DNA from: Oscillospiraceae bacterium
GTDB lineage: Bacteria; Bacillota; Clostridia; Oscillospirales; Ruminococcaceae
Assembly (NCBI GenBank): GCA_021201135.1
Contig: JAJQGT010000006.1
Location: forward strand, 471,254-535,253
Reading direction: 5' to 3'
DNA: 64,000 nt
Under the pieces are notes generated by a model. The model did no database searches, had not been told where the DNA came from, and saw only the letters and a list, made by a program, of their open reading frames with translations. Position 1 is the stretch's first letter; every line of letters begins with the position of its first letter. Below, piece by piece: positions 1 through 64,000 of this stretch. Made by a program: the position numbers and the translations under genes.

Positions 1-65
1 CGCAGTTCACCGTCAGCATCACCCACACCGACACCGTCGCGACCGCGATTGTTATCGCATACTGA
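1..65 (+). CDS. acpS: holo-[acyl-carrier-protein] synthase, C-terminal end (5' truncated)
   Basis: The first bases read in frame 3 as about 20 residues ending SITHTDTVATAIVIAY and a TGA at 63-65. This matches the usual AcpS C-terminus (SisHtxxyAxAxViae). AcpS transfers 4'-phosphopantetheine from CoA to the acyl carrier protein. The stop lies 3 bases before the NAD(P)HX dehydratase start, and acpS next to that gene is a common Firmicute arrangement, which supports the call. Only the tail is present, so no catalytic residues can be checked. Confidence 0.7.
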   Translation, partial: QFTVSITHTDTVATAIVIAY

Positions 66-68
66 ATT

Positions 69-1067
69 ATGAATACTACCTCAACAATTTCATGGGAAGC
101 CCTATACAACGCCGAGCTTGCCGCACAAGAAAATAATGTCCACATCTCTGCCGTTTTGGAACCGGACGGCGGAGATATTAAAGTTGTCGACAAATACATT
201 GCCGAAGCTCTGATGCGTGAGAATATCGGGAGCCGTCCCGTGAACTCCCATAAGGGCACTTTCGGAAGACTTTTGTCTGTAGTCGGTTCAGACAGATACC
301 CCGGAGCGGCGGCTATTTCGACCATGTCGGCTCTTCGTTCCGGCGTCGGGCTTATTAGCGTCTGCACGACTGAGCGGTCGGCGATTTCGCTTGCTTCGAA
401 CGTCATGGAGTGCACCCTGTTCCCCTGCCATTCGGACGAGGACGGGTTTATTAAACCCACCGAGCACGAGCTTGAGGGGATTCTTGAATTGCTTAAGGCT
501 TCCGATGCTGTTTTAATCGGCTGTGGGCTCGGGCAATCCGAGAGCACTATGGCTGTCCTCGAAGCTGTTATCGAAAATGCAAATTGTCCCATAATTATAG
601 ACGCCGATGGCATAAACCTTGTCTCAAAGCGCATAGAATGCCTTAGAAAAGCAAAGACAGATATCATCCTGACACCCCATCCTGCGGAGCTTTCAAGGCT
701 CGCCGGGGTCGACACAAGGACTGCCGTCAAAGACCGCTATGCTATTGCTAAGAGACTGGCTAACGACTATGGCGTGACCGTCATTTCGAAATCCTGCTCG
801 ACGCTGATTGTAAATTCGGAAGAATCGTATGTCACGATGTTCGGAAACAACGGGCTTTCAAAAGGCGGGAGCGGAGACCTGCTGGCGGGGCTGATAGCTT
901 CGTTCACGGCTCAAAGGAAATCCCCCGTTGCCGCCGGAATACTCGGAGTATACGCCATGGGAGCTTCCTGCGAAGAGGTCTCGAAGCGGCTGTCAAGAAC
1001 AGGGATGCTGGCAAGCGACATTATTTCCTATCTGCCTGAGCTTTTCAAGAACTTCGAGAGGGCTTGA
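69..1067 (+). CDS. nnrD: ADP/ATP-dependent NAD(P)H-hydrate dehydratase
   Basis: Repairs hydrated NAD(P)H (NADHX, NADPHX) in the cytoplasm by nucleotide-dependent dehydration. The 332-residue protein is the YjeF C-terminal, ribokinase-like domain without the N-terminal epimerase domain. Visible family marks are KGTFGRLLSVVGS near residue 60 (the KGxxGxVLVVGGS-type start of the fold), IDADGINL near 175, ILTPHPAELSRL near 200 and the anion-hole/catalytic GGSGDLLAG near 265. About 55 residues precede the domain and look like a linker or the remnant of an epimerase domain. The start ATG follows the acpS stop by 3 bases, and the downstream lipoprotein gene begins directly after its TGA, so the three are co-transcribed. 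Confidence 0.93.
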   Translation: MNTTSTISWEALYNAELAAQENNVHISAVLEPDGGDIKVVDKYIAEALMRENIGSRPVNSHKGTFGRLLSVVGSDRYPGAAAISTMSALRSGVGLISVCTTERSAISLASNVMECTLFPCHSDEDGFIKPTEHELEGILELLKASDAVLIGCGLGQSESTMAVLEAVIENANCPIIIDADGINLVSKRIECLRKAKTDIILTPHPAELSRLAGVDTRTAVKDRYAIAKRLANDYGVTVISKSCSTLIVNSEESYVTMFGNNGLSKGGSGDLLAGLIASFTAQRKSPVAAGILGVYAMGASCEEVSKRLSRTGMLASDIISYLPELFKNFERA

Positions 1068-1682
1068 TTGAGTTTGAGGCAAAATCTAAGAAAAATAACT
1101 GTAGTATTTTTATCGGTAATTCTGGTAATGGGGCTGAGCGGATGCTCGCTTAAGTCGGTCGTGACAAATGAGAAATCGCTTCCGACCGCATTCACTGCGA
1201 CCGCTGAGGTCGACTTTGACGACACCATTTATGAAATGCTCCTGACGCGTTGGAGCGACGGTTGGTGGAATATTGAGCTCACCTCCCCTGCCATAGTCAG
1301 CGGACTCATATTTGACGTCAAGGGTGAGGAGACGACCATCTCCTTCAAGGGGCTGAACTTCACCTTTGACAGCTCAAAGTTCCCTGTAGGCTCGGTTGTG
1401 GCGCTCGTGACAAAGTCGTTCGACAAGCTCGTACCGCTTGAGCTTGACGTCACCGAGGGCACAGAGTCCGACTACTGCTCCGGAGAGACGAACGGCGCAG
1501 TCTATACGCTGACGTTCTCTAAAACCGGAATCCCGCAGATCCTGGAGCTCGGCGATAGCGACGACGAAAACTACATGCGGATTACGTTTGTTGATTTTGA
1601 GCTCATCACCTCCGAAAGCGAAGGTGAAAACGAAACTACGGAAGAGACTACCGAGTATGATATAATTATCGAAGAAGAATAA
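1068..1682 (+). CDS. predicted lipoprotein of unknown function
   Basis: I do not recognise a named family. The 204-residue product begins with a signal peptide and a lipobox (VMGLSGC, Cys near residue 26), so it should be lipid-anchored on the outer face of the membrane. The remainder is a compact, acidic, beta-rich sequence with a glutamate/threonine-rich tail (residues about 185-204). The start is a TTG immediately after the TGA of nnrD, with GAGAGG a few bases upstream inside nnrD, implying translational coupling. A terminator follows. It could be a sporulation- or envelope-associated lipoprotein, but nothing in the sequence decides this. Confidence 0.7.
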   Translation: MSLRQNLRKITVVFLSVILVMGLSGCSLKSVVTNEKSLPTAFTATAEVDFDDTIYEMLLTRWSDGWWNIELTSPAIVSGLIFDVKGEETTISFKGLNFTFDSSKFPVGSVVALVTKSFDKLVPLELDVTEGTESDYCSGETNGAVYTLTFSKTGIPQILELGDSDDENYMRITFVDFELITSESEGENETTEETTEYDIIIEEE

Positions 1683-1687
1683 GATTA

Positions 1688-1716
1688 ATGCCCTGCCGAA
1701 TGCGGGGCATTTTTTA
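1688..1716 (+). terminator. Rho-independent terminator of the acpS-nnrD-lipoprotein operon
   Basis: Stem ATGCCC/GGGCAT with an 11-base loop, followed by TTTTTT. It starts 5 bases after the lipoprotein stop. Confidence 0.8.
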
Positions 1717-1757
1717 TATTCAGGCGAAATCTTAATCAAATCTTAAGAATTGAACTG

Positions 1758-1786
1758 TTGACTTGAGGCTTAATCGGCATTAAAAT
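1758..1786 (+). promoter_or_regulatory. SigA-type promoter of the tandem C39-like genes
   Basis: TTGACT at 1758-1763, 17-base spacer, TAAAAT at 1781-1786. It sits between the upstream terminator and the first C39-like gene. Confidence 0.65.
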
Positions 1787-1808
1787 TATATTAATGGAGA
1801 TGAAGCCT

Positions 1809-2522
1809 ATGGCAACTGCTAAAGCAACAGATAAAACCAAGAAAAGACATCCACTCAGAATTGTGCTTATACTTGTCGTGATTATCGCGGTGGGATTTTA
1901 CATCTATGATAATACGAAGCCGCAGAATATGATATATCTCAGCGACGTTATAGATTACGATCAGCATCCCGACTATCCGACCGGGTGCGAAAGCGCATCG
2001 CTTTACATACTTCTGCAATACTACGGCGTTGACGTGACTATGGAGGAGATAGTCGAAGCTCTGCCGAAGGGTCCTGTGCCCTACGAAGTCGACGGCGTTC
2101 TTTACGGAGCTAACCCCGAGCGGGAGTTTGTAGGCGACCCGCGGGACTCGAGCTCATACGGTGTATTCAACGAGCCGATAAGAGAAACCGCCGAGCAGTT
2201 CAAATCGGGAGCAATCTCCAAGACAGGTGCTACCCTTGAAGACATCAAAGAAATTATCGCAAACGGCAACCCGGTTGAAGCGTGGTACACGACCAACATC
2301 GAAGGCGGCATCGAATACCGCCGTGAATGGATAGATTACGAAACCGGCGAAACCGTCCGCTGGCCTGCCTACGAGCACGCCGTCGTCATCTACGGCTTCG
2401 ACGACTACAACAACGTCCTCTATAAAGACCCGAACACCGGGAGCTCCCATGCTATGGGATGGGATACTTTCAAAGAGGCGTTTGAGGAACTGGGCGGGAT
2501 GATTGTTTATTATGAGGGATGA
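1809..2522 (+). CDS. C39-like secreted/membrane-anchored protein, copy 1
   Basis: A 237-residue protein with a basic N-terminus and one hydrophobic segment (about residues 15-35), then a papain-like Peptidase_C39_2-type domain outside the membrane. Family marks are the Cys in PTGCESASLYILLQYYG (nucleophile position), the His in AYEHAVVIYGFD and the Asp in YKDPNTG. The start at 1809 is preferred over the ATGs at 1794 and 1800 because GGAGA at 1796-1800 lies 8 bases upstream of it. It forms a tandem pair with the next gene, which is clearly a paralogue. Whether it is an active peptidase, a bacteriocin-type processor or a pseudo-enzyme cannot be told; no cognate peptide lies next to it. Confidence 0.8.
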   Translation: MATAKATDKTKKRHPLRIVLILVVIIAVGFYIYDNTKPQNMIYLSDVIDYDQHPDYPTGCESASLYILLQYYGVDVTMEEIVEALPKGPVPYEVDGVLYGANPEREFVGDPRDSSSYGVFNEPIRETAEQFKSGAISKTGATLEDIKEIIANGNPVEAWYTTNIEGGIEYRREWIDYETGETVRWPAYEHAVVIYGFDDYNNVLYKDPNTGSSHAMGWDTFKEAFEELGGMIVYYEG

Positions 2523-2526
2523 AAAA

Positions 2527-3342
2527 ATGCCAAAGAAAAGGAAAAGAAAAAGAAGAATAAGATACGACCGGCTGTTTGCAATATTTATGGTTCTGGCTTT
2601 GATGATTGCCGGAGTTTGTGCTTTCACACATAAAGATAAGTTGGATATTTCAGATGACGAGGTTGAAAGCGAAGACACGAACGAACTGGAAGCTCTTGAA
2701 GAAGATAAGCAGGAGTACATTGAATCTCCAAGCGAAGAAATAGCATCCGTATGTCTCAACAACGTTATTGAATACAGCCAATATCCCGACTATCCGACAG
2801 GTTGTGAAGTTACTGCGCTTTACATACTTCTCAAGTATTATGATGTCGATGTCACGATGGATGAATTGGTTGAGGCTCTGCCGAAGGGTCCTATTCCCTG
2901 GTATGATGCAGACGGCGTGCGCTATGGAGCAAACCCCGCAAGGCAATTTGTCGGCGATCCGAGATATTCGGATTCCTACGGCGTATTTAACGAGCCTATC
3001 AGGGAGACTGCCGAGGAGTTCAAAACAGGTGCAATCGCCAAGACAGGCGCTACTCTTGACGACATCAAGGAAATCATCACCTCAGGCAATCCCGTTATCG
3101 CCTGGTATACAACCAATATCGAAGCAGGAATTGAATATCGGCAGGAATGGCTCGACTATGATACCGGTGAGACGGTCACATGGCCTGCATATGAGCACGC
3201 AGTGGTCATATACGGCTTCGATGAACTTAGTAACATAATGTACAGAGACCCAAGTACAGGCAGTTCAGCCGCCGTTGGCTGGGACACCTTCAAGGAAGCG
3301 TTTGAAGAGCTGGGTGGGATGATTGTTTACTATGACGAATAA
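2527..3342 (+). CDS. C39-like secreted/membrane-anchored protein, copy 2
   Basis: 271 residues: a Lys/Arg-rich N-terminus, a transmembrane segment at about 14-33, an acidic linker (about 38-75), then a C39_2-like domain nearly identical in layout to copy 1. Cys in PTGCEVTALYILLKYYD, His in AYEHAVVIYGF and the DP of YRDPSTG are all kept. The ATG at 2527 is chosen because GAGGGA, overlapping the end of copy 1, sits 7 bases before it; in-frame ATGs at 2503 and 2512 lack this. The pair arose by tandem duplication. Copy 2 differs mainly by the long charged linker between membrane and domain. Substrate unknown. Confidence 0.8.
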   Translation: MPKKRKRKRRIRYDRLFAIFMVLALMIAGVCAFTHKDKLDISDDEVESEDTNELEALEEDKQEYIESPSEEIASVCLNNVIEYSQYPDYPTGCEVTALYILLKYYDVDVTMDELVEALPKGPIPWYDADGVRYGANPARQFVGDPRYSDSYGVFNEPIRETAEEFKTGAIAKTGATLDDIKEIITSGNPVIAWYTTNIEAGIEYRQEWLDYDTGETVTWPAYEHAVVIYGFDELSNIMYRDPSTGSSAAVGWDTFKEAFEELGGMIVYYDE

Positions 3343-3374
3343 AAAAGCGGCTCGGTGGGGTTTTAAATTTGGGG

Positions 3375-3403
3375 TTGATAAGTTCTGAGATTTGTGGTAT
3401 TAT
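3375..3403 (+). promoter_or_regulatory. SigA-type promoter upstream of the PIN-domain gene
   Basis: TTGATA at 3375-3380, 17-base spacer, TATTAT at 3398-3403. GAGGAG at 3422-3427 is the likely ribosome binding site. Confidence 0.6.
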
Positions 3404-3437
3404 ATCATATAGAGAAGATGTGAGGAGATGACGAGCG

Positions 3438-3911
3438 TTGAAGATATACTTGGATTGTTGTTGCTACAACAGACCGTTTGATGACCAGACACAAGAGCGG
3501 GTTTATCTGGAGACGCAGATAATCGAAGGAATTCTTCGCTCATGTCAATCAAGTATCTATGAACTAGTCGGTAGCTCTGCTTTGAGCTTTGAAATCAGCC
3601 GTATCAACGACTTAGACAAAAGAGAACAAGTGATAAGGCTTTACTCTTCAATTACTTCATATGTAAATGTCGATGATGAAATCGAGTCAAGAGCAAGTGA
3701 GATTCGCTCACAATCAAATATCCGAACTTACGATAGTTACCACATTGCATTAGCAGAAAGAGCAAATGCGGATGTGATGGTAACTACTGATGTTAAATTA
3801 GAGAAGATGGCTTCACGGTTAGAGCTGAATGTAAGAGTAATCAGTCCAGTGGCATTCATGATGGACTATATGTACGGAGGTGCAACTTATGAAACAAGTG
3901 AACTTGAATAA
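3438..3911 (+). CDS. PIN-domain protein, VapC-like ribonuclease candidate
   Basis: 157 residues beginning MKIYLDCCCYNRPFDDQTQ, which matches the well-spread MKIYLDNCxxNRPFDDQ PIN family. The first conserved Asp is D6, a later acidic patch is YDSYHIALAERANADVMVTTDVK (D about 108, D about 125), consistent with a metal-dependent PIN nuclease. PIN toxins cleave RNA, often tRNA. The start is TTG, preceded by GAGGAG. The gene overlaps its downstream neighbour by 23 bases, so the two are translated together. The order nuclease first, small protein second is unusual for vapBC, where the antitoxin usually comes first; this family may not be a classical toxin. Confidence 0.8.
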   Translation: MKIYLDCCCYNRPFDDQTQERVYLETQIIEGILRSCQSSIYELVGSSALSFEISRINDLDKREQVIRLYSSITSYVNVDDEIESRASEIRSQSNIRTYDSYHIALAERANADVMVTTDVKLEKMASRLELNVRVISPVAFMMDYMYGGATYETSELE

Positions 3912-4092
3912 TCCAATGGAAGTCAGAACTGTTGGCTTTTCCGCTTTGGAAGAGGCTTTGGGTCCTGTCGGCACAACCTTGTTTATAAAGCAGTTTGACT
4001 TAGGGCATGGCGATTATACCAAGGAAAAATACGATACTGACGACATAAGCATTGAAGAAGCCGGAAATTTGATGAGGGCGTTCAACAAGTAG
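3889..4092 (+). CDS. small partner protein of the PIN-domain gene
   Basis: 67 residues, MKQVNLNNPMEVRTVGFSAL at the start, then an acidic, Gly-containing middle (LGHGDYTKEKYD) and a short C-terminal helix. The ATG at 3889 has GGAGG 8 bases upstream, inside the PIN gene. Small proteins with an (E/V)RTxGFxAL...GPVG(T/M)..F..QF..G.GDYT pattern are commonly found beside this PIN family, so it may act as its antitoxin or modulator. No DNA-binding fold is apparent. Confidence 0.7.
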   Translation: MKQVNLNNPMEVRTVGFSALEEALGPVGTTLFIKQFDLGHGDYTKEKYDTDDISIEEAGNLMRAFNK

Positions 4093-4105
4093 TAAGCAAA
4101 TAAAA

Positions 4106-4141
4106 ACCGGCTCGGTGTATTGCACACTGAGCCGGTATTTT
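4106..4141. terminator. bidirectional terminator between converging genes
   Basis: 13-bp stem (4106-4118 with 4124-4136, one G-U pair), short loop, T-tract on plus and A-tract before the stem serving minus. It separates the PIN pair from asnB, which converge here. Confidence 0.85.
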
Positions 4142-4149
4142 TATGCTTA

Positions 4150-5730
4150 TTATTCACCGCTTGCGCCGTAGTTCGAAAGAACTCTTGCAGAGGGGTCGTT
4201 GACGTTGCAGCCTTCCCACTCCTTGTTGGGCATCCAGAAGTCTACGACCATTTCGGCGTTGCCGGGGTAGTACTTCTCGAAGATTTCACGGTAGAGAAGT
4301 GACTCTTTCGTGAAGGGCTTCGCAAAGGTGTATTTGGAGCTGAGAGCTTCAAACTCTTCATCCGAATAGGTCTCCTCGGCATACTCTTTCAGATAATCGA
4401 CCATCGAGTGACCGACAGCGTCGGAGAAGGCGGCTTTTTCGCGGTAGAGAATGTCGTGCGGGAGATAGTCGCCCTCGAAGGCATGGCGAAGAAGATACTT
4501 GCCTTTGCCGTAGGTGTTGAGCTTCATTTCCGGGTCAACCGCCATAACGTACTTAACAAAATCGAGGTCTCCGAACGGGACTCGTGCCTCAAGAGAGTTT
4601 ACCGAAATGCAACGGTCGGCACGAAGAACATCATACATATGGAGCTCGTGGACACGCTTTTCGGCTTCCTTCTGGAAGGCATCGGCGTCGGGGGCGAAAT
4701 CGGTGTACTTATAGCCGAAGAGCTCGTCCGAAATCTCGCCGGTGAGAAGAACACGGATGTCGGTGTTCTCGTGAATCCACTTGCAGAGGAGATACATGCC
4801 CATACTCGCGCGGATTGTGGTTATGTCGTAGGTGCCGAGCATCTCAATAACGGTCTCAAGAGAGCTCAGGACGATGTCCTTGTTGATGATGACTTCCGTT
4901 TGGTCGCTGTGGATGTAGTCGGCGACCTGCTTCGCATACTTGAGGTCGATTGCGTCCTCGCTCATGCCGATGGCAAAGGTGCGAATCGGCTTATCAGAGT
5001 ATCTCTGGGCGACAGCGCAAACCAAGGACGAGTCAAGCCCTCCCGACAGGAGGAAGCCCACTTTTGCATCTGCCACAAGCCTCTTCTTGATCCCCTTTGT
5101 TAATTTGTCGTGGATGCTTTGGCAGACCTCATCGAGGTCAGCCTTTATAACACCCTCAGGCTTGGATATGTCGCAGTAGCTGATGAACTCCCCAGCCTTA
5201 TAGTAGCACCCCGGCGGGAAGGGCATGACTCTTTCGCATATGGGCACGAGATTTTTCGGTTCACTTGCGAATACTATTTTATCATCACGGTCATAGCCAT
5301 AATAAAGCGGACGGATACCGATTGGGTCTCTTGCGGCGATGAACTCTTTTGTCCTGCCGTCAAATATAATCATTGCGAATTCGGCATCGAGCATCGAAAA
5401 CATGTCGGTCCCGTATTCAAAATATAACGGAAGAATTATCTCGCAGTCGGAGCCGCTCTTGAATTTGTAGCCTTTTTCGATGAGCTCATCCTTGAGCTTC
5501 TCAAAGCCGTAAAGCTCGCCGTTGCAGACAACAGCTGAGCCATCCAATTCGAACGGTTGCATGCCCTCTGGCGTCAAGCCCATGATGGCAAGACGGTGGA
5601 AGCCGAGGAGCCCATAGCCCGTATCAATAATTCTTGAATCGTCGGGTCCACGGGAAATTGTCCTGTCGAACCCTTTTTTAAACTCCGAAAAAGAGACACC
5701 GCTTTTGCAGTAACCCATAATCGAACACAT
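4150..5730 (-). CDS. asnB: asparagine synthase (glutamine-hydrolysing)
   Basis: Makes asparagine from aspartate, ATP and glutamine in the cytoplasm. 526 residues. Cys2 (MCSIMGY) is the N-terminal glutaminase nucleophile once Met is removed; CNGELYG near residue 70 and the glutamine-binding region follow. The synthetase domain carries the PP-loop SGGLDSS at 229-235. Length and layout fit the AsnB family of about 525-550 residues. GGAGAG precedes the ATG. A T-box leader lies directly upstream, so expression should respond to uncharged tRNA-Asn. It is third in a minus-strand nitrogen block after glnN and amt but has its own leader and promoter. Confidence 0.96.
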   Translation of the reverse strand: MCSIMGYCKSGVSFSEFKKGFDRTISRGPDDSRIIDTGYGLLGFHRLAIMGLTPEGMQPFELDGSAVVCNGELYGFEKLKDELIEKGYKFKSGSDCEIILPLYFEYGTDMFSMLDAEFAMIIFDGRTKEFIAARDPIGIRPLYYGYDRDDKIVFASEPKNLVPICERVMPFPPGCYYKAGEFISYCDISKPEGVIKADLDEVCQSIHDKLTKGIKKRLVADAKVGFLLSGGLDSSLVCAVAQRYSDKPIRTFAIGMSEDAIDLKYAKQVADYIHSDQTEVIINKDIVLSSLETVIEMLGTYDITTIRASMGMYLLCKWIHENTDIRVLLTGEISDELFGYKYTDFAPDADAFQKEAEKRVHELHMYDVLRADRCISVNSLEARVPFGDLDFVKYVMAVDPEMKLNTYGKGKYLLRHAFEGDYLPHDILYREKAAFSDAVGHSMVDYLKEYAEETYSDEEFEALSSKYTFAKPFTKESLLYREIFEKYYPGNAEMVVDFWMPNKEWEGCNVNDPSARVLSNYGASGE

Positions 5731-6045
5731 AAGTACATCTCTCCAAATCTACTAAATCAGCATTCAATAGGGCAAGTGCTGTTACTCGCGGTGCCACCTA
5801 TCTTTTCAGTCTACAAACCTTGGTCAAGGCTTGTATCTTCCTCCGGGCTTCAGCCAAAGCCCTTCCCTGTAACGCAGGGACTACGGCGCACCTAATGGGA
5901 TTATGAATCCGTTCAGATTGCAACTTACTCGGGGTTACCACTGCGGCGCATATCTATGCACTCTCAGCTCGGTTTCGTAAAAACCGTGTGCAGCTCTCTT
6001 TGAAACTGTGTGCCGCAGGGCATATCCGAGTTCAAACGCTTTTAG
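5731..6045 (-). promoter_or_regulatory. T-box riboswitch, apparent Asn (AAC) specifier
   Basis: Read on minus, the conserved T-box core AGGTGGCACCGCG lies at 5787-5799. Stem I can be drawn from two helices: ACTCGG with CCGAGT at the base and CTGCGGC with GCCGCAG above. They enclose an internal loop whose 3' side is TGGTAACC (5933-5940); the AAC at 5934-5936 is the natural specifier and fits asnB downstream. Further hairpins (CCCTG/CAGGG, GGGCTT/AAGCCC, and ACAA..CCTTG/AAGG..TTGT) match the expected stems between stem I and the antiterminator. A TATAAT at 6052-6057 (minus) supplies the -10; the -35 is weak. No U-tract terminator is obvious between the T-box core and the ATG. Confidence 0.88.
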
Positions 6046-6081
6046 GATTTTATTATATCAGGGATAAATTGCGATAGCTTT

Positions 6082-7815
6082 TTATTCAACGTCCTGAAGG
6101 GCATCGAAGCCTTCCTCGCCGGTTCTGACCTTGACGACGTTCTCGACGTCATAGACGAAGATCTTGCCGTCGCCGATATGACCGGTGTAAAGAACCTTCT
6201 TTGCGGTTTCGATGACGTGACGTACAGGAATCTTGGATACTACGATATCAACCTGTACCTTCGGGAGGAGGTTTGTCTCAACGGCGACACCTCTGTAGTA
6301 CTCAGGCTTGCCACCCTGCTGACCACAACCCAGGACGTGGGTAACGGTCATACCGGTGATTCCAAGGCTCATCATAGCGTGCTTGAGCTCATCAAACTTA
6401 GACTCCTTGCAGATAATCTCGACCTTGGTGAACTTGGGCGTCTCGCCGTCCTCCGCAAATGTGGGAACCTTCTTGACGGGGATAGCTTCTGCAACCGGTA
6501 CATCGGAGGTTACTGCTACAATTCCGTCGGCAGGAGCGTATGAGGAATACTTGCTGACAGCAGGAACAAAGTCGGGATATGCGCTGGGAAGACCATGCTC
6601 GCTGATATCGAGACCGGCGACTTCGTCCTCCGCAGAAGCTCTTAAACCGTGGAACTTTTTAATAAGTGCAAAAGTTATTACCATCATAACCACGGCATAG
6701 ACGCCTACTGAAACAACGCCGAGAAGCTGGAGCCCGAACTGTTTGAACGAACCGGTGTAGAAGAGACCCGAAAGTCCCGCAGGAGCGTCAGGGTTCGCCA
6801 GAAGTCCTACAGCCAATGTTCCCCATACGCCGTTTGCCATATGTACGCCTACGGCGCCGACGGGATCGTCGATGTGAAGCTTGAGGTCGAGGAGCTCGAC
6901 TACGAATACAACGAGGAAGCCGGAAACCAAGCCGACAACTGCAGCACCGATTGCATCGAGAGCGTCACATCCTGCCGTGATTCCGACGAGTCCTGCCAGA
7001 GAGGCATTGAGACACATCGAGACATCAGGCTTTCCGTTCTTGACCCATGTGAATATCATGGTCGTAACAGTTGCCACTGAGGGTGCGATGGTGGTGGTGA
7101 GGAAGATGGAGGCAAGTTCGGATGCAGAAGTTGCAGCCGCTCCGTTGAATCCATACCAACCGAGCCAGAGAATGAACACGCCCAGCGCGCCGAGGGTTAT
7201 TGAGTGTCCGGGAATGGCGTTTACCTTGGTAACCTTGCCGTTCTCGTCCTTGACATACTTGCCGATACGGGGACCGAGGAAGATTGCGCCGACGAGTGCG
7301 GCGAGACCGCCGACCATATGAATAGCGCAGGAGCCTGCATAGTCGTGGAAGCCTAAGCTTGAAAGCCAGCCACCGCCCCAGATCCAGTGAGCCTCAATCG
7401 GGTAAACGAATAACGAAATTACTGCCGAATAGATGCAGTATGCCGAGAACTTGGTTCTCTCTGCCATGGCACCGGAAACGATGGTTGCGGTTGTGGCGCA
7501 GAAAACGAGGTTGAATACGAATGTGGATGCTCCGGTGAAGCTTCCGTCAGCAGGCGAAGCGATAAATTCTTTAAAGTTCGTCCACAAGTCCATGTTCGGA
7601 AGTCCGATAAGTCCGAAGAGTGTGTCCTCGCCCATCATGAGCGTGTAGCCTAAGAGCGAGAATACCACGGTACCGATGCAGAAGTCCATCAGGTTCTTCA
7701 TGATGATGTTGCCGGCGTTCTTTGCCCTCGTAAAGCCGGTTTCTACCATCGCGAAGCCCGCCTGCATCCAGAATACCAAAGCAGCTCCGATCAAAAACCA
7801 AAATTCTACTGTCAT
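6082..7815 (-). CDS. amt: ammonium transporter with fused C-terminal PII domain
   Basis: 577 residues. Residues about 1-405 are an Amt/Mep/Rh channel: a start without a long signal peptide, 11 hydrophobic segments, and the twin pore histidines in GSCAIHMVGG and GAVGVHMANG. After a linker of about 60 residues, residues about 462-577 form a complete PII (GlnB/GlnK) domain: ITGMTV, the T-loop with PEYYRG and LPKV, then the B- and C-loop signature TGHIGDGKIFV and RTGEEG. PII proteins normally bind Amt as separate trimers and plug the pore under nitrogen sufficiency; here the gate is covalently attached. The gene follows glnN by 90 bases. RBS is GGGGGA. Confidence 0.96.
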   Translation of the reverse strand: MTVEFWFLIGAALVFWMQAGFAMVETGFTRAKNAGNIIMKNLMDFCIGTVVFSLLGYTLMMGEDTLFGLIGLPNMDLWTNFKEFIASPADGSFTGASTFVFNLVFCATTATIVSGAMAERTKFSAYCIYSAVISLFVYPIEAHWIWGGGWLSSLGFHDYAGSCAIHMVGGLAALVGAIFLGPRIGKYVKDENGKVTKVNAIPGHSITLGALGVFILWLGWYGFNGAAATSASELASIFLTTTIAPSVATVTTMIFTWVKNGKPDVSMCLNASLAGLVGITAGCDALDAIGAAVVGLVSGFLVVFVVELLDLKLHIDDPVGAVGVHMANGVWGTLAVGLLANPDAPAGLSGLFYTGSFKQFGLQLLGVVSVGVYAVVMMVITFALIKKFHGLRASAEDEVAGLDISEHGLPSAYPDFVPAVSKYSSYAPADGIVAVTSDVPVAEAIPVKKVPTFAEDGETPKFTKVEIICKESKFDELKHAMMSLGITGMTVTHVLGCGQQGGKPEYYRGVAVETNLLPKVQVDIVVSKIPVRHVIETAKKVLYTGHIGDGKIFVYDVENVVKVRTGEEGFDALQDVE

Positions 7816-7845
7816 AATCTTTTCCCCCTTGTTGAATTAGGTTTC

Positions 7846-7886
7846 GCTCGAGGCTTTGGAGGGTATTCCAAAGCCTTTTGCGTTAC
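7846..7886 (-). promoter_or_regulatory. hairpin and shared nitrogen leader motif before amt
   Basis: On minus, the 14-mer GTAACGCAAAAGGC (7873-7886) overlaps the start of a perfect 10-bp hairpin, AGGCTTTGGA/TCCAAAGCCT (7851-7860 with 7867-7876), 6-base loop. No U-tract follows. The same 14-mer with one change (GTAACGCATAAGGC) occurs at 10120-10133 at the 5' end of the glnN leader, suggesting a shared regulatory RNA or DNA element. Confidence 0.55.
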
Positions 7887-7905
7887 CTTCAAAGAAAAGT
7901 ATAAT

Positions 7906-10002
7906 TTATCTCACCCCGAACAGAAGATCTCCGTAGGTCGGGAATGGCCAATAACTCTTGGCGGTTACGGTTTCCGCCTCGTCACAAGGTGCTCGGAGTG
8001 CGTCCATCTTCGGGATTACAGAATCCTTGATGCACATTGCCGCCTCGGTGACGTCGTCTAACTTCTTGTACTCAGCAACTGCCTCATCGAGAGCATCCGC
8101 CGCCGCATCAATCTTATCTTCGAGGTCTGCAAGCTTCGAGATAAGCTTTGTCTCGTATCCGCAAGCGGCATCGGGAGCGGCTGTCTTCTTAGCATTCAAA
8201 GCCTTTGCGAGGTCTGCCTCGTATGCGCTTACTGCGGGCATAATCTCCTTGCGAGCCATATTGAGCATGGTTTCAGCTTCGATATGTACGGTCTTGTGGT
8301 AATTCTCAAGAAGAATCTCATAACGGCTTTCAAGCTCAGGTCTTGAATATACCTTATGACGTGTGAGCATATCCACATTCTTCTCGTCAAGAAGCTTCGG
8401 CATTGCATCGGGAGTAGTCTTGAGGTTAGAGAGTCCTCTTACCTCGGTTGCCTCCTTGATCCAAGCGTCATCATAGCCGTTGCCGTTGAAGATGATTCTC
8501 TTATGATCCTTGATGGTCTTCTTTATCATCTCGTGGAGAGCGGTCTCGAAGTCCTCAGCACCCTCAAGTCTGTCAGCGTAAATCTTGAGAGATTCAGCGA
8601 CTGCGGAGTTGAGCATGATGTTCGCACAAGCGATACTGTTGGAAGAGCCGAGCATTCTGAACTCGAACTTATTGCCGGTGAATGCGAACGGTGAGGTTCT
8701 GTTACGGTCGGTGGTGTCACGGAAGAACTTAGGAAGTACATGTACACCAAGCTTCATGACGGTCTTCTCGGTTCCGTTATAAGGAGTATCGTTCTCGATA
8801 GCGTCAAGAACTGCAGTGAGCTCGTCGCCCAAGAACATCGAGATGACTGCCGGAGGAGCCTCGTTGGCGCCGAGTCTGTGGTCGTTGCCGGCGGTCGCTA
8901 CGGAAAGTCTCAGGAGATCCTGATAATCATCGACTGCCTTGATTACAGCACAGAGGAAGAGGAGGAACTGAGCGTTCTCATAAGGAGTTTCGCCCGGAGT
9001 GAGAAGGTTGACACCGGTGTCGGTTGCAAGCGACCAGTTGTTGTGCTTTCCGGAACCGTTGACGCCTGCGAAGGGCTTCTCATGGAGGAGGCATACAAGA
9101 CCGTGTCTGTCTGCAACCTTCTGCATAATCTCCATTGTAAGCTGGTTGTTATCGGTTGCGATATTTGTTGTAGAGTAAACAGGTGCGAGCTCGTGCTGAG
9201 CAGGTGCAACCTCGTTATGTTCGGTCTTTGCAAGGATTCCGAGCTTCCAGAGCTCTTCGTTAAGGTCTTCCATATAAGCGGCAACTCTCGGCTTGATAAC
9301 TCCGAAGTAGTGGTCGTCGAGCTCCTGACCCTTGGGTGCCGGTGCACCGAAGAGGGTTCTGCCGGTGAAGATGAGGTCCTTACGCTTGTTGTACATTTCC
9401 TTGTCGATAAGGAAGTATTCCTGCTCGGGTCCGACGGAGGTCTTTACGCACTTTACATCGTCATTGCCGAAGAGCTTGAGGATTCTCAGAGCCTGCTTGT
9501 TGAGAGCCTGCATGGAACGAAGAAGAGGTGTCTTCTTGTCGAGTGCTTCGCCGCCATAGGAGCAGAAAGCAGTCGGAATGCAGAGCGTCTTGCCCTTGAT
9601 GAAGGCGTATGAAGTGGGATCCCAAGCGGTATAGCCTCTTGCCTCGAAGGTAGCTCTCAAACCACCGGACGGGAAGGAAGAAGCATCAGGCTCGCCCTTG
9701 ATGAGCTCCTTGCCGGAAAACTCCATCAAAACTCCTCCGTCGGGTGCGGGAGAAATGAATGAGTCATGCTTTTCGGCGGTGATGCCGGTCAGCGGCTGGA
9801 ACCAGTGAGTGTAGTGGGTTGCGCCGTTCTCGACCGCCCAGTCCTTCATTGCCTGCGCTACGGCATCGGCGACCTCAATGTCAAGTCTTGCATTCTCGAC
9901 GATGGTCTTGTTCAGGGAATTGTAGACCTTTGACGAGAGTCTTGCCTTCATCTCGCGGTCATCAAATACCATACATCCAAAATACTCGGGTATCTTTTTC
10001 AT
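7906..10002 (-). CDS. glnN: glutamine synthetase, type III
   Basis: Converts glutamate, ammonia and ATP to glutamine in the cytoplasm. 698 residues, the length of GSIII (about 700) rather than GSI/GSII. Recognisable parts are the N-terminal GSIII region (residues 1-165, ending near the SYAFIKG segment), the catalytic core with [11 protein letters not shown] near 210, [17 protein letters not shown] near 260, [14 protein letters not shown] near 315 and the late [20 protein letters not shown] near 435. The C-terminal 130 residues are helical and Ala/Glu-rich, typical of the GSIII oligomer contact. AAAGGAG precedes the ATG. The gene has a strong promoter and a hairpin leader, and supplies glutamine for the AsnB encoded downstream. 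Confidence 0.97.
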
Positions 10003-10064
10003 ATGAAACGCTCCTTTTAGATATTTTCGGGATACAATACTGATGGTTGCATCGGGTCCCGATT

Positions 10065-10119
10065 AACAAAAAAGGCGTCCTTGGGAACATCCCAATACGG
10101 GGTTCTCAAAGACGTCTTT
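10065..10119 (-). promoter_or_regulatory. terminator-like attenuator in the glnN leader
   Basis: On minus, an 18-bp imperfect stem (10102-10119 with 10071-10088; two A-C mismatches, one U-G) with an inner CCC/GGG hairpin, followed by TTTTTT. It starts a few bases after the expected transcript start and ends about 65 bases before the glnN ATG, so it can terminate transcription before the gene. This is the layout of an attenuator; an antiterminator partner or ligand is not identifiable from the sequence. Confidence 0.7.
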
Positions 10120-10133
10120 GCCTTATGCGTTAC

Positions 10134-10161
10134 ATTATACTCATAAAAATCTTTTTGTCAA
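10134..10161 (-). promoter_or_regulatory. strong SigA promoter of glnN
   Basis: Minus strand TTGACA at 10156-10161, 16-base spacer, TATAAT at 10134-10139. The shared motif GTAACGCATAAGGC follows the -10 without a gap. Confidence 0.85.
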
Positions 10162-10245
10162 CGCTTTTTTGAATTTTCGCCCTTTAGACGAAAGAAAGCG
10201 AGTTTTGTTAGCCATCCTTGGGGCGATTTGCATAAAAATTTTAGC

Positions 10246-10908
10246 TCAGATTTTTACTTGGTAATCGACATGAGCGTTTTCCGAGATTTCAAGACTTTCG
10301 GAGTATTCGACTTTTCCAATCTCGCAACCGTCGCCTATCGTTACATTAGCGCCACGGACTACATCAGCCTTGACAAGCTCAAGTCTTATCTCATCGCCCT
10401 CGATAGTGCCGATTTCTGAACGCTTTATTTTCTTTTTGCCGAACCAATGTGCTTTCTTTTCTTTTTTGGGAGCTATTTTGATAGTTCCACCACCGATTTC
10501 ATTGGCTTTGACACCATCACCATCAAACGCGATTCTTATTTCGTCGCCGTTAATAAGTCCATTGACATTTGCCACACCGTCAATGATGACTTTCTCGCCC
10601 GAAACATTGCCGTCTGCAATGACTGAACCGGCGAACCACAATTCTCCATTGGCTTCTATGCTTTTAACTTTTGCGGAACCGGCAAGACGACAGCTTCCGC
10701 ATTTTATGTCGCCGTCAACCAGAACAGAACCAGCGATTTTGAATTCACCTGAACATTCTACAGAACCCGCAATATGCACCGAGCCGGCGCTCTTGAGACT
10801 CTGGCACCTGACATCTGATGTCACCTCGCCTGAACCACTTATGCTTATGTTTTCATACTCTCCTCCGCCGACATTGCCGGCGCCACTGATACGTACTGAA
10901 TCTGCCAT
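10246..10908 (-). CDS. bactofilin-like polymer-forming protein (YhbE/YhbF type)
   Basis: 220 residues made largely of short Gly-Ser-Val repeats (IAGSVECSGEFKIAGSVLVDGD and similar), the periodic pattern of a right-handed beta-helix of the bactofilin/DUF583 class. Bactofilins polymerise into cytoskeletal filaments beneath the membrane. A basic segment near residues 150-162 (APKKEKKAHWFGKKKIKR) interrupts the repeats and may contact membrane or nucleic acid. RBS AGGAGG; the start is 4 bases after the stop of the YhbD-like gene. The same pairing (yhbD with bactofilin genes) is known in Bacillus subtilis. In-window repeats and pairing support the call; the exact subcellular role is open. Confidence 0.82.
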   Translation of the reverse strand: MADSVRISGAGNVGGGEYENISISGSGEVTSDVRCQSLKSAGSVHIAGSVECSGEFKIAGSVLVDGDIKCGSCRLAGSAKVKSIEANGELWFAGSVIADGNVSGEKVIIDGVANVNGLINGDEIRIAFDGDGVKANEIGGGTIKIAPKKEKKAHWFGKKKIKRSEIGTIEGDEIRLELVKADVVRGANVTIGDGCEIGKVEYSESLEISENAHVDYQVKI

Positions 10909-10912
10909 TATA

Positions 10913-11311
10913 TTATTCCTCCTGAGATTTATTTATTACTGTGTTGCCTGAGATAATCTCCGTCAGATCTCTCTCATCACTGCCCATCTTAACGATGACC
11001 GAAACTAAATCGGATATATTTATCTCTTTTGTCCAGTGCTTTGAATTGATGATGAGCTTCGCCTCATGCTCGGTTTTGCCCTGAAGCTCACGCGCAATCT
11101 GTTCAAGCGGGACCTGATCCTTTCGGGCGATTATCGCCTCGATACGCTCGCAGATTTGCTCCTCATCAAAAAATGTCTCCTGCCCTGTGTAGGTGGACTT
11201 CTTGACAAGCCAGTCATCAGGTATCAAGCCCATCCGCTTCCAGCGGTAAAGGGTGCCGTAGGAGATGTTGTACTTATTAAGAAGCTCTTTTTTGGATATC
11301 AAACCACTCAA
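10913..11311 (-). CDS. YhbD-like MerR-type DNA-binding protein
   Basis: 132 residues. The N-terminal third (ISKKELLNKYNISYGTLYRW then KRMGLIPDDW) is a MerR-like winged helix-turn-helix; the rest is a helical region with an acidic C-terminus. Resembles the YhbD/DUF4004 family beside bactofilins. The start is TTG with AGAGAGG upstream, reading into the bactofilin gene as an operon. The promoter contains two GTAACA-N6-TGTTAC dyads, one inside the spacer between -35 and -10, the ideal place for autoregulation by this protein. No metal- or drug-binding domain is visible. Confidence 0.78.
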   Translation of the reverse strand: MSGLISKKELLNKYNISYGTLYRWKRMGLIPDDWLVKKSTYTGQETFFDEEQICERIEAIIARKDQVPLEQIARELQGKTEHEAKLIINSKHWTKEINISDLVSVIVKMGSDERDLTEIISGNTVINKSQEE

Positions 11312-11408
11312 GTTATCACTACCTCTCTTTATTACCTAAGAAGCCTAAGCCGCCATGTTGTAAAAGCGGCTTTAAGCTTCCAAGGCTTCGGATGAAACGG
11401 TGCTTTTT

Positions 11409-11462
11409 CGTAACAATGTTATGTTACGATTAGATTGTAACATAACATTGTTACGTTGTCAA
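11409..11462 (-). promoter_or_regulatory. SigA promoter overlaid by a nested palindromic operator
   Basis: Minus strand TTGACA at 11457-11462, 17-base spacer, TACAAT at 11434-11439. A perfect 19-bp inverted repeat, CGTAACAATGTTATGTTAC at 11409-11427 with its complement at 11437-11455, spans the spacer, the -10 and the start region. Each arm is itself a dyad GTAACA-N6-TGTTAC, giving two operator copies. Confidence 0.85.
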
Positions 11463-11513
11463 TAGGCAAATACGGATTTTTCTAAAAAAATTTTCACAGA
11501 GAATTGTCTCAGC

Positions 11514-11542
11514 AAAAAAAGTGGGCGGATGATATCCGCCCA
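11514..11542 (-). terminator. terminator of the metQ-metN-metI operon
   Basis: Perfect 9-bp stem TGGGCGGAT/ATCCGCCCA with 3-base loop, followed on minus by CTTTTTTT, 17 bases after the metI stop. Confidence 0.9.
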
Positions 11543-11558
11543 TACAGTTTTATGCAAT

Positions 11559-12263
11559 TTACGCCCTGTCTCTCGGTCTTCGGTCAAGTCTCGTCGAAAG
11601 GTGTGTGCCTACCGTCTGGATTATCTGAACTAAAAGAATCAGGAAAACGACCGCTAAGAGCATGACTAAGTAGCGATAACGATAGTAGCCGTAGTTGATG
11701 GCTATCTTGCCGAGACCGCCACCGCCGATGATGCCGCTCATGGCTGAATAGCCGAGAATTGTTGTCATCGCAGTCGTGAGATTTGAAAGAAGCGAAGGGA
11801 TGCTTTCGGGAATCATTACTTTGACGATAATCTGAATCGGTTTTGCACCCATGCTCTGTGCCATTTCGACTATGTTCGGGTCGAGTTCACGAAGACTCGT
11901 CTCAACAAGTCTTGCAACAAACGGGAAAGCGGCGATTACAAGAGGAACAATGGACGCGACGGTTCCTACTACAGTTCCCACAATCAGTCTCGTCAACGGG
12001 AATACCATTATCATAAGAATCAAAAACGGGATTGAACGCAACAGATTTATTATTACGTTCAGGACATGGAGGAAACCGGAAGGGATTTTCAGAATCTTCT
12101 TGTCCCCTGCCACGAGAATTACTCCGAGAGGCAGACCGATTACGACCGCAAAGAAGGTTGAAACAACGGTGACATAAATTGTCTCCCATATTGCCATCGG
12201 AAACTCGTTGACGAATATTTCAATAGTCTTCTGGACTTCCTCGGAGCTGAAAAATTCAAGCAT
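11559..12263 (-). CDS. metI: methionine ABC transporter permease
   Basis: 234 residues with five to six membrane segments and the permease EAA loop (AQSMGAKPIQIIVKVMIPES near residue 150) that contacts MetN. Early GLPLGVILV and RSIPFLILM segments are typical of MetI. It forms the channel for methionine import. Its start overlaps the end of metN by 8 bases. Length fits the family (about 220-235). Confidence 0.95.
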   Translation of the reverse strand: MLEFFSSEEVQKTIEIFVNEFPMAIWETIYVTVVSTFFAVVIGLPLGVILVAGDKKILKIPSGFLHVLNVIINLLRSIPFLILMIMVFPLTRLIVGTVVGTVASIVPLVIAAFPFVARLVETSLRELDPNIVEMAQSMGAKPIQIIVKVMIPESIPSLLSNLTTAMTTILGYSAMSGIIGGGGLGKIAINYGYYRYRYLVMLLAVVFLILLVQIIQTVGTHLSTRLDRRPRDRA

Positions 12264-13269
12264 TTGGTCTTACCTCCTCTGCGATAACGTCGGGGATTTC
12301 TCTTAAGTAGCTGATGGCTTCGTTTGCAAGGGCTTCGTCGCCCGTGACGCTCAGGAGCATGTTGCCGTAGGCTTTGCCGCCGATGCTCCGGGTGGAGGCG
12401 GAACGGATGCTTGCCGGGATGTTTTTGTCCATTGCCATCTGAGCAATAAGAGGCGTCTTGCTGACCTCTGCGCCGTTATAGACAACACGGATAAAGTACT
12501 CATCGGGAGACGGAGAAAGGACTTCTGTCGTATAGCCATCCGGATAGACAAGGCGCTTTGCGGCTTCTGACTTGGGAGCAGAGAATACTTCATTGACAGA
12601 TCCCTCCTCAGCGACTTCACCGCCATCAAGAATCGCAACTCTGCCGCAAATTTCTTCAACTACGCTCATCTGGTGGGTTATGACTATGACCGTTAAGCCG
12701 AGCCTGTCCCTTACGTCGCGGATAAGCGAAAGAATCGAGTGTGTTGTCTGGGGGTCGAGGGCGCTCGTAGCTTCGTCGCAAAGAAGAATCTTCGGATGGG
12801 TTGCAAGAGCTCGAGCGATTGCGACACGCTGTTGCTGACCGCCGGAAAGCTGTGCGGGATAGTTCTTAGCTTTGTCGGCAAGACCAACGATTTCAAGAAG
12901 CTCGGTTGCTCTTTTGACGGCTTCCGACTTCTTCACTCCCGCCAGTTCAAGCGGGAAGCAGACGTTTTTCGGGCAATTACGTTGCATCAGGAGGTTGAAA
13001 TCCTGAAAAATCATCGTAATCTTCTGGCGCTCCTGCCGAAGCTGAGCCTCGGAAAGCTTACTGAGATTCACGCCGTCAATAAGAACGCTTCCCTCGGTCG
13101 GGCGTTCAAGCATGTTGATGCACCGGACGAGAGTGCTCTTTCCCGCACCGCTCATGCCGATGATTCCGTAGATTTCGCCGTCGGGAATGGTGAGGGAGAT
13201 GTTTTTAAGTGCCTCGACATCACCCGATTTAGTGGTGAATGTCTTCGACAGATTCTTGATTTCTATCAT
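12256..13269 (-). CDS. metN: methionine ABC transporter ATP-binding protein
   Basis: 337 residues. ABC domain with Walker A GMSGAGKST (residues about 37-45), Q-loop MIFQDFNL, signature LSGGQQQR (about 139-146) and Walker B ILLCDEATSALD, then a C-terminal NIL regulatory domain (about 260-337) that in MetN binds methionine and inhibits transport. Located between metQ and metI in a single operon. RBS AAGGAG. Confidence 0.96.
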   Translation of the reverse strand: MIEIKNLSKTFTTKSGDVEALKNISLTIPDGEIYGIIGMSGAGKSTLVRCINMLERPTEGSVLIDGVNLSKLSEAQLRQERQKITMIFQDFNLLMQRNCPKNVCFPLELAGVKKSEAVKRATELLEIVGLADKAKNYPAQLSGGQQQRVAIARALATHPKILLCDEATSALDPQTTHSILSLIRDVRDRLGLTVIVITHQMSVVEEICGRVAILDGGEVAEEGSVNEVFSAPKSEAAKRLVYPDGYTTEVLSPSPDEYFIRVVYNGAEVSKTPLIAQMAMDKNIPASIRSASTRSIGGKAYGNMLLSVTGDEALANEAISYLREIPDVIAEEVRPNA

Positions 13270-13297
13270 TTTATCTCCTTGTGTGGTTCAACCCGAA

Positions 13298-13324
13298 AAT
13301 ACGCCGAGTGTTATTCGGCGTATT
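13298..13324 (-). terminator. intercistronic hairpin between metQ and metN
   Basis: Perfect 10-bp stem AATACGCCGA/TCGGCGTATT, 7-base loop, followed on minus by TTC but no long T-tract. It lies in the 89-base gap after metQ. Such a partial terminator or mRNA-stabilising hairpin would let the binding protein be made in excess over MetN and MetI. Confidence 0.6.
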
Positions 13325-13358
13325 CTCTGGGGTTTAAGTTAGGTTTACTGGTAAAGTA

Positions 13359-14216
13359 TTATTCGGTTATAGCGTCGAGAGAATCCTGCTTGCCTCCGTA
13401 GAGACCCATCGGCTCAACATGGATAGGAGAAACAGCAACAAGATGTGTGCCGTTCTGCTCGTTGAAGTCGTCAAGGTAAGGAGTGTGCTGGAAGTAGTTG
13501 GCGTCAATCTCGCCACTCTCAACGACGTTGTTCGGAACAACATAATCGGTGTACTCGATGATGTCGAGGGTGATGTCCTTTGCGGCGAGAATTTCCTTTG
13601 CTACTGCAAGAATCTCTGCGTGAGGAGTGGGAGAAGCGGCAACTGTGATGGTGGTGCCTGCGAGTGCATCATAGTCAACGGTCTCATCATAGCCGTCGCC
13701 GGGGTTGTCAACGGTGCTTACAACTGCTCCGTCATAGCTTGAAGCGATGAAGTCAGCAACCTGCTGGCTTTCGAGAGCTGCCTGAAGAGCCTTGATCTTG
13801 TCGGTTTCCTCGTTGCCTTCCTTTGCAACAAGAACATTGCTGTATGCAGAGGATGAGCCTTCCATTGCAAGCGAATCCTCAACAGGGTTGAGACCGGCTT
13901 CGATTGCGTAGTTCGAGTTGATGATTGCATAGTCAACATCCTGCAAAACGTTCGGGAGCTGTGCGGCTTCAACTTCGTTGAACTCGATGCCGTAGGGGTT
14001 GTCCTCGATGTCGGCAACGGTTGCGGTGATTCCTGCGCCATCCTTGAGGGTTATGTAGCCGAGCTCTTCGAGAAGAAGGAGTGCTCTTGCCTCGTTGGTG
14101 GTGTCGTTCGGGACTGCGATGGTTATAACGTCATCGGTGTCGCCGCAAGCGGTCAGAAGTGTGAGCGAGAGAACTGCGCACAAAAGAAGCGATATAAATC
14201 TCTTGAAATTTTTCAT
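13359..14216 (-). CDS. metQ: methionine-binding lipoprotein
   Basis: Substrate-binding protein of the methionine importer, anchored outside the membrane. From the ATG at 14216 it has 285 residues with signal peptide and lipobox (LTLLTAC, Cys near 23), followed by an NLPA/MetQ-type domain: EVEAAQLPNVLQDVDYAIINSNYA near 90-120 is characteristic. An in-frame upstream ATG at 14246 would add ten charged residues before the signal peptide and is less likely. First gene of the metQ-metN-metI operon. Confidence 0.94.
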   Translation of the reverse strand: MKNFKRFISLLLCAVLSLTLLTACGDTDDVITIAVPNDTTNEARALLLLEELGYITLKDGAGITATVADIEDNPYGIEFNEVEAAQLPNVLQDVDYAIINSNYAIEAGLNPVEDSLAMEGSSSAYSNVLVAKEGNEETDKIKALQAALESQQVADFIASSYDGAVVSTVDNPGDGYDETVDYDALAGTTITVAASPTPHAEILAVAKEILAAKDITLDIIEYTDYVVPNNVVESGEIDANYFQHTPYLDDFNEQNGTHLVAVSPIHVEPMGLYGGKQDSLDAITE

Positions 14217-14276
14217 AGTGTGTGATTTCCTTTCTATGCGAACCAACCTTGAATCGGTTCGGTTTTGATGTTCCCT

Positions 14277-14305
14277 ATTCTACACCCTTCCGACAGATTT
14301 GTCTA
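14277..14305 (-). promoter_or_regulatory. promoter of metQNI
   Basis: Minus strand TAGACA at 14300-14305, 17-base spacer, TAGAAT at 14277-14282. A short inverted repeat CGAACC/GGTTCG at 14239-14261 lies in the leader between promoter and ATG. Confidence 0.6.
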
Positions 14306-14349
14306 ATACGTCGTTTGAATAGCGGGTTATAGATTTTACCTATAGGGTT

Positions 14350-15276
14350 TTATTTTTCACTGTGGTTTTGTCCGAGATAATTTTGTATCTCATCAATGTA
14401 TCTCTGTCCAACAGAGCTCAGTTGCATATTCTTCTTGGTGATATATCCGATTTCCATACGGCTACCCGATTCGTCCTCGGTTCTGAACGGAATCGCCATA
14501 TAGTCGCTTCCGTTGAGCTCTTTGCAGATGATACCGCTACAAAGAGTATAGCCGTTTAAACCGACCATCAGATTGAGCATGGTTGCACGGTCGTTGGCTT
14601 TTATCGTATAGGCATATTCCGAGGTGCTGAGGATTTCCTAGGCGAAGTAGAAGGAGCCTGTGTCGCCCTGCTCAAAGGAAAGGCAGGGATAATCTTTTAG
14701 TTCCTCGAAGCCGATTGATTCGTTATTTGCGAGGGGATGTCCCTTCCAGAGATAGACATAAGGGGCACACTCGATGAGGTGATGAAATTCGAGGTTGTTG
14801 CTCTTAAGAATCTTGCCGATCGCGGCACGATTGAAGTCGCAGAGGTAGAGGATTCCTATCTCGCTTTTCATGGTGGTGACATCGGAGATAACGTCCCTCG
14901 TCTTGGTCTCGCGGATGGCGAACTCGTATTCTGCGGAGTCGTAGTGCTTGACAAGCTCGACAAAGGCTTTTACGGCGAAAGAATAATGCTGAGTTGAGAC
15001 GCCGAACTTCTTTTTATAGCTCTGGTTGCCGTATTTCTCGACGAGGGATTCATACTGATTGTAGAGCTGTCTGGCGTAGGGAAGAAACTCCGCGCCGTCG
15101 TTTGTGAGGCTTACTCCCCTGCCCGAGCGATAGAAAATAGTGATGCCGAGCTCCTTCTCGAGCTCCTGCATTGAGCTTGTAAGGGACGGCTGGGCGATGT
15201 ATAAAACCTCGGCGGCTTTGTTGAAAGAGCCGGTTTCGGAGATTGTGATTGCATACTTTAGCTGTTGGATTGTCAT
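14350..15276 (-). pseudogene. LysR-family regulator interrupted by an in-frame amber codon
   Basis: The reading frame from ATG 15276 encodes an N-terminal LysR winged helix (MTIQQLKYAITISETGSFNK...), an effector domain, then TAG at 14638-14640 after residues GSFYFA. The same frame continues past the stop for about 95 codons to 14350 with typical LysR C-terminal sequence (ANDRATMLNLMVGLNGYTLCSGII). A single substitution (probably GAG to TAG) accounts for the break. The product would lack roughly the last third of the effector domain. It resembles CysL/CysB-like sulfur regulators and lies directly upstream of metQNI, which it may once have controlled. AAGGGA precedes the ATG. Sequencing error is possible. 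Confidence 0.8.
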
Positions 15277-15280
15277 GTTA

Positions 15281-16027
15281 TCATCCCTTCGTATAGATAA
15301 ACTTTTTGCCCTCTTTGCCTTCGAAATTGATAAGCCCCATCTCTTCAAGTATCTTGAGCGCTCCGTAAAGCACCACGCCGTCAAGCCTCGTAAGCTTTGA
15401 ATAGTCTTTGCGGGTGAATGTGTCCGGCAGAGCTTCGGGAAGGAAAATGCGGTAGTCTGAGGGCTCACTTAAAAAAATCTCGTCATAGAGCTCAAGCGGC
15501 ATACGGTCGTTGCGGGTGGCGCGGTGCTTCTTTCCCTTGCCGTAGCCATCTTGGTTCTTGATGTCCCAGACGTCTATCAGCTCGAGAATCACCTGCACCT
15601 TGCCGCTCGTGAGATAGTCTTTTATGTTATAGAGCTCATAGATGCAATCGAATGCCGTGCCGGTTTTCGGGGAGCGGCGTTTCGGAGTGAGCTCACCTGT
15701 TTTCGGGTCGAGCCACGAAATCCACTTTTTATGCGGAATCGGATAGACGACGGTGGTATAGTAGCCCTCGGATATGTAATACTCAAGCTTTTCCCGAAGG
15801 CGTTTCAGAGCCCGGGTCTGAATTTCAATAATATCTTTATCCCTGCAGATATCTGCAGTGAATTTGCCGATACCCACCTCGTGATAGTCGGGGTCGGGCT
15901 CATGATAATATTTCAGGACCGCGTGGAGATACTTTTCGGAAAGGGTTCCGACACCTGCGGACACAAGAAGCTCTTCTTTGGGTCTCTCCAAGAGCTCCGA
16001 AAATCGCTTTTTCTCTGATTCTGTCAC
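15281..16027 (-). CDS. uncharacterised protein, possible PD-(D/E)XK nuclease-like core
   Basis: 248 residues from GTG 16027, chosen because GGGG lies 8 bases upstream; an upstream in-frame ATG at 16090 has no such site. The middle carries KFTADICRDKDIIEIQTRAL (residues about 60-80), an Asp followed nine residues on by Glu-x-Gln-Thr on a predicted beta-strand, like the D...(D/E)xK/Q core of restriction-endonuclease-fold proteins. Next comes a helix (LREKLEYYI) and TVVYPIPHKKWISWLDP. The C-terminus (about 195-248) looks like a winged helix. It reads into the LysR gene with a 4-base gap. Nuclease activity is inference only; I know no named function for the family. Confidence 0.6.
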   Translation of the reverse strand: MTESEKKRFSELLERPKEELLVSAGVGTLSEKYLHAVLKYYHEPDPDYHEVGIGKFTADICRDKDIIEIQTRALKRLREKLEYYISEGYYTTVVYPIPHKKWISWLDPKTGELTPKRRSPKTGTAFDCIYELYNIKDYLTSGKVQVILELIDVWDIKNQDGYGKGKKHRATRNDRMPLELYDEIFLSEPSDYRIFLPEALPDTFTRKDYSKLTRLDGVVLYGALKILEEMGLINFEGKEGKKFIYTKG

Positions 16028-16120
16028 ATACCTGTCCCCTTTCACGTTGAAATTAAATACAGTATAGCACAAATCAGCGCAAGTTTCCACTGTAAAATCG
16101 AATTATTTGACCGCCGCGGC

Positions 16121-16186
16121 TTGCTTTTAGACACGAAAAGGTGTATAATCGTTATTGGTAAATTTTTAAAACCACAATAACGATTA
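16121..16186 (+). promoter_or_regulatory. promoter with overlapping 12-bp inverted repeat upstream of the M16C protease
   Basis: TTGCTT at 16121-16126, 17-base spacer, TATAAT at 16144-16149. A perfect inverted repeat TAATCGTTATTG (16146-16157) / CAATAACGATTA (16175-16186), 17-base spacing, begins inside the -10. It can be an operator or a leader hairpin. AGGAGG follows at 16193. Confidence 0.65.
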
Positions 16187-16204
16187 CATATAGGAGGTTA
16201 ATTA

Positions 16205-19072
16205 ATGTCAGAATTATTCCACGGCTTTGCCGAAACGAGAGTCCGTGAGCTCTCCGAAATCGACGCGAAGCTCCACGAAATGAAGCACGTTAAGTCGGGC
16301 GCACGACTTATCTGGATTGAGCGCGAGGACGACAACAAGACCTTTGGCATCGCTTTCAAGACCCTGCCGGAGAACGACACCGGTGTGTTCCACATTCTTG
16401 AGCACTCGGTTCTTAACGGTTCCGACCGTTACCCCGTCAAGGAGCCGTTTGTCGAGCTTCTTAAAAACTCGATGAATACGTTTCTTAACGCAATGACTTT
16501 TTCGGACAAGACGGTTTATCCCGTTTCGAGCAAGAACAATCAGGACTTCATCAATCTGATGAAGGTTTATCTCGATGCCGTTTTCCATCCGCTTATCTAC
16601 TCGAAGCCTGAAATCTTCTATCAGGAGGGCTGGCACCACGAATTTGCCGAGGACGGCACCGTCAGCTATAAGGGTGTTGTCTTCAACGAAATGAAGGGCG
16701 CAACTTCCGACCCGGACGACATTCTCGAAGAGGCAGTCATGCAAGGGCTCTTCCCCGACAACTGCTATAAGCACAACTCCGGTGGCGCGCCGGCAAGCAT
16801 CCCCGACCTCACTTACGAGATGTTCATCGCAAACCACAAGAAGTATTATGACCCGTCGAATTCCTATATCTTCATCGACGGCAGTGTCGACATCGACACG
16901 ACACTCGGCATCATCGACGACGAGTATCTCAGTCACTACGATGCCGCTCCCGAGATTCCGCCGATAGATATGCAGAAGCCGATTGACGGCGGCGTTCTTG
17001 AGTATGAGTATGGTCTCTCACCTTCCGAGGAGTTAAATGGACATACAAGGCTTGCCTATGGCAACGTTATCGGAACCTATGACGAATACGAGAAGCTAAT
17101 CGCTATGGATGTTCTGGCAGATGTTCTGGCGGGAACAAACCATTCACCGCTCAGCAGAGCAATTCTCTCGGAAGGTCTTGCCGAGGACGTTATATTCAGA
17201 ATCTCCGACGGCATTTTACAGCCTTATGCCGTAATCGAAGTAAGAAACCTCAAGGATGAGAACAAAGATAAGGTCGAAAAGCTTGTCCGTGACACTCTTA
17301 CCGGCATTGCCGATAACGGCGTTGACCGCGAACAGCTTGAGTCCTCGATGGCAAACCTTGAATTCAAGCTCCGTGAGAAGAACTACGGACCGAAGGGTCT
17401 TGTATTCGGGCTCACCACTCTTGACACCTGGCTCTATGGCGGCGACCCCGCGACAAAGCTTGTTGTCGGCGACATGTTTGAGGATCTGAAGAAGAAGGCT
17501 GATGAAGGCTATTTCGAACAGCTCATCCGTGACGTGCTTCTTGACAACAAGCACACCTGCAAGGTTGTCCTTAAGCCCTCGCACACCTATGCCGAAACAA
17601 CCGCTGAAAAGGAACAGGCAAGACTTAAGAGAGAAGAAGAGTCATGGACTCCCGAAGAGCGCGAGGCTCTTATCGAAAAGCAAAAGAAACTCGAAGCATG
17701 GCAACACAGCGAGGATACTCCCGAGAATCTGGCAACGCTCCCGATGCTCAAGCTCTCGGATCTCCCTGACGAGCCGGAGAAGTTCCCGATGGAAGAGACT
17801 GAAATCGGCGGCATGAAGGTGCTCTTGCACAAGCTGAATACTTCCGGAATCGTCTATACAAATCTCTATTTCGACGCTACCGACCTCAGCGAAAAAGAGC
17901 TCTCTGCGGCTTCGCTTCTTTGCTCGTTACTCGGAAAGCTCGACACCAAGTCACACTCAGCCGAAAAGCTCCAAACGCTTCTTAACTTCTATTGCGGAAG
18001 CTTCGGTGCGAAGGTTTCGGCTTATCCGTCTTCCGACAATTATGACGTCAAGTTTGTCGTTTCCTTCTCGGCTCTTGAGACAAAGCTCGAAGATGCAACA
18101 AAGCTCGTCTGCGAAATTCTTTCGGAAACCATGCTCGATAACGAGACCTCCGTTATGGAGATTCTCAGGCAAGAGAAGACAGACGTCTTCCAGAGCATTC
18201 TTATGAGAGGAACGGCGGCTCCGGGCAGAGTCAACGCCCAGATTTCGCCCGCAGGCGTTGTCGGTGAATACACCTCCGGCATCAGCTACTACAAGACCCT
18301 CGGCGAGTTTGAAAGCGAGAGCAAGTCACTTCTCTCTGCTCTTGAAAGCGTCAAGAATAAGGTTCTCGGCTCCGACAGAGCTATCGTGAGCATCACCGGT
18401 GAGATGAATAGTGCCGCTGAGACGGTTGTTGAGTGCTTAAGCGCTACCCTTCCGGCTGTCGGAAAGCCCGACGGCAAGGCAGACTTGAAGCCGTTCGGCA
18501 TCAAGAAGGAGGGCATTGCGGTTCCCACTGAAATTGCCTTTGCGGCTATGGGAAGCAGTGTTACGGATCTCGGCGAGAAGGTCACCGGAGAATACAGCGT
18601 TGCGGCAAGAATCCTGACCTACGGCTACCTCTGGAACGTTATCAGAGTTCAGGGCGGTGCATACGGCACCGGATTCGTCGTAAGGGATTCCGGATATATC
18701 ACCTGCCACTCCTATCGTGATCCGAGTGCAAACCGTTCGCTCGGCTACTTCAAAAAGAGTGGCGAGTTCCTGAGAGATTTCCTGAAGAATAATGACGACC
18801 TCACCGGCTTCATCATCGGAAGCGTTTCGGACATGTTCCAGCTCACCACTCCGAGTACGAAGGGCGTTATCTCCGACAACAGATACTTCACGGGCATCAC
18901 TCCCGAGCGTGTCAATGAGAAGTACCACGAGCTCATCAGCACAACTCCCGAAAAGCTCACGGAGCTGTCCTATAACATCGACAAGGTCATCTGCGACGGC
19001 GGCATCTGCATCGTCGGCTCGAAGAAACAGCTTGACGAGTGCGAAGAGCTCGATAACGTCGAAACTCTTTAA
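16205..19072 (+). CDS. M16C insulinase-type metallopeptidase (presequence-protease family)
   Basis: A 955-residue zinc peptidase with the inverted zinc motif HILEH (His63, Glu66, His67) and the distal zinc-ligand Glu downstream (VVFNEMKGA near 160). Layout matches PreP/CymX-type M16C enzymes: active half-domain (1-260), inactive half, a long helical hinge (about 460-510, rich in EKEQARLKREEE), and two further M16-like domains. Such enzymes clamp shut around unfolded peptides and degrade them. No signal peptide, so it is cytoplasmic and likely recycles free peptides. AGGAGG 7 bases before the ATG. Transcribed alone, with its own palindromic promoter and terminator. Confidence 0.93.
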   Translation: MSELFHGFAETRVRELSEIDAKLHEMKHVKSGARLIWIEREDDNKTFGIAFKTLPENDTGVFHILEHSVLNGSDRYPVKEPFVELLKNSMNTFLNAMTFSDKTVYPVSSKNNQDFINLMKVYLDAVFHPLIYSKPEIFYQEGWHHEFAEDGTVSYKGVVFNEMKGATSDPDDILEEAVMQGLFPDNCYKHNSGGAPASIPDLTYEMFIANHKKYYDPSNSYIFIDGSVDIDTTLGIIDDEYLSHYDAAPEIPPIDMQKPIDGGVLEYEYGLSPSEELNGHTRLAYGNVIGTYDEYEKLIAMDVLADVLAGTNHSPLSRAILSEGLAEDVIFRISDGILQPYAVIEVRNLKDENKDKVEKLVRDTLTGIADNGVDREQLESSMANLEFKLREKNYGPKGLVFGLTTLDTWLYGGDPATKLVVGDMFEDLKKKADEGYFEQLIRDVLLDNKHTCKVVLKPSHTYAETTAEKEQARLKREEESWTPEEREALIEKQKKLEAWQHSEDTPENLATLPMLKLSDLPDEPEKFPMEETEIGGMKVLLHKLNTSGIVYTNLYFDATDLSEKELSAASLLCSLLGKLDTKSHSAEKLQTLLNFYCGSFGAKVSAYPSSDNYDVKFVVSFSALETKLEDATKLVCEILSETMLDNETSVMEILRQEKTDVFQSILMRGTAAPGRVNAQISPAGVVGEYTSGISYYKTLGEFESESKSLLSALESVKNKVLGSDRAIVSITGEMNSAAETVVECLSATLPAVGKPDGKADLKPFGIKKEGIAVPTEIAFAAMGSSVTDLGEKVTGEYSVAARILTYGYLWNVIRVQGGAYGTGFVVRDSGYITCHSYRDPSANRSLGYFKKSGEFLRDFLKNNDDLTGFIIGSVSDMFQLTTPSTKGVISDNRYFTGITPERVNEKYHELISTTPEKLTELSYNIDKVICDGGICIVGSKKQLDECEELDNVETL

Positions 19073-19084
19073 TCCCAAATAAAA

Positions 19085-19113
19085 TAAATCAGCCGGTTTA
19101 GTGCCGGCTGATT
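19085..19113. terminator. bidirectional terminator between the M16C protease and the NUDIX gene
   Basis: Perfect 11-bp stem AAATCAGCCGG/CCGGCTGATTT with 7-base loop, flanked by A-rich and T-rich sequence, located between two converging stops. Confidence 0.85.
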
Positions 19114-19115
19114 TA

Positions 19116-19643
19116 TTATGCTAATTCGTCCATTATTTCTTTGGCGTACTTAAGAATCGGGAGTTCGCATTGCGCTACCAATCTTCCAAGCTTGGATTCT
19201 TTAGCATTTTCATATTCTTGAAGAGCTTCTTCGTATGTAAGCTTCACTGTTGACAGATGAAAATCATTAATTTCATCAGGATTTAGATGTTTCTCACCAA
19301 AAGCCGTTATCCTGCAAAGATAGAAATTATTGATGTTATGCCTGTGTATCAAGTTATAGTAATCACTGACAACCCCAAGTTTGCAGATTACATCAACTGT
19401 AACTCCAAGTTCTTCATTCAGTTCTCTCTTAATCGCTTCTTCGGGTTTCTCACCGGGTTCTACTCCACCGCCTGACGTTCCGATATAAGAGCATTTTCCA
19501 AAATTGTCGTCACGGCTCGTCTTCACGAAATAGAATTTGCCCTCATCGTCAAAGACTATTGCCCGGGCAATATTGCGATCGTGGTCGGTGTAGGTATATT
19601 CCCACTCGGTGTCCCGGAGCTCGATATTCAGGGGTTCGTGCAT
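19116..19643 (-). CDS. NUDIX hydrolase
   Basis: 175 residues. The Nudix box GGGVEPGEKPEEAIKRELNEEL (residues about 62-83, pattern GX5EX7REUXEEXGU) is complete, with the following GV. Nudix enzymes hydrolyse nucleoside diphosphates linked to another group; the substrate here is unknown. The frame extends upstream to 19958 but those codons overlap the XRE gene and lack family similarity, so ATG 19643 is the start. It overlaps the preceding gene by 16 bases, so the two are coupled. Confidence 0.88.
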   Translation of the reverse strand: MHEPLNIELRDTEWEYTYTDHDRNIARAIVFDDEGKFYFVKTSRDDNFGKCSYIGTSGGGVEPGEKPEEAIKRELNEELGVTVDVICKLGVVSDYYNLIHRHNINNFYLCRITAFGEKHLNPDEINDFHLSTVKLTYEEALQEYENAKESKLGRLVAQCELPILKYAKEIMDELA

Positions 19644-20284
19644 TTCATTCTCTTCTTTCTTATGTTTCTCACCAGCGTCCCGATTCCGAGACCGGCGAGG
19701 GAGATTATAGCACCTACGAACCACAATGTCAAGTTCGGGAGATTGAAATCGCCGAAGGCGATGGTGTTGGCGAGCTTGAATGTGGCGTATTCGGCGAGAG
19801 TGTACATGATTCCGAAGATGACTGCTGACAGCCATTTCCACCTGCCCCAGTAGTCGTTTATCCCGATGAGAATCGAAAGCACGAAAGTCGTCACCGGCAA
19901 AACAAGACCGATAACAATCAGATAGTAGCCCATGGCGTCCGAGCCATCTGCTACACACCAGAAGAGAATCATTGCGATTGCATAAATTACCAAGTAGGTT
20001 GCGATTATTATCAGCTTGCCAACATTACGCTTGCTCTTGACGGTGTCGGTGCTTTCTTCGAGGTATTCGAGGTATTCCGTCACGGGGGATTCCTCCTTTA
20101 GAAGATGGTCGAGGGTAACGTGATAGAGGTCACTCATCTTTACGACACTTATGATGTCGGGATAGGTTTTCCCGTTCTCCCAATTTGAGACGGTCTGCCG
20201 ACTGACACCAAGGACTCCCGCCGCTTGCTCCTGAGTAAGCCCAGCCGCCAGTCTTGCGTTTTTGATTTTGGTTCCGATGTCCAT
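19628..20284 (-). CDS. XRE-family regulator fused to a membrane domain
   Basis: 218 residues. Residues 1-60 are a Cro/C1-type helix-turn-helix (LTQEQAAGVLGVSRQTVSNWENG). A linker (about 61-92) leads to four hydrophobic segments (about 93-210) ending in a basic tail. Membrane-tethered XRE regulators of this architecture are common in Clostridia and are thought to sense membrane or extracytoplasmic signals; the target is unknown. ATG 20284 is used because GGGAG lies 7 bases upstream. Overlaps the NUDIX gene by 16 bases. Confidence 0.85.
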   Translation of the reverse strand: MDIGTKIKNARLAAGLTQEQAAGVLGVSRQTVSNWENGKTYPDIISVVKMSDLYHVTLDHLLKEESPVTEYLEYLEESTDTVKSKRNVGKLIIIATYLVIYAIAMILFWCVADGSDAMGYYLIVIGLVLPVTTFVLSILIGINDYWGRWKWLSAVIFGIMYTLAEYATFKLANTIAFGDFNLPNLTLWFVGAIISLAGLGIGTLVRNIRKKRMKCTNP

Positions 20285-20413
20285 GCGAGCACTCCCTTTC
20301 TGCAAGCTTATTATAAGCTATTTTCGGGATTTTGTCTATCAATTTGTCTTTACTTATGGGATTTTTTGGTGTCAAAATGGTTTGACATGGAGGAGTTATA
20401 TGGCTGCATCCAC

Positions 20414-20463
20414 GGACGCGCCAACAAAAAAACGCCTTTCGGCGCTTCTTTGTTGGCGCGTCC
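20414..20463 (-). terminator. tRNA-Arg terminator nested in a 15-bp inverted repeat
   Basis: On minus, AGCGCC-GAAA-GGCGT followed by seven T (about 20424-20446) is a good terminator after tRNA-Arg. It is flanked by a perfect 15-bp inverted repeat, GGACGCGCCAACAAA (the tRNA 3' end plus trailer, 20449-20463) and its complement at 20414-20428. Confidence 0.8.
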
Positions 20464-20530
20464 TACAGGATTCGAACCTGTGGCCTACGGCTTAGAAGGC
20501 AGTTGCTCTATCCAGCTGAGCTAAGGACGC
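20454..20530 (-). tRNA. tRNA-Arg (anticodon TCT)
   Basis: 77 bases with encoded CCA. Acceptor GCGTCCT pairs with AGGACGC; D-arm TAGCTCAGCTGGATAGAGCA; anticodon loop CTTCTAA gives TCT, decoding AGA/AGG; T-arm ACAGGTTCGAATCCTGT. The anticodon stem ACTGC/GCCGT has one T-C mismatch in the middle pair, which is unusual. Confidence 0.93.
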
Positions 20531-20538
20531 ATAAAAAA

Positions 20539-20612
<74 letters not shown>

Positions 20613-20656
20613 AGGTTATCCGTCACCGAGAAATCTGTTTCTCAGCAACGAACGAT

Positions 20657-20685
20657 ATTATAGCATAAGAAAAGGCAAATGTCAA
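20657..20685 (-). promoter_or_regulatory. consensus SigA promoter of the tRNA-Gly/tRNA-Arg pair
   Basis: Minus strand TTGACA at 20680-20685, 17-base spacer, TATAAT at 20657-20662, about 45 bases upstream of tRNA-Gly. Confidence 0.85.
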
Positions 20686-20711
20686 GCGTTTTCTTCGGGA
20701 TTTTTTCAAAT

Positions 20712-21416
20712 TCAGACGTCTTCTTTTTTGCGCCTGAGCTTGTCGATTATTTTGTCCTTGAAGATTATCCCCACCAGTCCCAGAACCGCCACAACCGCGA
20801 ACAATATAATCGCCGCGATAAGGTTGCCGTCGCTAAGGCTTGCACCGAAAACAGTCGAGAGGATTATCGCAGGAATTCTTGCGAGCATCGAGAGGAAGAA
20901 GAACCGGGACGGCTTAATCTTCGTAAGCGGCACGATATAGGTCAAAGCATCCTTGGGCATGCCCGGAATCAGGAAGAGGATAAAGACGGTCGCCTCAAGC
21001 TTCTTATCGTCGTTTAAGAATTCGAACCGCTTGATGCCCTTGCCGTCGACAAAGGCTTCAACCACCGGCATGCCGAACTTTCTCACAGTCATGAATACAA
21101 CAACTGAACCCAATAACACTCCCAAGAAGCAAAGAACCGTTCCCCAGAAGTTTCCGAAGAGAACTCCGCCGAGGATCTGGATAACTCCGCCCGGGATGAG
21201 GGCAACGACCACCTGGAGCATCTGCAAAAGAAGGTAAACAATAACGCCCAGGACGACATTGCTGTCAACTATAGCCTGAAGGGTTTCCCTGCCCTCGTCG
21301 GTCGAGAGGAGCCTGACAAGCGGGATTCCGGCTATCGTCAGACCCACCATAACTATGACGAGTATAACAACAGCCGCGATTTTGATTGCCTTTTTGTTTT
21401 GGAAGATGTTTTTCAT
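20712..21416 (-). CDS. TVP38/TMEM64 (VTT/DedA-like) membrane protein
   Basis: 234 residues with about six membrane segments. The VTT-domain core is visible: GGVIQILGGVLFGNFWGTVLCFLGVLLGSVVVFMTVRKFG (about 75-115) and FLIPGMPKDALTYIVPLTKIKPSRFF (about 150-175), with the F/GxPxD element. The family acts in lipid scrambling or envelope lipid transport. It starts 9 bases after the stop of the next gene upstream and so may belong to the pncB cluster. Confidence 0.88.
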   Translation of the reverse strand: MKNIFQNKKAIKIAAVVILVIVMVGLTIAGIPLVRLLSTDEGRETLQAIVDSNVVLGVIVYLLLQMLQVVVALIPGGVIQILGGVLFGNFWGTVLCFLGVLLGSVVVFMTVRKFGMPVVEAFVDGKGIKRFEFLNDDKKLEATVFILFLIPGMPKDALTYIVPLTKIKPSRFFFLSMLARIPAIILSTVFGASLSDGNLIAAIILFAVVAVLGLVGIIFKDKIIDKLRRKKEDV

Positions 21417-21424
21417 AGAAAATC

Positions 21425-21967
21425 CTACCGCCGTTTTCCGTGTCCGAAAAGCTTGTGCCTCAGCTTCCTCTCATAGATATAGAGAAGCCGGTCAAGGAGT
21501 ATATCGAACATCGCAAATACAACATTGCCTACTGCCAGCAACAGAATCCAGAACCACGAAAACTCGCCCATCATGTCCGTTTCGGTGATGCCGAAGACGA
21601 AGATTATGATGAGATATGCAAGGATCATTGCGACGTTGAAGGTCGCGAACTTGAGAAGAGTTTTCAGGACCTTCGGCTTCAGCTTCTGTATGTAGACCCG
21701 AAGTATCGGATAATAGCCGAAGAGTGTGACATACATCATCGCCGCTTCCTTGTCGGGGCACATGAACAGTGAAAGGACAGACACCCCGACATAGGCGCAA
21801 AGGCTCGTTTTCAAGCCGCATTCGGTATAGAGGATATACATGAGTATTGAGCATATCATCGGGAAAACATACAGAAATATCGGGAGTATCCCCACCGAAA
21901 ACTCAAGTACAAGGCAGAGTGCCGAAACTATCCCGCCGAATGCGACGTTGAAGGCTGTCTTTCTCAT
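21425..21967 (-). CDS. five-to-six-TM membrane protein coupled to pncB; possible vitamin-transporter S component
   Basis: 180 residues, almost entirely hydrophobic helices (near 8-28, 33-52, 58-75, 80-90, 105-128, 140-160) with a basic C-terminus. Size and topology resemble ECF transporter S components (about 180-200 residues, six helices), and its ATG overlaps the pncB TGA by 4 bases. Together this suggests uptake of nicotinate or a related precursor for PncB. I see no decisive substrate motif and no ECF A/T genes nearby, so the role is inference. Confidence 0.6.
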   Translation of the reverse strand: MRKTAFNVAFGGIVSALCLVLEFSVGILPIFLYVFPMICSILMYILYTECGLKTSLCAYVGVSVLSLFMCPDKEAAMMYVTLFGYYPILRVYIQKLKPKVLKTLLKFATFNVAMILAYLIIIFVFGITETDMMGEFSWFWILLLAVGNVVFAMFDILLDRLLYIYERKLRHKLFGHGKRR

Positions 21968-23418
21968 TTCGAGAAGTGATGCGAGTGCTCGTTAAGAAGC
22001 TCCTGCTTGATATCCCAGAGCTTCTGGGAAAGGTCGACATAGTGTATATGCGGGTTCTCGAAACGAAGAACCGAATCCCACATTGTGGCGATTTCGCGGA
22101 TGCAGTGGTTTCTGCTCTCACTCAAAGTCGGCATGTTGTAAACGCACTCGCCATTCTTGAAGATTGGCACAAGAAGCTCACGGGCGGTGTAGTTCTCGAG
22201 AGTTCTGCGCTTCCATGTATAGTCGGGGTCGAAGATTTCGAGCGGCTCCATGTCGTTGACGGATTCGTCGTGCAGGCAGAGATAATCCGCAATCGCCTTA
22301 CCGTTTTCGTTGTCATAAAGGCGATAAAGCTTCTTGAAGTGAGGAGTCGTAATCTTCTGAACGTTCTCGGAAATCTTAATCTTCGGGATGACGTTGCCGT
22401 TCTCGTCTTCAAATGCGACGAGCTTATAAACGCCGTCGAGGACGGACGAAGGCTTCGAGGTGATGAGTCTTTCGCCGACGCCGAAGGAATCTACCTTTGC
22501 TCCCTGCAAAAGCATATCACGGATGAGATACTCATCGAGGGAGTTCGAAGCTGTAATCTTGCAGTCGGGATATCCGGCATCATCGAGCATCTTTCTCGCT
22601 TTCTGAGAAAGATAGGTTATATCGCCCGAGTCGATTCTGATGCCCTTGGGGCGCTTGCCGAGGGGCTTCAGAACTTCATCAAAAGCCTTGATTGCGTTCG
22701 GAACGCCGCTCTTGAGGACGTTATAGGTATCTACAAGAAGCGTTGCGTTGTCGGGATAAACCTCGCAATAAGCCTTGAAGGCTTCATATTCGGTGTCAAA
22801 CATCTGAACCCACGAGTGAGCCATGGTTCCGGTTGCCGGGACGCCGAACTCTTCGTCCGTAAGAGCGCATGCCGTTGCCGCCGCTCCGCCGATGTATGCG
22901 GCTCTTGCTCCGAGAACTGCCGCATCGGGACCGTGAGCCCTGCGTGAACCGAACTCGGCGATTACTCTGCCCTCGGCGGCTCTGACGATTCTGTTAGCCT
23001 TGGTGGCGATGAGCGACTGGTGGTTGATTGTGAGGAGCAAAAACGTCTCAAGAAGCTGAGCCTGAATTGCGGGAGCCCTGATTGTCATTATCGGCTCGTT
23101 CGGGAAGACTACAGTTCCCTCGGGAACCGCCCAGACATCGCCGGTGAACTTGAAGCTCTTCAAGTACTCCAAAAAGTCTTCGGAAAACTGGTTCTTGGAT
23201 CTGAGATATTCGATATCCTTATCGTCAAAGTGCAGGTTCTTTATGTAGTCGATCGCCTGCTCAAGTCCAGCCGCGATGACATAGCCGCCGTCGCCGGGAA
23301 CTCTACGATAGAAGAGGTCGAAATAGCAGACCCTGTCCATCAGCCCTTTTTCGAAGTAGCCGTTGCCCATTGTCAGCTCGTAGTAGTCAAAAAGCATTGT
23401 GTAATTTACGTTGTTCAT
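21964..23418 (-). CDS. pncB: nicotinate phosphoribosyltransferase
   Basis: Salvages nicotinate to nicotinate mononucleotide for NAD synthesis, using PRPP and ATP. 484 residues, the long form typical of Firmicutes. Motifs: YELTMGNGYF near residue 13, EFGSRRAHGPDAA near 155 (the EFG-RRAH signature around the active site), GTMAHSWVQMF near 195 and IRIDSGDITYLS near 260. Its last bases overlap the following membrane-protein start and its first bases overlap rluB, making a tight rluB-pncB-membrane protein unit. Confidence 0.95.
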   Translation of the reverse strand: MNNVNYTMLFDYYELTMGNGYFEKGLMDRVCYFDLFYRRVPGDGGYVIAAGLEQAIDYIKNLHFDDKDIEYLRSKNQFSEDFLEYLKSFKFTGDVWAVPEGTVVFPNEPIMTIRAPAIQAQLLETFLLLTINHQSLIATKANRIVRAAEGRVIAEFGSRRAHGPDAAVLGARAAYIGGAAATACALTDEEFGVPATGTMAHSWVQMFDTEYEAFKAYCEVYPDNATLLVDTYNVLKSGVPNAIKAFDEVLKPLGKRPKGIRIDSGDITYLSQKARKMLDDAGYPDCKITASNSLDEYLIRDMLLQGAKVDSFGVGERLITSKPSSVLDGVYKLVAFEDENGNVIPKIKISENVQKITTPHFKKLYRLYDNENGKAIADYLCLHDESVNDMEPLEIFDPDYTWKRRTLENYTARELLVPIFKNGECVYNMPTLSESRNHCIREIATMWDSVLRFENPHIHYVDLSQKLWDIKQELLNEHSHHFSK

Positions 23419-24188
23419 TTTCTCTTGCCTCGATTATTTTTATTTTGGGAAGACGCGCTTCCCTTTTGAATAGCATTTCTTAATGCCGTAAGCTCCGCCG
23501 GTGTCAACTCACGATAGTCGCCCGACTTCAGCATTCCAAGCTTTATAGGTCCGACAGCGGTTCTCTTAAGTCTTGCAACCTCGAGCCCCACTGCGTTGCA
23601 CATGCGCCTTATCTGGCGGTTTCTGCCCTCACGGATGGTTATCTGAAGGACCACCCTGCCCTCTTCCTTCGTGAGCACGAGAACTGTCGCAGGAAGAGTT
23701 TTCTTGCCGTCATCAAGGACCACACCTTCGGAGAGCTCGACAAGCTGTTCCTCGGTGATGTCCGGTCTGACCGTTACCCGATATGTTTTTGAGATGTGAC
23801 AGCTCGGGTGCATGATGGCGTTTGCCATCGCACCGTCGTTTGTGAAGAGAAGAAGCCCCTCGGAGTTCATATCAAGCCTGCCGATGGGATATACTCTTTC
23901 CTCCACTCCCTCAAGAAGCTCTGTCACGCATCTTCTGCCCCTGTCGTCGCTCATCGTCGTGACATATCCTCGGGGCTTATTCAGCATAATATAGATGTTA
24001 TTTTTCTTCTCATCGGTTGGAAGATTGATGCCGTCTATGCTGATTATATCCTTTCTCGGGTCTGCTTTGTCGCCAAGCTTGCATGGTCTGCCGTTTACCT
24101 TGACCCTGCCCTCGGAAATCATAGCCTCTGCTTTCCTTCGGGAGGTGACTCCGCAGTCGGAGATGATTTTCTGTATTCTTTCCGTCAT
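23415..24188 (-). CDS. rluB: 23S rRNA pseudouridine synthase, RluB/RsuA family
   Basis: Isomerises uridine to pseudouridine in rRNA. 257 residues: an N-terminal S4 RNA-binding domain (ERIQKIISDCGVTSRRKAEAMI), then the catalytic domain with GRLDMNSEGLLLFTNDG (catalytic Asp near 104) and the REGRNRQIRRM motif near 185. A Lys/Gln/Asn-rich tail follows. RluB and RsuA cannot be fully separated by eye, but the length and the REGRxRQIRRM context fit RluB. Overlaps pncB by 4 bases. Confidence 0.92.
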   Translation of the reverse strand: MTERIQKIISDCGVTSRRKAEAMISEGRVKVNGRPCKLGDKADPRKDIISIDGINLPTDEKKNNIYIMLNKPRGYVTTMSDDRGRRCVTELLEGVEERVYPIGRLDMNSEGLLLFTNDGAMANAIMHPSCHISKTYRVTVRPDITEEQLVELSEGVVLDDGKKTLPATVLVLTKEEGRVVLQITIREGRNRQIRRMCNAVGLEVARLKRTAVGPIKLGMLKSGDYRELTPAELTALRNAIQKGSASSQNKNNRGKRK

Positions 24189-24215
24189 TATATCACCGTC
24201 ATATTTTTGTATATT

Positions 24216-25103
24216 TCAGCCGATATGCGTTACTGCTCCCACCATTGAGAAGCAGTAATCATAAAGGTTTGTGTGGTCATACCAGTCGTTCGGGTCGCTC
24301 AGTGTAACGCAGATAAGCGTTACTCCGTCACGCTCGCATGCGGAAACAAGGCATCTTCCCGCCTTATCGGTAAAGCCTGTCTTCACACCTATAACGCCGT
24401 CGCAGGAGCTAAGGAGCTTATTCGAAATTGAAAGCCAGAAGCTCTCGCCGTCGCCGAACTCAAGGCAGATGGATTTCGTCCCGCAGATTTCTCTGAACGT
24501 CTCATCAGAAAGAGCAAGACGTGTGAGATTTGCCATGTCAAGAGCAGTCGAATAGTGCTCGTCGGTATAATCGTCAAGTCCCGATGGCGTGACAAAGTGG
24601 GTATTCGTCAGCCCGAAGTTTTCGGCTTTTTCGTTCATAAGGTCGACAAAGTCTTCAATGCTTCCCGCAACCGCCACTGCGGCGGCATTTGCGGCATCGT
24701 TGCCGCTCGGTAGCATCATGCCATAGCATAGAATCCTCTTTGTGACTATCTTGCCATCACTTAACCCCATTGACGAGCCCTCGACCTTGATAGCCTCGCT
24801 GTCGACCGTGAACCAATCGTCGATGTCGCCGGATTCAAGCGTCAGAAGAGTTGTCATTATCTTCGTCGTGCTTGCCATCGGGAGCTCAAGCTCGGCGTTT
24901 TTCTCATAAAGAACCCTGCCGGTTTCGTACTCGACGACCACCGCCGCCCTTGCCGCAATCTGGGGCTCTGAGCGCACGGATGCCGACAAAACACTCGAGC
25001 TCGCCTGTGACGAAGCGCTACGCGACCTTATGCAGATGCAGGACGCCATCACAACAAGACATATCATGCAGACGGCAACCCGCTTGATTGTATATTTATC
25101 CAT
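24216..25103 (-). CDS. D-alanyl-D-alanine carboxypeptidase (DacB/PBP5 family)
   Basis: 295 residues. A signal peptide (about 1-30), then a serine peptidase S11 domain with all three penicillin-binding motifs: STTK (Ser78-Lys81), SGN in MLPSGNDAAN near 130, KTG in GVKTGFTDKAG near 220. It trims the terminal D-Ala of peptidoglycan stem peptides outside the membrane. The protein stops after the catalytic domain, lacking the C-terminal anchor of PBP5. ytfJ next to it and sporulation genes elsewhere suggest a DacB-like role in spore cortex, but that is inference. RBS is weak for the chosen ATG. Confidence 0.9.
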   Translation of the reverse strand: MDKYTIKRVAVCMICLVVMASCICIRSRSASSQASSSVLSASVRSEPQIAARAAVVVEYETGRVLYEKNAELELPMASTTKIMTTLLTLESGDIDDWFTVDSEAIKVEGSSMGLSDGKIVTKRILCYGMMLPSGNDAANAAAVAVAGSIEDFVDLMNEKAENFGLTNTHFVTPSGLDDYTDEHYSTALDMANLTRLALSDETFREICGTKSICLEFGDGESFWLSISNKLLSSCDGVIGVKTGFTDKAGRCLVSACERDGVTLICVTLSDPNDWYDHTNLYDYCFSMVGAVTHIG

Positions 25104-25177
25104 AAACTTTTTCGTATTCCTTTCCGGTTGCGAAAGCAACTGTTTGATACGATTAGTTTGTGGACATACATCAAAAA

Positions 25178-25603
25178 TTATTCGTCGACTTCCCCGTCTT
25201 CGGAGTCATCGTAGACGACTTCAACCTTCTTGCCCTTATCCAAGAAGCTGACGACCTTGTCGATAACGTCGGGGATTGTGGCGAGTGCCGCATTCTCCTT
25301 GGGAGCGTTGACAGTGAGCTGCAGGAGCTTTGTGGAGCCGTCTGGAGAGATTGTGATGAATGCAAGAGGCGTAACGGTTACACCGCCACCCATTCCGCCG
25401 CCGAAGAGGTCCTTTTCGCTCTTGGCGGGAATATCGGAACCGCCGGAACCGAAGCCGACCGAGACCTTGGAAACGGGGATAATTGTGGTTCCGTTCGGGA
25501 CGGTTATCGGGCTTCCGACAACGGTGTCGACGTCGACGACTTCCTTGATTTTCTCGATTGCGGTCTGGACGAGACCTTCAAGATTGCTTTTCTTTTCGTT
25601 CAT
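25178..25603 (-). CDS. ytfJ: sporulation protein YtfJ (GerW family)
   Basis: 141 residues, with the GerW/YtfJ core: LVQTAIEKIKEVVDVDTVVG, the Val-Gly-Phe-Gly repeat VSVGFGSGGS and a Gly-rich GGGMGGGVTVTPLAF. In Bacillus the protein is made in the forespore and is needed for normal germination. Its ATG overlaps the stop of the DUF2953 gene by 4 bases, the same pairing as ytfI-ytfJ in Bacillus. Confidence 0.93.
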   Translation of the reverse strand: MNEKKSNLEGLVQTAIEKIKEVVDVDTVVGSPITVPNGTTIIPVSKVSVGFGSGGSDIPAKSEKDLFGGGMGGGVTVTPLAFITISPDGSTKLLQLTVNAPKENAALATIPDVIDKVVSFLDKGKKVEVVYDDSEDGEVDE

Positions 25604-26373
25604 GTTAATCCTTCTTTCTCGGAATTACTCTCGGGCTCGGCTTTCGGGAGCTTATCGAGAGCTGATTTTACTTTAAGATAGTTTATAAGTATATACACGG
25701 CTAACGCCAATATAGACAGGACTCTTGCCTTTATAAGAAGGCTTCCGTTTGCGTCAAAAGCCTTATTCTCATAATCGCATTTGATTTCGGTTTTCTTGAT
25801 TTTCACACTGAAAAGACAGCATATCAAAGCGAGCGCATTATAGAAAACAGCGTTTATTTTGCCGAAATTCGTTCCGGCTGTAGCGGCATCCTCGCCGCCG
25901 ACGGTCAGGTGAAGCTCCAAATCATTGATTTTGATGAGCTTCAGAAGCTTCTTGAGAGCAGTTTTGACATTTGGGAGATAAACTTTTATTACGTTCCACT
26001 TGTCAAGAAGCGAACTGCCCTTCTTCTCCCCTTCGGGTTCTTCGGACTCTTCATTCTTCTCTACCTGCTGTTCGAGCTTGGGCTCAGATTCAGGCTGTGG
26101 CTCCTCAGAAACCTCCGGAATTTCGGTAATTTCAATTTCGGGCTTTTTGGGCTCGGGTTCGAGCTCAGGCTTTTCATCGGAAGTCTTGGGTTCTTCTTTC
26201 GGCTTGTCCTCTTTCTTCTCGGAGGTGTCTAGGCTGAATACTTTCAACCAAAGATACTTGACCGAGAGCCTGACGCTTTTTTTGTCGACGCTGACATAAA
26301 CCTTAACCGAAAACAGTGTTAATATGAAAATCAGTAAAAGCAGAGCAAGAAGCACTATGCCTATGATTTTCAA
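25600..26373 (-). CDS. DUF2953 (YtfI-like) sporulation-associated membrane protein
   Basis: 257 residues: an N-terminal hydrophobic helix (about 3-25), a DUF2953-type domain interrupted by a Pro/Glu/Lys-rich acidic low-complexity stretch (about 55-120, EPEPKKPEIEITEIPEVSEE and similar), then a folded C-terminal part with YNALALICCLFSVKIKKTEIKCDYENK. Function unknown; co-occurrence with ytfJ points to sporulation. The low-complexity insert is longer than I would expect for the family. Confidence 0.82.
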   Translation of the reverse strand: MKIIGIVLLALLLLIFILTLFSVKVYVSVDKKSVRLSVKYLWLKVFSLDTSEKKEDKPKEEPKTSDEKPELEPEPKKPEIEITEIPEVSEEPQPESEPKLEQQVEKNEESEEPEGEKKGSSLLDKWNVIKVYLPNVKTALKKLLKLIKINDLELHLTVGGEDAATAGTNFGKINAVFYNALALICCLFSVKIKKTEIKCDYENKAFDANGSLLIKARVLSILALAVYILINYLKVKSALDKLPKAEPESNSEKEGLT

Positions 26374-26415
26374 TATCGTAAGAAATATTACTATAGCGCT
26401 TCGCCTCCAGTCAGG

Positions 26416-26979
26416 TTATTCTTCCGGTTCGTTCTCGATTTCATCTATGCTTATCTGCCCTTCATCCGCCGGCAAAGGCGGAAGCTCGCCCAGGTTTGAG
26501 ATTCCGAAGCATCGGAGGAAGTTCTCTGTCGTCTTGAAAAGAACCGGCTTTCCGGGAATGTCAAGCCTTCCCGCTTCGGCGATAAGCTCTTTCTCAAGAA
26601 GATTATTGACAACTCCGGAGCTGTCTACTCCTCTTACATCGTCGATAAAGCTACGGGTGACAGGCTGGTTATAGGCAACTATCGTAAGGACCTCAAGTGC
26701 CGCCTGAGACAGTGCAGAGCTTCTCTTCGAGCGGACCGCCGCAGAGATATAGGGCGCAAATTCTTTCTTCGTTACGAGCTGCCGGGAAGAATCAAGCTTT
26801 ATCACTTCAAGAGCCGAGCCCAACTCGGAATACCTGTCGTTCAGAAGATTTATGAAGCTGTCGAGCTCACCCTGCTCTATTCCTGCGGACAAAGCAAGCT
26901 TTTCGTCCTCCACCGGCTCGCCCAAAGCGAATAATATCGCTTCGAGTGCCGAGAGCTTTTCGTTATATTCCACTTTCAT
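26416..26979 (-). CDS. scpB: segregation and condensation protein B
   Basis: 187 residues with tandem winged-helix domains. Family marks are LEAILFALGEPV near residue 12, ALEVLTIVAYNQPVTR near 90 and IRGVDSSGVVNNLLEK-like sequence near 110. ScpB binds ScpA and the SMC ATPase to form the bacterial condensin. It overlaps scpA by 17 bases, as usual. Confidence 0.95.
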   Translation of the reverse strand: MKVEYNEKLSALEAILFALGEPVEDEKLALSAGIEQGELDSFINLLNDRYSELGSALEVIKLDSSRQLVTKKEFAPYISAAVRSKRSSALSQAALEVLTIVAYNQPVTRSFIDDVRGVDSSGVVNNLLEKELIAEAGRLDIPGKPVLFKTTENFLRCFGISNLGELPPLPADEGQISIDEIENEPEE

Positions 26980-27700
26980 GCTTCCTCCTGTTGAGAGTTA
27001 TCTCGGTGTTGTCGTCATTCAAGCTCACTCTACCCGACTTGGCGAGCTCCAGAACCGCTAAGAAAGCCGCTATCTTTTCCGATTTCCCGTCGATTCCGTC
27101 GAGCAGAACCGACACCGGGCAGGTCCCTGACTTGTAGAGCCTCTTCAGGACGGAAACTATTCCAGTCGAAACCGATACAACACGGTGTGAAACAAGCGGC
27201 TTGAAAACGGACGCTTCGACCGGGCGCTCACGCATCTTCTTGTCGAAAATGCCGATGTAGGCATCCAGAAGCGCCTGCGGGTCACAGTGCCCGACATAGG
27301 TTTTCGGGAGCTCGGGGAGCGTCGGTTCGCTTGCGAAGACCTTATCACCGACATAGAGGAGTGACAGCTTCTCCGCCGCCTGCTTGCAGACGGAATACTG
27401 GGTCAGCTTGCCCTCTAATTCCTGCTTGAGCTCAATCGCCTCTTCGTGCTTCGGGAGCAGATAGAGAGTTTTTATTAGGATAAGCCTTGCCGCCATCTCG
27501 AGAAAATCTCCGGCATATTCAAAATCATAGTCTTCGATGCCGTCGATATAGTCAAGATATTGGTCAAGGAGTGCCGAAATCTCGATATCGGCGATGCTCA
27601 GCTTGTGCTTTGAGATGAGGAAGAGAAGTAAATCAAGCGGTCCCTCAAAGCCCTCGAGCCTGTATACAACGTCGCTTTTGCCTGCTACAGCCGTTCCCAT
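26963..27700 (-). CDS. scpA: segregation and condensation protein A
   Basis: 245 residues. The kleisin N-terminal motif YRLEGFEGPLDLLLFLI near residue 12 binds the SMC neck; the C-terminal winged helix (about 185-245) binds the SMC head. The middle carries EAIELKQELEGKLTQYSVCKQAAE. Upstream the M50 protease gene ends 3 bases before the ATG, so M50-scpA-scpB is one transcript. Confidence 0.95.
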   Translation of the reverse strand: MGTAVAGKSDVVYRLEGFEGPLDLLLFLISKHKLSIADIEISALLDQYLDYIDGIEDYDFEYAGDFLEMAARLILIKTLYLLPKHEEAIELKQELEGKLTQYSVCKQAAEKLSLLYVGDKVFASEPTLPELPKTYVGHCDPQALLDAYIGIFDKKMRERPVEASVFKPLVSHRVVSVSTGIVSVLKRLYKSGTCPVSVLLDGIDGKSEKIAAFLAVLELAKSGRVSLNDDNTEITLNRRKHESGI

Positions 27701-27703
27701 ATG

Positions 27704-28402
27704 TTAAAATATCGCTTTCATAATCAGTACTACCCAGAAGAAGAGGTAGTAAAGTCCCTTATAGAAGATGTTTATGAGCCAGTTGAGCGGTCCTGTGAGG
27801 ATTCCCGTGAACAGAAGAAGCAGGAAGCCGATATAGATATATCTCTGATATCTTGCGAGCCATGCGTTGACTTTATAAGGTGCGAAGACGCTCAGGATTC
27901 TCGAACCGTCGAGTGGCGGAATGGGGATGAAATTGAATATTGCAAGGGACAGATTCACAGTTACGAAATAGTAAACCGCAAGGAAGACGTAATAAAGAAT
28001 ATTATAGGTCGTTTCTGTAATCGCAATGCAAACAGGAATGTAATTTATGATTCTTAAGAAGAACATTCCTATTGCGGCGCAGAGAAGGTTCGAAATAGGT
28101 CCTGCGGCGGCGGTTATAGCGGTTCCCTTTTTGTAATCACGGAAGTTTCTCGGATTGATGGGAACCGGCTTTGCCCAACCAAAGCCAAAAAGCAAAAGAA
28201 AGATTGCGCCGAAGATGTCGAGGTGCGACAACGGATTCAGCGTCATTCTGCCGTTCATATATGCGGTTTCGTCGCCCATCTTGTGGGCGGCATAGGCATG
28301 AGCATATTCGTGGACAGGGAGAATTGTAAATATGATAAGCAGTCTGATTCCGATAAGAATTATAAGCTGCTGAGGGTCGTTAAGGTAAGAGAGTATCGAC
28401 AC
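27704..28402 (-). CDS. site-2 protease family (M50) membrane metallopeptidase
   Basis: 232 residues, five to six membrane helices. The zinc motif HEYAH (in LPVHEYAHAYAAHKMGD, residues about 30-35) and the third-ligand region IPIPPLDGSRIL (about 165) are present. It belongs to the YwhC/Rip3-like group lacking PDZ domains. It starts with GTG, with AAGGAG 9 bases upstream. Position directly before scpAB is common in Clostridia. Substrate unknown. Confidence 0.92.
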   Translation of the reverse strand: MSILSYLNDPQQLIILIGIRLLIIFTILPVHEYAHAYAAHKMGDETAYMNGRMTLNPLSHLDIFGAIFLLLFGFGWAKPVPINPRNFRDYKKGTAITAAAGPISNLLCAAIGMFFLRIINYIPVCIAITETTYNILYYVFLAVYYFVTVNLSLAIFNFIPIPPLDGSRILSVFAPYKVNAWLARYQRYIYIGFLLLLFTGILTGPLNWLINIFYKGLYYLFFWVVLIMKAIF

Positions 28403-28714
28403 CTGATATGGCTCCTTTTCGTTATTTTGCGGTCGTCAAAATTCACGCAGTCTAATCATACACCATTTATGTGAAAATTTCAAGTAATCTTTGCCCACAT
28501 TAATGCTTTCGGCGTGAAATTTTAAGAGTTTTGACACATTCGGGCAACAAATCAGGCGTTTTTTGCGGCTACGAAAAAAATATTTCAAAAAACACTTGCA
28601 TTTGTCGCGGAAATTTGATATGATAGATGACGTTGAATTATGACTATAACTACGCTGATTGAGTCGGCACGTCTTGTGGCTCTCTCAGAAGCTTGAAGAA
28701 GGAGGTGCAGCCCA
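28403..28714 (+). promoter_or_regulatory. intergenic region with rpmB promoter and leader
   Basis: 312 bases between the diverging M50 and rpmB genes. A clear SigA promoter reads toward rpmB: TTGCAT 28596-28601, 17-base spacer, TATGAT 28619-28624. An 80-base leader follows and ends with AAGGAGGTG. Nothing else recognisable was seen in 28410-28590, which is AT-rich. Confidence 0.7.
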
Positions 28715-28900
28715 ATGGCAAAGTGTGAAATTTGCGGTAAGGGTGTTACTTTCGGAAATAAGGTATCTCACTCTATGAGAAGCACCAACAGAACTTGGAA
28801 GCCGAACATCATGAGAGTAAAGGCTATCAAGAACGGTACTCCCTGCCATATGTATGTCTGCTCGAGGTGCTTAAGATCCGGAAAAGTAACCAGAGCTTAA
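28715..28900 (+). CDS. rpmB: 50S ribosomal protein L28
   Basis: 61 residues beginning MAKCEICGKGVTFGNKVSHS. It is the zinc-binding form: CEIC near residue 4 and CSRC near 51 make the two CxxC pairs. Basic throughout, length normal. Strong AAGGAGGTG ribosome binding site. It stands alone on plus within a long minus-strand stretch. Confidence 0.97.
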   Translation: MAKCEICGKGVTFGNKVSHSMRSTNRTWKPNIMRVKAIKNGTPCHMYVCSRCLRSGKVTRA

Positions 28901-28927
28901 TACACGCAAAACATGCAAAATCAAAAT

Positions 28928-28959
28928 CAGTCGACCTTATTCGGGTCGGCTGTTTTTTT
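28928..28959 (+). terminator. rpmB terminator
   Basis: Stem CAGTCGACC/GGTCGGCTG (one U-G) with a 7-base loop, followed by TTTTTTT. It abuts the rsmA stop on the other strand. Confidence 0.9.
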
Positions 28960-29812
28960 ATTTGCAGAGTTTGTCTGAAAGAGCTATAAGCTCATCCATT
29001 TTGAGCTGTTCGGGTCTTGAATTGAAAGCTATCCCCGCTTCGGTCATGGCTTCTGTCACCGTCGCCTTGTCAATTCCCAGTGAACCGCAGATAGCATTTA
29101 CGGTGGTTTTTCTCCTCTGGGTGAACATGCCTCTGACCATTCTGAAGAAGAAGTCCTCGCTCTTTACTTCCGGAAGGGTCTTTCGCATGTCGAATCTGAC
29201 AACACAGCTGTCGACGTTCGGGCTCGGCATGAAACAGCCCCTTGAGACGTTGAAGAGAACCTTGCCCTCGGAATAGTAGCTTGCCGCGACCGTTACGGCT
29301 CCGGCTTCACGGGTTCCGACAGGCGCACAGAGACGGACGCCCGCCTCTTTCTGGACGAGAGCGGTTATGGATTCTATCGGGAGCCTCGACTCGAAGAGCT
29401 TCATGAGTATCGGCGAGGTGATATAGTACGGCAAGTTCGAGCAGACGGCAACTTTGAGTCCCGCAAATTCTTCTTCGATGAGCTTGTTTAAATCAAGCTT
29501 CAGCACATCGGCTTCGATTACTTTTACATTATGGCAATCCGCAAGGGTTTCATGCAGAACCTCGATAAGGCGATGGTCGACCTCGATGGCGACGACTTTG
29601 TCGGCACGCTTCGAGAGCTCAACCGTCAGGACGCCCATTCCGGCGCCGATTTCGATTATGCCGAATCCCTCACGGGCATTCCCCGCCTCGGCGATTCTGG
29701 GGCAGACGGTCGGGTCGATAAGAAAATTCTGCCCGAGCTTTTTCGAGAAGGTGAAGCCGTGGCGGCTGAGGATTTCTTTTATTACGGTTGGGTTTGAAAG
29801 ATCTCTGGTCAT
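28958..29812 (-). CDS. rsmA: 16S rRNA (adenine1518/1519-N6)-dimethyltransferase
   Basis: 284 residues. SAM-binding motifs: KKLGQNFLIDPTV near residue 22, EIGAGMGVLTVEL near 54 (motif I), VEADVLKL-type motif III and the catalytic NLPYYITSPIL near 125. Dimethylates two adjacent adenines in the 3' helix of 16S rRNA during small-subunit assembly. Follows trkH on the same strand with a 19-base gap. Confidence 0.96.
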   Translation of the reverse strand: MTRDLSNPTVIKEILSRHGFTFSKKLGQNFLIDPTVCPRIAEAGNAREGFGIIEIGAGMGVLTVELSKRADKVVAIEVDHRLIEVLHETLADCHNVKVIEADVLKLDLNKLIEEEFAGLKVAVCSNLPYYITSPILMKLFESRLPIESITALVQKEAGVRLCAPVGTREAGAVTVAASYYSEGKVLFNVSRGCFMPSPNVDSCVVRFDMRKTLPEVKSEDFFFRMVRGMFTQRRKTTVNAICGSLGIDKATVTEAMTEAGIAFNSRPEQLKMDELIALSDKLCK

Positions 29813-29831
29813 ATTGTCTCCGGTTGGTTTA

Positions 29832-31283
29832 TTATGCGTTGCTCTTTCTCTTCCAGAGCGAAGGCATCAGTATGAAGAGAAGAGGATATATTTCAAGTCT
29901 GCCCAAAAGCATGGTTATAGATAAAACGATTTTCGAGAAGGCTGAATAACCGGCGTAGCTACCCATAGGTCCCACCTCAGCAAAGCCGGGACCGATATTG
30001 TTGAAGCAGGCGATGACAGAGGACGCTTTTGCCTCAAAGCTCAATGGCTCAAAGGAAATCGCAAGGAACGCCGCTATCATGATGAAGATATAGAGTGAAA
30101 AATAGGTGCCGATGCCCTTGATTGTGCTGTCGTCGACGGTTTTGCCATCCAACTTTACGGCTCCGACAGAGTGCGGGTGAATCATCCTATAGAGCTCACG
30201 CTTGATTGACTTGAAGAGAACTACAACTCTCGAAATCTTGAGTCCACCGGCGGTGGAGCCTGCACAGCCGCCTATGAGCATGAGAACCAAGAGCACAGCC
30301 TTCGCCACGGGCGACCATAGATTGAAATCAGCCATTGCAAAGCCGGTGGTCGAAAGAATCGACATTACCTGAAACGCCGCCGTTCTTATGGTCTCGCCCA
30401 GACCGTCATACAAAGGATATATGGAGATGGAAACCACGGTAATCGCAACTATGATTATGCCAAAGTATGTCCAGAGCTCCTCCGACTTGAATGCCGCCTT
30501 GAACTTGCGCATAAGCAGGAGGAAATAGACATTGAAGTTCGTTGCGAAGAGAACGAGGAATATCGTGATTACCCACTGAATATACGGGCTGTAGCTTGCA
30601 AGGCTGTCGGACATGATGCCGAAGCCGCCGGTACCGGCACTGCCGAAGGCATAGATACAGCTTTCATAGAGGCTTAAGCCCCCGAGGCTGAGGAAGCCTA
30701 TTTCAAGAACCGTGAGCCCGACATATATAAGATACAAAATCTTTGCCGTCTGACGGACACGGGGGACGAGCTTTCCGACAATCGGTCCGGGCATTTCGGC
30801 GCGGAGGATGTGCGTGGAGCGGTCTGTCGATGTGGGAGATACCGCCATTACCAGGACAAGAACTCCCATGCCGCCGACCCAGTGAGTGAAGCTTCGCCAG
30901 AACATGATGCCGTGGCTCATGCCGTCGTAGCTTGTCAGGATTGATGCTCCGGTCGTCGTGAAGCCGCTGACCGTTTCGAAGAAAGCGTCGACGAAATTCG
31001 GGATTTCCCGACTGATTACAAACGGAAGACAGCCTACCAGAGATAGCAATACCCAGGAAAGAGCCGTTATTATGAAGCCCTCTTTTGAGTAGATGACCTT
31101 GTTTGACGGCTTGAATATAAGAACCATAGCCCCGCCGAGGACAAGAGCTATGAGTATTGACGCTATAAATGCGAAAGCGCATGTTTCCATATAGATTGCG
31201 GAAACAATAAGAGGCAGAAGCATTAGAACTGCTTCCACCAAAACCATCTGTCCCGCTACATAGAAAACCATTCTGCGATTCAT
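29832..31283 (-). CDS. trkH: Trk-type potassium uptake channel subunit
   Basis: 483 residues from ATG 31283, preferred because GGAAGG lies 8 bases upstream; a further in-frame start at 31316 runs into repeat sequence. About ten to twelve membrane segments and the four pore-loop selectivity regions with TTGASI, SAGTGGFGI, STTGFA and NIGPGF. It makes the K+ (or K+/Na+) pathway gated by the TrkA ring. trkA lies 93 bases upstream, separated by the short palindromic repeat. Confidence 0.95.
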   Translation of the reverse strand: MNRRMVFYVAGQMVLVEAVLMLLPLIVSAIYMETCAFAFIASILIALVLGGAMVLIFKPSNKVIYSKEGFIITALSWVLLSLVGCLPFVISREIPNFVDAFFETVSGFTTTGASILTSYDGMSHGIMFWRSFTHWVGGMGVLVLVMAVSPTSTDRSTHILRAEMPGPIVGKLVPRVRQTAKILYLIYVGLTVLEIGFLSLGGLSLYESCIYAFGSAGTGGFGIMSDSLASYSPYIQWVITIFLVLFATNFNVYFLLLMRKFKAAFKSEELWTYFGIIIVAITVVSISIYPLYDGLGETIRTAAFQVMSILSTTGFAMADFNLWSPVAKAVLLVLMLIGGCAGSTAGGLKISRVVVLFKSIKRELYRMIHPHSVGAVKLDGKTVDDSTIKGIGTYFSLYIFIMIAAFLAISFEPLSFEAKASSVIACFNNIGPGFAEVGPMGSYAGYSAFSKIVLSITMLLGRLEIYPLLFILMPSLWKRKSNA

Positions 31284-31298
31284 ATAAGTTGCCTTCCC

Positions 31299-31355
31299 GG
31301 GAAACCCCTCCACCACCGGCTTCGCCGGCGGTCCCCCTCCCCTTTCAGGGGAGGC
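31299..31355. repeat. intergenic palindromic repeat, copy 1
   Basis: Contains CCGGC-TTC-GCCGG and the core CTCCCCTTTCAGGGGAG (31337-31353). The same core is found near 60168, 63265 and, inverted, 63322. It lies between trkA and trkH. Confidence 0.7.
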
Positions 31356-31375
31356 TATTTACGTTCAGTCAAAAT

Positions 31376-32734
31376 TTATGCTAAAATATCCACCAAGTCA
31401 CTCAAGCCGAGATTGCCGGAGATGACCACTACCCTGTCGCCGACGGATATCACGTCGTTGCCGGACGGGATTATCGTCTTTCTGCCACGCATGATACCGG
31501 CAATAAGGATTCCCTTCTTGAGCTCGAGGCTCTTAAGTGGGATTCCGGTGAGCTTTGATTCGGAATTCACCAAAAACTCAAGAGCTTCGACCTTGCCGTC
31601 CATAAGCTTATAGAGCGTTTCGACAGATGAGCCGACGCTGTTCTCAAGGGCTCTGGCGTATTTTACAACTACGGATGAGGTTATGTCCTTCGGTGAAACT
31701 ACGCACTCAACGCCGATTTTTGTTGCCATCTCGACAAGCTCGTCACGGTTGACCTTGGCAATAACCTTCGGGACATTCTGCATCGAGGCGAATATAGCCG
31801 TCAGGATATTCTCCTCGTCAAAGCCGGTGAGCGAGACGAACGCGTCGGAGCTTTCGATTCCCTCCTCGAGGAGGAGCTCCTGTTGCATGCCGTCGCCGTA
31901 GATAATCGACGTGTTCGGAAGAATTCCGGCGAGCTCTTCGCAACGAGCCTTGTTTTTATCTATAATCTTGGCATAACCGCCGCTTCGGTTTATCAGTGCG
32001 GCGAGATAGAAAGCAATTTTGCTTCCGCCGAGAATCATCGTGTGCTTTGCCTTTTTCTTGAGGACGCCGAGCATCTTAAGTAACTTCGACATTTCGGAAA
32101 GCGAAGCCGTGATGCCGATTTTATCCCCTGCCTTAAGCTCGAATGCACCGCCGGGGATATAGACGCTTCCGCTTCGTTGGACACAGCAGACGAGGAAGTT
32201 GGCATTATATTTTTCACGCATCTTTATAAGATTCATTCCGTCGAGCTCGCTGTCCTGCGGGATGATTATTTCAATCATTTCGAGATTTCTCTTCGAAAAG
32301 CTTTCGATTCTGACCGCCGAAGGGAACTTTAAGATATTGTACATTTCCTGAGCCGTCAGGAGCTCGGGATTAAGAGCAAGCGAAAGCTCAAGATTCTTTC
32401 TCAAGAAGCCAAGGCTGTTGTCGTTATATTCGGGATTTCTGATACGGGCGATGGTGTTCTCGGCGCCCATCTTCTTTGCGAGGAAGCACGCAAGCATGTT
32501 CTGCTCATCGGAATCCATGCAGGCGACGAATATGTCGGCTTTCTCGACGTTCGCCTCGACAAGGGTTTCATAATCGGAAGCATTGCCGATAACGCCCATG
32601 ACATCGTGGACGTTGGTTATAAGGTTTATTACGTCAGCATCAATGTCGACCGCAACGACGTCATGACCCTCAGCCGCCAACGCCGCAACAATCTCCATTC
32701 CGATTTTTCCGCATCCCGCAACAGTAATTTTCAT
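31376..32734 (-). CDS. trkA: Trk potassium uptake regulatory protein
   Basis: 452 residues: two tandem RCK units, each a Rossmann RCK_N (first GCGKIGMEIVAALAAEGHDVVAVDID, second MILGGSKIAFYLAALINRSG near 235) followed by a RCK_C (TrkA_C) domain. Forms an octameric cytoplasmic gating ring that binds ATP/NAD and opens TrkH. ATG 32734 is chosen over an upstream TTG because the Rossmann fold begins there. Confidence 0.95.
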   Translation of the reverse strand: MKITVAGCGKIGMEIVAALAAEGHDVVAVDIDADVINLITNVHDVMGVIGNASDYETLVEANVEKADIFVACMDSDEQNMLACFLAKKMGAENTIARIRNPEYNDNSLGFLRKNLELSLALNPELLTAQEMYNILKFPSAVRIESFSKRNLEMIEIIIPQDSELDGMNLIKMREKYNANFLVCCVQRSGSVYIPGGAFELKAGDKIGITASLSEMSKLLKMLGVLKKKAKHTMILGGSKIAFYLAALINRSGGYAKIIDKNKARCEELAGILPNTSIIYGDGMQQELLLEEGIESSDAFVSLTGFDEENILTAIFASMQNVPKVIAKVNRDELVEMATKIGVECVVSPKDITSSVVVKYARALENSVGSSVETLYKLMDGKVEALEFLVNSESKLTGIPLKSLELKKGILIAGIMRGRKTIIPSGNDVISVGDRVVVISGNLGLSDLVDILA

Positions 32735-32842
32735 TTTGCTCGATATTCCCTTCCCCGCCAAGGCTCGGCGGATTTCAACACTATTTTATCACCTTTTCAC
32801 ACAGTTTGCAACTGTTATTTCAAAGCCGTGGTCATATGCAAC

Positions 32843-32870
32843 AAAATCCCCACCGATTGGTGAGGATTTT
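32843..32870 (-). terminator. terminator of the glgBCDA operon
   Basis: 12-bp stem AAAATCCTCACC/GGTGGGGATTTT on minus, 4-base loop (one wobble), ending in TTTTG. It is 16 bases past the glgA stop. Confidence 0.75.
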
Positions 32871-32885
32871 ATTATCTGTTTTGGC

Positions 32886-34307
32886 TTAAATGTCGCCAAC
32901 AAGCTCTCTGTAGAGACCCATGTAGAGCTCAGCCGAGCGAGCCCAGCTGAAATCTTCACGCATTGCATGAGATGTGAGCTTGCCCCACTGCATTCTCTGA
33001 TCGTAATAGGCTCTTGCACGAACCGTTGCGTCGAGCATGTCGTGAGCATTGTAGGTCTTGAATGTGAAGCCGTTGCCGCCGGGACCGCCGCAGTCGACGA
33101 TAGAGTCCTTCAGTCCTCCGGTTTCACGGACTATCGGGATTGTGCCATAGCGTAATGCCACCATCTGAGCCAAGCCGCAGGGCTCGCTCTGGGACGGCAT
33201 CAGGAACATATCGGCACCGGCATAAATTCTGTGTGCAACATCCGGGATGAAGCCGATCTTGACTCCCACTCTGTCCGGATATCTGTACGCCATCTCGCGG
33301 AAGAAGTCTTCGTACTGCTTCTCGCCCGAGCCGAGGATTACGAACTTATAGCCGAGGTGAACCATGTCCTCGAAAACTCTCTTTATGAGGTCGACGCCCT
33401 TGTGGGAGACAAGTCTTGTGACGATGCCCATTACAGGCTCCTTGCCGTCGGGAAGACCGAATTCCTCAAGAACCGACTTCTTGCAGATAGCCTTGCCGGA
33501 CTTATCGTTTACGCTGTAGTTAGCCGCAAGCGCCGGGTCGGTTTCGGGGTTATAGACATCCTGGTCGATTCCGTTCAGGAAGCCGGTCAATTTATACTGC
33601 TTGCTCCAGAGAACGGGGTCGAGACCGTGCGAGAAGTAGGGGTTGAGGATTTCCCACGCATAGGTCGGGGAAACGGTTGTAATCTTGTCCGAAACCTCGA
33701 ATGCACCCTTCATGAAGTTACAGCAGTTGTCATACTCGAGGATTCCTCTTGCATAATCGGGAATTCCGAGGAGGTCGGAGCAAAGCTCCATGCCGTACTT
33801 GCCCTGATACTGGATGTTGTGGATGGTGAACACCGTCTTGATATTGCCCATCCCCTCTTCGCCCTTGTAGAAGAGGTTATAATAAACAGGGGTCAGAGCG
33901 GTCTGCCAGTCGTTGCAGTTGAGGATATCCGGCTTGAAGTCGATATGCTTGATGAGCTCAAGAATCGCTCTTGCGAAGAATGCGAATCTCTCGGCGTCGT
34001 CATAGTGACCGTAAATGGTGCCACGCTTGAAGTAGTACTCGTTATCAAGAAGATAATATGTAACTCCCGCCGAAACGCCCTTGAAGACGCCGCAATACTG
34101 GCTTCTCCACGATACGGGGACGAAGAAGTTTGTCACATACTCGAGGCTGTCACGAAGCTCCTGCTTGATGGTGCCGTAGAGCGGGAGAACCACTCTGCAG
34201 TCCTGTCCTGCTTCGCAAAGTGCCTTTGGAAGGGAGCCCGCAACATCGGCGAGACCGCCGGATGCCATATATGGGAGCGCTTCACTTGCACAGTATAGAA
34301 TTTTCAC
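32886..34307 (-). CDS. glgA: glycogen synthase (ADP-glucose)
   Basis: Adds glucose from ADP-glucose to the growing alpha-1,4-glucan. 473 residues from GTG 34307 (AAGGGAAG 9 bases upstream); a TTG overlapping the glgD stop is the alternative. GT5 fold: N-terminal ADP-glucose loop SGGLADVAGSLPKAL near residue 15 (Ser where enterobacterial enzymes have the Lys-Thr of KTGGL), HNIQYQG near 160, and the C-terminal PSQSEPCGLAQMVALRYGTIPIVRETGGL near 375. Last gene of the glycogen operon. Confidence 0.95.
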   Translation of the reverse strand: MKILYCASEALPYMASGGLADVAGSLPKALCEAGQDCRVVLPLYGTIKQELRDSLEYVTNFFVPVSWRSQYCGVFKGVSAGVTYYLLDNEYYFKRGTIYGHYDDAERFAFFARAILELIKHIDFKPDILNCNDWQTALTPVYYNLFYKGEEGMGNIKTVFTIHNIQYQGKYGMELCSDLLGIPDYARGILEYDNCCNFMKGAFEVSDKITTVSPTYAWEILNPYFSHGLDPVLWSKQYKLTGFLNGIDQDVYNPETDPALAANYSVNDKSGKAICKKSVLEEFGLPDGKEPVMGIVTRLVSHKGVDLIKRVFEDMVHLGYKFVILGSGEKQYEDFFREMAYRYPDRVGVKIGFIPDVAHRIYAGADMFLMPSQSEPCGLAQMVALRYGTIPIVRETGGLKDSIVDCGGPGGNGFTFKTYNAHDMLDATVRARAYYDQRMQWGKLTSHAMREDFSWARSAELYMGLYRELVGDI

Positions 34308-34333
34308 TGAATCACACTTCCCTTCGATGTTAA

Positions 34334-35461
34334 TCAAAGAACACGCTTCTTGCCGATATAGAGAGGACTTCCGACGGCGGATGAGATTCTTAACTCGTCG
34401 CCGATTACAACGTCCTTATCGGTAATGATGTTGGAGATGATGGTTGATTTTCCGATTGAGGTGTCCTGCATGAGGATGCAGTTCTTGACAACTGCGCCCT
34501 TGGCGACCTTTACGCCTCTGAAGAGGATTGAATCCTCGACAACACCGTCGATAACGCATCCGTCAGCTACCAGAGAATTGTTGACCGAGCTGTCAAGACC
34601 ATACTTCGAAGGTGCGTCGTCGCGAACCTTGGTGTAGATGGGTCTCTTCTTCAGAATAAGCTTGCCGAGGTTATCGGGGTCAAGAAGCTTCATATTCTCG
34701 GTGAAGTAGCTTTCGAAATCGTGGATTCTGCTGTAGTAGCCGGTATATTCGTGAACACGGATGTTGAGCTTGCCAGCCTTAGCCTGCAGGACGTCACGAT
34801 CGAATACGTTCTTTCCTCTGGGAGTCAAATCCATAACGAGGCTCTCCAAGAGTGCCGTCGAAAGTATATTGATGTTAAGACCCAAGGTGTACTTTCCTGC
34901 CTTGGCGGCATTAAGGATTGTCTCCTTGACTCTGCCTGTCGAATCTGTCTCGAAAGCGACAGCGTCGGCAGTTTCGGAAGCGGAATAGTTGCCGGTGGAG
35001 GCGACACAGGTGATGTCGGCGCCGGTTTCAATATGCTCTTCGATAATCTTCGAGTAATCGGCATTGAGAACGACGTTGCCGTCGGCGAGTATTACATACT
35101 CACAGCCGGTCTTCTTGATGTAGCCGAGAGCGCCTCTCAAGGCTTCAAGCTTTCCGACATACAAGCCGGAGTCGATATTTCCGTAAGGTGGAAGGATTGT
35201 AAGACCGCCGTAGGAACGGGCAAGGTCCCAATATCTTGCAGAACCGATATGGTCAAGAAGCGACTCATAGTTTGACTTTGTGATAATTCCGACGGTCGAC
35301 ATTCCCGAATTGACCATGCTCGAAAGCTGGAAGTCGATAAGACGGAATCTTCCGCCGAAGGGCACGGATGCCATCGTGCGGTTTGATGCAAGCTCGGGCA
35401 AAGCCTCATCATGGGAATTTGCGAAGATAATGCCCAATACATTTGTCATATTATAGCTCAT
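34334..35461 (-). CDS. glgD: glucose-1-phosphate adenylyltransferase-like subunit
   Basis: 375 residues with an N-terminal nucleotidyltransferase-like domain and a C-terminal left-handed beta-helix. It resembles GlgC but its start, MSYNMTNVLGIIFANSHDEALPELASNR, lacks the GGxGxRL pyrophosphorylase loop that GlgC keeps. This is the mark of GlgD, the non-catalytic partner that activates GlgC in Firmicutes. Encoded between glgC and glgA. Confidence 0.93.
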   Translation of the reverse strand: MSYNMTNVLGIIFANSHDEALPELASNRTMASVPFGGRFRLIDFQLSSMVNSGMSTVGIITKSNYESLLDHIGSARYWDLARSYGGLTILPPYGNIDSGLYVGKLEALRGALGYIKKTGCEYVILADGNVVLNADYSKIIEEHIETGADITCVASTGNYSASETADAVAFETDSTGRVKETILNAAKAGKYTLGLNINILSTALLESLVMDLTPRGKNVFDRDVLQAKAGKLNIRVHEYTGYYSRIHDFESYFTENMKLLDPDNLGKLILKKRPIYTKVRDDAPSKYGLDSSVNNSLVADGCVIDGVVEDSILFRGVKVAKGAVVKNCILMQDTSIGKSTIISNIITDKDVVIGDELRISSAVGSPLYIGKKRVL

Positions 35462-35474
35462 TGCGGCTTCCTCC

Positions 35475-36677
35475 TTACATATCGGCAGAGATTATCTCTT
35501 TGGGCTTGACAACGGAGCCTGAGCTTACGGTTACGTCGTGACCGACGACAGCTACGCCCCACTCGTCCTTGTTCTCTACCGTTTCGGGTCTTGCGCCGAT
35601 ATGCGCACCCGACTCGATAACGCTTGACTCGCCGACAATCGAATACTCGACTATTGCGCCCTTCTTTACTGTAGCGTCGGGCATGAGAATCGAATCGGTT
35701 ACGACCGCGCCCTCCTCGATGGTGACGCCGCCGGAAATCATCGAGAACTCAACCGCACCGTCGATAACACAGCCGGTGGTTACCATTGAATTCTGAATCT
35801 TGGCGTTCTTGCCGATGATATGAGGTGCACGGGAGTCGTTGTTCGAGTAAATCTTCCAGCTCGGGTCATAGAGGTCGAGAGATACCGTCGGGCTGAGAAG
35901 ATCCATATTTGCTTCCCAAAGGCTGTCTATCGTTCCGACATCCTTCCAGTATCCTTCGAATCTGTAGGCATAGAGTCTTTCCTTGTTCTCAAGGAGTGCG
36001 GGAATGATGTTCTTGCCGAAGTCCTTGGTGGCGGTTTCGTCCATCTCGTTTTCGGTCAGGTACTTCTTGAGGGTCGGATATGAGAATATGTAGATACCCA
36101 TTGATGCGAGAGTGCTCTCGGGAACCTTGGGCTTTTCCACGAATTTGGTGATTGCGTTGTCCTCGTCGACCGACATGATTCCGAATCTGGATGCTTCCTC
36201 ATATTCAACGTCGAGTACTGCGATTGTGCAGACGGCGTTCTTTTCCTTGTGGAAATTGAGCATTTTCGAGTAATCCATCTTATAGATGTGGTCGCCCGAA
36301 AGGATTACGGCATACTCGGGATCGTATCTGTCGATAAACGACAGGTTCTGGTAGATGGCATTGGCTGTGCCTTCATACCATTGTGCGCCGGAGCTTGACT
36401 GATAGGGCGGCAGGATATGCACGCCTCCGTGGATTCGGTCAAGGTTCCATGCCTGTCCGTTGCCAATATAGTCGTTCAGAACGAGCGGCTGATACTGGGT
36501 CAGAACACCCACTGTGTCGATACCGGAATTGACACAGTTTGACAGCGGGAAATCGATGATTCTGTACTTGCCTCCATAGGGTACGGCGGGCTTGGCTACG
36601 TTCTTTGTCAGTGCGTACAGTCTTGATCCCTGTCCGCCTGCCAAAAGCATCGCAACGCATTCTTTTTTGTTGTACAT
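35475..36677 (-). CDS. glgC: glucose-1-phosphate adenylyltransferase
   Basis: Makes ADP-glucose from glucose-1-phosphate and ATP, the committed step of glycogen synthesis. 400 residues. Nucleotide loop [16 protein letters not shown] near residue 9, [16 protein letters not shown] near 27, [10 protein letters not shown] near 128 and [14 protein letters not shown] near 247 are all present, followed by a beta-helix. Together with GlgD it forms the Firmicute GlgCD enzyme. Confidence 0.96.
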
Positions 36678-36712
36678 TACACTCTTCCTTTCAGATTTTG
36701 ATTGAAAACGCT

Positions 36713-38665
36713 CTATTTTTTGTCAGCATTATCCGGCGACTGTTCCTCTATCGCCTTGGCGGCTTTTCTGCCACCGTATTTTCTGACTTTGAAATACATT
36801 ACCGACATCGGAGGAATATCGATGGCTATCGACTGCTCCATTCCGTGAGACGGAATATTTTCCGACTTGACGGTGCCGTTAAGATAGGGCGAACCGTTCT
36901 TTGAAGCCGAGTTCATAACCTCGGTATAGGTTCCTCTGTATGGCACGCCGAAGCGATAGCCCTTTCTCTCGACGGGAACGAAGTTGCAGACAACCACAAT
37001 TTCCTTCCCCGCTTTGTCGATTCTTCTGAACACGATTACGCTCTGCTCGTTGTCATCAGCCGAAATCCAGCTGAAGCCCTTCCACGAGTAATCCTCCTGC
37101 CACATCGGTGGGTTATCAAGATAGAATTGATTCAGATTCTTGACATATTGCTGGAAATCACGATGAGCCTCGAACTTCTCGGGCATGAACCACTCGAGCC
37201 CGTTACTGTAGTCCCACTCACGGAACTGCGCAAACTCGCTTCCCATGAAGAGAAGCTTCTTGCCGGGGTGAGCCATCATATAACCTAAGAACGCTCTGTC
37301 GTTTGCAAGCTTTGAGTCGGAATCACCCGGCATCTTGTCGACAAGCGAGTGCTTGCCGTGGACGACCTCGTCATGCGAAATCGGGAGAATGAAGTTCTCG
37401 GAAAACGCATAGAAGAAGGAGAACGTGAGCTTGTCGTGGTTGAACTTGCGGAAATAGGGATCGAGAGACATATAGTGCATCATGTCGTTCATCCAGCCCA
37501 TGTTCCACTTGAAGTTGAACCCCAAGCCGTTCATGTCGACCGGCTTTGTGACGTTAGCCCATGCTGTAGATTCTTCGGCAATCATTATGGCGTTCGGGCA
37601 TCTTGAGAAGACTGCGGTATTCAGCATCTGCAAAAATTCCACAGCTTCGAGATTCTCGTGTCCGCCGAATTTATTCGGTCTCCACTCGCCGCCCTGTCTG
37701 TCATAATCGAGATAGAGCATCGACGCAACCGCATCGACTCTTAAGCCATCGACATGGTATTTTTCAAGCCAGAAAAGTGCGCTTGAGATCAGGAAGGAAC
37801 GAACCTCGGGACGACCGAAGTCGAAGACTCTTGTTCCCCAAGCCTTGTGCTCCATCTTGAGGGGGTCGGCATATTCGTAGCAAGGCGAGCCGTCGAATTC
37901 AAAGAGTCCTGCGCCGTCCTTCGGGAAATGAGCCGGAACCCAGTCGAGGATAACGGCGATTCCCGCCTGATGGAATTTGTCGACCATTTTCATGAAGCCC
38001 TCGGGAGTGCCGAAACGGGAGGTCGGGGCGAAGTAGCCCATAACCTGATAGCCCCACGAGCCCTCGTAGGGGTACTCGGTAAGCGGCATGAACTCGACAT
38101 GAGTGTAGTTCATCTCTTTCAGATAAGGGATGAGCTCATCCGCCGCCTTTTCGTAGCTATAGACGTTGCCGTCGGGATATTTCTTCCACGAGCCGAGGTT
38201 TACTTCATAAATATTCATCGGCTTGTCATAGGGAGTTGAGCGCTTGCGCTTGTTCATCCAAGTGGTATCGCCCCACTTGTAGTCACCGATATCGAAAATC
38301 TTTGTTGCGGTTCCCGGAGGTGTTTCCATGTGGACGCCGTAAGGGTCCGCCTTCATCCTTCTTGAGCCGTCTGCGCCTTCTACAAAATACTTGTAGGTCG
38401 AATATGTATCGAGTGCCTGCGCCGTGCATTCCCAGATGCCGCCGGTGATTTTGTGGCACGGGTTGGCATTTTCGTCCCATCCGTTGAAATCGCCAACGAG
38501 CGAGACACGCTTGGCGCGAGGAGCCCAGACACGGAAAATGTAGCCGCCTTCGTCCCTTTTGTGAGCACCCAGGAAGTCGGCGCAATCGTAGTTTTTGCCG
38601 TCAAGGAAGCTTGCGACTGCCGCATCCACGTCATAGACCATCTCCGCCTGTTTAACGCTGTTCAT
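36713..38665 (-). CDS. glgB: 1,4-alpha-glucan branching enzyme
   Basis: 650 residues, GH13. Order: N-terminal CBM48-like domain (about 30-120), then the (beta/alpha)8 barrel with [26 protein letters not shown] (nucleophile Asp), AEESTAW (acid Glu) and SHDEVVHG (transition-state Asp), then an all-beta C-terminal domain and a Lys/Arg-rich tail. Creates alpha-1,6 branches in glycogen. First gene of glgB-glgC-glgD-glgA. Confidence 0.96.
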
Positions 38666-38764
38666 ATCTATACCCCTTCTTTCTTAAAGTGAAAAAGTTG
38701 TGGAAAACTAATATTTTTGCATTCAGCGAGACAACACCAATTCCGTTTACTCGCTTATGGATTC

Positions 38765-38793
38765 ATTATACCAAGCTTTGACGGATATTGCAA
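38765..38793 (-). promoter_or_regulatory. SigA-type promoter of the glg operon
   Basis: Minus strand TTGCAA at 38788-38793, 17-base spacer, TATAAT at 38765-38770, about 100 bases before the glgB ATG. AGAAGGGG precedes the ATG. Confidence 0.75.
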
Positions 38794-38863
38794 GGAGTTT
38801 AGACCAATTTGACGTTTTTAACATTTTTCAACGCCTTTTTTTGTGCAAACTTTACAAAGGGTT

Positions 38864-40522
38864 TTATCGTATTTTTGATATTCTGATTGAGGCTACTGTA
38901 ATATCGTCGCAATAATTTTCTTTCTGACTCTTGTGTGCTTCGCTTACCACCAGAGCCGCCAGATCATCGGTTGACAGGTTGGCGGAATCAAGTGAAAGCT
39001 CCGCCAGCTTCTCTATTCCCAAGCCGTCTGTGCCGTCGGTCATCATGAGAATCGAAAGCTCATCCGACGGAGCTATGCGGGTGCTCGTGAGGCTGATTTC
39101 CTCCAAAATGCCGATTGGATAACCGCCCTGCGGTATCGGAGTGATACCGCCGTCACGGAGAATATAGCTCTTCCCCGCCCCGCATTTGATTACGTTCACC
39201 TCGCCGGTCATAAGGTTCGCCGAGAGAATATCAAGAGTCGCAAAGGACTCGTCCGGCTGGCAGGAGCGGACATATTCGGACGAAAGGCGGAGGGACGACT
39301 CGAGGGAGTAGCCCGCCTCGCTGAGGTTCTTGAACGTTCTGATGAGATTCTTCGCAACCGCACGGGCATCGCTTCCTGTTCCCATGCCATCGGAGAGGAT
39401 GAGATAGCTGTAGACTCCATAATTCCAGACTTCGGCGCAGTCGCCGCAGATGCCGTCGCCAAGCTCTTTCGAGTTCGCCGACATCTGGCAAATTCCGGCG
39501 TCGAAGTGCCACTTAGGCTTGGGAGTGAGAGTGTAGCGGATATAGCTGTTGTTCTCGCTCCTGAAAAGCTCGACGTCGCTCCCCATTCCGGCTTTTTCGG
39601 CGGCAGAGATGACGGCGTTTTCGGATATCCGTGCGTTTTTCGGAAAATAGAGCTCGACCGCACCGTCGGGAATCGGGACAACGGTAACTTCGGCAGAGAT
39701 TCTTTTCGAAAGGATTTCGGACAGACGGGAGACTTTTGGATTGCTCTTCTCCAGTGTAAGCGATTTTCCGAGGTCGCTTTCAGTGAGCGCGAGAAGCTCA
39801 ACCATGTTTTCGAAGTCGTGTTCACCTGAGCCCGGTGTCACGAACTTCGGGAAACGTGTGAGGGCGCTCCTAAGAAAGCTGAGTCTTAAGGATGCGGAGC
39901 GTGCCGCTGACGAAAGGGCTTCATTCTTGCGGGTGAGCTTGTATACACAAATAACGCAGACAAGGAAGCTTAATATCTCGCCGAGGTGATAGGATGAGGC
40001 TATCACCACGGCGAAAGCGAAGAGCGCAAGAAGCTGAGGCTTGGTTGCGGCTCGGACGCCGGATTTGAAAACGGTTGTAGTAAGATGTGTACATGCGCAA
40101 AGTATTGCGCCGACTGAGATGATTCTTACGTAGTAGGCAAAGCTTGCTTCCGCAGTGGCACCTGCGAATACAGCACAACCGAGATATGACATTGCCGCGA
40201 CTATCGAGACTACGATCGGATACCGCCTGCGGCTTGTCCCTTCAAAGAGTAATCGGGTCAGGAGAACCACCATCGCCGAAGCGAGTGATGCCACCTTGCC
40301 TGCCGTGATTTCCGTGAATATTGCCGTTATGAGTGCTCCCAACAGTGCCGAGAAGCCGCAGACGGGCGGCAGGGCGGCAATCAATGCGGCGCATAGCACC
40401 GAGTCTTCTCCCAAAACCTCCGAGCCTGCGAGAACGGCTCCCGCAAGAAAGCTGAAAATTGGCTTTGCGACTTTGATTACATTCGTTTTCGGGACGGCTT
40501 TTACTGATTCCATGAGCTTCAT
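38864..40522 (-). CDS. spoIIE: stage II sporulation protein E (PP2C phosphatase)
   Basis: Dephosphorylates SpoIIAA to release SigF in the forespore. 552 residues: a hydrophobic N-terminal region with about six to eight membrane segments (about 20-215), a linker domain (about 225-330) and a C-terminal PPM/PP2C domain with ILSDGMGTGSDARAVAKNLIRTF (metal-binding Asp, near 375), MTGEVNVIKCGAG near 440 and MMTDGTDGL near 495. It is markedly shorter than the Bacillus protein (about 830), mostly from a smaller membrane region and central domain, as in several Clostridia. Context next to cotJABC supports the role. Confidence 0.9.
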   Translation of the reverse strand: MKLMESVKAVPKTNVIKVAKPIFSFLAGAVLAGSEVLGEDSVLCAALIAALPPVCGFSALLGALITAIFTEITAGKVASLASAMVVLLTRLLFEGTSRRRYPIVVSIVAAMSYLGCAVFAGATAEASFAYYVRIISVGAILCACTHLTTTVFKSGVRAATKPQLLALFAFAVVIASSYHLGEILSFLVCVICVYKLTRKNEALSSAARSASLRLSFLRSALTRFPKFVTPGSGEHDFENMVELLALTESDLGKSLTLEKSNPKVSRLSEILSKRISAEVTVVPIPDGAVELYFPKNARISENAVISAAEKAGMGSDVELFRSENNSYIRYTLTPKPKWHFDAGICQMSANSKELGDGICGDCAEVWNYGVYSYLILSDGMGTGSDARAVAKNLIRTFKNLSEAGYSLESSLRLSSEYVRSCQPDESFATLDILSANLMTGEVNVIKCGAGKSYILRDGGITPIPQGGYPIGILEEISLTSTRIAPSDELSILMMTDGTDGLGIEKLAELSLDSANLSTDDLAALVVSEAHKSQKENYCDDITVASIRISKIR

Positions 40523-40587
40523 ACTGATACTTCCTTTCGCTTAGTCAAAGTAATTTTAGTCTAAGCTAAATAAGAAGTCTGTCGAAA

Positions 40588-40663
40588 CCTAACCTCCACT
40601 GCAAGCAGTGGAGGTTAGGCGAAAAAAGCGAAGCTTTTTTCCTCGAAAAGTTTACTTTTCGAG
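40588..40663. repeat. array of three perfect hairpins between spoIIE and cotJC
   Basis: Three back-to-back palindromes: 15-bp CCTAACCTCCACTGC with its complement (40588-40619), 8-bp AAAAAAGC/GCTTTTTT (40622-40640) and 10-bp CTCGAAAAGT/ACTTTTCGAG (40642-40663). The last ends 1 base before the cotJC stop codon. At least one can serve as the cotJ terminator. Confidence 0.8.
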
Positions 40664-40664
40664 T

Positions 40665-41261
40665 TTATTTGTCGAAGCTCGGGTTGAAGGCGTAGAAGTT
40701 CTTTGAGTCGAGCTGGTCGGTCACGAGGCGCATCGCTTCGCCGAAGCGCTGGAAGTGGACTATCTCACGCTGACGGAGGAACTTGATTACATCTCTTACA
40801 TCAGGGTCGTCGACGAGTCTTAAGATATTGTCATAGGTCAGGCGAGCCTTCTGCTCCGCCGCCAGATCCTCCGACAGGTCGGCAATCGGGTCGCCGGTCG
40901 ACTGGAAGAGCTCCGCCGAGAAGGGCGTGCCGGAAGCGGCAATCGGATAGAGCCCGGTTGTGTGGTCGACGAAATAGGTGTCGAAGCCGGATTCCTTGAT
41001 TTCCTTCGGGGTGAGGTTCTTGGTGAGCTGATAGATGATGGCGCAGATCATCTCCATGTGCCCAAGCTCCTCAGTCCCGATGTCATTTAAGATTGCCTTG
41101 ACCTCCGGGCAGGGTGCGGTGTATCTCTGGGAGAGGTAGCGCATCGAGGCGTTGAGCTCGCCGTCAGGTCCGCCGAACTGCGAGATGATTATCTTCGCCG
41201 CCGCAGGGTCGGGATTCGCTATCTTGACGGGATATTGCAGTTTCTTCTCATATTGCCACAT
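40665..41261 (-). CDS. cotJC: spore coat protein CotJC (manganese-catalase-like)
   Basis: 198 residues of the manganese catalase fold: metal-ligand region GTEELGHMEMICAIIYQLT near residue 65 and LRQREIVHFQRFGEAM near 165, with the ferritin-like helix bundle between. CotJC decorates the inner spore coat and can degrade peroxide. Last gene of cotJA-cotJB-cotJC. Confidence 0.96.
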   Translation of the reverse strand: MWQYEKKLQYPVKIANPDPAAAKIIISQFGGPDGELNASMRYLSQRYTAPCPEVKAILNDIGTEELGHMEMICAIIYQLTKNLTPKEIKESGFDTYFVDHTTGLYPIAASGTPFSAELFQSTGDPIADLSEDLAAEQKARLTYDNILRLVDDPDVRDVIKFLRQREIVHFQRFGEAMRLVTDQLDSKNFYAFNPSFDK

Positions 41262-41264
41262 ATC

Positions 41265-41525
41265 TCACACCTCCTCGTTTGCGGAAAGTTCCCAAGGCCA
41301 CGGAGCCTTGACCCACTGCCAGCATTCGTCATTTGCGCTCGAATCGGCAGTCAGAGGTCCATAGGTCGCCTCGTAATCGGCTTTTGCTTCTTCGTAAAGC
41401 TTTTTGTACTTGTTGTAATATGCAAGAGCATCGGCGCAGTTCGGATGAGAGTCGAGGAAAAGCTGTGCCTCCAGGACTGCGAACGAATACTGCTGTACAT
41501 ACTTAAGCGGATTAGTATTACTCAT
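41265..41525 (-). CDS. cotJB: spore coat protein CotJB
   Basis: 86 residues, a small helical protein with LYVQQ-like start (NPLKYVQQYSFAVLEAQLFLDSHPNC) and the Ala/Tyr-rich middle of the family. Needed with CotJA for CotJC assembly in Bacillus. Its start overlaps cotJA by 4 bases. Confidence 0.94.
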   Translation of the reverse strand: MSNTNPLKYVQQYSFAVLEAQLFLDSHPNCADALAYYNKYKKLYEEAKADYEATYGPLTADSSANDECWQWVKAPWPWELSANEEV

Positions 41526-41749
41526 ATCGTTCTCTCCCCTATAAACGGTTTGTCAAGCTCTTCGAAGATGGTGCCCCGCGGCAGTCCGACCTGCGGCTCA
41601 TAGACCTTCTGCCACGACTGATAAGGCACATAGAGCATTCCAATCGGCGTGCTTGCGGGCAGAGACGTCGTCGGCTGTTTGCAGTCAAGAGACGGGCTGT
41701 CGGAAGCATCACAGCAATCGGTTGCGTTCAGTATATTGGTAAGTTTCAT
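41522..41749 (-). CDS. cotJA: spore coat-associated protein CotJA
   Basis: 75 residues from ATG 41749, which has GAGGAG 7 bases upstream; the longer in-frame start at 41854 has none. Family core is ASTPIGMLYVPYQSWQKVYEP followed by LPRGTIFEELDKPF. Two Cys pairs lie in the N-terminal part. First gene of the cotJ operon, probably transcribed late in the mother cell. Confidence 0.92.
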   Translation of the reverse strand: MKLTNILNATDCCDASDSPSLDCKQPTTSLPASTPIGMLYVPYQSWQKVYEPQVGLPRGTIFEELDKPFIGERTI

Positions 41750-41888
41750 CTTGTATCTCCTCATTCTTATTGAGGTCCGCCCAAAAGCGAGCCTCTGCTT
41801 ATAGTATGAGACAAGGTGAAATGATGTTACTGAGATGCGCTTTTGCAAGCGCAAAAAAAGCCGCCCTTTCGAGCGGCTTCTAAAATGT

Positions 41889-42140
41889 TCAAGACTTTAT
41901 GGGCACACTGCATTCATACAAGTGCTCCGGTGCGATGTCTATGTCATCATCCCAGACGACCGTCCCGCACTCTGCTTTCGCCCCGAGGAAAAACGGCAGA
42001 CTCTTCAGCGGAGAGTAGATACTCTTCTCAAGAAGCGGCTTGGCATCATATAAGCCCTCTTTGCCGTCCGCAAAGGTTATAAACAAGGTGTAATCGCTGT
42101 TTGCCTGAACTTTTCTGACTACCCAAATTGGCGTGTTCAT
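41889..42140 (-). CDS. DUF2442 domain protein
   Basis: 83 residues, with VRKVQANSDYTLFITFADGKEGLYDAKPLL and VVWDDDIDIAPEHLYE, the DUF2442 pattern. Follows a DUF4160 gene in the same direction. Such pairs occur in many bacterial accessory regions and have been proposed as toxin-antitoxin-like modules; the biochemical role is not known to me. Confidence 0.88.
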   Translation of the reverse strand: MNTPIWVVRKVQANSDYTLFITFADGKEGLYDAKPLLEKSIYSPLKSLPFFLGAKAECGTVVWDDDIDIAPEHLYECSVPIKS

Positions 42141-42179
42141 ACTACCGATTCTCCTTTCTGTAGCAATAGAAATACCCGA

Positions 42180-42440
42180 TTATCTCAGTGGTTCGATTTT
42201 GTAAAGAGGCTGTTCGCTCATTGCAAGCTCCCAGTTGGCTATAAGCTCATCCTTGTGAAGCTCCGCCCAAGCGGCAATATACTTTCTCTGTGGCTTGGGC
42301 ATATCACCCTGCGTCAATTCACCGTCCATATTAAAGACTGCGTTATAGCCTTGGTATGAAGCGTGAAAGTGCGGCGGGTTATGCTCACCGTTGTTGTACA
42401 TTCTGATTATGATTCCGTAAAACATTGAAATTGCCGGCAT
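42180..42440 (-). CDS. DUF4160 domain protein
   Basis: 86 residues with the DUF4160 signature: GIIIRMYNNGEHNPPHFHASYQG (the EHxPPHFHA motif) and the C-terminal WAELHKDELIANWELA. The ATG at 42440 has GGAGGGG 6-7 bases upstream. Transcribed before the DUF2442 gene from its own promoter. Role unknown. Confidence 0.9.
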   Translation of the reverse strand: MPAISMFYGIIIRMYNNGEHNPPHFHASYQGYNAVFNMDGELTQGDMPKPQRKYIAAWAELHKDELIANWELAMSEQPLYKIEPLR

Positions 42441-42466
42441 CAATATCCCCTCCTGACTACGATTAT

Positions 42467-42495
42467 ATTATAACACATTCTGAAGTCAACGTCAA
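42467..42495 (-). promoter_or_regulatory. consensus promoter of the DUF4160/DUF2442 pair
   Basis: Minus strand TTGACG at 42490-42495, 17-base spacer, TATAAT at 42467-42472. Confidence 0.75.
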
Positions 42496-42509
42496 CAGAA
42501 ACCTACAAG

Positions 42510-42775
42510 AAAAAGCCGCCCGAGCCGTCCGCCCGGGTGGGCGGTGGTGGGTGGCAAAACGTGAAGGAAGTATCAGTTTAAGAGGTACGTTCCGGCACGG
42601 GTCGCCCCATGCCGGAACCTGCGGTATAAGATATATTTCTCCTTTTTGGGGGCTTTCACTATTAAAGACGCTTTTTTAAGCCGAAAGGTTACGCGATTTT
42701 TCAGGAAAAATCGCAACTTTGTGAAAATCGACGGGATTCAGACTTTTCAGAAGTCTCAAATTGTGCAAATTAATA
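42510..42775. other. intergenic region with terminator and two perfect hairpins
   Basis: A GC-rich stretch with a minus-strand terminator candidate for the M56 operon (CCGCCC/GGGCGG, 42516-42544, then five T on minus), a 9-bp inverted repeat GTTCCGGCA/TGCCGGAAC (42589-42597 with 42610-42618) and a 10-bp one GCGATTTTTC/GAAAAATCGC (42693-42714). No gene I can support; the local base composition is unlike its flanks. Confidence 0.5.
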
Positions 42776-44509
42776 TCAATTAAGTTTGACATATGATTGT
42801 CCAATGGTATGCAGAGTGCCCGAGAACTCTTGTAATCCCAGATACAGCGACATATCCATAGCTCCATCTCCGATAAGGTATATCAGTCTTATGTTGCAGG
42901 TCATTCCCTCGTCAAACGGCGTGTAGGAGTAAACAGTATACTCAGGGATTTCATAGACCTTTGCGGCGGCATCTGCCACAATTTCGTCGTAGTTTACTAC
43001 GGTTTCGCTTGTCAGATGATATTCATACACCCGAGCCGCATTGTCATATATGGGATAATACTGATAGAAGTAATTTTCTGACGTTTCAGACATCCCGACA
43101 AAGAGCGGATAAAGCTCCAGGCAGATGGTCTGCAAGCTGTCATCGGAGTGCCACTGTTCCAAAACATTCGTCATGTCGAAATCAATCACCACAAAGGTGT
43201 AACCGTCAGCCGCTTCGCCGGTGCCGTCGATTACCATGTCTTCATAGCCGACCTGGTTTGTGAGACTGCCGACTTCCTCGCCATCGGCGTTATAAATTAC
43301 GCCATCGGAAATGTACATGCCATCGGGGAGAGTATCGGTATACTCAACGCTCCTGAAAGTATAGTCAGTCACGCCGCCTTCGTAACCTTCAGCGATAAAG
43401 CCTTCAACGCTGATTGTCGAGGAAAGAGCTTCTTCGAGTGTATAGATTCCGTCGGAATGGGTGACTTCCGTCGTTGTCGAGAGTGCCACAAAGCTGTCAG
43501 AGGTTTCGTCTTCCGTATAGTCAATAGTCTCCGATTCCGTCTTCCCCACTGCTCCGCAACCGACGAGTGCCGTGCAGAGAAGAACTATGCAGAGTATCGT
43601 CGCCAAAACAGACGATGGAGTTATTTTACGATATTTCATTATCGCCACTATCCTTTCTTCTGAGGCTCGCATCGCAAATGCTGTGGTAGCAGGAGCGTAG
43701 CCTCTTCTTTGGTCTTCAAGGTCTATGAGCGTCAGCGCGTAGTCTGCCCGGCAGTCTCCGGAACACTGACGAAGCAAGGCTTCATCGCACCTAAGCTCGA
43801 TATCCCTCGATAAAAATTTATTCATCACCCACACAAGTGGGTTGAACCAATGGACGCACACCGCCGCACTCGAGATGCCTTTCAGGAGGTTGTCAAGCTT
43901 GCGGATGTGGATGTATTCGTGCATAAGGACGTATTTCAGTTGCTTTTGGTCGGACAAGTCCATGCTCATCGGCAAGAGAATTACGGGGTGAATTATGCCG
44001 TAGGTCAGGGGCGTGGTGGTCTTGTCGGAGAGCTTGACGGTGACGGTGCGCCTTAGTTTGTTGGAGCTTTGGAAAGAGGCTATGAAATCTGATTCCAAGT
44101 TCTCGGATTTGTTGAAGCGGCGGATGCTCAGGATATACGAGAGCGCAAGAGCCACGGCGCAGACGACTGCTCCGATAAGCCAGATGATGCCGAATAGGTC
44201 TGCCCGCTCGGCGGTTTCGGCTGTGGGCTCGGTTGAGGAGTTATAGCTGTTGAGGGTTATAACCTCCCTGACTTCAGCCTCTGCCGTGGGAGTGACAGCT
44301 TCGAGAGTATAAACTTCGGGAGCTTCGGAGGCAGTCTCAGCCGCAGTCGTCCCGAAAAAGCTCACGGGAACCAATAGCCGCAGGATCACCACCGCCCACA
44401 TCACGATAAACGCCGTTTTCGGCAGGCGGTTCAGGAATATTGCCCGCAGGAGCAGTACCAGAAGAATCAGCACACCGCCCGTCAGGGTCATTTCAAGTAG
44501 GGCTGCCAT
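42776..44509 (-). CDS. BlaR1-like M56 membrane metallopeptidase, copy 2
   Basis: 577 residues. Four membrane segments (about 10-27, 33-52, 105-127, 300-320) and a cytoplasmic M56 peptidase with HEYIH (His197, Glu198, His201) and the downstream ELRCDEALLRQC zinc-ligand motif. After the last membrane helix a 245-residue extracytoplasmic part (about 330-577) follows that is not a penicillin-binding domain: no SxxK/SxN/KTG series is seen. BlaR1-type proteins sense an external signal and cleave the BlaI-type repressor. Residues 1-320 are closely similar to copy 1, while the outer domains differ, as expected after duplication with change of ligand. Confidence 0.87.
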   Translation of the reverse strand: MAALLEMTLTGGVLILLVLLLRAIFLNRLPKTAFIVMWAVVILRLLVPVSFFGTTAAETASEAPEVYTLEAVTPTAEAEVREVITLNSYNSSTEPTAETAERADLFGIIWLIGAVVCAVALALSYILSIRRFNKSENLESDFIASFQSSNKLRRTVTVKLSDKTTTPLTYGIIHPVILLPMSMDLSDQKQLKYVLMHEYIHIRKLDNLLKGISSAAVCVHWFNPLVWVMNKFLSRDIELRCDEALLRQCSGDCRADYALTLIDLEDQRRGYAPATTAFAMRASEERIVAIMKYRKITPSSVLATILCIVLLCTALVGCGAVGKTESETIDYTEDETSDSFVALSTTTEVTHSDGIYTLEEALSSTISVEGFIAEGYEGGVTDYTFRSVEYTDTLPDGMYISDGVIYNADGEEVGSLTNQVGYEDMVIDGTGEAADGYTFVVIDFDMTNVLEQWHSDDSLQTICLELYPLFVGMSETSENYFYQYYPIYDNAARVYEYHLTSETVVNYDEIVADAAAKVYEIPEYTVYSYTPFDEGMTCNIRLIYLIGDGAMDMSLYLGLQEFSGTLHTIGQSYVKLN

Positions 44510-44524
44510 AAAGTTGCTTCTCCT

Positions 44525-45070
44525 TTATTCTTTACTACTAACACGCCAGCCGTCGTCGGTGAGGGTCATAATGAGGGTGTATTCCCTTGCGGATTCTCCC
44601 CAGACATCAGGGTTAGTGACTTTGACTTTTGCTGTACCGTCTGCATTTTCCAAGACTTCATAGACATAGTCATCAGTCAGAACGTAGGCTCCCGCAAAAC
44701 CGGTGCAATATAGCTTGCCATCAATATCAGCGAATGATTCATCACTGAGGGCATATTCAGCTTTTTCGCCGCTATAAACAGAGTAGATATATGCTTCCCA
44801 TTCATCCCAGGTTTCAAAGCCTTCCTTAACGACAGGAAACCAATCGTATTTACCGTCTATCGAATTTTCCCAGTCGTAAGGCGGAGGTTCAACTGAAAGA
44901 TATTTGCCAATCTGGATATCACCATCTATCAAAGCAACTATCTCTTCGTCGGTGATAGTACCGTCTTCGACGATTACTTCTTCGTCATCGATAACTTCTT
45001 CAGTTGCTCCGCAGGAACAGAGAGTCAGAAGCAGGGTAAGGCTCAGGAGGATGCAAAACAGTTTCTTCAT
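44525..45070 (-). CDS. lipoprotein sharing the sensor domain of the neighbouring M56 protein
   Basis: 181 residues with signal peptide and lipobox (LLTLCSC, Cys near 20), so exposed at the outer membrane face. After an acidic stretch, residues about 40-181 (TDEEIVALIDGD..., FETWDEWEAYIYSVYSGE, NADGTAKVKVTNP, LTDDGWRV at the end) align by eye with the extracytoplasmic tail of M56 copy 1 (NAEIVSLLDDY..., FDTWGEIVDYACSIFCGE, NADGRALISIDNP, LTENGWRI). It lies between the two M56 genes in the same operon. Family otherwise unknown to me. Confidence 0.75.
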   Translation of the reverse strand: MKKLFCILLSLTLLLTLCSCGATEEVIDDEEVIVEDGTITDEEIVALIDGDIQIGKYLSVEPPPYDWENSIDGKYDWFPVVKEGFETWDEWEAYIYSVYSGEKAEYALSDESFADIDGKLYCTGFAGAYVLTDDYVYEVLENADGTAKVKVTNPDVWGESAREYTLIMTLTDDGWRVSSKE

Positions 45071-45088
45071 AATGATTCCTTCTTTCTT

Positions 45089-46516
45089 TTAGTAGTCGTC
45101 GCCGATGCGCCAGCCGTTCTCGGTCAGTGAGAAGGTCAGGACGCTGTGGAAGGAGTTTTCCCCTGTCAGGCTTGGGTTGTCGATGCTGATGAGGGCTCTG
45201 CCGTCGGCGTTTCTCAGGATTTCGTAGGTGTATTCGTTGGTGTAGGGATAGTCACCGTTCGGGATGACGGTGTTGCGGTTGTAGGCGACGCCGTCGACGT
45301 CAAGATAGCCCGACCATTCGCCGCTGTCCTCGTACGCCGACATCTCTCCGCAGAAAATAGAACAGGCGTAATCCACTATTTCTCCCCAAGTGTCGAAATC
45401 TTCATCCAGAACACGGTAATAGGTCGTTCCGGCTACAGTATAACTGTCGGTCTGGTCGACATTTGGAGCCGAGAACTTCGCAAAGTATACCCAGTCGAAA
45501 TAGTCGTCAAGAAGCGAGACTATTTCCGCATTGGTTATTTCGCCAGAGGGAGTTTTGGTGCCTATCTGTCCTGTGAAGGCAAGGGCGACTATTACTATAA
45601 TCAGGACTGCGGCAATCGCTATGCTACAGACAGAAGCGGGCTTGAACTTCATGATGGCGGTGACGTGCTCCTCGGAGGGCTCTTTTGCGAAAGCAGTTCC
45701 GAAGGCGTAACCACGACGCTTGTCTTCGAGGTCTATAAGCGTTAGGGCATAGTCGGCTCTGCAATCGCTGTCACATTGCTTCAAGAGCGCTTCATCGCAC
45801 CGTAGCTCGATATCTCTCGACAAGAATCTGTTCATAACCCACACAAGTGGATTGAACCAATGGATACACACCGCCGCACTCGAGATGCCTTTCAGGAGAT
45901 TGTCGAGCTTGCGGATGTGGATGTATTCGTGCAGGAGGACGTATCTGAGTTGCTTTTGGTCGCTCAAGTCCATGCCTGCCGGCAATAAAATCACCGGATG
46001 AATTATGCCGTAGGTTAATGGGGTTGTGGTCTTGTCGCTGAGTTTGACAGTTACCGTTCGGCGAAGCTTATTCGAGCTTTGGAATGCAGAGATGAAATCG
46101 CTTTCCAGATTTTCGGATTTGTTGAAGCGACGGATATTGAGTATGTACAGCGTTGCGAGGATTATGGCACAGATTATTGCGCCGGTGAGCCAGACTATGC
46201 GGAAGGCGCTTGCCTGCTTCGATGCTTCGGTGATGGCAACGACATCCTCGAAGGTATATGACTCTTTAGTCGTTGTAATGTTTGGAGAGGCTACGGCTTC
46301 TTCGACGAAGATGCTCTCAACTGCGGAAGCATCGACCTCGGTTGAGCTGAAAAGCCCCACGAAGCTGGCGGGAATCAGAAGGCGGATGAGAACCACCGAC
46401 CACATCACTATAAACGCAGTCTTGGGAAGGCGATTAAGAAATACCGCACGGATGAGAAGAACAAGAAGTATCAGGATGCCTCCTGTCACAGTCATTTCAA
46501 GAAGAGTGAGGGTCAC
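45089..46516 (-). CDS. BlaR1-like M56 membrane metallopeptidase, copy 1
   Basis: 475 residues. Membrane segments near 12-27, 33-52, 105-128 and 300-320; M56 zinc motif HEYIH (His196, Glu197, His200) and ELRCDEALLKQC near 237. The extracytoplasmic tail (about 330-475) is not a beta-lactam sensor but matches the lipoprotein encoded next. The gene begins 4 bases after the BlaI-type gene ends. Likely role: signal-induced cleavage of that repressor. Confidence 0.9.
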   Translation of the reverse strand: MTLTLLEMTVTGGILILLVLLIRAVFLNRLPKTAFIVMWSVVLIRLLIPASFVGLFSSTEVDASAVESIFVEEAVASPNITTTKESYTFEDVVAITEASKQASAFRIVWLTGAIICAIILATLYILNIRRFNKSENLESDFISAFQSSNKLRRTVTVKLSDKTTTPLTYGIIHPVILLPAGMDLSDQKQLRYVLLHEYIHIRKLDNLLKGISSAAVCIHWFNPLVWVMNRFLSRDIELRCDEALLKQCDSDCRADYALTLIDLEDKRRGYAFGTAFAKEPSEEHVTAIMKFKPASVCSIAIAAVLIIVIVALAFTGQIGTKTPSGEITNAEIVSLLDDYFDWVYFAKFSAPNVDQTDSYTVAGTTYYRVLDEDFDTWGEIVDYACSIFCGEMSAYEDSGEWSGYLDVDGVAYNRNTVIPNGDYPYTNEYTYEILRNADGRALISIDNPSLTGENSFHSVLTFSLTENGWRIGDDY

Positions 46517-46519
46517 TGC

Positions 46520-46876
46520 TTACTCCATTTCCGCGACAATCCGGCGGAGCTTTGCGATTTGTTCGTCGCTGAGGGTGTCTTTCCCGAGAAGTGCCGCGAA
46601 GAGGCTGTTCTTCGAGCCGTCGTAGAGCTTATTCACGAGGTCCTCGGTCATGTCAGCCTGAGCTTCCTCTTTCGACACGACAGCATGGCAGATGAATTTC
46701 GGGTCTTCCCGCTCGATAGCGCCCTTTTCCAGGCACTTGTGGATGATGGTGTAGGTGGTGTTGACATGCCAGCCGACAGTTTCAGCAAGAACATCGGCAA
46801 TATGCTTGGCGGAGCAGTCGCCGTCATGCCAGATCACGTTCATAACCTTGAGCTCGGCGTCGGTAAGTTTGATCAT
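46520..46876 (-). CDS. BlaI/MecI/CopY-family repressor
   Basis: 118 residues: an N-terminal winged helix (LTDAELKVMNVIWHDGDCSAKHIADVL, then VNTTYTIIHKCLEKGAIEREDP) and a C-terminal dimerisation helix region. In this family cleavage by an M56 protease inactivates the repressor. First gene of the operon; its own promoter contains two short dyads likely bound by it. GGAGAAA precedes the ATG. Confidence 0.93.
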   Translation of the reverse strand: MIKLTDAELKVMNVIWHDGDCSAKHIADVLAETVGWHVNTTYTIIHKCLEKGAIEREDPKFICHAVVSKEEAQADMTEDLVNKLYDGSKNSLFAALLGKDTLSDEQIAKLRRIVAEME

Positions 46877-46927
46877 AGTAATTTCTCCTTCGATTTATTC
46901 TAAAGTTGTAGTATGCTCTACGCTTAT

Positions 46928-46971
46928 ATTCTACACTATTAGTATGAGATTGTCAATACTAAATTTTTAGT
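46928..46971 (-). promoter_or_regulatory. promoter and candidate BlaI operators of the M56 operon
   Basis: Minus strand TTGACA at 46951-46956, 17-base spacer, TAGAAT at 46928-46933. Two dyads overlap it: ACTA-T-TAGT at 46935-46943 in the spacer and ACTAAA-TT-TTTAGT at 46958-46971 just upstream of -35. Both share ACTA/TAGT half-sites. Confidence 0.75.
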
Positions 46972-46987
46972 TTTTCGTATTTTTCCG

Positions 46988-47016
46988 AAAAAAAGAAGCC
47001 CGAAAGGCTCGGGCTT
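46988..47016 (-). terminator. radC terminator
   Basis: Minus strand 8-bp stem AAGCCCGA/TCGGGCTT followed by CTTTTTTT, 18 bases after the radC stop. Confidence 0.9.
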
Positions 47017-47033
47017 GGGGATTAAAAAGTATT

Positions 47034-47738
47034 TCAGCGGAGCATCTGCTCGATTTCCTCGGCTATGATGCAGGATGTGCCGTCGTTGCCGACAACAACA
47101 TGCTCCATAAGGGTTATCCCCTCCTGCTTGAGCATCGCTTTTAGCTGTATGGTTGAAGCTCTGTCAAGGTCGGAGGGCTTGCTGATATCCACCGGGTGAT
47201 TATGCCCGATGGCGCAAACTTTGCAGCCGGAATCTTTGACGAACTTTATGATGTTCTGGGGATTGAAAACGACCTTGGTGGCGCTCCCCTCTCCCAGAAG
47301 ATAGGCATGCCTTAGGTACATCTCATCATCGAAGCAGACGAGCCACGCCTGCTCGACAGGACAGCGGGAAAGCTTGTCCCGGAAGTATCTGCACAGGTCG
47401 TCAGGAGAATTGTATTTCATCTCCTCGGGAGACTGGTACTGGCGCATTTCGTCCTCGGCAAGGCGCTCGCAAAGCTGCCGGACAAAGTCAAGGAACAAAA
47501 CCGCACTGTCGCCGAAGCCGTTGACCTCGCGAAGCTCCTCGGGAGTTGCCGAAAGAACTGCTCTGAGGCTTCCGAACGTGTCAACAAGTCGGCAAGCAAG
47601 CGGATAGGTGTCGGATCTCGGAATAACGTAGAAGAGAAGCATCTCAAGAGCTCTTGCGTCTGTAAGGGCGGTTATGCCGTCGGAAGCGAAGATGTCCTTG
47701 AGCCTCTGGCGGTGCCCTGCGTGAATATTTTCTGCCAT
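47034..47738 (-). CDS. radC: RadC-family (JAB/MPN) protein
   Basis: 234 residues. N-terminal helix-hairpin-helix-like region (FGSLRAVLSATPEELREVNGFG), then a JAMM metallo-domain with GHNHPVDISKPSDLD (HxHP..S..D, residues about 178-192) and the preceding Glu. The name refers to an old DNA-repair assignment that is not firmly supported; JAB-domain chemistry is peptide or isopeptide cleavage. Slightly longer than typical. Monocistronic, with a strong terminator. Confidence 0.92.
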   Translation of the reverse strand: MAENIHAGHRQRLKDIFASDGITALTDARALEMLLFYVIPRSDTYPLACRLVDTFGSLRAVLSATPEELREVNGFGDSAVLFLDFVRQLCERLAEDEMRQYQSPEEMKYNSPDDLCRYFRDKLSRCPVEQAWLVCFDDEMYLRHAYLLGEGSATKVVFNPQNIIKFVKDSGCKVCAIGHNHPVDISKPSDLDRASTIQLKAMLKQEGITLMEHVVVGNDGTSCIIAEEIEQMLR

Positions 47739-47812
47739 GTTTAATCCCCCGTTTCTATCCTCAATTATAAAGCATTTCCCGGGTTTTGTCTACTATTTTT
47801 TGTTCACGACTA

Positions 47813-47841
47813 TTGAAAGAGCGCAAACATTGTTGTATAAT
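47813..47841 (+). promoter_or_regulatory. SigA promoter of uxaC
   Basis: TTGAAA at 47813-47818, 17-base spacer, TATAAT at 47836-47841. CGGAGG precedes the ATG at 47872. Confidence 0.8.
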
Positions 47842-47871
47842 AATCTAAAAAAGATACGGAGGATTTCCTAT

Positions 47872-49284
47872 ATGTATACATTCATAAACGAAGATTTCAT
47901 GCTTCATTCCGAGACGGCGAAGCATCTTTATCACACTTACGCCGAGAATATGCCGATTATCGACTATCACTGCCACATCAGCCCCAAGGAGATTTACGAG
48001 GATAAGCGTTTCGACAGCATAACCGAAATCTGGCTCGGCGGCGACCACTATAAGTGGCGTATGATTCGCTCGAACGGCACTCCTGAAAGCGAAATTACCG
48101 GCGACGCGGACGATTACACAAAGTTCTTAAGATTTGCCGAAGCTCTTCCGAAGGCTATCGGAAACCCGATGTATCACTGGACGCACCTTGAGCTGAAGCG
48201 TTACTTCGGCTATGACGGTATTCTCAACGCCGAGACCGCTCCCGAAGTCTATAAACTCTGCAACGAAAAGCTTAAGGAGCCCGAGATGAGCGCAAGAGGG
48301 ATTATCTCCCGCTCGAACGTTAAGATGATTGGCACCACCGACGACCCGATTGACAGCCTTGAGTGGCACGAGAAGATTGCGGCTGACAGTAGCTTTAAGA
48401 CAAAAGTCTGCCCGTCGTTCCGTCCCGACAAAGCCGTGAATATCGAAAAAGCGGGCTTCTGTGAATATATCCATGCCCTTGCCGAGGCTTCGGGAGTTGA
48501 TATAAAGACCGCCGAGGATGTCAAGAAGGCTCTTAAGCTGAGATTAGACCACTTTATCGCTCACGGTTGCCTTGCCACAGACCACGGAATCGACTATATG
48601 GTCTACTCCCCCGCCACAGACGACGAAGTAGAGGCGATTTTCGAAAAAGTCATGAACGGCGGAAAGGCGACTATGGAAGAGGCGGACAAGTACAGGACCG
48701 CAATTCTTCTCTACCTCGGCGAGCGGTATGCCGAGAAGAATATCGTCATGCAGCTCCACTTCGGGGTTCAGAGAAGCGCTAACACCCGACTCTTCAATTC
48801 CATCGGTGCAGACACCGGCTTCGACTGCATTCTTACGAAGGACAACTCAAAAGAGCTTGCAGGATTCCTGAATGCTCTTGACCTGAACAATAAGCTCCCG
48901 AAGACTATCGTTTATTCCCTCAATCCGGGCGACAACGCGATGATTGACACCATTATCGGAAGCTTCCAGGGCACTGAAGCCGCCGGCAAGATTCAGCACG
49001 GTGCGGCTTGGTGGTTCCAGGATTCGAAGGTCGGTATGGATGCCCACATGCGCTCTCTGGCAAGCCTGTCGCTTCTCGGCAACTTCGTCGGAATGCTCAC
49101 CGACTCAAGAAGCTTCCTGTCCTACACCCGTCATGAGTATTTCAGAAGAATCCTCTGCGACATAGTCGGCGACTGGGTCGAAAGCGGAGAATACCCGAAT
49201 GACGAGAAGGCTCTGAAGGATATCGTCGAGGGCATCAGCTATAAGAACGCGGCTAAGTATTTTGGGATGGAGACAGAAGCATGA
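47872..49284 (+). CDS. uxaC: glucuronate (uronate) isomerase
   Basis: Interconverts D-glucuronate and D-fructuronate (and galacturonate/tagaturonate) in hexuronate breakdown. 470 residues from ATG 47872, the standard UxaC length; codons upstream to 47737 overlap the promoter and are not coding. Metal-binding IDYHCHISPKEI near residue 26, TTDDP near 157, QLHFGVQRSANTR near 300 and LTDSRSFLSYTRHEYFRR near 415 are typical. No other hexuronate genes are in the window; the two AraC regulators nearby may respond to sugars. Confidence 0.96.
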   Translation: MYTFINEDFMLHSETAKHLYHTYAENMPIIDYHCHISPKEIYEDKRFDSITEIWLGGDHYKWRMIRSNGTPESEITGDADDYTKFLRFAEALPKAIGNPMYHWTHLELKRYFGYDGILNAETAPEVYKLCNEKLKEPEMSARGIISRSNVKMIGTTDDPIDSLEWHEKIAADSSFKTKVCPSFRPDKAVNIEKAGFCEYIHALAEASGVDIKTAEDVKKALKLRLDHFIAHGCLATDHGIDYMVYSPATDDEVEAIFEKVMNGGKATMEEADKYRTAILLYLGERYAEKNIVMQLHFGVQRSANTRLFNSIGADTGFDCILTKDNSKELAGFLNALDLNNKLPKTIVYSLNPGDNAMIDTIIGSFQGTEAAGKIQHGAAWWFQDSKVGMDAHMRSLASLSLLGNFVGMLTDSRSFLSYTRHEYFRRILCDIVGDWVESGEYPNDEKALKDIVEGISYKNAAKYFGMETEA

Positions 49285-49354
49285 GCAAGGGCAAAAAAAA
49301 TACACATTCGGAAATGGCAATCTTTTGAAAACACTCATATAGAGGTGTCTCAAT

Positions 49355-50014
49355 ATGTCAATCAGAAGTGAAGAACAGGTCTTGTTTGATGAGTTGAGAG
49401 CAAATAATCCCGCTGTAATACTTGATGGCGTTGTAGATGAACAGGAATATTTATCCGCAAGATACAAAATTGCGTATATTCTGAAAGAAGTCAACGGCGG
49501 TGCCGGTTGGGACTTAAGAGAATTCGTCAGGAAAGAGAAAGAGTACGGTCGACCCCAGACGTGGGACAATATAGCTCGTTGGACGCAAGGTATTTTGTCG
49601 TGGGAAGCTGAGCTTCCGTGGTGCGAGCTTGAAAAAGACAACGAAAACCGGCGAAAAACCTTTTTGAGAAAGATTGCCGCAATTAACCTCAAAAAGACCT
49701 CCGGCGGTCACACGGCAAACGCAGATGAAATTTATCGAGCCGCAGAAGAATACAGTCAAGTCATTCAGGCACAGCTCGACATCTACAGACCTGATATTGT
49801 CATCTGTTGCGGCACGTCCGGACCCTACGTCAAACATTGTTACAGAGGGAGTGAGCCGGAATGGAAAATGACAACGAGAGGAATATGGTATTTCCTTGAT
49901 GGAGAAACCGTTGTCATATCGTATTCTCATCCTGAAGCAAGAACAAAGGATTCTCTTTTGTATTATGGCTTGATGGATGCAGTCAAAGAAATACTGTCAA
50001 ATCATCAGCTATAA
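49355..50014 (+). CDS. uracil-DNA-glycosylase-like protein, uncharacterised
   Basis: 219 residues. KIAYILKEVNGGAGWDLREF near residue 38, PDIVICCGTSGPYV near 145 and VISYSHPEARTKDSLLYYGLMDAV near 190 follow the order of the uracil-DNA-glycosylase superfamily: a first loop, a strand ending in Cys-Gly, and a late strand with His-Pro. The catalytic GxxPG-type loop of classical enzymes is not obvious, so activity may differ. GAGGTG lies 8 bases before the ATG. It lies alone after uxaC; its higher AT content hints at acquisition. Confidence 0.6.
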   Translation: MSIRSEEQVLFDELRANNPAVILDGVVDEQEYLSARYKIAYILKEVNGGAGWDLREFVRKEKEYGRPQTWDNIARWTQGILSWEAELPWCELEKDNENRRKTFLRKIAAINLKKTSGGHTANADEIYRAAEEYSQVIQAQLDIYRPDIVICCGTSGPYVKHCYRGSEPEWKMTTRGIWYFLDGETVVISYSHPEARTKDSLLYYGLMDAVKEILSNHQL

Positions 50015-50065
50015 GAACGTCCCAAAAGAATTGGACGAATATTAAAATTATTTTGGCGAGCTCAC

Positions 50066-50094
50066 TTGAAAGTCGGAAGCAAGTATGCTATAAT
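50066..50094 (+). promoter_or_regulatory. SigA promoter of AraC-family gene 1
   Basis: TTGAAA at 50066-50071, 17-base spacer, TATAAT at 50089-50094. Confidence 0.8.
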
Positions 50095-50132
50095 GAGGTT
50101 TAATTTGATTCCGAATAAGGAGCGATTATATT

Positions 50133-51005
50133 ATGAAGGACACAGCGGATTTTAAATATGAGGAATGGAACGAACAGGTTGCAAAATACGGTATCTTTGC
50201 TTACTGTAGCGAAAATGTGCGCACGAGCGGGCACCTTCACAGTCAGGTGGAGCTTGACATAGTCGAAAGCGGCGAGGTCAGGTTTATGGTCGACGGCAGG
50301 GAGCTCACCATCGGCGCAGGCAACGGAATTCTTATCTGCCCGCACACCATTCACACGATGGAATATACAGTTCCCGGCTCGACGAGCACGTTTGTTTTCG
50401 GGACCGACTTTCTTCTCGATTTCATGTCGTTCTTTGAGAGCACCAAGACGCCGTTTGTAATTCTCGACAAGGAAAGATGCCCGGCTTTTGCACTGGCGCA
50501 GATTCCGTATCTACTCGAGTTTTCCCACAGCTACAACGTCGGTAAAACGGTCGTGAAGGGGCTCCTGTCGGTGCTTCTTTCGGGAATGATGCCGGCTTAC
50601 TCGGGCGGCGAGTTCGAGGAAAGAGAGGACAGGCTCTCGAGCTATCAGGTCTGCAGAAGGTTGCTTGCATATGTCGACGAGAACATCACCTCCGACCTGT
50701 CTCTCAAGAGCATTGCAAAGGCTCTCAACATTGTCCCCTGCTACGTTTCGAGCGTATTCTCGAAGAACTTCAACATGACCCTGAACCACTACATAGGCAC
50801 CAAGAGAATTGCAATGGCGAAGACGATGCTCATCTCCACGCTAAAGCCGATGTCGGAGATTGCTTATGAATGCGGATTTTCGAGCGTCAGGAGCTTCAAC
50901 AGACGGTTCAAGGAGCTCGAGGGCATGCCGCCGACGCAGTACCGCGAATCGTTCATGAATCCGGCGAAGAAGGCTAAAGAAGACGACGAAAAGTCAGCCG
51001 ACTGA
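50133..51005 (+). CDS. AraC-family transcriptional regulator 1
   Basis: 290 residues: an N-terminal cupin sensor (HLHSQVELDIVESGEVRFMV, with GNGILICPHTIHTM) and a C-terminal double helix-turn-helix (DLSLKSIAKALNIVPCYVSSVFSKNF, then MSEIAYECGFSSVRSFNRRFKELEGMPPTQYRE). Such proteins usually activate carbohydrate genes. No sugar operon is adjacent apart from uxaC, so the target is uncertain. Own promoter and terminator. Confidence 0.93.
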   Translation: MKDTADFKYEEWNEQVAKYGIFAYCSENVRTSGHLHSQVELDIVESGEVRFMVDGRELTIGAGNGILICPHTIHTMEYTVPGSTSTFVFGTDFLLDFMSFFESTKTPFVILDKERCPAFALAQIPYLLEFSHSYNVGKTVVKGLLSVLLSGMMPAYSGGEFEEREDRLSSYQVCRRLLAYVDENITSDLSLKSIAKALNIVPCYVSSVFSKNFNMTLNHYIGTKRIAMAKTMLISTLKPMSEIAYECGFSSVRSFNRRFKELEGMPPTQYRESFMNPAKKAKEDDEKSAD

Positions 51006-51019
51006 ACGAAACCAAGACA

Positions 51020-51056
51020 AAAAGCAAAGCAGCCCTTTTCGGGACTGCCTTGCTTT
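51020..51056 (+). terminator. terminator of AraC-family gene 1
   Basis: Long imperfect stem AAAGCAA.GCAG.CC with GG..CTGC.TTGCTTT, loop TTTTC, followed by a T-rich tail. Confidence 0.75.
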
Positions 51057-51104
51057 CTCTTTTGAACGGGGAAACACCAAAATACATTGTTGAATTCCGA
51101 GTAA

Positions 51105-51200
51105 ATGTTTTACAAGTACCAATTTATCACTTTTGAGCGCACTATGCAAGTCGATTCTTTAGTACTGAAAGTCAAAAATTCATCAAAAATACAGAGGTAA
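51105..51200 (+). CDS. putative leader peptide upstream of the ABC-F gene
   Basis: A 31-codon frame from ATG 51105 (an internal ATG at 51144 gives 18 codons) whose TAA lies 4 bases before the ABC-F ATG and whose last codons contain the AGAGG ribosome binding site of that gene. Its own ribosome binding site (GAG) is poor. ABC-F antibiotic-resistance genes are often preceded by such leaders, which motivates the entry, but it may be chance. Confidence 0.3.
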   Translation: MFYKYQFITFERTMQVDSLVLKVKNSSKIQR

Positions 51201-51204
51201 AAAT

Positions 51205-53118
51205 ATGCTTTGCTCTCTTGAAAAAATATGGAAATACTTTAACGGCGAGCCGCTTCTTCGCGATATCAATTTCACGATAAATGAGGGCGAGCGAATCGGT
51301 CTTGTCGGTCGAAACGGTTGCGGGAAAACCACACTTCTTTCAATCATCACCGGGAATCTGGGCTACGATACGTCCCCCGAGAACGACGGCAGGATGAGCT
51401 TTTCCGGCAACTGCCGCATAGGATACCTCGAGCAGGGCGTCGGGCTTTCGGCGGAGTGCTCTGTTTCGGAAGAGATGCGAAAGCCGTTTGCGGAGCTCGA
51501 CCGAGAGCACGAGAGAATGGCGGAGCTCGAGGATGCACTTTCCGGCAGTCTTTCGGATGGTGAGCGAGAGAAAGCCGAAGCCGAATACTCGAGCATCAGC
51601 ACGCACTTCGAGAACAACGAGGGCTATCTTATCGACGTGAAGATTAAAACGGTCTTGAACGGCATGGGATTTTCGGGGCTGGATTTATCGAGGTCGGTCA
51701 ATTCCCTTTCGGGCGGAGAGAGGACAAGGCTGTCGCTTGCTAAACTGCTTTTGGAGTCGCCGTCGCTTCTTATCCTGGACGAGCCGACGAACCATCTTGA
51801 CTTGGACACGATGACATGGCTCGAAGATTATCTTTTAGATTACAAGGGTGCGATTCTTGTAGTTTCGCATAACAGGTATTTCTTAGACAGGGTCTGCACG
51901 AGAATTTGCGAGATTGAGGACGGCAAGCTCAAATCATACAGCGGCAACTACAGCTTTTATGTCAAGCAGAAGCGAGAGGACAACCTCCGGCAGGAAAAGC
52001 TCTACGAAGCTGAGCAGGAGAAGATAAAAGAGCTTCAATTCTTCATCGACAAGAACCGTGTCAGCGCGACGAGCGCAAAGGCGGCGAAGTCGAAACAGCA
52101 CATGCTCGACAGGATTGTGGATAACGCAGTCGAGAAGCCGAAAACGAGGGAAAAATCGGCAAAAATTCGACTTGAATATGACATCGAGCCACCGAAGGAG
52201 GTATTTTCGGCGGAGAATATAGACGTCTCGGTTGGCGGAAAAACGCTCCTCGAGAGCTTTTCCCTCAATATGAGACGTGGCGACAAGGTCGGAATTATCG
52301 GAAAGAACGGCACGGGAAAAACGACCATTCTCAAAACTGTTCAGGGCATCAATCCCCACTCAAAAGGCAGAATCAACTGGGCGCAGAACGTAAAGCTCGC
52401 CTACTACGACCAGAAAAACGAATATCTGAACCCGAATAACACAGTTATAGAGGAGATTCATCGCAGGTATCCGAGAATGACCGACTACGAAGTCAGAAGC
52501 GTCCTGGGAAGCGTTCTTCTTACGGGCGAAAACGTCTTCAAAGAGGTCGGAGTTATCAGCGGAGGAGAAAAAACGAAGCTGAGCTTTGCGCTGATGTCGC
52601 TGAAACGTGGCAACTTTCTCATCCTTGATGAGCCGACAAACCACCTTGATATCTCGACAAAAGAAGTATTGGAGGATGCTCTTAAGGAGTACACCGGAAC
52701 AATACTGTTTGTATCGCACGACAGGTATTTACTCAACAAGATTGCCGACAGGATTGTCGAAATCCGTGACGGCAAGGCTTACGAATACAAGGGCAACTAT
52801 GACGATTATCTCAAAGCCCGGGAGTTTGAGAAGGCGGAAGCGGAAAAAGCGGCTGTTCCCTCGCCTGCTCCGGCTGAAAAGAAGCAATACAGGACCAAAT
52901 CTCAGCGTGCCGAGGACGTGAGAAAGAAGCAGGAGCTTGCGGATCTGGAGAAGAGCATTGCGAATCTCGAGAAAGAAATCGCCGACACGGAAGAGCTTAT
53001 CTGCACTCCCGAAGTCGCCGCAGACTATCAGAAAATGACCGAGCTGTGCCAATCTCTTGATGACAGGAAAAACGAACTCAGCGAGCTTATGGACAGATGG
53101 ATTGAAATTCAGGAATGA
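51205..53118 (+). CDS. ABC-F family ATPase
   Basis: 637 residues without membrane segments: two ABC domains (Walker A GRNGCGKTT near 36 and GKNGTGKTT near 360; signatures LSGGERTRLSLAKLL near 170 and ISGGEKTKLSFALM near 455; Walker B LLILDEPTNHLDLD and FLILDEPTNHLDIS) joined by a charged inter-domain linker, plus a C-terminal coiled coil (about 555-637). ABC-F proteins act on the ribosomal E-site as translation factors or antibiotic-protection proteins. The coiled-coil tail is Uup-like. Which ABC-F subgroup applies needs a tree. Confidence 0.95.
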   Translation: MLCSLEKIWKYFNGEPLLRDINFTINEGERIGLVGRNGCGKTTLLSIITGNLGYDTSPENDGRMSFSGNCRIGYLEQGVGLSAECSVSEEMRKPFAELDREHERMAELEDALSGSLSDGEREKAEAEYSSISTHFENNEGYLIDVKIKTVLNGMGFSGLDLSRSVNSLSGGERTRLSLAKLLLESPSLLILDEPTNHLDLDTMTWLEDYLLDYKGAILVVSHNRYFLDRVCTRICEIEDGKLKSYSGNYSFYVKQKREDNLRQEKLYEAEQEKIKELQFFIDKNRVSATSAKAAKSKQHMLDRIVDNAVEKPKTREKSAKIRLEYDIEPPKEVFSAENIDVSVGGKTLLESFSLNMRRGDKVGIIGKNGTGKTTILKTVQGINPHSKGRINWAQNVKLAYYDQKNEYLNPNNTVIEEIHRRYPRMTDYEVRSVLGSVLLTGENVFKEVGVISGGEKTKLSFALMSLKRGNFLILDEPTNHLDISTKEVLEDALKEYTGTILFVSHDRYLLNKIADRIVEIRDGKAYEYKGNYDDYLKAREFEKAEAEKAAVPSPAPAEKKQYRTKSQRAEDVRKKQELADLEKSIANLEKEIADTEELICTPEVAADYQKMTELCQSLDDRKNELSELMDRWIEIQE

Positions 53119-53226
53119 CGTAATACAATATTTTCACATTTCAACCTGAGGCTGAACCAATTTATAAAATGGCTTGTTTTGCGGGCTTAGACAAAGTTTT
53201 TTCTGAAAAAAGTCCATGAAAACGTA

Positions 53227-53255
53227 TTGACTTTTGTCGAAAATAGTGATATCCT
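53227..53255 (+). promoter_or_regulatory. promoter of AraC-family gene 2
   Basis: TTGACT at 53227-53232, 17-base spacer, TATCCT at 53250-53255, about 45 bases before the TTG start. Confidence 0.65.
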
Positions 53256-53301
53256 ATATGTTACGATCAAAAATATGAATTTGCATTTGGAGATATAAGC
53301 T

Positions 53302-54192
53302 TTGCAGGAATTTTATTTTGCACTATTAGGTGACGAGGTCAATTTGCCGCTTTATGTGACGGGTGTCGGCTCGACAGACCCCGAAAGGCATTGCGTCAGA
53401 CCTACCGGACATGTTTACAATCAGGTTATATATACAGCCAAGGGTGAGGGCGTCCTCACAATCGACGGCGAGGAATATAGAATTCCCGAAAACTCCGGAT
53501 TCTTCCTTCCCGCTCACTATCCTCACGATTATCTTGCAAAGGAAGGCGTTGATTGGGAGACTCATTGGGTTTCCTTCTCGGGTGCCGCTTGCGAGCCGAT
53601 TCTCGAGAGTCTCGGGCTCTCAAAGCCTGTTGTCTTCAGAACCGGCGACCTTTCTTCCGTAGAGAGAATCTGGGAGAAGATGCTCAAGACCATCCACTCG
53701 ACAAAGATTCACTCCGGGCATCACAATTCTTCGCTCATCTATTCCTTCCTTATTGAGCTCAACAAGGTCATCTCCTGCCCAGTTTCTCCGAGAGAGAATC
53801 ACCGCATGGATCAGATCAAGCTCATCATGGACTATATCGACCAGAACTACATGAAGGACATTACTCTTAACGACATGGCTAAGGTTGTCAACCTTTCTCC
53901 GCAGTATATCTGCCGTATCTTCCGTGAAACGCTCAATATGAGACCGTTCGAGCACCTGACAAAGAAGAGAATCTTCGAAGCGAAGAACCTTCTCATGGAC
54001 ACGAAGCTTTCCATCAACAGCATCTCCAAGGCTGTCGGCTACAACGATTGCAGTTACTTCTGCGCCGTCTTCAAGAGACAGGAGAAGATTTCGCCTGCCG
54101 AGTATCGTTATTTATACGCAGATAAGAATTCCGGCAAGAGCACAGTCGATCAAGATCCTGAAAACAAGAGAATCCCGCCGGATACGCTTTGA
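53302..54192 (+). CDS. AraC-family transcriptional regulator 2
   Basis: 296 residues starting with TTG (GGAGA 9-10 bases upstream). Cupin sensor with HCVRPTGHVYNQVIY, GEEYRIPENSGFFLPAHYPHDYLA and THWVSFSG, typical of AraC regulators of sugar-binding type (AraC_binding). The DNA-binding part is at about 190-285 (ITLNDMAKVVNLSPQYICRIFRETL, then SINSISKAVGYNDCSYFCAVFKRQEKISPAEYR). Target unknown; it is transcribed alone. Confidence 0.93.
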   Translation: MQEFYFALLGDEVNLPLYVTGVGSTDPERHCVRPTGHVYNQVIYTAKGEGVLTIDGEEYRIPENSGFFLPAHYPHDYLAKEGVDWETHWVSFSGAACEPILESLGLSKPVVFRTGDLSSVERIWEKMLKTIHSTKIHSGHHNSSLIYSFLIELNKVISCPVSPRENHRMDQIKLIMDYIDQNYMKDITLNDMAKVVNLSPQYICRIFRETLNMRPFEHLTKKRIFEAKNLLMDTKLSINSISKAVGYNDCSYFCAVFKRQEKISPAEYRYLYADKNSGKSTVDQDPENKRIPPDTL

Positions 54193-54206
54193 ACTTAACA
54201 CAAAAA

Positions 54207-54240
54207 TCCCGTGCTACTCTAAGTAACACGGGAATTTTTT
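54207..54240. terminator. terminator between AraC gene 2 and hydA
   Basis: Stem TCCCGTG/CACGGGA (extended by TAC/GTA after a mismatch), then TTTTTT on plus and an A-run on the other side; serves both converging genes. Confidence 0.85.
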
Positions 54241-54253
54241 ATGTCTGTTAGGA

Positions 54254-56038
54254 TTAGTGAACAACGTCTTCGTCATAGACCGAGGCTTCGGGCATATCCC
54301 AAGCGTGGTGGTCGGTATGAAGAAGGTGGTGCGACTTTTCTCCGCAGGGCTCACCGAGATAGTCGGCATAGATAGCCTTGATTTCGGGGTTCTCGTGGGA
54401 GAATCTGAGGGTGTTGGCGCTGTCGTAGTTATAGAGGACTTGTCCTCTCTCAGCTGCACGCTCTTCGTTATAGTGAATAGGCTGTCCGCCACCGCCGACA
54501 CATCCTCCGGGACATGCCATGACTTCGACGAACTGGTATTCAACCTCGCCACGTCTCAGGGCTCTGATGAGTCTACGGGCATTGCCAAGACCATTTACAA
54601 CAGCAGCCTTGACTTTAATTCCGCCTACGTTATACTCAGCCTCGATCCAGGGCTTGTCGCTGCCGAGGGCTCGGACTGCCTTGAAGGTCTCATCGGCATT
54701 CGGGTTCTCGCCAGTGAGGACATAGTAGCAGGTTCTGAGGGCTGCTTCCATAACACCGCCAGTGGTTCCGAAGATGACAGCAGCACCTGTGCCGGTTCCG
54801 AGAGGTGAATCAAAATCTTCCTCAGGGAGAGCTGCAACGTCAATCTGGTCAGCCTTGATCATGCGGCACATCTCACGGGTTGTAAGCGAGAAGTCGACGT
54901 CCTTGCAGCCTTCCTTGGCGTCGTTGATGCTCGGAATGTCGAGTTCCGCCTTCTTTGCGGTGCAGGGCATGATTGAGACGCAGACGATGTTTTCGGGATC
55001 AACGCCGATCTTCTCGGCGAAGTAGGACTTGGTGACTGCTCCGAACATCTGCTGGGGTGACTTTGCGGTTGAAAGCTGGTCAACCATGTCGGGGTACTGG
55101 CTCTTGAGGAAGCGTACCCAGCCCGGGCAGCAGGAAGTGAACATCGGGAACTTCTTGCCTTCGGGATGCTTGATTCTCTCAAGGAACTCAGTTCCCTCCT
55201 CCATGATGGTGAGGTCGGCGGAGAAGTTGGTGTCGAAGACGTAGTCGAAGCCTACGCGTCTGAGAGCAGCTGCCAGGCGCTTTTCGGTTGCGACTTCGGG
55301 TGAAAGTCCGAACTCTTCGCCCCATGCAGCTCTTACAGCGGGAGCAACCTGAACGACGGTGATCTTGTCCTTGTCGTCCATGACGCCGTTAACGCCGATA
55401 ATGGCTTCCGTGTCGTCACGGGTGTGGAGGGCATTTGTCGGGCAGTGAGTGATGCACTGGCCACAGAATGCACAGTCGGCTGCCTCAAGGCTACGATGGT
55501 TCGAAACACCGACAGTGGTGTGAGCGCCGGTGCCGGCCATGTCCCAGATGCCTAAAGACTGAACCTTCTGGCAGACGGAAACGCAGCGGCAGCACTTGAT
55601 GCACTTGCTCTCATCGCGGATGATGGGAAGCTTGTCGTTCCACTTGTCTTCAGGGAATTCGGTCTTGAAGCTTAAAGTATCGCTGATTCGAAGAGTTGAA
55701 GCGACCTTCTGGAGCTGGCAGGTGCCATTTCTGAAGCAGGAGGGGCAGTTGACTCTGTGCTGGCTGAGAAGAAGCTCCAAGTTGGTTTTTCTTGCTTCTC
55801 TGACTCTTGTTGTATCTGTGTGGATTACCATGCCTTCGCTGACGACGTTGTCGCAGGCGGTGACGAGGCGGTCGATTCCCTCGACCTCGACAATGCAGGC
55901 ACGGCAGGCACCGATTTCGTTAATGTCCTTGAGGAAGCAAAGTGTGGGAATATGTATGCCGACAAGCTTTGCAGCATCGAGTATCGACGTTCCTTCTTCG
56001 ACCTGAATAGGGGTGTTGTTAATTGTTACGTTTACCAC
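54254..56038 (-). CDS. hydA: [FeFe]-hydrogenase catalytic subunit
   Basis: 594 residues from GTG 56038 (GGGAGGGAG upstream). Domains in order: 2Fe-2S ferredoxin (CFLKDINEIGACRACIVEV), His-Cys3 cluster (LLSQHRVNCPSCFRNGTCQLQK), two 4Fe-4S ferredoxin motifs (CIKCCRCVSVCQ and CAFCGQCITHCP), then the H-cluster domain with TSCCPGW, MPCTAKKAE and MACPGGCVGGGGQP, and a small C-terminal domain. Reduces protons with electrons from ferredoxin or NAD(P)H. It overlaps the flavoprotein gene upstream by 7 bases, suggesting one complex. No hydE, hydF or hydG maturation genes are in the window. Confidence 0.95.
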   Translation of the reverse strand: MVNVTINNTPIQVEEGTSILDAAKLVGIHIPTLCFLKDINEIGACRACIVEVEGIDRLVTACDNVVSEGMVIHTDTTRVREARKTNLELLLSQHRVNCPSCFRNGTCQLQKVASTLRISDTLSFKTEFPEDKWNDKLPIIRDESKCIKCCRCVSVCQKVQSLGIWDMAGTGAHTTVGVSNHRSLEAADCAFCGQCITHCPTNALHTRDDTEAIIGVNGVMDDKDKITVVQVAPAVRAAWGEEFGLSPEVATEKRLAAALRRVGFDYVFDTNFSADLTIMEEGTEFLERIKHPEGKKFPMFTSCCPGWVRFLKSQYPDMVDQLSTAKSPQQMFGAVTKSYFAEKIGVDPENIVCVSIMPCTAKKAELDIPSINDAKEGCKDVDFSLTTREMCRMIKADQIDVAALPEEDFDSPLGTGTGAAVIFGTTGGVMEAALRTCYYVLTGENPNADETFKAVRALGSDKPWIEAEYNVGGIKVKAAVVNGLGNARRLIRALRRGEVEYQFVEVMACPGGCVGGGGQPIHYNEERAAERGQVLYNYDSANTLRFSHENPEIKAIYADYLGEPCGEKSHHLLHTDHHAWDMPEASVYDEDVVH

Positions 56039-57867
56039 TGTGTCTTTCTCCCTCCCTTGAAGATTCCGCAACCGAAGTGGTCACAGCGGAGGCATCTTGA
56101 TGCTTCCTGGCAGGATTCCTTCTCGGTCATCTTGATTTCCATCAGCTCGAAGTCGTTTCTTCTCTCACCGGGTTCGCGCTCGGACATGTTGATTCTTCCG
56201 CAATACGGACGGTCAGTGAGGTTCGGATCGGGAATTTCGACATCGGCGGTGATGGTGTGATTATAGCCTAAGTAGTAGTCGATGTTTGCAGCAGCAACCT
56301 TACCAGCAGCGATAGCTCTGATAGCGGTCTTCGGGCCGGTTACGCAGTCGCCTCCGGCGAATACACCGGGAGCGTTCTCGACTTCTGTCCAGTCATCGCC
56401 CTTGATAACGCCTCTTACAACCGGGATTCCGGAGGATTCGAGCTTGTAGAAGTCGATTCCCTGTCCGATTGCAACGAGCACTACGTCGCAGGGGATTCTC
56501 TTGTCCTCAAGACCTGAGGGACTTGGATTCATTCTGCCGCCCTTTATAAGACCGGGCATATAGGGAGTAGCCCAGAGAGCCGCAACCTTGCCTTCTTCAT
56601 CGGTTTCTATCTTGAGAGGAGCGTGGAGGTCGACCATTATTGCGCCTTCTGCGATTGCACCGTCAACCTCTTCGGGCAGAGCGGTCATGTCCTCCTTACG
56701 GCGACGATAGACGATTGAAACGCTTTCGGCACCGCATCTGATAGCGGAACGCGTGCAGTCCATGGCGACATTACCGCCGCCGATTACGCAGACCTTCTTG
56801 CCGGTGAGGTCGGGGATATTTCCGTCGCCGATTCCGCCAAGGAAGGAAACCGCAGACCAGACGCCCTCGGCGTCCTCGCCCTCGATTCCGACCTTCTTGT
56901 CGGTGTGTGCGCCGATTGCGATATAAACGGCGTCATACTCCTCACGGAGCTTTTCCATTGTGTATTCGCCCTCGCCAACCTTGGTATTGAGCTTGACCTC
57001 AACGCCGGTCGAGAGGATGCAGTCGATATCGCTCTGGAGACGCTCACGGGGAAGTCTGTATGCGGGGATGCCATAGATAAGCATTCCGCCGAGCTTCGAG
57101 TGCGCCTCGAAAACGGTGCACTGGTGCCCCATAAGCTGAAGATAATAAGCACATGAAAGACCGGAGGGTCCGCCGCCGACGATTGCAACACGCTTTCCTG
57201 TGGACGGAGCGCATTCGGGTGCCGGAACAACTCCTGCTCCCTCAACAGCCGCACGCTTGAGACCTCTGATATTGACAGGTGCATCAAGAAGGGTTCTACG
57301 GCATCTCGTCTCACAGGGATGCTCACAGATAAGAGCGCAAGCGGTCGGGAACGGGTTGTCCTTTCTGATGAGCTTGACGGCATCGGCATATCTTCCCTCG
57401 CCTACGAGAGCGATATAGCCCGGGATGTCGACGCCTGCGGGGCAGTTGCCGACGCAAGGAATGCTCATCGGAGTTCCGGCGAAGCAGTGATGCTTCTCGA
57501 TATGGGATATGTAGTCCTCGCGGAAACCGTCGAGTCCCTTCAAAACCATCTTTGCCGCCTCAAATCCTATGGCACAGTCAGCCGATTCGGCGATTACATG
57601 CGCCAGTTTTTCGATTTTTGAAAGAGTGGTGTCGTCTCCCCTTCCATTGAGGACATCCTCCAATAAATTACCCAACTGTGCAAGTCCCACTCTGCATGGT
57701 ACGCACTTGCCGCAGGTCTGGGCGTGGCACATTCTTAGAAAAGCCAGTGTCAGGTCGACGGGACAGACATCCGAAGAACTTGCGGCAATACGCCGCTCCA
57801 TGTCCTTATAAATGCCCTCGACAACCGTCTCCGCACGACTTTCAGTCATTAGTGCAAGTCTTGACAA
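56032..57867 (-). CDS. NuoF-C-terminal / GltD-like fused flavoprotein, hydrogenase partner
   Basis: About 611 residues from TTG 57867 (AAAGGAAG 9 bases upstream; an ATG at 57849 is the alternative). The first about 110 residues hold the 4Fe-4S end of NuoF (FLRMCHAQTCGKCVPCRVGLAQL) without the FMN/NADH-binding part. The rest is a GltD-type NAD(P)-dependent oxidoreductase: two 4Fe-4S motifs (CVGNCPAGVD, CALICEHPCETRCRR), FAD site VAIVGGGPSGLSCAYYL, NAD(P) site VCVIGGGNVAMDCTRSA and AGGDCVTGPKTAIRAIAAG. It ends with a Cys-rich tail (CLRCDHFGCG). It probably passes electrons between NAD(P)H and HydA. Confidence 0.9.
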   Translation of the reverse strand: MSRLALMTESRAETVVEGIYKDMERRIAASSSDVCPVDLTLAFLRMCHAQTCGKCVPCRVGLAQLGNLLEDVLNGRGDDTTLSKIEKLAHVIAESADCAIGFEAAKMVLKGLDGFREDYISHIEKHHCFAGTPMSIPCVGNCPAGVDIPGYIALVGEGRYADAVKLIRKDNPFPTACALICEHPCETRCRRTLLDAPVNIRGLKRAAVEGAGVVPAPECAPSTGKRVAIVGGGPSGLSCAYYLQLMGHQCTVFEAHSKLGGMLIYGIPAYRLPRERLQSDIDCILSTGVEVKLNTKVGEGEYTMEKLREEYDAVYIAIGAHTDKKVGIEGEDAEGVWSAVSFLGGIGDGNIPDLTGKKVCVIGGGNVAMDCTRSAIRCGAESVSIVYRRRKEDMTALPEEVDGAIAEGAIMVDLHAPLKIETDEEGKVAALWATPYMPGLIKGGRMNPSPSGLEDKRIPCDVVLVAIGQGIDFYKLESSGIPVVRGVIKGDDWTEVENAPGVFAGGDCVTGPKTAIRAIAAGKVAAANIDYYLGYNHTITADVEIPDPNLTDRPYCGRINMSEREPGERRNDFELMEIKMTEKESCQEASRCLRCDHFGCGIFKGGRKTQW

Positions 57868-57905
57868 GCTATCACGCTTCCTTTCATACAAACATTTCGA
57901 CAAAT

Positions 57906-57934
57906 ATTATAACACTATTTTTAAATATTTGCAA
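57906..57934 (-). promoter_or_regulatory. consensus promoter of the hydrogenase operon
   Basis: Minus strand TTGCAA at 57929-57934, 17-base spacer, TATAAT at 57906-57911. Confidence 0.8.
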
Positions 57935-58036
57935 GGGCGGGACTGCAAATTGACGAAATAATTTGTAAAAGATAGGTTGCCGAGAGATACCTATGCTGTA
58001 AAATTTTTTCTTTCGGTGAAATTTTTTGCCCAAAAA

Positions 58037-58064
58037 TTGACACTATTTAGGTGACGGTTGAAAT
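58037..58064 (+). promoter_or_regulatory. likely promoter of the micropeptide/ABC exporter unit
   Basis: TTGACA at 58037-58042, 16-base spacer, TGAAAT at 58059-58064. The -35 is perfect, the -10 matches four of six. Confidence 0.5.
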
Positions 58065-58100
58065 TTTTCAGCCGAGCGAAAACCGAAAGGAGTCTTTTTA

Positions 58101-58172
58101 ATGAAAAAAGCAGTATTAATCAGAACAAGTTCGTCTTCTTCGAAAACACATCCGGGTGCTTCTCACCATTAG
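58101..58172 (+). CDS. 23-residue Ser/His-rich micropeptide, candidate ABC-exported peptide
   Basis: ATG at 58101 with a strong GAAAGGAG 8 bases upstream, stop TAG at 58170. The product starts MKKAVLIRT, continues with five consecutive Ser, and ends KTHPGASHH. There is no signal peptide, no Cys and no hydrophobic core. The ABC half-transporter begins 111 bases downstream on the same strand. The good ribosome binding site and lone position argue that it is translated. It may be a secreted peptide, a peptide signal or a translated leader. I do not recognise the family. Confidence 0.6.
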   Translation: MKKAVLIRTSSSSSKTHPGASHH

Positions 58173-58283
58173 CTATCCCGAATGATGTGTGATTAGCCCC
58201 CTTAAAAAAAGGTCTTATGGTGGTTTGCCAAGCGAACGCAAGCTGTCAACTCGGGAATCTGTTTATGAAAGGACTAATTCGAA
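58173..58283 (+). promoter_or_regulatory. leader between micropeptide and ABC exporter
   Basis: A 111-base gap in which TCCCGA (about 58175-58181) can pair with TCGGGA (about 58251-58256), bracketing the region; no U-tract terminator. AAAGGA lies 11-12 bases before the exporter ATG. It may form a folding switch coupled to translation of the micropeptide. Confidence 0.35.
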
Positions 58284-60065
58284 ATGAAATTTTTTAACGA
58301 ACTCAGAAAAACTATCAACCTCACCCGTTACGCCCTTGTTAATATCATCGGCGGCATCAGAGCCCTGCCCTATATCATGATGACGCTTCTTAAGTCGGTC
58401 GTAAATGCGGCGGCGCTCGTGTCCTACACCCTTCTCCCCGGCTTCATCATCAACTACCTGATGGCAGGAGAAATCAGAACCGTGGTCATTCTGGCGGCAA
58501 CCTTAGTGGCAACGCCGTTTGTGCAAAATTCATCCAATTCGCTGATTTCAGTCATTTTTGACAAGATGCAGCTTGGGCTTTCCACCGAAGTTCATGCGGA
58601 GTTTCACAACTACACCAGCCACTTGGACTACGAATATTTCGAGTCACCGAAAGTTCTTGACATGAAGGAACGTGCTACGAGAGTATGCGATTCCGTATTC
58701 GGAGTAGTAGACTGCCTCAATTCGATTCTTTCGTCTATTATCAGCTTCGTTGTGATTCTGTCTGTTGTTGCTTACATAAACCCGCTCATGGTCGTATTCA
58801 TTCTCTTTATAGTTCTACTGAACTCTATGCTCACAAAGAGACTGAACGTCAAGAATCATGAGATAGGTATGAAGCAAGACAATTACTGGAGAGTATACTG
58901 GGGTGCAACATTCCAGATGGAAAATCCGTCATACGCCAAAGAGATCAGAGTCTATGACATCAGCGGAATGCTTCTTGATAACTTCCGCAAGGTCATGAAA
59001 AAGGGCAACGAGCTCGCACACAAGAGAACCGTTGAGTGCAACAAGACCTACTTCTTCCAGGCGATTGTCAACATCGTCAAGGACGGAGTTATCTATGGGT
59101 ACTCGATTATCTCGGTGCTCCTGGGCAGGATGGCTATCGGTACAATGTCCATCTATATCAGTGCGGCAAACCAGTTCTCAAGCAACATCGGAAGCATCGT
59201 GAACTCTTATCTGAGCCTGTCGAGGCTCTGCATGGAGGTCGAAGAGTATAAGAAATTCTTCGAGCTTCCGCAGAAACAGCAGTCCTTCGGCACCCGCAAG
59301 CCGAGCTTCGGGAAGAACTCAACTATCGAGTTCAGGAACGTCTCGTTCAAGTACCCGGGAAGCGAGAACTATGCTCTTAAGAACATGAATCTCACCATCC
59401 GTGGCGACGAGAGACTCTGCATCGTCGGAGAGAACGGCTCGGGCAAGTCAACCTTCATCAAGCTTCTTTCGAGACTGTACTTCCCCACTGAGGGCGAAAT
59501 CCTCCTTGATGGCGTGAACATCAACGAGTATGATTACAGGGAGTATCAGAACATGTTCTCGGCGGCGTTCCAGGATTTCGAAAAGTTCTATCTGCCGCTC
59601 TCGAAGAATATTGCGCTCGATAAAGACGTTGATGAGGCAAAGCTCGACAACATCTGCGAAAGAATCGGGCTTACCGACTTTGTCAAGAAGCTTCCGCACG
59701 GCTACGATTCCGCTATCGACAAGTGGGTTGACGAGGACGGAGTTAATCCCTCCGGCGGCGAGCTCCAGAGAATCTCGATTGCAAGGGCTGTATACAGCGA
59801 CAGGGACATCTATATCCTTGATGAGCCTACTGCCGCACTCGACCCGAATGCGGAATATGAGATTTACACCCAGTTCCACAACATCATCACCGACAAGTGC
59901 GCTGTTCTTATCACCCACAGACTTTCGGCGGTTCAGTTAGCCGATAAAGTGGCTGTGTTTGAAAACGGACATGTCGAAGAGTACGGCACGCACGATGAGC
60001 TCTATGCCAGAAAGGGCATCTATACAGAGATGTTTGATAAGCAGGCTGAGTTCTATAGACAATAG
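58284..60065 (+). CDS. ABC half-transporter, peptide/lipid exporter type
   Basis: 593 residues: an N-terminal six-helix ABC-membrane domain (about 20-310), then the nucleotide-binding domain with Walker A GENGSGKST near 378, Q-loop AAFQDFEKFYLPL, signature PSGGELQR (Pro for the usual Leu), Walker B IYILDEPTAALD and switch His in VLITHRLSAVQ. There is no N-terminal C39 protease domain, so the cargo would need no leader cleavage by this protein or would be processed elsewhere. Works as a homodimer by family rule. The preceding micropeptide is a candidate cargo. Confidence 0.93.
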   Translation: MKFFNELRKTINLTRYALVNIIGGIRALPYIMMTLLKSVVNAAALVSYTLLPGFIINYLMAGEIRTVVILAATLVATPFVQNSSNSLISVIFDKMQLGLSTEVHAEFHNYTSHLDYEYFESPKVLDMKERATRVCDSVFGVVDCLNSILSSIISFVVILSVVAYINPLMVVFILFIVLLNSMLTKRLNVKNHEIGMKQDNYWRVYWGATFQMENPSYAKEIRVYDISGMLLDNFRKVMKKGNELAHKRTVECNKTYFFQAIVNIVKDGVIYGYSIISVLLGRMAIGTMSIYISAANQFSSNIGSIVNSYLSLSRLCMEVEEYKKFFELPQKQQSFGTRKPSFGKNSTIEFRNVSFKYPGSENYALKNMNLTIRGDERLCIVGENGSGKSTFIKLLSRLYFPTEGEILLDGVNINEYDYREYQNMFSAAFQDFEKFYLPLSKNIALDKDVDEAKLDNICERIGLTDFVKKLPHGYDSAIDKWVDEDGVNPSGGELQRISIARAVYSDRDIYILDEPTAALDPNAEYEIYTQFHNIITDKCAVLITHRLSAVQLADKVAVFENGHVEEYGTHDELYARKGIYTEMFDKQAEFYRQ

Positions 60066-60193
60066 AAGTTGCCTTTGGCAACTTCGGAAGTTCGGCAAGC
60101 CGAACTTCCACCCCGCAGGCGAAGTTTGCGAAGCAAATCTTCCGAAGTTCGCCTGCGAACTTCTGCGCTCCCCTTTCAGGGGAGGCTTTTTTT
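60065..60193. repeat. cluster of palindromic intergenic repeats, copy 2
   Basis: Successive hairpins: GAAGTTGCC/GGCAACTTC (60065-60085), GGAAGTTCGGC/GCCGAACTTCC (60086-60109), further GCAGGCGAA/TTCGCCTGC pairing, then CTCCCCTTTCAGGGGAG (60168-60184) followed by T7. The last element is a good plus-strand terminator for the ABC exporter. Confidence 0.8.
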
Positions 60194-60207
60194 GTTCTAT
60201 TTTCAGC

Positions 60208-60236
60208 TTGACATTACCCCATAGTTATGCTATAAT
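60208..60236 (+). promoter_or_regulatory. consensus SigA promoter of the Crp/Fnr-ABC importer unit
   Basis: TTGACA at 60208-60213, 17-base spacer, TATAAT at 60231-60236. Confidence 0.88.
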
Positions 60237-60280
60237 CATCCCGTAATTGTATCATTTGAGACAAAAACGGGGTGATTTTT

Positions 60281-60934
60281 TTGACCGGGAAGAAGATGGC
60301 GGATATCTTAAGCTCGACTTTTCTTTTTAAGGGAGTTTCTGCGGAGGAGATTCTTAGGATTACCCGTGAGTTTTCCTGCGAGGAGAAAGCCTACTCGAAA
60401 GGCGAGGTTATCTTTTCGCCGGAGAAGTTCGAGAGAGTCTTGGGAGTAGTGCTTTCGGGGAGGATTGCCGTCACAAAGGGCAGGCTTTCGGTGAGCGAGC
60501 TGTCGCGAGGGAGCCTTTTCGGAGCGGCGGCGCTCTTCAATAACGAGCCTGAATACGCCTCTACCCTTACGGCGAAAACCGCCGCAACGGTGCTTTATTT
60601 CGGTCAGGATGCCATTCTCAGCCTCATCAACCGTGACGAGAGAATCAGGATGAACTATATCCGATATCTTTCGGCACGAATCAGGTTCTTATCCGAGAAG
60701 GTCGACACCTTGGGTGAAATCAGCAGTGAAAAAAGGCTTGCGAGGTTTCTTCTCAAGAACGCCGACGACAAAGGATATGTCAGCGGCTGTAACTTCTCCG
60801 AAATCGCAGGTCGGCTTGGAATCGGGAGGGCTTCGCTTTATCGTGAGCTTGCAAAGCTTGAGGAAGCGGGAGTCATCCAAAAAGACAGGAACGGCGTTGA
60901 AATCTTAGACCCCGAAAAATTGTCTCAGCCATAA
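60281..60934 (+). CDS. Crp/Fnr-family transcriptional regulator
   Basis: About 217 residues. TTG 60281 is preferred (GGGG 8 bases upstream); GTG 60272 and ATG 60296 are alternatives. N-terminal cyclic-nucleotide-binding-like cupin (YSKGEVIFSPEKFERVLGVVLSGRIAVTK, SRGSLFGAAALFN), a dimer helix, and a C-terminal winged helix (FSEIAGRLGIGRASLYRELAKLEEAGVIQKD). No N-terminal Cys cluster of the oxygen-sensing FNR is seen. It lies 15 bases before the importer genes and probably controls them. Confidence 0.92.
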   Translation: MTGKKMADILSSTFLFKGVSAEEILRITREFSCEEKAYSKGEVIFSPEKFERVLGVVLSGRIAVTKGRLSVSELSRGSLFGAAALFNNEPEYASTLTAKTAATVLYFGQDAILSLINRDERIRMNYIRYLSARIRFLSEKVDTLGEISSEKRLARFLLKNADDKGYVSGCNFSEIAGRLGIGRASLYRELAKLEEAGVIQKDRNGVEILDPEKLSQP

Positions 60935-60949
60935 AGAAAGGAAATCGTC

Positions 60950-61912
60950 ATGACTAAATTCAAGAAAATTATCGCACTTATGCTTGCTCTTGCACTCTCG
61001 GGGTGCTCGGGCAAGAAGGTCGGAACGGAAATAAATATCGCTGTTCTGTCCGGACCCACCGGAATCGGCGCAGTTTACCTTATGGAAGCAAACGATGCCG
61101 GCGAAACTACCAATTCATACAACTTCACTGTCAGCTCGGCGAACGACGACGTTGTCGCCGGTCTCACAAGCGGTGAATATGACATTGCGGCTGTTGCAAC
61201 CAACGTCGCGGCGAATCTTTACAACAAGACCGATGGGGCTATCCAGATTTGCGCCCTCAATACCTACGGCGTTCTCTATATCCTCGAGAACGGCGACTCA
61301 ATCCAGAGTGTTGAAGACCTCCGCGGCAAAACAATCTATGCCACCGGTCAGGGTGCGAACCCCGAATATGTCCTCGATTATATCCTCACCCAGAACGGCA
61401 TCGACCCCGATAACGACGTTACTATCGAGTTTATGGATTCGGACGCACTCGTCACACTGATGGCGACCGGTGAAGCTGAAATCTGCATGCTCCCCGTTCC
61501 CGCCGTCACAAGCGTTATGATCCAGAATTCCGACCTGAGAATTGCTCTTGACCTGACCGAGGAGTGGAACAACGTAACCGACGAGGGCGAGCTCACGATG
61601 GGATGTATCGTCGTAAGAACCGAATTTGCAGAGGAAAACCCCGAAGCGGTTGAGGCGTTCCTCGAGGAGTACGCCGAGTCTATCGAAAATGTTCAGGAGA
61701 ACATTGAGCATGCCGCAGAGCTCTGCGAAACCTACGGCATTGTTGCGAAATCCACTGTTGCTCTTAAGGCTATCCCCGACTGCAACCTCTGCTGTATCAC
61801 CGGCGATGAGATAAGAACCACAATCGAGCCCTATTACACAGTTTTGTATAATGCAAACGCTTCGTCCATAGGCGGAGCTATCCCCGATGAAGACTTCTAC
61901 TTTGCGAAATAA
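60950..61912 (+). CDS. ABC transporter substrate-binding lipoprotein (SsuA/NMT1-like)
   Basis: 320 residues: signal peptide with lipobox (LALALSGC, Cys near 19), then an NMT1/SsuA-type periplasmic-binding fold with LSGPTGIGAVYLM near residue 35, LTSGEYDIAAVATNVAANLYN near 75, LRGKTIYATGQGANPEYVLDYIL near 125 and a late EENPEAVEAFLEEY. The family binds sulfonates, taurine, nitrate or thiamine precursors; the ligand here cannot be told. First of three importer genes; overlaps the permease gene by 26 bases. Confidence 0.9.
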   Translation: MTKFKKIIALMLALALSGCSGKKVGTEINIAVLSGPTGIGAVYLMEANDAGETTNSYNFTVSSANDDVVAGLTSGEYDIAAVATNVAANLYNKTDGAIQICALNTYGVLYILENGDSIQSVEDLRGKTIYATGQGANPEYVLDYILTQNGIDPDNDVTIEFMDSDALVTLMATGEAEICMLPVPAVTSVMIQNSDLRIALDLTEEWNNVTDEGELTMGCIVVRTEFAEENPEAVEAFLEEYAESIENVQENIEHAAELCETYGIVAKSTVALKAIPDCNLCCITGDEIRTTIEPYYTVLYNANASSIGGAIPDEDFYFAK

Positions 61913-62657
61913 TCGGGTTTTAAGAATACTTCTCCCGACCGTCTTCTGGCTTGCGGTATGGCAGATTGCCGCCTCGGTCGTCGGACAGGAGCTTCTGATT
62001 CCCACACCGATTGCAGTTTTAAAGAGATTCTGCGAGCTTGTTGTCACATCCGGCTTCTGGATTGCCGCCGGGATGAGTTTACTGAGAATCTTTGTCGGAG
62101 CTTTCTTAGGCGGACTACTTGGCATACTCTTGGCGGCGCTGACCTGCCGGTTTTCGATAGTCGACATGATAGTCTCCCCTGCCCTTCGGGTCATCAGGGC
62201 TATCCCCGTGGCGAGCTTTATTATTCTCGTCCTGTTGTGGGTAAGAAAAGGCGCAGTTCCGGCGGTGATTTCGGGGCTGATGGTCATGCCGGTCATGTGG
62301 GAAAGCGTCACGGTCGGCATCAGGTCTGTCGACCCACAGCTTCTTGAGATGGCGGATTGCTACGGGATGAATTGGACTGCGAAAATACAGAGGATTTACC
62401 TTCCGTCCATAAAGCCGAATCTCGTCGGTGGAATCCGCAACTGCGTCGGGCTTGCGTGGAAGTCGGGAGTTGCGGCGGAGGTGCTTTGTCTTCCAAAGAA
62501 CGCCGTCGGCTCGCAGGTTTACTACTCGAAAATTTACCTCGAGACGCCATCGCTCTTCGCGTGGACGATAACGGTTGTGCTTCTTTCATTGATACTCGAA
62601 AAGCTCATTTTTCTCATTCTGAGAGACAAGAAAGCCGGTGACAGTCCTGAAAATTGA
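61887..62657 (+). CDS. ABC transporter permease (SsuC/TauC-like)
   Basis: 256 residues with about six membrane segments and the permease motif EMADCYGMNWTAKIQRIYLPSIKPNL near residue 153. The N-terminal WQIAASVVGQELLIPTPIAVLKRF region is typical of SsuC/TauC/ThiX permeases. Overlaps both neighbours, so the three genes are coupled. Confidence 0.93.
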   Translation: MKTSTLRNNRVLRILLPTVFWLAVWQIAASVVGQELLIPTPIAVLKRFCELVVTSGFWIAAGMSLLRIFVGAFLGGLLGILLAALTCRFSIVDMIVSPALRVIRAIPVASFIILVLLWVRKGAVPAVISGLMVMPVMWESVTVGIRSVDPQLLEMADCYGMNWTAKIQRIYLPSIKPNLVGGIRNCVGLAWKSGVAAEVLCLPKNAVGSQVYYSKIYLETPSLFAWTITVVLLSLILEKLIFLILRDKKAGDSPEN

Positions 62658-63207
62658 GAATATCACATTTTGCTACGGCGAAAAGCCAGTTTTCGAGAGC
62701 TTCTCGCTCAACCTTCCCGACAGCGGCATCACTGCGATTTCCGGGGAATCCGGTCGTGGAAAGACGACGCTATTAAGGCTGATTGCGGGGCTCGAAAAAC
62801 CGCAGAGCGGCACTCTTGAAGCTCCTAAGCCCGAAGACATCGCCGTCATGTTTCAGGAGAACAGGCTTCTCCCCTGCCTCGATGTCACGGGACAGCTTGA
62901 GGCGGTGCTTCCAAAGAATACCGATGTCGCGAAATATCTCGAAGCCGTCGAGCTTGAAGCTGAGGCGCACACTGCGATTGACAAACTATCAGGAGGCATG
63001 AAGCGAAGGGTTTCGCTTGCAAGGTGCCTTGCATTTGCGGAAGTCTGCAACAAGAAGCTGATTCTCTTGGATGAACCCTTCACGGGCATCGACTCCGAAA
63101 GGGTGCACAGAATTATGGAGTTCATACGAAGCCTTTCTATTCCCGTTATCTATTCGGCACATGACAGAGAAGCACTGGAGCTCGCCGATATTACGATATC
63201 TATATAA
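62638..63207 (+). CDS. ABC transporter ATP-binding protein, short form
   Basis: 189 residues, starting with GTG inside the permease gene. Walker A GESGRGKTT near 38, Q-loop VMFQENRLLPCLDV near 72, signature LSGGMKRRVSLARCL near 118, Walker B LILLDEPFTGID near 142 and H-loop YSAHDREAL near 172 are all present. It is some 50-60 residues shorter than usual SsuB/TauB because the C-terminal part is absent and the helical subdomain is trimmed. All catalytic elements remain. Confidence 0.92.
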   Translation: MTVLKIENITFCYGEKPVFESFSLNLPDSGITAISGESGRGKTTLLRLIAGLEKPQSGTLEAPKPEDIAVMFQENRLLPCLDVTGQLEAVLPKNTDVAKYLEAVELEAEAHTAIDKLSGGMKRRVSLARCLAFAEVCNKKLILLDEPFTGIDSERVHRIMEFIRSLSIPVIYSAHDREALELADITISI

Positions 63208-63219
63208 ACCCCTCAGTCG

Positions 63220-63354
63220 GAGTTGCGAAGCAACTCTCGAAGTTCGCAGAGCGAACTGATGCGCTCCCCTTTCAGGGGAGCCTTTTTGTACCCTTACAAA
63301 CTTTTGAGAGAATAAAAAAAGCCTCCCCTGAAAGGGGAGGTGGCACGAAGTGCC
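63220..63354. repeat. palindromic intergenic repeats, copies 3 and 4, with two terminators
   Basis: GAGTTGC/GCAACTC (63220-63236), GTTCGC/GCGAAC (63242-63256), GCTCCCCTTTCAGGGGAGC with a T-tract (63263-63287, plus terminator for the importer), the same core inverted (63322-63340) with an A-run at 63314-63320 (minus terminator for the SDR gene), and GGCAC/GTGCC (63342-63354). Confidence 0.85.
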
Positions 63355-63369
63355 GGAGGGGTTTCTTAA

Positions 63370-64000
63370 TCAAAGAGAAGTGTAGCCGCCGTCGACGGGA
63401 AGAACTGCACCGTTGACATAGGTGGAAGCGGGAGAAGCGAAGAAGATTGCGGCAGTGTCAAGCTCGCCATCAACGCCGTAACGCGCTTCGGGAATCATGG
63501 TGTGAGCATAGTTCTGGAAGAATTCGCTCTGGAGGGTCTCCTTGGTAAGAGGAGTCTCGAAGTAGCCGGGGCAGATGGTGTTGACGGTGATGCCCTTGTC
63601 GCCCCACTCGCAAGCGAGAGCTCTTGTAAGGTTTACAACGCCGCCCTTTGCAGCATGATAGGGAGCCGCAGGAGCAATCTTGTTTCCTACGAGACCGTAC
63701 ATGGATGCGATGTTGATGATTCTGCCGTAGCCTGCGGGAATCATTGCGTTTTTGGCAACTTCACGAGCCATCTTGAAGGTTCCGACGAGGTCGATATTGA
63801 TTTCGTTCAGGAGAACTTCGTCGGTGATGTCCTCAGCGGGAGCAACTCCGCCGGTGCCTGCATTGTTGATAAGGATGTCGATGCGTCCGAACTTGTCCAT
63901 TGCAGCCTTTACAACAGCCTGAACCTGCTCGGTAGAAGTGATGTCGCAAGCAACTGCCAGAGTCTCTACACCATATTCCTTGGTGAGATCAGCGGCAACT
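63370..64000 (-). CDS. SDR-family oxidoreductase, 5' end beyond the window
   Basis: At least 210 residues are visible; the frame is open to the right edge (CDIT...VVKAAMDKFGRIDILINNAG upstream of an internal ATG at 63900 proves it continues). Classical SDR marks: INNAG near the visible residue 44, the catalytic Ser in INIASMYG, YHAAKG (YxxxK) and DPVGGYTSL-like end (PVDGGYTSL). N-terminal GxxxGxG lies outside. Looks like a gluconate-5-dehydrogenase or 3-oxoacyl-ACP-reductase-like enzyme; the substrate is undetermined. Confidence 0.9.
   Translation of the reverse strand, partial: VAADLTKEYGVETLAVACDITSTEQVQAVVKAAMDKFGRIDILINNAGTGGVAPAEDITDEVLLNEINIDLVGTFKMAREVAKNAMIPAGYGRIINIASMYGLVGNKIAPAAPYHAAKGGVVNLTRALACEWGDKGITVNTICPGYFETPLTKETLQSEFFQNYAHTMIPEARYGVDGELDTAAIFFASPASTYVNGAVLPVDGGYTSL

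Follow-up and report, generated by a model that had tools for sequence, protein, structure and literature searches.

The 23-codon ORF preceding an ABC exporter gene in the window, as we call the whole 64,000-nt stretch of DNA that was analysed, was confirmed by comparison with related genomes to be genuine and conserved beyond chance, since a counterpart recurs in 11 of the 31 genomes of the genus, its Shine-Dalgarno (SD) sequence GAAAGGAG is kept in all 11 aligned leaders and the ORF DNA is identical in four genomes. The ORF very probably functions as a cis-acting leader that is translated. Modelled folding further suggests that this translated leader belongs to a ribosome-operated translational attenuator of the exporter gene, similar to that of ermC; we regard the complete scheme as probable, though far from certain.

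In the proposed mechanism, hairpins P2 and P4 would both form in the resting state and bury the exporter SD; alternatively, a terminating ribosome would cover P2 and P4 would form, with the same outcome. Upon induction, a ribosome would pause at about codons 12-21 (P-site position), masking segment 1 and leaving segment 2 exposed. UCCCGA(A), released in this way, would pair with UCGGGA immediately upstream of the SD once that hexamer had been transcribed, P4 would be unable to close, and the exporter would be translated. Candidate inducers are antibiotics or other stresses on translation, and the inducing compound may itself be one that is removed by the exporter. Pausing that depends on the nascent chain is plausible, because the C-terminal residues vary little. 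Phenicol-type sensing, which the Ser/Ala/Thr-rich leader peptide could bring to mind, is a conceivable variant that we do not adopt.

If the scheme is right, it adds an SD-exposing, ribosome-sensing switch for an ABC exporter in gut Clostridia, and the leader would be a ready reporter in a search for the substrate of the exporter; any agent causing ribosomes to pause on codons 12-21 may have a connection with that substrate or with the relevant stress.

Features of the leader and exporter gene (window coordinates)
Feature	Position	Strand	Description
P1	58055-58074	+	Predicted short hairpin just 5' of the leader-ORF RBS, CGGTTGAAATTTTTCAGCCG; similar stems with changed letters readable in relatives
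Leader-ORF SD	58085-58092	+	GAAAGGAG, read from the sequence; invariant in 11/11 aligned leaders
Leader ORF (uORF)	58101-58172	+	23 codons, MKKAVLIRTSSSSSKTHPGASHH*, stop codon TAG at 58170-58172; counterpart in 11/31 genomes of the genus
P2 hairpin	58146-58190	+	Segment 1 (codons T16-G19, 58146-58156) paired to segment 2 (58177-58190, shortly 3' of the stop codon)
Segment 2 core	58176-58181	+	UCCCGA, alternative partner of segment 5
P4	58191-58279	+	Predicted long imperfect stem; anti-SD strand GATTAGCCCCCTT.. with ..AAAGGACTAATT of the exporter SD
P3	58218-58248	+	Hairpin at the apex of P4; sequence varies, pairing largely kept
Segment 5	58251-58256	+	UCGGGA, adjoining the exporter SD, in 11/11; potential partner of segment 2 once P2 has opened
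Exporter SD and spacer	58267-58280	+	GAAAGGACTAATTC, identical in 11/11 leaders
ABC exporter gene	58284-60065	+	Half-transporter of 593 aa without C39 peptidase domain (Pfam)
Terminator-like hairpin	60168-60184	+	Intrinsic-terminator-like, CTCCCCTTTCAGGGGAG then T-rich, 3' of the exporter gene

The leader ORF, its locus and its distribution

The initial annotation had described a 23-codon gene with a textbook ribosome binding site, followed 111 bases later by an ABC half-transporter. Both statements agreed with the sequence, in which the ATG at 58101 lies 8 nt from AGGAG and 111 nt separate the two ORFs, and the translation contained the Ser10-Ser14 run, the His-Pro pair and the terminal His-His that had been listed. 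The SD, start and stop of the ORF were kept in 11/11 leaders. Comparison of the 23-mer with Pfam (E ≤ 1) and NCBIfam (E ≤ 10) gave zero matches. The exporter matched ABC_tran in Pfam (E ≤ 1) and, at the same threshold, neither ABC_membrane nor the C39 peptidase domain, whose absence had also been annotated. Upstream, on the opposite strand, lies the gene for a 623-aa oxidoreductase-like protein (named by eye), and downstream that for a Crp-family regulator (Pfam). As had been claimed, no modifying enzyme was adjacent when the ORFs in 52000-64000 were read by eye and four proteins were compared with Pfam; the adjacent modifying enzyme or peptidase by which a RiPP precursor might be recognised was likewise missing from this region, the exporter itself being without C39.

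An orthologue of the exporter was present in eight of the 11 genomes that carry the leader and had been lost from three. The initial annotation had held that the peptide would be doubtful if it was not conserved in front of orthologous transporters. The small ORF was kept upstream of the orthologue (at least 82% identity) in 8/8 genomes, and this objection fell away because ORF and exporter are conserved together. The genus consists of gut Clostridia known here from metagenome assemblies only.

Outside the genus, the leader ORF was not found in the family and order samples searched. A family-wide DNA pattern gave two positives among 396 sampled genomes, both members of the genus (to which eight of the 396 belong), and an order-wide model with strict filters returned a single genome, that of the window, among the 295 sampled. 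Viral contigs scanned with the leader DNA pattern gave 0 matches. At 36 loci of distant exporters (L041-L076), a regular expression for the peptide detected the small ORF in 0/36; five of six leader DNA words were present in 0/36 loci and the sixth, CATCCGGG, in three. Covariance-model matches resembling second leader copies in five genomes (G008, G007, G000, G010 and G001; E 0.0009-0.87) were taken as chance, because those in the first four align mainly to an A-rich stretch and that in G001 is unrelated. These four weak matches all fall at the same recurrent position, upstream of a gene that is cut by the end of the locus and has at least 505-514 aa.

Constraint on the ORF and beyond its stop codon

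While the ORF DNA was identical in four genomes, three neighbouring genes differed from those of the window at pS 0.18-0.35. Pairwise comparison of L025, L026 and L027 gave, over the three pairs, pS of 0.13-0.31 in the ORF and 0.49-0.55 in the exporter; pairs with L028, whose exporter is frameshifted, and the window exporter, whose locus (L014) is too short, were left out of this comparison. The exporter-less group gave the same kind of result, with pS of 0.00-0.12 in the ORF and 0.30-0.50 in neighbouring genes. Across the 11 leaders the conserved block extends past the stop codon into non-coding DNA, where three of the next 29 bases are variable.

The reading frame was also constrained. The only change in ORF length is a single in-frame one of 6 nt, and nearby loops change by 1-3 nt; the mean BLOSUM loss per changed codon was -2.85 in frame, and -5.14 and -5.98 when the two alternative frames were read. 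A codon-position test was not significant (third positions accounted for 8/17 variable columns, p = 0.17). Within the peptide the N-terminal half drifts and the last eight codons change little, so that the C-terminus THPG[ATV]SHH is kept and His17, His22 and His23 stand at matching C-terminal places in 11/11.

The initial annotation had proposed a minimal exported or signalling peptide, with a cis-acting leader as the main alternative, and it was the alternative that fitted better. We consider it unlikely that the exporter carries the 23-mer, or the THPGASHH portion at the C-terminus, as an unmodified substrate. The conserved C-terminus and the constrained frame favour this reading, and it stays in play because some exporter relatives adjoin Cys-containing precursor-like ORFs, described below. 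Against it, the 23-mer shows the reverse of the fixed leader and variable core expected of a precursor: its N-terminal half varies and THPG[ATV]SHH is retained. It also has no Cys, and neither a maturase nor a protease is adjacent. A leader is favoured over export because the nucleotide-level constraint crosses the stop codon into non-coding DNA, P2 uses the end of the ORF, whose codons are themselves base-paired, and a stem can cover the exporter SD; because, in the three clean pairs, the ORF shows stronger conservation of synonymous sites than the exporter does; and because the N-terminal half drifts beside eight stable codons and three genomes keep the leader without an exporter orthologue.

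Predicted RNA structure and access to the exporter SD

P2 of the window was more stable than expected from shuffled sequences (z -3.77, with 1/200 shuffles as stable), as was P2 of L029 (z -2.93); variation in it comprised one A-U to G-C double change (three genomes) and one mismatch (one genome). P4 was predicted in 11/11 leaders when its stretch was folded by itself, and 8/11 formed both P4 and P2 in the prediction; with P2 included, the minimum-energy fold differed from P4 in the window, L027 and L031. Seven fragments were scored for P4 stability (L022, whose fragment was misplaced so as to start at segment 2 and gave z -0.14, was left out, and L027, L028 and L031 were not among them), of which five gave z -3.1 to -5.2 and L024 gave -1.26. 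The window's own P4 was no more stable than shuffles (z 0.22). The whole-leader fold of the window gave z -0.07, so that the structure cannot be read from a single sequence folded once. In the alignment, the covariation score was 0.114 compared to 0.084 ± 0.008 in shuffles, 0/500 of which reached it, and slid partners scored at most 0.055. Independent changes were few: pairs changed on both sides numbered five compared to 3.3 (75/500 shuffles), and further pair types 14 compared to 13.9 (319/500 shuffles). The structure scored in all of these comparisons was itself derived from the same sequences.

The strong non-coding conservation, together with P2 and P4, might also be explained by a structured RNA that binds a ligand or protein, the ORF being incidental. 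We judge this very unlikely, given that the SD, start and stop of the ORF are conserved, its sole length change is in frame and its conservation is frame-specific. Furthermore, an Rfam search of 57850-58400 (E ≤ 10) returned four matches, none near threshold, the best scoring 16.5 bits compared to a gathering score of 70.

In 11/11 leaders, a stretch located shortly 5' of the exporter SD is complementary to the 3' arm of P2. This complementarity between segments 2 and 5 amounts to 7 bp in 8/11 and 6 bp in 3/11 (P = 0.004-0.064 per sequence). No covariation was detected for it among the 11 leaders, because segments 2 and 5 hardly vary. When nascent RNA was modelled with its 3' end directly beyond segment 5, occupying segment 1 gave 2:5 pairing of at least 0.98 in 11/11, and leaving segment 1 free gave at most 0.10 at the same length; 14 bases further, nascent 2:5 pairing dropped to 0.68 in L029 and 0.52 in L031. 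At equilibrium, in the full RNA with segment 1 occupied, 2:5 pairing was dominant in 5/11.

Access to the exporter SD was followed with two measures, the core AGGAC in RNA ending at the start codon and the wider GAAAGGA in RNA with 25 more bases. The core was unpaired at 0.20-0.40 in 11/11, either without a ribosome or with one at the stop codon, and at 0.71-0.99 in 11/11 when 2:5 pairing was forced to hold. At equilibrium with segment 1 occupied, it clearly opened in 2/11 (from 0.37 to 0.68 in the window and from 0.21 to 0.41 in L023). By the wider measure, clear opening was seen in 0/11 (from 0.52 to 0.40 in the window). A codon-by-codon ribosome mask gave clearly increased access in 4/11 (the window and L029-L031) and increases of at most 0.18 in the other seven. 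Burial of the SD in single sequences was not beyond that with shuffled spacers (fraction at or below observed, 0.07-0.71). Modelled folding support for the switch is mixed: it is clear in nascent RNA, weak at equilibrium and weak for P4 of the window.

Two further readings also place a ribosome on the leader. Control may not be purely SD-based, the leader acting in transcription attenuation or, as has been proposed for toiL-topAI, being coupled to Rho. Its anatomy could expose a Rho site while the exporter is untranslated, and, in the portion of PMC4191407 available, the ABC transporter bmrCD is placed under ribosome-mediated transcription attenuation. We think this quite unlikely: a simple consensus scan of 58172-58284 on the + strand, in which a bmrB-type system would be expected to have a terminator, detected no intrinsic-terminator-like site, and the predicted stem covers the exporter SD and therefore fits translation control. 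Alternatively, a shortage of charged tRNA-His might stall the ribosome at His17 or His22. The three His codons are present in 11/11, His17 lies inside segment 1, and a stall at either place would by geometry fall in the inducing window. An attenuator of this type is nevertheless highly improbable, as His accounts for only 3/23 codons with no long regulatory run, the gene downstream encodes an exporter-type ABC protein and is not a histidine gene, and the His codons are under P2 constraint as well.

Known systems, the exporter-less lineage and exporter relatives

The preferred reading, a translated leader operating a translational attenuator, shares with the ermC type a short leader ORF and, should the folds predicted in the window hold, would also share a structure that buries the downstream RBS and an alternative fold that exposes it upon ribosome stalling, as far as these are set out in the available part of PMC5418344. 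Unlike the ermC type, the window peptide has no Arg/Lys-X-Arg/Lys near its end, and the leader precedes an ABC exporter and was found in one lineage; in the exporter-less group, residues 2-4 of the peptide read Lys-Thr-Lys/Arg. The 23-mer is also unlike the ErmDL, MefAL and MsrDL peptides in the accessible part of PMC10314930. The bmrB-bmrCD system of Bacillus subtilis resembles the window in having a small ORF upstream of an ABC transporter and alternative stem-loops, which in the window are predictions, and bmrB translation is required for control, according to the partial text of PMC4191407. In contrast to the SD that is the apparent target here, that text describes transcription attenuation, and bmrCD is given as a transporter pair where the window has a single half-transporter gene. 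Likened by description to the scheme proposed for the window, toiL-topAI of Escherichia coli has a uORF, an RBS-occluding structure and relief by stalled ribosomes, but differs in its downstream gene (toxin-antitoxin), as excerpted from PMC12121999. As far as the literature was searched, neither the peptide string HPGASHH or longer nor leader-peptide attenuation of an Oscillospiraceae ABC transporter was in print.

Where the exporter is missing (three genomes), the leader is followed by an ORF of 25-26 codons (MIYFYGLTSPAIATYEQEPLLDGLMG and variants) in which synonymous sites change more than non-synonymous ones, and this ORF may be under selection. One doubtful but possible reading is that the switch outlived the exporter, whose gene would have been deleted in place in one sub-lineage so that the attenuator now governs the new ORF. 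If true, the unit would be a general switch from translation stress to a small product, its output having been swapped from transporter to micropeptide. A lineage with the switch and without the exporter would be a natural experiment on attenuators that change targets.

The relatives that keep peptide export in play belong to the non-orthologous exporters. At 4/36 of these loci (L042, L046, L059 and L060), an SD-preceded, Cys-containing ORF of 50-55 aa stops 63-145 nt upstream of the exporter gene; at a fifth, L072, a 57-aa Cys-containing ORF precedes a short gene, with the exporter next. L042 and L060 each encode a radical SAM protein for which CcpM is the nearest model (E 1e-114 and 1e-110, short of its cut-off), and L046 shares its assembly with a leader copy (contig prefix common to L040). 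The exporter relatives are 37-48% identical to the exporter of the window, with one partial match of 63%, and some adjoin an SD-preceded small ORF; in these respects Cys-rich, CcpM-like clusters with an ABC exporter resemble the window. They differ from the window, where Cys and a maturase are missing and the small ORF is linked to an RNA structure. Other SD-preceded small ORFs were seen near four further exporter relatives (L050, L054, L063 and L071), outside the Cys pattern or at a contig end.

Leader ORF and exporter in the window and the genus

In the window, the ABC exporter gene was preceded, across a spacer of 111 nt, by a short ORF with the ribosome binding site GAAAGGAG (AGGAG, 8 nt, ATG). 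The initial annotation had described a small ORF with a Shine-Dalgarno (SD) sequence before an ABC half-exporter lacking a C39 domain, and this arrangement was borne out by the window sequence and by Pfam, which assigned ABC_tran to the exporter and detected no C39 peptidase in it. General exporter models topped the NCBIfam results for the exporter, all far under their cut-offs (among the best 25 of 190 matches), and the solved structures nearest by sequence were ABCB1-type and MsbA exporters (among the best 60 of 285 matches). The short ORF product had no matches in Pfam or NCBIfam.

Features of the leader and exporter locus in window coordinates
Feature	Position	Strand	Basis
Leader ORF, 23 codons	58101-58172	+	sequence
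ABC exporter half-transporter, 593 aa	58284-60065	+	sequence, domain search
Intrinsic-terminator-like hairpin 3' of exporter gene	60168-60184	+	terminator scan

At 60208-60236 the sequence matches the sigma-70 consensus without a mismatch (TTGACA-17-TATAAT, with TG); downstream of it lie genes for a Crp-family regulator and for substrate-binding, permease-like and ATPase-like proteins (the last two assigned by eye). Since this match stands before it, the Crp-family gene set is probably a transcription unit separate from the exporter.

A protein search found the 23-mer in 11 of the 31 genomes of the genus, and the leader, the conserved RNA region that includes the ORF, was recovered from the same 11 by covariance model R1, each at 139.6 bits or more. 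Five weak R1 matches (at most 28.9 bits) were taken as chance after their loci had been read. Four of these, at G008:C7:255570, G007:C9:21503, G000:C9:430945 and G010:C39:11232, fell in a recurring A-rich stretch that is unrelated to the leader and lies ahead of a gene whose product spans at least 505-514 aa. A DNA pattern allowing up to three mismatches detected the leader in 2/396 genomes of a family sample, both genus members, and the covariance model detected it in 1/295 genomes of an order sample, namely the window's own; no leader was found outside the genus in the family and order samples searched.

An exporter orthologue was present in 8/31 genomes (82-96% identity, the window's own aside), all eight with the leader. 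In G010, G012 and G014 the leader was present and the only exporter homologues were paralogues of at most 48% identity. The exporter comparison set comprised 43 exporter loci from named genomes: seven orthologues (L034-L040, recorded as metagenome-assembled Oscillospiraceae or Ruminococcus sp.) and 36 others. Conservation of the small frame before homologous exporters, raised in the initial annotation, held for the orthologues (7/7) but not for the other exporter relatives (0/36). At one leader locus (L028; G011:C19:119932-121709) the exporter orthologue was split into two overlapping open frames of 369 and 270 aa, with the leader intact; the split may be a frameshift, an assembly error or a pseudogene.

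Constraint on the leader ORF and the exported-peptide alternative

The peptides fell into two groups, MKKAV[LS][IV]..SSS.S[KQ]THPG[AT]SHH in eight genomes and MKT[KR].SVK[IV]NISS[LF]NSSTHPG[AV]SHH in three, with the C-terminus common to both. The ORF DNA was identical in four genomes whose neighbouring genes had 18-35% synonymous differences from those of the window. Among L025, L026 and L027 (three pairs), pS was 0.13-0.31 in the ORF compared with 0.49-0.55 in the exporter, and among the three exporter-less genomes it was 0.00-0.12 compared with 0.30-0.50 in neighbouring genes. Because pS in the ORF was below that of the exporter or neighbouring genes, the leader ORF is, judged by these comparisons, constrained at the nucleotide level itself. 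There was also a sign that its reading frame is under constraint: the mean BLOSUM loss per changed codon was 2.85 in frame compared with 5.14 or 5.98 in the other frames, and pS clearly exceeded pN in 8/10 pairs of the five distinct group 1 sequences (exceptions L025-L028 and L026-L028) and in 2/3 group 2 pairs. The third-position share of variable ORF columns (8/17 and 3/7) was not significant alone. The 23-codon ORF is conserved, and most likely translated and cis-acting.

That the 23-mer is a peptide exported by the ABC exporter was given lower weight, because no modifying enzyme of the CcpM-like kind is near it in the window and the conservation pattern is wrong for an exported peptide. 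Of the unmodified exported peptide suggested initially, the lack of an adjacent enzyme stood as claimed and some exporter relatives do adjoin small ORFs, but the conservation pattern did not agree. A Cys-containing ORF of 50-57 aa with an SD was found upstream in 5/36 distant exporter loci, directly 5' of the exporter in L042, L046, L059 and L060 and before a short intervening gene in L072; a radical SAM protein in L042 and L060 was closest to CcpM (1.3e-114 and 1.3e-110, under the model cut-off). Given these ORFs and CcpM-like proteins beside relatives, some members of this branch of exporters probably transport peptides elsewhere.

By eye, ORFs in L058, L059 and L072 were similar in length and order to the L042/L060 set, and other small ORFs lay 5' of the exporter in L050, L054, L063 and L071. 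An AMP-binding ligase-like protein (below cut-offs) was near the exporter in L060, and an FkbM-type methyltransferase was downstream in L046 in place of the CcpM-like protein. Arrays of paralogous ABC half-exporters were present in L041, L043, L048, L049 and L051, several of them with small genes that by eye resembled those for sigma factors and lipoproteins. The assemblies of L048 and L051 contain the leader as well, going by contig prefixes shared with L035 and L040.

Predicted leader structure and access to the exporter SD

Across the 11 leaders (L022-L031 and the window), 3/29 post-stop bases varied. In the predicted hairpin P2, ACACATCCGGG (codons T16-G19, segment 1) pairs with CCCGAATGATGTGT, which is separated from the stop codon by 4 bases (segment 2); its stability was equalled by 1/200 shuffles in the window (z -3.77), and z was -2.93 in L029. 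One A-U pair of P2 is G-C in the three group 2 genomes, and L027 has a mismatch at that place. Directly 3' of P2, GATTAGCCCCCTT..CAG can pair with ..CTG..AAAGGACTAATTC, a region holding the exporter SD, as stem P4, whose apex is a hairpin of varying sequence (P3). P4 was predicted in 11/11 leaders when the stretch was folded alone and in 8/11 together with P2, when the window, L027 and L031 favoured other folds. In L023, L025, L026, L029 and L030, P4+P3 greatly exceeded shuffles in stability (z -3.1 to -5.2); it did so less markedly in L024 (z -1.26) and not in the window (z 0.22), the test covering seven correctly placed fragments of eight, with L027, L028 and L031 left out. The whole window leader as a single fold was no better than shuffles (z -0.07). 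Two registers are seen for the middle of P4; the G that is paired shifts along with the register.

On the 11-sequence alignment, 93.0% of cells were paired compared with 91.5% in shuffles. The covariation score, for a structure derived from the same 11 sequences, was 0.114 compared with 0.084 +/- 0.008 in shuffles (0/500 reached 0.114) and at most 0.055 for slid partners. Neither the double-change pairs (5; 75/500 shuffles) nor the further pair types (14; 319/500) were unusual.

UUCGGGA (segment 5) closely precedes the exporter SD and can pair with segment 2 (UCCCGAA), the complementarity being 7 bp in 8/11 leaders and 6 bp in 3/11 (chance 0.004-0.064 per sequence). With an assumed footprint of 15 nt each side of the P site, a ribosome with its P site at codons 12-21 would cover segment 1 partly or fully and leave segment 2 free; at the stop codon it would cover the segment 2 core too. 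In nascent RNA ending just past segment 5, the 2:5 pairing probability was at least 0.98 in 11/11 with segment 1 occupied and at most 0.10 with it free. With segment 1 occupied and 14 further bases, it was at least 0.98 in nine leaders, 0.68 in L029 and 0.52 in L031. The SD core AGGAC was unpaired at 0.71-0.99 when 2:5 was imposed, and at 0.20-0.40 without a ribosome or with one at the stop codon covering both arms.

At equilibrium, with the full RNA and segment 1 occupied, 2:5 dominated in 5/11 leaders (window 0.99, L022 0.77, L023 0.83, L024 0.75, L026 0.88) and lost in 6/11, and clear opening of the SD core was limited to the window (0.37 to 0.68) and L023 (0.21 to 0.41). With the wider SD measure GAAAGGA and 25 more bases of RNA, equilibrium opening was clear in 0/11. 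Moving a ribosome mask codon by codon gave a clear rise in equilibrium SD access for the window and L029-L031; in the remaining seven leaders the rise did not exceed 0.18. SD burial in single sequences was within the range given by shuffled spacers. Modelled folding gives mixed evidence for the switch; because equilibrium folding opens the SD clearly in few leaders, we infer that the switch would require co-transcriptional folding in most of the 11. Most likely, the leader would act on the ABC exporter as a translational attenuator.

The logic proposed for this switch is that described for ermC (PMC5418344). The source on bmrB-bmrCD describes an ABC transporter controlled by a leader ORF via transcription attenuation (PMC4191407), and toiL is described as a uORF at an RBS-occluding structure that senses several antibiotic classes (PMC12121999). 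The MsrDL and MefAL leader peptides are described as acting on transcription, and as given there they differ from the 23-mer (PMC10314930).

Leaders in the exporter-less lineage

The leader has one unusual twist, its retention after exporter loss. In G010 (L029), G012 (L031) and G014 (L030) the leader and GAAAGGACTAATTC were intact and the exporter was gone, its place being taken by a 25-26-codon ORF (MIYFYGLTSPAIATYEQEPLLDGLMG and variants) about 120-135 nt past the leader ORF. Over its initial 30 bases this ORF was identical to the exporter start at 19-21 positions (a raw count, without a control), and L029 had a match to the last 23 bases of the exporter that was equalled in 0/500 shuffles. 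Because of these two resemblances, the exporter gene was apparently deleted in place in this lineage. A 3' exporter trace was not significant in L030 (139/500 shuffles) or L031 (111/500).

Synonymous and non-synonymous sites of the short ORF differed at 10.0/17.2 and 9.0/60.8 between L029 and L030, 4.0/17.3 and 4.0/57.7 between L029 and L031, and 9.0/16.5 and 7.0/58.5 between L030 and L031; Fisher tests on rounded counts gave p about 6e-4 for the first and last pairs. Per site, change in this ORF was greater at synonymous positions than at non-synonymous ones. Third positions made up only 10/22 variable columns (p 0.16). The short ORF may encode a new small product under the leader switch, or may be a decaying remnant. 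A search with its peptide recovered G010, G012 and G014 (3/31 genomes) at E <=2e-7, with a fourth genome at E 0.9.
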